NCBI GenBank assembly: GCA_025927935.1
Contig: JAICKM010000137.1
Location: 1-11,938 of the forward strand
DNA length: 11,938 nt
Direction: 5' to 3'
Source of the DNA: Chloroflexia bacterium
Lineage (GTDB): Bacteria > Chloroflexota > Chloroflexia > QHBQ01 > JADMIH01
Below, one piece after another: positions 1 through 11,938 of this stretch (positions within the stretch are counted from its first letter, which is position 1; the number at the start of each line of letters is the position of its first letter). The notes under the pieces were generated by a model. The model searched no databases. It worked only from the letters and a program-made list of their open reading frames with translations, and was not told the origin of the DNA. A program made the translations under genes and the position numbers.

Positions 1-363
1 CTGGAAGGCGCCGATCAGCAGGCCAGCGAGTGGAAGTACATCCCGGTCCGCCGCACCGCGCTGTTCATCGAGGAGAGCCTCTACCAGGGCGTGAAGTGGG
101 TGGTGTTCGAGCCGAACGACGAGCCGTTGTGGTCGCAGATCCGCCTCAACGTCGGCGCGTTCATGCAGGACCTGTTCCGGCGCGGCGCGTTCCAGGGTAC
201 GACCCCACGCGAAGCCTACTTCGTCAAGTGCGACAAAGATACCACGACCCAGAATGACATCGACCACGGCATCGTCAACATTGTGGTCGGCTTCGCGCCG
301 CTCAAGCCCGCCGAGTTCGTCGTCATCCAGATTCAGCAGATGGCCGGCCAGGTCCAGGTCTAA
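1..363 (+). CDS. Contractile tail sheath protein, C-terminal part (5' end cut by window)
   Basis: The reading frame is open from base 1 and gives 120 codons before the TAA stop, so the N-terminus lies upstream. The fragment reads as the C-terminal domain of phage/eCIS tail sheath proteins: a 'WKYIPVRRTALFIEESL' stretch, then 'KWVVFEPNDEPLW' and 'IRLNVGAFMQDLFRRGAFQG', ending in the strand 'GIVNIVVGFAPLKPAEFVVIQI'-type segment. In the family this domain forms the inner layer of the sheath and donates the C-terminal strand that links neighbouring subunits; contraction of the sheath drives the inner tube into the target. It is followed 11 bp downstream by the tube gene, the usual sheath-tube order in eCIS and myophage loci. 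AFP and PVC carry several sheath paralogues, and one window end cannot show how many are present here. Confidence 0.95.
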   Translation: MEGADQQASEWKYIPVRRTALFIEESLYQGVKWVVFEPNDEPLWSQIRLNVGAFMQDLFRRGAFQGTTPREAYFVKCDKDTTTQNDIDHGIVNIVVGFAPLKPAEFVVIQIQQMAGQVQV

Positions 364-369
364 GGAGGT
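362..369 (+). promoter_or_regulatory. Strong Shine-Dalgarno of the tube gene
   Basis: AAGGAGGT overlaps the sheath stop codon and lies 5 nt before the tube ATG at 375. It is close to a perfect anti-SD match. It fits the high tube copy number that assembly would require, and it fixes the start codon. Confidence 0.8.
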
Positions 370-374
370 AGGCG

Positions 375-893
375 ATGGCACAGTTCAGTGTGAACCCGAC
401 CCGCTTCGATCCCTATAAGTCCTTCAAGTTTCGTGTCAAATGGGATGGGCGCTATGTGGCGGGCATCAGCAAGGTCGGCGCACTCACCCGCACGACCACC
501 CCCATAACCCACCGTGAGGGCGGCGACCCCAGCACAAGCCGCAAGTCGCCCGGTCGCACCGAGTACAACGCGATCACGCTGGAGCGCGGCGTGACCCACG
601 ACCTGGAGTTCGAGCAATGGGCCAGCAAGGTCTGGAACTTCGGGGCTGGACCGGGCGCGGAGGTCTCGCTCAAGGACTTCCGCAAGGACATCATTATCGA
701 CGTGTTCAACGAGGCCGGGCAGAAAGTGCTCTCGTATCAGGTCTTCCGCTGCTGGGTCTCCGAGTACCAGGCCCTGCCCGATCTGGACGCCAATGCCGGT
801 GCCGTCGCCCTCCAGCATATCAAGCTGGAGAACGAAGGTTGGCAGCGCGACCCCGAAGTCGTTGAGCCGGCGGAGCCGCAATTCTCGCCATGA
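375..893 (+). CDS. Inner tube protein (T4 gp19-like phage tail tube family)
   Basis: This 172-aa protein matches the eCIS inner-tube family. 'FDPYKSFKFRVKWDGRYVAG' (11-30) forms the first strands, 'HREGGDPSTSRKSPGRTEY' (46-64) the loop and strand, and 'AITLERGVTHDLEFEQW' (66-82) the helix-leading segment. 'SLKDFRKDIIIDVFNEAG' (98-115) and 'WVSEYQALPDLDANAGAVA' (127-145) precede the final strand 'LQHIKLENEGW'. Hexameric rings of this fold stack into the tube that the sheath propels. AFP/PVC have more than one tube paralogue (main tube and a tube initiator next to the baseplate), and I cannot tell which role this copy has. The start is set by a near-perfect SD. The stop overlaps the next ATG by 4 bp (ATGA), indicating translational coupling. 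Confidence 0.93.
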   Translation: MAQFSVNPTRFDPYKSFKFRVKWDGRYVAGISKVGALTRTTTPITHREGGDPSTSRKSPGRTEYNAITLERGVTHDLEFEQWASKVWNFGAGPGAEVSLKDFRKDIIIDVFNEAGQKVLSYQVFRCWVSEYQALPDLDANAGAVALQHIKLENEGWQRDPEVVEPAEPQFSP

Positions 894-1645
894 GCCTGGT
901 TCTGCCGGCGGCGCGCCTATCCAATGCGGCGATCCTGGCGGCCTGGGAAGCCGGCCAGGCAGGATCGCCGCTGGATCGGGCCAGCGCCATCCTGTGGTAC
1001 GCCGTGCCCGACACCCAGCGGCAAGAGCTGGATGCCTGGACCTCCGGCCACCGGGATGCCCGCCTGCTCGACGTGTATGCGGCGACCTTTGGCGACCACA
1101 TCGCGGGGTTGGTGGCCTGCCCGGAGTGCGGCGAGCAACTGGAGATCGCGCTCCGTCCAGACGACATCCGCAGCCCCTACGGCACAGCGGAGGAAGAATT
1201 CGATCTGGGGGATGCCGAATCCGGCTATCGCGTGGTTTTTCGCTTGCCGGCGAGCGCCGATCTGCGGGCCAGTGCGGTACACGAAAGCGAAGGCGTCGCC
1301 CGGCGGGCCTTGCTGGAGCGCTGTATTGTACGGGCCGAACAGGCCGGAGCCGCGGTCTTAGCCGGCGATCTGCCGGAGTCGTTGATTGTCCGCGTCGGCG
1401 AAGCCATGGCCGAGCACGATGCGCAAAGCGATGTGCGCCTGGACCTGGCCTGCCCGGCCTGCGCGCACACCTGGCAAGCCCGGTTCGACATTGGCGATTT
1501 CGTATGGCGCGAGGTGGTGGCGCGGGTCCGCCGGCTCATCACCGATGTGCATACGCTGGCGCTGGCCTACGGCTGGCGCGAAGCCGATATTCTGGCCCTG
1601 TCTGATGCCCGGCGCAATATGTATCTGGAGCGATTACTGGGATGA
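890..1645 (+). CDS. Baseplate-chaperone-like protein with two CxxC motifs (T4 baseplate protein type)
   Basis: The protein is 251 aa. It has an Ala/Leu-rich helical N-terminus (about 8-65), then a CPEC knuckle (C77, C80), a beta-rich middle (about 100-122), and a second knuckle CPAC (C188, C191). The C-terminus is helical and ends 'READILALSDARRNMYLERLLG'-like, with a Trp/Ala-rich 'YGWREADILAL' segment. The paired CxxC motifs could form one split zinc ribbon. This layout, and its place just after the tube gene, resemble proteins assigned to the T4 baseplate/hub-assembly family (gp26/gp51 type) in eCIS loci. The family assignment comes from architecture and position, not a strong signature, so the chaperone role is inferred. 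It overlaps both neighbours by 4 bp (ATGA). Confidence 0.6.
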   Translation: MSLVLPAARLSNAAILAAWEAGQAGSPLDRASAILWYAVPDTQRQELDAWTSGHRDARLLDVYAATFGDHIAGLVACPECGEQLEIALRPDDIRSPYGTAEEEFDLGDAESGYRVVFRLPASADLRASAVHESEGVARRALLERCIVRAEQAGAAVLAGDLPESLIVRVGEAMAEHDAQSDVRLDLACPACAHTWQARFDIGDFVWREVVARVRRLITDVHTLALAYGWREADILALSDARRNMYLERLLG

Positions 1646-2565
1646 GCGATTACCTGACAAGCCTGGTGCAGCGCGCGCGCGGGGAGACCGGCGTGGTCCG
1701 GCCCATCGTGCAACCGGTGTTTGCGCCGGAACGGGCGGACCTACCATCCGTGCCGGCCGGTACCTGGCCGGGCATAGCCGGGCCAGAGATCCCGGCGCCC
1801 GCGCCGCGCACCCGCGCCGCCGCGCGCCCCGCGGAAGCCGGTCCACTTCCGGTACCCGCGCCACTACCGGCTGAGCAATCCGGGCCAGGCGATCCGCTAT
1901 CCCCAGCGCCCCCTTTAAGCCCAGAGGCGAATCGCCTATACCCTACCCCGCTGCCGCCCACATCGGGCGGGCTACAGCCGTCTCCGGCGCAGCAATACAC
2001 GGTAGAGCACCCAACAAGCGCAAATCCGCCACTATCTATTGCTCTACCTGACTCACTCGCCGGGCCGCAAACGGCTCCATCACCCTTGCAGCCATCCCGG
2101 ACCCCTGCGGTTGCACCCTTGCCTACCCCGGCGGTGCGGGCGGGTATGCCGGCTATCGATCCGCCCGTGCAGCAAGGCACCGGCGAACCAGGTGTCCGCC
2201 GCACCGGGCAGGATGCCCCCGACTTCGCGTCTGTCACCGGGACTCAGCATCCCACCGCGCAAGTAGCGGCAAGGAGACAGGCCGGCCGGCCGCCTGCTGG
2301 CGAGCAGATCATCCCTGTGCCGCGCGAGCCGGATCGGCCGGCGGCGCGCCCGGCGACAGCTCCGGCGCCGCGCAGGGCGGCGGCAGATAACCAGGCAGCC
2401 CCTCCACCGCCGCCCGCGATTCGGGTATCCATCGGACGGATCGAGGTGCGCGCCATGCTGCCGGCCCCGCCGCTCCCGGCGCCCATACCCGCGCCCGCGC
2501 CGTCCGCGCCGCTAGTGACTCTCGACGCCTATCTGCGCGAGCGCACCGGGAGACGTGACCGATGA
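1642..2565 (+). CDS. Pro/Ala-rich disordered eCIS-associated protein with conserved N- and C-terminal motifs
   Basis: This 307-aa protein is dominated by Pro, Ala, Gly, Ser and Thr from about residue 38 to 258, with no predictable fold. Its two ends look conserved. The N-terminus 'MSDYLTSLVQRARGETGVVRP' (1-21) has an amphipathic helix and a basic/Val-Pro segment. Residues 260-273 'IRVSIGRIEVRAML' form strand-like sequence, then after a Pro-rich spacer comes 'TLDAYLRER' (293-301), a likely helix. Proteins of this design (short head, disordered middle, 'IGRIEVRA' tail) recur at this position in eCIS clusters as I recall them, without a known function. A flexible tether or scaffold between baseplate or cap parts is a reasonable guess. 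It has ATGA overlaps on both sides. The stretch near 1980-2120 uses more A/T-ending codons than its neighbours, as expected for a weakly constrained linker. Confidence 0.7.
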   Translation: MSDYLTSLVQRARGETGVVRPIVQPVFAPERADLPSVPAGTWPGIAGPEIPAPAPRTRAAARPAEAGPLPVPAPLPAEQSGPGDPLSPAPPLSPEANRLYPTPLPPTSGGLQPSPAQQYTVEHPTSANPPLSIALPDSLAGPQTAPSPLQPSRTPAVAPLPTPAVRAGMPAIDPPVQQGTGEPGVRRTGQDAPDFASVTGTQHPTAQVAARRQAGRPPAGEQIIPVPREPDRPAARPATAPAPRRAAADNQAAPPPPPAIRVSIGRIEVRAMLPAPPLPAPIPAPAPSAPLVTLDAYLRERTGRRDR

Positions 2566-3767
2566 GCAACCCCTTCGCCATTGCCGCTGTCACCGCCACG
2601 TTCGGCCAGTTGCTGGGCCGCGTGACCGAAGACTCCACGCTCGCCGGTGCCGGCGTCACCAACCGCCCGCTGGACAAAGCCCGCGCGGCCGGCGACACCA
2701 ACCGGCAGTTGAACCTGTTTCTCTATCAGGTCAGCGCGGACCCGGCCTGGCGCAATATGGATCTGCCGTTCCGTAATGCCGGCGGCGAACTGAACAACCG
2801 GCCCGTGCTGGCGCTCGATCTCCACTATCTGCTGACCGCCTACGGCCAGAACGACGACGACCTGGACGCCCAGCACCTGCTGGCCCACGCGATGAGCCTG
2901 GTCCATGACGAGGCCGCCTTCACCCGCGATCAGGTCCGCGCGGCCCTCATCGCCGAGCCATCCGTCGCTCTGAGCGACCTGGCCGACCAGATCGAACTGG
3001 TGAAGGTCTGTCTGGAGACCCCCTCACTGGAAGAAGTCTCCAAGCTGTGGACGACGTTCCTGACCCAATATCGTCTATCTGTGGCCTACCGGGCATCTGT
3101 AGTGCTCATCGAGCGGCCCCTGCGGGCCAGGATTGCGCCGCCGGTGCGCGCCGCCAACGTCTACGTCCTGCCGTTCCGCCGCCCGGTGATCGATACCGTC
3201 AGCCCGCAGGTGGCGCTGCCCGGCGATCAACTCGTCATCCAGGGCCATAACCTCCAGGCCGATGGGGTCCAGGTGCGCTTCGGCGCCGTGGTCGCCGTCC
3301 CGGCGACGCTGACCGACCGGCAGATTACGGTGCCTGTGCCGGCCACGGTGCCGGCCGGTGTCAATACGGTCCAGGTGATACAACAACTCGACCTCGGCAC
3401 CCCGGCCACGCCGCATCGCGGGTTCGAGTCGAACGTGGCCGCCTTTATCCTGGCCCCGCGCATCACCACGCCGCAGCCGATCAGCGTGGCCCGTGGCGCC
3501 ACGCTGTCGCTGGCGTTCCAGCCGCCGGTCAGCCGGGCGCAACAGGTAGCGATCCTGATGGGCGACCAGCAGATCACGCTACCCGCCCGCGCGGCGGGAT
3601 CCGCCCCGGTGACCACCCTGGGCTTCCCGATCCCCGCCGCCTTCCCGACCGGCGATTACCTGCTGCGCCTGCGCGTGGATGGCGCGGAGAGTCCGCTGGA
3701 GACGGACACGGACTCGACCAGCCCGACCTTCAACCAGTATATCGGACCCAAGGTGACGATCACATGA
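2562..3767 (+). CDS. DUF4255 (Pvc16/Afp16-type) tail-terminator/cap protein with Ig-like (IPT/TIG) domains
   Basis: The protein is 401 aa. Residues 8-186 match the DUF4255/Pvc16 N-terminal domain. Visible pieces are 'AIAAVTATFGQLL' (helix 1), 'RQLNLFLYQVSADPAWRN' (48-65), 'RPVLALDLHYLLTAYG' (80-95), the helix 'DAQHLLAHAMSLVHDE' (102-117), and 'LWTTFLTQYRLSVAYRASVVLIE' (162-184). In AFP/PVC this protein ends tube and sheath growth and caps the distal end of the particle. A Pro-rich hinge leads into an IPT/TIG-like beta-sandwich (about 208-298: 'VISP'-like 'VIDTVSPQVALPGDQLVIQG', then 'GVQVRFG', 'TVPAGVNTVQVIQ'). A second beta domain of roughly 100 residues (299-401) follows. Many cap proteins stop after the DUF4255 domain, so the C-terminal sandwiches are extra and could be exposed on the particle. 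ATGA overlaps join it to both neighbours. Confidence 0.9.
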   Translation: MSNPFAIAAVTATFGQLLGRVTEDSTLAGAGVTNRPLDKARAAGDTNRQLNLFLYQVSADPAWRNMDLPFRNAGGELNNRPVLALDLHYLLTAYGQNDDDLDAQHLLAHAMSLVHDEAAFTRDQVRAALIAEPSVALSDLADQIELVKVCLETPSLEEVSKLWTTFLTQYRLSVAYRASVVLIERPLRARIAPPVRAANVYVLPFRRPVIDTVSPQVALPGDQLVIQGHNLQADGVQVRFGAVVAVPATLTDRQITVPVPATVPAGVNTVQVIQQLDLGTPATPHRGFESNVAAFILAPRITTPQPISVARGATLSLAFQPPVSRAQQVAILMGDQQITLPARAAGSAPVTTLGFPIPAAFPTGDYLLRLRVDGAESPLETDTDSTSPTFNQYIGPKVTIT

Positions 3768-5758
3768 CCGCCGACGACATGCTCTGGACCGAGGCCAACC
3801 AGCGCTACCTGACCGCGGCGCTGGCCGGGGTGCGTGTGCGCCTACAGCAGCAGGCCGCCCAAAACGGCGCTCCACCCCCGACGGCCCCGACGGACGACGC
3901 ACCGGACCTATCCGCCGGCGCAGATACCGGCGAGTTCCCAGCGGACCAGATGCCGCCTCCCGCCCTGGAAACGCTTTGCGCCGCGTTCGGGGTGTCGCAC
4001 TTCGAGCGCCAGATCGTGCTGCTCTGCGCGGGCGTGGAACTCGACGCCCGCTTCTCCAGCCTCTGTGCGGCCGCGCAGGGCGACCCGGCGCGCGCCTATC
4101 CGACCTTTAGCCTGGCCCTGGCCGCGCTGGACGACCCGCACTGGAGCGCCGTCACGCCGGCAGGACCGCTACGGCGCTGGCGCCTGATCGAAATCGGCAC
4201 CCTGCCCGGCGTCCCGCTGACGCAGAGTCCGTTGCGTCTCGACGAGCGCATCCTCCATTACCTGGCCGGGGTGCAACACCTGGATGAGCGCCTGGCCGAT
4301 CTGCTCACCCATGTCCATCCCGAGGCGGATCTGGTGCCGTCGCACCAGGCTATCGCCGGCGACATCCGCGCTGTTCTGGCGCGTTCCAATCACCAGCCGC
4401 CGCTCATCCAGCTTTGTGGCGCCGACAGCGGTACCAAGCATGCCATCGCTGCCGCCGCCTGTGCCGCGGTGGGGCTACACCTGTTTGCGCTGGCGGGTGA
4501 GGCGATCCCGAACCATCCGACCGAGCGTGAAGGGCTGCTCCGGCTGTGGGCGCGCGAGGCTACGCTCACCACCAGCGCCCTGTACATCGACGCCACAGCC
4601 GTCGATATGGCCGACGCCCATGCCGTGTCCGGCCTCAGTGCTTTTCTGGAGCGGGTGCGCGGCGTAGTGGTGCTGGGGACGCGCGGGCGCTGGCCGGCGC
4701 TGTTGCGGCCCATGCGCACGCTCGAAATTCACAAACCAGCGCCGGAGGAACAGCGCGCCTTGTGGCAAGCGGCGCTGGGCGAGGCCGCACCCCGCCTCAA
4801 CGGCCACGTCACCCGCCTGGCAACCGAGTTCAACCTGAGCGCGACCGCGATCCGGGCCACGGCCCGCGAAGCGCTGGACGGCGAGGGTACGCCGGAGATG
4901 CTGGCGGCACGGCTGTGGGATGCCGGCCGCGCCCAGGTGCGCCCGCAACTGGACGACATGGCCCAGCGTATTGAGCCGGCCGCCACCTGGCAGGATCTGG
5001 TCCTGCCCGAGACGGCGCAGCAGGGCCTGCGCGAGATCGCCGCGCATGTCCGCCGGCGGGCCACCGTGTATGACACCTGGGGTTTCGCCGGCAAAGGCGC
5101 CCGCGGCCTGGGCATCAGCGCCCTGTTCGCCGGGGCCAGCGGCACCGGCAAGACGATGGCCGCCGAGGTGCTGGCGGGCGAACTGGGCCTGGACCTCTAC
5201 CGCATCGACCTGAGCCAGATCGTCAACAAATACATCGGCGAGACCGAGAAAAATCTCCGGCGCGTCTTCGACGCTGCGGAGGATGGCGGCGCCATCCTCT
5301 TCTTTGACGAGGCCGACGCCCTCTTCGGCAAGCGCAGCGAGGTCAAGGATAGCCACGACCGCTACGCCAACATCGAGATCAACTACCTGCTCCAGCGTAT
5401 GGAGCTATATCGGGGCCTGGCCGTGCTGGCGTCGAACATGAAAAGTGCGCTCGATCCGGCGTTCCTGCGCCGCATCCGCTTCGTGATCAACTTCCCATTC
5501 CCCGACGCGACCCAGCGGGTCGAGATCTGGCGGCGCATTTTCCCGGCCGCCACGCCGACCGAGGGCCTGGACATGGCGCGCCTGGCGCAACTGAACATCG
5601 CCGGCGGCAGCATCCGCAACATTGCGCTCAACGCGACCTTCCTGGCCGCCGACGCGGGCGAGCCGGTGCGTATGCGCCACCTGCTGCAAGCGACGCGCAG
5701 CGAGTACGCCAAGGTGGAGAAACCGCTGAACGCGACCGAGATCGGGGGCTGGCTATGA
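3764..5758 (+). CDS. AAA+ ATPase (Afp15/Pvc15-type eCIS ATPase)
   Basis: This 664-aa protein has a complete C-terminal AAA+ module. Walker A is GASGTGKT (457-464) and Walker B is ILFFDEAD (511-518). Sensor-1 Asn lies in 'VLASNMK' (N558), and arginine-finger candidates lie in 'DPAFLRRIRF' (R569-R572). A C-terminal lid starts near 'GGSIRNIALNATFLA'. The upstream half (about 65-390) looks like a second, inactive ATPase fold. 'GADSGTKH' (219-226) aligns with Walker A but lacks the final Gly and Thr, and 'ALYIDATAV' (272-280) resembles Walker B with Glu replaced by Ala. In AFP/PVC systems the ATPase is needed for proper particle production or cargo handling; exactly how is not resolved. The gene lies between the cap gene and the small-protein/cargo region, so a loading or assembly role is plausible. 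Confidence 0.94.
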   Translation: MTADDMLWTEANQRYLTAALAGVRVRLQQQAAQNGAPPPTAPTDDAPDLSAGADTGEFPADQMPPPALETLCAAFGVSHFERQIVLLCAGVELDARFSSLCAAAQGDPARAYPTFSLALAALDDPHWSAVTPAGPLRRWRLIEIGTLPGVPLTQSPLRLDERILHYLAGVQHLDERLADLLTHVHPEADLVPSHQAIAGDIRAVLARSNHQPPLIQLCGADSGTKHAIAAAACAAVGLHLFALAGEAIPNHPTEREGLLRLWAREATLTTSALYIDATAVDMADAHAVSGLSAFLERVRGVVVLGTRGRWPALLRPMRTLEIHKPAPEEQRALWQAALGEAAPRLNGHVTRLATEFNLSATAIRATAREALDGEGTPEMLAARLWDAGRAQVRPQLDDMAQRIEPAATWQDLVLPETAQQGLREIAAHVRRRATVYDTWGFAGKGARGLGISALFAGASGTGKTMAAEVLAGELGLDLYRIDLSQIVNKYIGETEKNLRRVFDAAEDGGAILFFDEADALFGKRSEVKDSHDRYANIEINYLLQRMELYRGLAVLASNMKSALDPAFLRRIRFVINFPFPDATQRVEIWRRIFPAATPTEGLDMARLAQLNIAGGSIRNIALNATFLAADAGEPVRMRHLLQATRSEYAKVEKPLNATEIGGWL

Positions 5759-6039
5759 TGCCCGACATCGAACTGGACATCGACGAACTGGTGCTGCACG
5801 GCTTCGCGCCCGGCGACGGCGAAGGGATCGGCGCCGCGATCCAACGCGAACTGGCCCGCCTCTTTGCCGAGCAGGGGCTACCGGCGGGGCTGGGCGCCGG
5901 GGGCGCCGTCCCGCGCCTGGACGGCGGCGGATTCCCGGTCGCGGCGGGCGCGACTACGGACGCCATTGGCGCCCAGGTGGCGCACGCGGTCTACGGCGGA
6001 CTGGCGCGCGCTGCCAACCCGGAACACACACGATCCTGA
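5755..6039 (+). CDS. Small eCIS-associated protein of unknown function (94 aa)
   Basis: The ATG at 5755 overlaps the ATPase stop (ATGATG); the second ATG at 5758 is equally possible and removes one Met. The product is acidic at the N-terminus, with 'IELDIDELVLHGFAPGDGEGI' (about 5-25), then an amphipathic helix 'AAIQRELARLFAEQGLP', a Gly-rich turn, and a final helix 'DAIGAQVAHAVYGGLARA'. I recognise the 'IDELVLHGF' plus 'RELARLxAEQGLP' pattern from small genes that sit after the AAA+ ATPase in many eCIS clusters, but I know of no assigned function. It has no signal peptide or membrane segment. Its tight coupling to the ATPase suggests an ATPase partner or a chaperone/adaptor for the proteins encoded next. 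That role is inferred. Confidence 0.75.
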   Translation: MMPDIELDIDELVLHGFAPGDGEGIGAAIQRELARLFAEQGLPAGLGAGGAVPRLDGGGFPVAAGATTDAIGAQVAHAVYGGLARAANPEHTRS

Positions 6040-6059
6040 CTGGCGGCCTGGACCGTCGC

Positions 6060-6065
6060 GAGGAG
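6060..6065 (+). promoter_or_regulatory. Shine-Dalgarno deciding the start of the first paralogue
   Basis: GAGGAG lies 8 nt before the ATG at 6074. It favours that start over in-frame upstream starts such as 5864, which would run through the preceding gene. The second paralogue begins with the same 'MRT(H/Y)QR' sequence, which confirms the choice. Confidence 0.7.
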
Positions 6066-6073
6066 CACACGTC

Positions 6074-6934
6074 ATGCGCACCCATCAGCGAGCCGAAAAC
6101 CACGCAGGGCCAACGCCCATTGCGTTGCCCGCGCTCCGGAGGGATAATCCCGCGGCGGCGCAGGGGGGGCCGACCACGCACCATTACACCGTAGGCGCCG
6201 GTCATGATTTTAGCCGCATAAGTGTCCATGACGATCACGGCGCCGGCGCCGGGTTAGACGACGCTGGACAACAGTCCCGCCACGTGAAGGGCACGGAATC
6301 CTTCCCCGAGGAAGAGGGCCAGGCTGCCGACCCTGAGCTGAAGCGGCTGGATAACGGATCGGGATCCGGTTCCGGATCGGGGTCCGGCTCCGGATCGGGA
6401 TCGGGATCGGGGTCGGGCACCAAGGCGGCCACGCCTACTCTGGCCGCCTCCGGCGACGATTATAGCGGCGACACGGCTACCGAGTCCCACAAGAAGATCC
6501 GCTTCGACGTGACCATCCCCTCCGGCGTCACAGCGGGCGACTACGCGCTGGTCAATATGGTGAAAGGCTCCATGAAAGACGGCGACGGCAAATTCTTCAA
6601 AGCTAAAATGTACGGCAAAACCGTAGACGCCAATTACGCGGACTGGGTGGTCGATTCGATGGACGAAGATCCGGTCTACTGGAGCGACAGCACGGCGCGC
6701 TGGCGGTACAAGTCCACATCCACCGGCTTCTATGCCACCGATAATCCTGGCCCGGCGCTTAGCTCCGAGACCGGCGCCGTCTACGCGCTGAAATTCAAAA
6801 TGGGCCTGTACAAACTGAGCGACGTGCCGACTACGACCACGGGCACCATCAGTGCCACGCCGCTGGCCGAGTATCCCTGGCAATATTCGGTAGTCGTGGA
6901 CAAGAGCGGCAAGTTCAGCCACCCGGCGATCTAG
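6074..6934 (+). CDS. Putative eCIS cargo/accessory protein A: DUF4157-like leader remnant, (GS)10 linker, 171-aa C-terminal domain
   Basis: With the start at 6074 the product is 286 aa. Residues 1-60 resemble the leader of DUF4157 (eCIS core domain) proteins: basic 'MRTHQRAENH', then 'GHDFSRISVH' (43-52), nearly the family's GHDFSRxxVH signature. The HELxH metal-binding helix that normally follows is absent. Next come an acidic patch 'FPEEEGQAADPELKR' (77-91), a perfect (GS)10 linker (95-114), and a 171-residue domain (116-286). That domain is rich in aromatic residues and strands, with 'IRFDVTIPSGVTAGDYALVN', 'DEDPVYWS', 'DNPGPALSSETGAVYA', 'KFKMGLYKL' and the ending 'WQYSVVV...GKFSHPAI'. 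I do not recognise its function. No signal peptide or membrane segment is visible. By position and leader it is a candidate injected cargo or tube-lumen protein; a surface or structural accessory is the alternative. Confidence 0.75.
   Translation: MRTHQRAENHAGPTPIALPALRRDNPAAAQGGPTTHHYTVGAGHDFSRISVHDDHGAGAGLDDAGQQSRHVKGTESFPEEEGQAADPELKRLDNGSGSGSGSGSGSGSGSGSGSGTKAATPTLAASGDDYSGDTATESHKKIRFDVTIPSGVTAGDYALVNMVKGSMKDGDGKFFKAKMYGKTVDANYADWVVDSMDEDPVYWSDSTARWRYKSTSTGFYATDNPGPALSSETGAVYALKFKMGLYKLSDVPTTTTGTISATPLAEYPWQYSVVVDKSGKFSHPAI
6356..6415 (+). repeat. Low-complexity Gly-Ser coding repeat, 10 units
   Basis: Ten consecutive GGN-TCN hexamers (GGATCG, GGATCC, GGTTCC, GGGTCG variants) encode (Gly-Ser)10. 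Mixed synonymous codons in the first half and uniform GGATCG units in the second half suggest growth of the repeat toward its 3' side. It makes a flexible linker in the protein. Confidence 0.9.
6395..6438 (+). repeat. 44-bp direct repeat, copy 1 (copy 2 at 7285-7328)
   Basis: The 44 bases ending the GS linker and starting the C-terminal domain are identical to those 890 bp downstream. The copy continues in register, with scattered substitutions and no gaps, to both stop codons (6934 and 7824, also 890 apart). This marks a gene duplication, possibly with local gene conversion. Confidence 0.9.
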
Positions 6935-6950
6935 CCGGCGTGTGCCGGCG
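6935..6950 (+). other. Small perfect hairpin directly after the stop codon
   Basis: GCCGGC-GTGT-GCCGGC forms a 6-bp all-G/C stem with a 4-nt loop immediately after the TAG of cargo-like gene A. No T-run follows, so it is not a standard intrinsic terminator. It could slow 3' exonuclease or tune read-through into gene B, but short GC palindromes are frequent at this base composition. Confidence 0.35.
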
Positions 6951-6961
6951 GGAGGCACGGG

Positions 6962-6968
6962 AAGGAGG
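6962..6968 (+). promoter_or_regulatory. Strong Shine-Dalgarno of the second paralogue
   Basis: AAGGAGG lies 10 nt before the ATG at 6979. This is a stronger match than that of gene A. It supports 6979 over the in-frame upstream ATG near 6940, because that longer form would place the SD inside the coding region. Confidence 0.75.
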
Positions 6969-6978
6969 AGCAGACCTG

Positions 6979-7824
6979 ATGCGCACCTATCAACGACGAC
7001 CGAGCCATGCAGGACCGGGGATTATCCCGTTGTCGATGCTGCGGCGCCCCGACGCGGACGGCGCTGCTCCCGTGGGACCGGTGACGCGCCACTACCCGGC
7101 AGGCGCGGGCCACAACTTCAGCAACGTCCGGGTGCACGACGAGCAGCGCGCCGGGGCCGGGCAACAAATCGCCGGAACTAAGGGGGCCGAAACCCTACCG
7201 GACGAAGAGGGTCCGACTGGCGATCCGGAACTCAAGCGCGCCGCTGGCCCCGACGCGGGGGTGCCCACGGATGCCGGTTCCGGCTCGGGATCGGGATCGG
7301 GGTCGGGCACCAAGGCGGCCACGCCTACGCTGGCTGCCTCGAAGGATGACTATAGCGGCGATACCGCCACCGAGTCGCACAAAAAGATCCGCTTCGACGT
7401 GACCATTCCGTCCGGGGTTACAGCCGGCGATTATGCCCTGGTCAACAAGCTGAAAGGCTCGCAGAAAGACGGATCCGGCAAGGCTTTCAAGGTCACGATG
7501 TACGGCAAAACGGTCGATTTTGATTTTGCGGACTGGCAGGTGGATTCGCTGGACGAGGACCCTGTCTACTGGAGCAAGGACGGCACGCGCTGGAGATACA
7601 ATTCGACCCCTACCGGCTTCTTCGCCACCGACGATCCCGGCCCGGCGCTGAGTTCGGAGACGGGCGCCGTCTACGCGGTCAAGTTTAAGATGGGCTTGTA
7701 TAAGCTGGCCGACCTGCCCGAGAAGACCACCGGCAGTATCAGCGCCACGCCGCTGGCCGAGTACGACTGGCAATATTCGGTGGTCGTGGATAGCCACGGG
7801 AAGTTTAGCCACCCGGCGATCTAG
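6979..7824 (+). CDS. Putative eCIS cargo/accessory protein B: tandem paralogue with (GS)5 linker
   Basis: The product is 281 aa and has the same plan as the preceding gene. The leader is 'MRTYQRRPSH' with 'GHNFSNVRVH' (44-53), then the acidic 'LPDEEGPTGDPELKR' (73-87), a (GS)5 linker (100-109), and the 171-aa C-terminal domain (111-281). I counted about 30 differences over the 171 aligned residues (about 82% identity, no gaps); the leaders are clearly more diverged. Substitutions cluster in short loops such as 'MVKGSMKDGDGKFF' versus 'KLKGSQKDGSGKAF' and 'SDSTARW' versus 'KDGTRW'. The core strands and the 'DPGPALSSETGAVYA' and 'GKFSHPAI' segments are kept. This is the pattern of a constrained fold with variable surface loops. 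There is no HExxH motif, signal peptide or membrane segment. Its function is unknown; context suggests delivery or particle association. Confidence 0.75.
   Translation: MRTYQRRPSHAGPGIIPLSMLRRPDADGAAPVGPVTRHYPAGAGHNFSNVRVHDEQRAGAGQQIAGTKGAETLPDEEGPTGDPELKRAAGPDAGVPTDAGSGSGSGSGSGTKAATPTLAASKDDYSGDTATESHKKIRFDVTIPSGVTAGDYALVNKLKGSQKDGSGKAFKVTMYGKTVDFDFADWQVDSLDEDPVYWSKDGTRWRYNSTPTGFFATDDPGPALSSETGAVYAVKFKMGLYKLADLPEKTTGSISATPLAEYDWQYSVVVDSHGKFSHPAI
7276..7305 (+). repeat. Low-complexity Gly-Ser coding repeat, 5 units
   Basis: Five GGN-TCN hexamers encode (Gly-Ser)5, half the length of the linker in the upstream paralogue. The last units are base-identical to that copy, which fits repeat-unit gain or loss after duplication. 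Confidence 0.9.
7285..7328 (+). repeat. 44-bp direct repeat, copy 2 (copy 1 at 6395-6438)
   Basis: This is the downstream copy of the identical block that spans the linker/domain boundary. Flanking homology continues to the stop codon. Confidence 0.9.
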
Positions 7825-7848
7825 CCGCCGGACCCTGGAGGCACACCG

Positions 7849-8127
7849 ATGCACAAGCACGACAGCAGCAAACGCGACCACATCCGGCAATTGCTGGACG
7901 AACTGAACGAATGGGAACAGAAATACGGCATCCGGTACTCCGGCGACCCGCGGCTGAAGAGCACCGGCGAATCCAACGCGCGGATCGAGGACTTGAAGGC
8001 CCAACTGGCCGAGTTAGGGGCGCGGGTGCATTGGAACGGAACCGAATATGTGCTGGACGCCGGCACAACGGCGCCCGGCGATCCCGATCAAGCGGCATCG
8101 CAGCCAGAGGACGACGCTGACGCCTAA
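7849..8127 (+). CDS. Small helical protein of unknown function in the cargo cassette (92 aa)
   Basis: TGGAGG at 7836-7841 sits 7 nt before the ATG. The N-terminus is charged and helical ('SSKRDHIRQLLDELNEWEQKYG', about 6-27). A turn 'SGDPRLKSTGES' follows, then a second helix 'ARIEDLKAQLAELGARV' (44-60) with a heptad-like Leu pattern, and a short strand 'HWNGTEYVLDAG'. The tail is acidic and disordered (about 72-92). I do not recognise a family. A small, helical, acidic-tailed protein directly after two cargo-like genes could be a loading chaperone or adaptor. That comes from size and position only. Cytoplasmic, since no signal or membrane segment is seen. Confidence 0.7.
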   Translation: MHKHDSSKRDHIRQLLDELNEWEQKYGIRYSGDPRLKSTGESNARIEDLKAQLAELGARVHWNGTEYVLDAGTTAPGDPDQAASQPEDDADA

Positions 8128-8142
8128 GCCGCGCGGCGCGGC
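8128..8142 (+). other. Short perfect hairpin directly after the stop codon
   Basis: GCCGCG-CGG-CGCGGC forms a 6-bp G/C stem with a 3-nt loop, starting at the first base after the TAA of the 92-aa gene. There is no T-tract. Its placement repeats that of the hairpin at 6935, at a cassette boundary, but chance is possible at this GC content. Confidence 0.3.
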
Positions 8143-8162
8143 CCGATGATGGAGAACCAAGC

Positions 8163-8810
8163 ATGACTACTTTCCCAGGCTCCCCGCGCTTGCTCAAGGG
8201 CGCGATTGTCGGCATCGACCCGCTGAACCCGCTGGCGAGCGTGATCGTGTTCCAGTACAACCCGGAAACGCTCACCCGCACGTTGACCCCGCAGATGGCG
8301 GGCGGCACCGGGTCCGACCGATCCGAAGCATTGCGCCTCAAGGGCGCGCCCATCGAGGCGATCACCGTGGCCGTCGAGATCGACGCCACCGACCAACTGG
8401 AGAAGGCCGACGCCCTGGCCGTCAGTATGGGCATCTACCCGCAACTGTCGGCGCTGGAGATGCTCATCTACCCCAAGAGCGCCCTGGTCATCGCCAACAC
8501 TGTACTGCTGGCCCTCGGCACCATCGAGATCATTCCGCCCGAAGCGCCGATGACGCTGTTTATCTGGGGACCGAAGCGGGTGCTGCCCGTGCGCCTCACC
8601 CAGTTCAGCATCGCCGAGGAAGCCTACGACGTGAACCTGAACCCGATCCGCGCCAAAGTGACGCTGGGCTTGCAGGTCTTGAGCTACAACGATCTGCCGC
8701 TGAGCCACCCCGGCTACGCGCTCTTCCTGGCGCACCAGGTGGTCAAGGAGACGATGGCGACGATCAGCAGTGTCGGCAATATCTCCTCGCTCGTGAGTGG
8801 ATCCTTCTAG
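8163..8810 (+). CDS. CIS tube/baseplate adaptor protein (Afp7/Pvc7 N-terminal type)
   Basis: This 215-aa protein carries the hallmark 'VFQYNPETLTRTL' (29-41) of the contractile injection system tube-protein domain (N-terminal half of Afp7/Pvc7, related in role to T4 gp53 and the tube-baseplate adaptor). Further support comes from 'IEAITVAVEIDATDQLE' (64-80), a hydrophobic helix 'SALVIANTVLLALG' (106-119), 'TLFIWGPKRVLPVRLTQFSI' (131-150) and 'NPIRAKVTLGLQVL' (160-173). In AFP this component binds the hub and the first tube ring and carries a C-terminal LysM domain; here the protein ends without it and the LysM-like part is the next gene. SD GGAG (8151-8154) precedes the ATG by 8 nt. Confidence 0.92.
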   Translation: MTTFPGSPRLLKGAIVGIDPLNPLASVIVFQYNPETLTRTLTPQMAGGTGSDRSEALRLKGAPIEAITVAVEIDATDQLEKADALAVSMGIYPQLSALEMLIYPKSALVIANTVLLALGTIEIIPPEAPMTLFIWGPKRVLPVRLTQFSIAEEAYDVNLNPIRAKVTLGLQVLSYNDLPLSHPGYALFLAHQVVKETMATISSVGNISSLVSGSF

Positions 8811-8835
8811 CCCCGCGCCCATCGGAGGACATGTA

Positions 8836-9126
8836 ATGTTCGACCCAACCAGTCGCTACTACAATCTGGAGACCGCGGGCCTGGTCATGCCTGACGGGCG
8901 TACGGTCGCCTACGTGCGGCGGCGCTTTCTCCCGCAGGGCGCGGCCATGCCGTTGCTGGTGGAGATCACCGTGGCCCAGGGCGACCGCCTCGACCTGATC
9001 ACCGCCCGCACGCTGGGCGACCCGGAGCAGTTCTGGCGCGTGGCCGATGCCAACGATGCCATGAACCCGCCCGATTTAACCGCGCAACTGGGGCGCGTGC
9101 TGCGCGTGCCCATCCCGCAACCTTGA
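8836..9126 (+). CDS. LysM/gpX-like baseplate protein
   Basis: GGAGG at 8824-8828, 7 nt upstream, sets the start at 8836, giving 96 aa; an in-frame ATG at 8797 lies inside the preceding gene and is rejected. The core 'LVEITVAQGDRLDLITARTLGDPEQFWRVADAN' segment (41-73) has the usual LysM pattern: strand, 'GDxLxxIA'-like helix, the Trp in 'QFWRVADAN', and the closing strand 'GRVLRVPIP' (86-94). In contractile systems this small domain (P2 gpX-like, or the C-terminal LysM of Afp7) links hub and tube rather than binding peptidoglycan in the cell wall. N-terminal 'RYYNLETAGLVMPDGRTVAYVRRRF' is typical of the eCIS version. Confidence 0.88.
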   Translation: MFDPTSRYYNLETAGLVMPDGRTVAYVRRRFLPQGAAMPLLVEITVAQGDRLDLITARTLGDPEQFWRVADANDAMNPPDLTAQLGRVLRVPIPQP

Positions 9127-9156
9127 TTCGCCGGATCGCATAAGGAAACTGCCATC

Positions 9157-10293
9157 ATGCTACTGGGCGTGCATTTAACCCTGTTGATCGGCCCGACCAT
9201 CGCCGTGCCGGCCCCGATCCAGTTGACCGAAGCGCTGCAAAGCGTGCGGGTCTCGCATAGCGACGACCGGCAATCAGGCTTCGAGATCACCTTCCAGATC
9301 GGGCGCTCCGGCCCCGCCGACATGCTCGACTACGCGCTAGTCAGCAATCCGCTGCTCAAGCCCTTCAACCGGGTCGTGATCGTCGTGACCTTCAGCGCCA
9401 CGCCGCGCGTGCTCATGGACGGCATCATCACCCACCAGCAGGTGTCGCCCAGCAACCAGCCCGGCGCCTCCACTATGACCATCATCGGCGAAGATGTCAG
9501 CGTGATGATGGACCGCAAGGAGCAATCCGCCGAACACCCCGCCCAGGACGAGACGATTATCGCCCTGAAGCTGATCGCTAGTTACGCGCAGTACGGCCTC
9601 ATCCCGCTGGTCATCCCGCCGCCCGCGCTCGACGTGCCGATCCCCATCGAGCGCACCCCGGTCCAGCAAGCCACCGATCTGCAATACCTCAAGCAGATGG
9701 CCGCGCGCTATGGCTATGTCTTCTACATCACGCCTGGCCCGGCCCCGCTGACCAACACGGCCTATTGGGGGCCGCCCATACGGGCGGGCGTGCCGCAATC
9801 GGCGCTCACCCTCAACATGGGGCCGGAGACGAACGTGGACAGCTTCCACGTGCGCAACAACGCCCTGGAACCCACGGTGGTCGAGGGTAAGGTGCAGGAC
9901 CGCACCACCAATCAGAGCCTGCCGGTGCAGACCTTCGCCAGCCTGCGCCCGCCGCTGGCCGCCTTCCCGGCCTGGGTCGCCAACGCGGCCAACCTGCGCC
10001 ACGTCCAGTTCCGCGAGAGCGGGGTGAACACCGCGCAAGCCTTCGCCCGCGCCCAGGGCACCATGGACGCCTCCGTGGACGCCGTGATCGCCGAGGGCGA
10101 CCTGGACGCCACGCGCTACGGCAATCTGCTGCAACCGCGCGGCCTGGTGGGCGTGCGCGGCGCGGGCTACCTGAACGACGGCTTCTGGTACGTCAAGAGC
10201 GTGGATCATACCGTCCGCAAGGGCACATACCAGCAGCACTTTACGCTATCCCGCGAGGGCGTCGGGTCGACAACGCCCACGGTGATCCCATGA
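9157..10293 (+). CDS. Phage late control protein D-like baseplate hub (VgrG/Afp8 N-terminal half)
   Basis: The protein is 378 aa. It begins with a beta-rich tube-like domain ('DRQSGFEITFQIGRSGP', then 'NRVVIVVTFS', then 'RVLMDGIITHQQVSPS'). The DUF-like middle has 'TIIGEDVSVMMDRKE' and 'ALKLIASYAQYGLIP'. A segment typical of gpD/VgrG hubs follows: 'QQATDLQYLKQMAARYGYVFYI', 'NTAYWGPP', 'VDSFHVRNNALEPT'. The C-terminus has 'LLQPRGLVGVRGAGYLNDGFWYVKSVDHTV' and 'YQQHFTLSREG'. Three such subunits form the pseudo-hexameric hub that adapts the threefold spike to the sixfold tube. AFP/PVC fuse gpD and gpV in one protein; here the spike is a separate gene starting 4 bp before this stop. AAGGA (9142-9146) is the likely SD. 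Confidence 0.94.
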   Translation: MLLGVHLTLLIGPTIAVPAPIQLTEALQSVRVSHSDDRQSGFEITFQIGRSGPADMLDYALVSNPLLKPFNRVVIVVTFSATPRVLMDGIITHQQVSPSNQPGASTMTIIGEDVSVMMDRKEQSAEHPAQDETIIALKLIASYAQYGLIPLVIPPPALDVPIPIERTPVQQATDLQYLKQMAARYGYVFYITPGPAPLTNTAYWGPPIRAGVPQSALTLNMGPETNVDSFHVRNNALEPTVVEGKVQDRTTNQSLPVQTFASLRPPLAAFPAWVANAANLRHVQFRESGVNTAQAFARAQGTMDASVDAVIAEGDLDATRYGNLLQPRGLVGVRGAGYLNDGFWYVKSVDHTVRKGTYQQHFTLSREGVGSTTPTVIP

Positions 10294-10787
10294 GCCAGTT
10301 TTTCGGCAAGTACCGCGGCAAGGTCGCCAACAACATCGACCCGATGCAGTTGGGGCGCGTGCAGGTCAGCGTGCCCGCCGTGCTGGGCGACGGCAGCCTC
10401 AGTTGGGCCATGCCCTGCGCGCCCTACGGCGGGCCGGGCGTCGGCTTCTTCACCGTGCCGCCGGTCGGGGCCAACATCTGGGTCGAATTCGAGGGCGGCG
10501 ATTCGGATTACCCCATCTGGAGTGGCTGCTTCTGGGGCGTGGGCGAAGTGCCCGCCCAACCGGCCCTGCCCCAGATGAAGGTCTGGAAAACCGACGGCAT
10601 CACCCTGACCCTGAGCGACATCCCCGGCGCAGGCGGGTTCACGGTCGAGGTCGGCCCGCCGGTGGTGCCCATCCCGCTGAAGATGGTGTTCAACGCCGCG
10701 GGCATCGAGATCAGCAACAGCGCGGCCAGCGTCAAGCTGACCCCGGCCAGCGTCTCGCTCAACAACGGCGCCCTGGAGGTGATCTGA
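10290..10787 (+). CDS. Phage baseplate assembly protein V-like spike (OB-fold plus short beta-helix)
   Basis: This 165-aa protein opens with the gpV/gp5 OB-fold: 'FFGKYRGKVANNIDPMQLGRV' region (4-23), 'VQVSVPAVLGDG', 'AMPCAPYGGPGVGFFTVPPVG' region (40-60), and 'ANIWVEFEGGDSDYPIWSGCFWG' region (61-83). The C-terminal half (about 96-165) has short alternating strands ('ITLTLSDIPG', 'FTVEVG', 'KMVFNAAGIEISNSAASVKLTPASVSLNNGALEVI' in outline) that would wind into a trimeric beta-helix. It carries the PAAR tip encoded next and punctures the target membrane. The beta-helix is short compared with T4 gp5, and no lysozyme domain is present. ATGA overlap with gpD; TGATG overlap with the next gene. Confidence 0.94.
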   Translation: MSQFFGKYRGKVANNIDPMQLGRVQVSVPAVLGDGSLSWAMPCAPYGGPGVGFFTVPPVGANIWVEFEGGDSDYPIWSGCFWGVGEVPAQPALPQMKVWKTDGITLTLSDIPGAGGFTVEVGPPVVPIPLKMVFNAAGIEISNSAASVKLTPASVSLNNGALEVI

Positions 10788-11107
10788 TGCCCGGCTTTCT
10801 CTTGCACGTGGGGGCGACGGTGCTGTGCGCGCACGGCGGCCAGGCCCAACCGACCGTGCCCAACCCGCGCGTGCTGGTGGGCGGGCAGCCGGTGGTCACG
10901 CAATCCGGCCCCTATGTCGTCGCGGGCTGCCCGTTTGTGCCGCCGGGCGGCAACGGCCCCTGCGTCACCGCGCAGTGGGTAACGGGCGCGACCCGTGTGC
11001 TGGCGGGCGGGGTGCCCGTCCTGATGCAGGATAGCCAGGCCATCTGCGCGCCCACCGGCACGCCTTTGATGATCGTAGTAACCCAGGTCCGGGTAAGGGG
11101 AATGTGA
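10787..11107 (+). CDS. PAAR-like spike tip protein
   Basis: The start is the ATG of TGATG at 10787, overlapping the gpV stop by one base, giving 106 aa. 'FLLHVGATVLCAHGGQ' (4-19), 'RVLVGGQPVV' (28-37), 'GCPFVPP' (47-53), 'RVLAGGVPVLMQDSQAIC' (70-87) and the tail 'MIVVTQVRVRG' show the repeated beta-hairpin pattern of PAAR proteins. These fold into a cone with a metal site at the tip that sharpens the spike. Candidate metal ligands are H7, C14, H16, C48, C59 and C88, so the site may be Cys-rich rather than the His-rich site of classical PAAR tips. Size and position right after gpV match Afp10-type tip genes. Confidence 0.85.
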   Translation: MPGFLLHVGATVLCAHGGQAQPTVPNPRVLVGGQPVVTQSGPYVVAGCPFVPPGGNGPCVTAQWVTGATRVLAGGVPVLMQDSQAICAPTGTPLMIVVTQVRVRGM

Positions 11108-11463
11108 TGCAGATCGACTACCCATACCATTTCGATAGCCGCGGGCGCACCGCAACCACCGACCAGGACGACCATATCCGCGACCTGATCGAGCAGGTGC
11201 TGTTCACTGTGCCCGGTGAGCGGGTCAACCGGCCCACCTTCGGCACCGGCCTGCTGCAACTGGTCTTCGCGCCCAACAGCGACGAACTGGCGACCGCCAC
11301 GCAATTCCTGGTGCAATCGGCGCTGCAACAATGGCTGGGCGACCTGATCCAGGTCGAGGCCGTGGCCGTCGAAAACGTCGACTCGACCCTGCGCCTGACT
11401 GTCCAGTACACCGTCCGGCGTACCCAGCAGCGCCAGGTCGCGCAGTTCTCCCGCGAGGTTTGA
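11107..11463 (+). CDS. gp25/gpW-like baseplate wedge protein (Afp9 type)
   Basis: The ATG at 11107 (TGATG overlap with the PAAR stop) gives 118 aa; a GTG at 11104 is possible but less likely. AAGGGG just upstream can serve as the SD. The protein shows the gp25 core: 'DHIRDLIEQVLFTVPGERVNRPTFG' region (22-46), corresponding to the 'EPR' sheath-contacting turn, then 'GLLQLVFAPNSDELATATQFLVQSALQQWLG' region (48-78) and the closing strands 'IQVEAVAVENVDSTLRLTVQYTVRR' region (81-105). gp25 docks the first sheath ring on the baseplate and starts sheath assembly. The next gene, gpJ-like, follows after 2 bp, the standard wedge order. Confidence 0.94.
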   Translation: MQIDYPYHFDSRGRTATTDQDDHIRDLIEQVLFTVPGERVNRPTFGTGLLQLVFAPNSDELATATQFLVQSALQQWLGDLIQVEAVAVENVDSTLRLTVQYTVRRTQQRQVAQFSREV

Positions 11464-11465
11464 TC

Positions 11466-11938
11466 ATGGCTACTCAGTACCGCTGCCGCAACCAGGCTCG
11501 CCGCATCGCCGTCCGCGAAACGATCGGCGGCGACGGCCAACCGCTGCGCAACGGCATCGACTTCCTGGAGGTCGGCGCCGATCAGCAGACGTTGCGCGTG
11601 CATTTCATCCACAACCTGCCGGTCAGCTCCGCCCCGGTGCCGGCGCCCGGCAACGTGCGTATCGACGGCGGCGTGCGCATCAAGGACATCAAGGTCACGG
11701 CGGTGACTTCGGTGGACGATGTACTCACGGTCGTGACCGACCGGGCCGGCGACTTCTCCACCTATACGTTGCGCCTGGTTACGTCGCCAACCAACCCCGC
11801 GCCGCCCCCGCCGATGGACGTGCAACTGAGCGAGGTGCAATTCACCTTCAAGGTCGATTGCCCCAGCGACTTCGACTGCGCGCCGGAGACGGCCTGCCCG
11901 CCCGACCAACCGCCGGAGCCGCTCATCGACTACCTGGC
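11466..11938 (+). CDS. gpJ-like baseplate wedge protein (Afp11 type), N-terminal part (3' end cut by window)
   Basis: The frame is open from the ATG at 11466, 2 bp after the gp25 stop, to the window end: 157 codons with no stop. The N-terminal sequence fits the eCIS 'putative baseplate assembly protein' (gpJ/Afp11). It has 'YRCRNQARRIAVRE' (5-18), 'GIDFLEVGADQQTLRVHFI' (30-48), 'NVRIDGGVRIKDIKVTAV' (63-80), 'GDFSTYTLRLV' (95-105), 'LSEVQFTFKVDCPSDFDC' (121-138) and 'PLIDYL' (152-157), leading to the first helix of the core. C132, C138 and C144 form a small cysteine cluster. The full protein would be far longer; the family forms the baseplate ring that holds the wedges and contacts the fibre-bearing gpI. 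Confidence 0.9.
   Translation, partial: MATQYRCRNQARRIAVRETIGGDGQPLRNGIDFLEVGADQQTLRVHFIHNLPVSSAPVPAPGNVRIDGGVRIKDIKVTAVTSVDDVLTVVTDRAGDFSTYTLRLVTSPTNPAPPPPMDVQLSEVQFTFKVDCPSDFDCAPETACPPDQPPEPLIDYL

Follow-up and report, generated by a model that had tools for sequence, protein, structure and literature searches.

Two adjacent genes of a Chloroflexia bacterium raise the question of what an eCIS operon does with a pair of short, similar proteins whose C-terminal domain has no recognised family. The window, by which we mean the whole stretch of 11,938 nucleotides that was analysed, is an eCIS operon in which the tail tube, Pvc16_N, AAA+, OB spike and gp25 genes score above the Pfam cut-offs. 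It opens with the end of a sheath gene (1-363), matching a frame of a related locus (L004) that Pfam names Phage_sheath, and continues with the genes for the tail tube (375-893; PF06841), a T4_baseplate-type protein (890-1645), a Pvc16_N protein (2562-3767) and the eCIS AAA+ ATPase with its winged-helix domain (3764..5758, + strand; PF00004 and PF22977). Behind the ATPase gene lies a small conserved gene (5755..6039, + strand, 94 aa) with homologues in the same place in L001, L019-L023, L025 and L027. Genes A and B and a further small gene follow, and then the gene of the CIS tube protein (8163..8810, + strand), which is named by synteny together with a PF19266 score of 21.2 bits, below the cut-off of 27. 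The operon goes on with genes for a tail-X-like protein (match below the cut-off), a gpD-like protein (named from its position and a weak PHROG match), the OB-fold spike (PF04717), a DUF4280/PAAR-like protein (slightly below the cut-off) and gp25 (above it). A and B sit between the AAA+ ATPase gene and the CIS tube gene, which form the upstream and downstream borders of the cargo slot, and the eCIS setting beside an AAA+ ATPase that an earlier note on this DNA had proposed is borne out.

Two other genes of the operon have unusual products. The T4_baseplate-type protein contains two CxxC pairs (CPEC and CPAC) and matches many zinc-ribbon models below their cut-offs; it possibly binds zinc. Between this gene and the Pvc16 gene, positions 1642-2565 encode a 307-aa low-complexity protein rich in Pro and Ala, whose same-place counterparts in L001, L019, L021 and L025 give short matches only.

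Gene A (6074..6934 including the stop, + strand) encodes 286 aa and has a GAGGAG 5' of its ATG, as judged by eye; gene B (6979..7824 including the stop, + strand) encodes a 281-aa paralogue. The two open reading frames were recovered exactly as the earlier note had delimited them, with the common order of modules that it had described. In the leader, the motif GHDFSRISVH (A residues 43-52; 6200..6229, + strand), interpreted here as the first part of what was once an eCIS_core/DUF4157 domain, corresponds to GHNFSNVRVH in B (residues 44-53; 7108..7137, + strand), and both proteins carry the acidic patch that the note had seen (ESFPEEEGQAADPELKR in A and ETLPDEEGPTGDPELKR in B). The description of the leader as basic holds in a mild form only, the net charge across residues 1-40 being +2/+4. 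The linkers are pure Gly-Ser runs, as noted, of 21 residues in A (95-115; 6356..6418, + strand) and 11 in B (100-110; 7276..7308, + strand), uninterrupted and written in mixed codons.

The linkers are followed by C-terminal domains of 169 aa (A, 6425..6931, + strand, model ma456fab607a6; B, 7315..7821, + strand). These are 82% identical in protein, the same figure as had been counted by hand, and 78% identical in DNA; identity is 71% over the full length and 54% in the leader. Between the two domains dN is 0.126 and dS 0.996 (NG86), and the resulting dN/dS of about 0.13 indicates that the pair diverged under purifying selection.

The domain gave no significant match in Pfam, NCBIfam, PHROG, PADLOC or PDB sequences, so that its description as unrecognised stands and no known housekeeping or unrelated family lays claim to it in these collections. 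Its AlphaFold model is all-beta (pLDDT 95.9), and comparison of this model with solved structures returned weak antibody-like matches only and no resemblance to an enzyme. A search of 5.8 billion proteins found 40 domain relatives at E<=0.01 among the matches listed. Sixteen columns are invariant across 40 aligned domain sequences (alignment A1, which leaves out P0035 with its odd tail and P0042, which is without a full domain), including an Asp-rich stretch, VDSxDxDPxYWS..RWNY, followed by a DxPGP stretch.

Where the leader comes from can be read from these relatives. A and B themselves have no PF13699 (eCIS_core) match at E<=1. An HExxH-bearing eCIS_core precedes the domain in the proteins of L002, P0034, P0043-P0046, P0059, P0060 and P0062 (called by a Pfam run for L002 and P0034, precomputed for the others), the L003 protein also has eCIS_core (PF13699) and the domain in one chain, and P0023 has a partial eCIS_core covering PF13699 positions 1-33 only (38 bits). 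In A, B and many other relatives the leader is reduced to the motif. An HDF-type motif occurs in 24 of the 36 leaders that reach 40 aa or more (42 proteins minus P0042, which has no recognisable domain, and minus five shorter leaders; shuffles gave a mean of 0.1 and a maximum of 3), and an acidic patch ending in KR in 12 of 56 when leaders from 50 aa upwards are counted (on average 0.15 and at most 2 in shuffles), by patterns that, like the lipobox pattern used below, were composed after the sequences had been viewed. Since relatives with a full or partial eCIS_core exist, the most plausible reading of the leader of A and B is that of a DUF4157 remnant, and the comparison supports this origin. 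The note had called the leader DUF4157-like; the kinship stands, the domain itself is absent from A and B, and we therefore name them DUF4157-derived rather than DUF4157 proteins.

The spacer behind the leader is interchangeable among the relatives, which have Gly-Ser runs, DAG repeats, glycine-zipper-like segments (in L001, PF13441 slightly above the cut-off) or, in proteins of the Flavobacteriales type, peptidoglycan-binding-like segments (PF01471, above the cut-off in L002 and L003 and below it in L031). The leader, too, looks like a reusable module, since a GHDFSRVSIL leader stands before another C-terminal domain in L025 (8722-10200, - strand), in the same cargo slot and followed by a gene for 169 aa; this cassette has no Pfam match at E<=0.01.

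Scanning genome contigs with two short patterns yielded six further loci with the domain (Thermomicrobiales, two Flavobacteriales, Accumulibacter, Paucibacter sp. KBW04 and Roseateles oligotrophus S00239; L001-L006), and a seventh, L031, was found when genomes from the order of G002 were sampled. Phylum names of relatives, where absent from the record titles, are those which we take to apply. All eight domain loci, counting the window, are linked to eCIS, seven by structural genes and L003, a short contig, by the eCIS_core in the protein itself; the suggestion that homologues keep to eCIS loci agrees with every locus examined. In the window and in L001, L005 and L006 the A/B-type genes keep a constant place directly ahead of the tube gene. 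The domain appears to be rare: among 301 Chloroflexota genomes sampled, 60 match Pvc16_N (59 above the cut-off) and one of these has the domain, a figure that is an upper-limit impression rather than a census, since at most 8 candidates were scored in the listed genomes, with a model that includes leader columns, and the contig scan relied on two short patterns.

What other Chloroflexota keep in this slot was compared in nine stretches around Pvc16_N genes without the domain, six of which show both borders. In all six the interval from ATPase to tube gene holds an HExxH protein, and in none of them is there a homologue of A, B or the small gene; the slot proteins of L021, L025 and L027, the three run against Pfam, all contain eCIS_core, that of L027 with an Aspzincin match slightly below the cut-off. 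This synteny supports the view that A and B occupy an eCIS cargo position. The slot of the Thermomicrobiales locus (L001) contains two more eCIS_core proteins (5535-7046 and 7483-9486), one with a stretch that resembles NlpC/LRAT and a tail rich in glycine, as seen by eye, and the other with a long C-terminal part without a Pfam match.

Cargo and core do not appear, on the whole, to be tied to each other. L025 shares 72-81% identity with the window in its tube, gpD, spike, PAAR and gp25 genes but only 55% in its ATPase and 41% in its cap protein (Pvc16), and its cargo is unrelated; in L002, L004 and L031 the domain is 48-54% and the matched core genes are 32-46% identical to those of the window. 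In L005 and L006, however, tube and sheath (73-78%) are closer than the domain (46-50%), so that the identities do not in every case speak for cargo that travelled separately and by themselves are no proof of exchange.

The earlier note saw a tandem pair, which is there, but overlooked the small gene behind it (7849..8127, + strand, 92 aa). In each of the eight loci the domain gene is immediately followed by a homologue of this gene, at distances of 24, 38, 9, 9, 31, -4, -4 and 17 nt (window, L001-L006 and L031, in that order), the two genes overlapping by ATGA in L005 and L006. One protein, P0040, is a natural fusion of a partner-like part and the domain (37% over 59 aa). A profile search found 25 partner relatives among the matches listed; P0070, from a Chloroflexia bacterium, is 84% identical. 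In P0076 (Luteimonas sp. A611, 123 aa) the partner seems by eye to be tandemly duplicated within one protein.

Genome samples gave the same pairing. The partner was found in 1 of 301 Chloroflexota, 2 of 299 genomes from the family of G006 and 3 of 249 from the order of G002, and the domain in 1 of 301, 2 of 289 and 2 of 249, respectively, the 299 and 289 genomes being non-identical sets from the same family. All five domain-positive genomes in the samples carry the partner, four of them having been search centres or known beforehand and G712 alone deriving from the samples. G797 has a weak partner-like match (E 8.5e-4) without the domain, and no eCIS gene was seen nearby. The protein concerned (L032, 9884-10411, - strand) has 176 aa, an apparent signal peptide and a weakly partner-like C-terminus, and the neighbouring genes resemble purine synthesis genes.

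Partners differ in their N-termini. A hydrophobic stretch with a Cys, fitting the lipobox pattern, starts P0077 and P0079 (the partners of L002 and L003) and P0083, and a lipoprotein-like start was recognised by eye in P0086 and the L031 partner; the pattern is absent from P0085, another partner of the Flavobacteriales type. The Flavobacteriales partner thus looks like a lipoprotein. By the same pattern an export signal is lacking in the window's partner and its close relatives and in the partners of the Pseudomonadota loci, which means that a site in the envelope is not general.

The operon, the domain family, the slot and the pairing with the small gene are established computationally. From them we infer, as the somewhat more probable reading, that A and B are a duplicated candidate cargo effector of the eCIS, accompanied by a cognate partner that is probably an immunity protein. 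Since the same partner gene follows in every related cluster examined, the idea of an effector that comes with its own protection can be put to the test. The leader (residues 1 to about 115), which keeps the start of eCIS_core and the acidic patch, would pass the protein on to the AAA+ ATPase or the tube-initiator/spike hub, to be packed into the tube. In the published work available, PVC payloads depend for loading on the AAA+ ATPase together with a disordered signal at the N-terminus (PMC11495950), and for a small DUF4157 protein a role in connecting cargo with the spike complex has been proposed (PMC13277306). The Gly-Ser run would serve as a flexible spacer, and the 169-aa beta domain would be the delivered part that acts, presumably as a toxin, in the target, its VDSxDxDPxYWS..RWNY and DxPGP stretches perhaps forming a binding or catalytic site. 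The partner, most probably an immunity protein, would bind the domain and be located at its site of action. Among the Flavobacteriales it is lipoprotein-like and the cargo has a peptidoglycan-binding-like segment, whereas elsewhere it is without an export signal; by analogy with VgrG2b and PA0261, the coincidence in three Flavobacteriales loci suggests that the antidote follows the site of action. Counting against the effector reading are the lack of a PF13699 match in A and B and a domain model without likeness to any enzyme.

Other readings have to be weighed against this one. The main rival is an adaptor role of the partner: A and B would still be eCIS cargo, the small gene would encode a chaperone or loading adaptor instead of an immunity protein, and the domain might be a non-toxic payload with a binding or signalling function. 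The fusion P0040, which unites both parts in one chain, is an odd arrangement for toxin and antidote and a natural one for an adaptor; together with the missing export signal of the window's partner and its close relatives it calls for caution on the immunity reading. The translational overlap in L005 and L006 would also suit an adaptor, and the available text of one study raises the idea that DUF4157 works as a chaperone itself, in cis or in trans (PMC11297309). A chaperone for loading in the cytosol should stay there, however, and the lipoprotein-like partner of the Flavobacteriales would leave it, which disfavours this alternative; we hold it to be possible, though rather unlikely.

A still less probable explanation is that A, B and the partner belong to the structure of the particle as accessories specific to a few eCIS, such as a plug, a tip decoration or a membrane anchor. 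A structural part could explain the constant place directly ahead of the tube gene (window, L001, L005 and L006), the conserved pairing and the glycine-zipper segments of some relatives, but it should not be so rare among eCIS (1 of the 60 Pvc16_N-bearing genomes in the 301 Chloroflexota sampled), nor be lacking in L025, with baseplate genes 72-81% identical, nor have its domain last in cargo architectures with eCIS_core. It is very improbable that A and B are degenerate genes, that is, truncated cargo duplicated by drift and without function: the leader is indeed a mere stub of eCIS_core and the two tandem copies are similar, yet purifying selection between them (dN/dS about 0.13) and 16 invariant columns in 40 sequences speak for maintenance.

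Returning to the effector with its cognate partner, DUF4157-type eCIS cargo as a kind is already known. In the literature covered, with subscription papers mostly outside it and the family being nameless, we did not find the payload family, the stripped leader or the constant partner described. We consider it conceivable, and put it forward tentatively, that an undescribed eCIS effector-immunity family spans three phyla, with an all-beta payload acting in the cell envelope, leaders pared from DUF4157, and a small lipoprotein antidote where the target is the periplasm; its leaders would be exchangeable with glycine-zipper and peptidoglycan-binding-like modules. Geller et al. see an intriguing mystery in the absence of immunity genes beside most eCIS toxins that have been verified (PMC8213781), and Danov et al. 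found no further annotated domain in 983 of 1130 predicted DUF4157 toxins (PMC11297309), according to the parts of these papers available. The A/B domain is a compact candidate payload (169 aa, with a confident model) that has a constant neighbour in several phyla and is small enough for easy expression. The passage from full to partial DUF4157 to a ten-residue motif offers a natural deletion series for a minimal eCIS loading tag.

Among known systems, AlgoCIS of Algoriphagus machipongonensis comes close, its tube being filled by two DUF4157 proteins. Like A and B, Cgo1 and Cgo2 are encoded by two cargo genes per cluster and have a common, DUF4157-related N-terminal part; unlike them, they have the DUF4157 domain and differing C-terminal domains, and the accessible text mentions no partner gene (PMC8894135). 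A and B keep the motif only, with near-identical C-terminal domains. EATs (eCIS-associated toxins) with DUF4157 are similarly encoded in eCIS operons and combine an N-terminal DUF4157 with a C-terminal payload; the accessible parts of the reports describe a few toxin-immunity pairs and, for most verified EATs, no identifiable immunity gene (PMC8213781, PMC11297309), whereas A and B have no Pfam domain and a constant partner. The C-terminal domain of VgrG2b and PA0261 (Tpe-Tpi, type VI secretion system) likewise form an effector with an adjacent small gene, and immunity proteins of this kind reach the envelope in diverse ways, PA0261 relatives being lipoproteins in some lineages. The VgrG2b toxin is a DUF4157-type metallopeptidase, as far as the available text goes (PMC6899460); A and B have lost this part and carry a different domain behind it.

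Tme of the Streptomyces davawensis CIS resembles A and B in lying immediately upstream of baseplate-related genes, and its sheath clade is said to include Chloroflexota. In the available text, the Tme-like class is defined by relative ORF length, an N-terminal DUF4157 and conserved synteny, and Tme is very large and has tape-measure homology and a DNase (PMC11126660), unlike A and B, which have fewer than 300 aa and an all-beta domain. We rejected a Tme-like assignment: A and B (286 and 281 aa) match neither PF13699 nor CIS_TMP at E<=1, and position alone agrees. The slot of L021 contains a 1439-aa eCIS_core protein with a terminal Endonuclea_NS_2 domain (7522-11841), which resembles Tme in layout and position.
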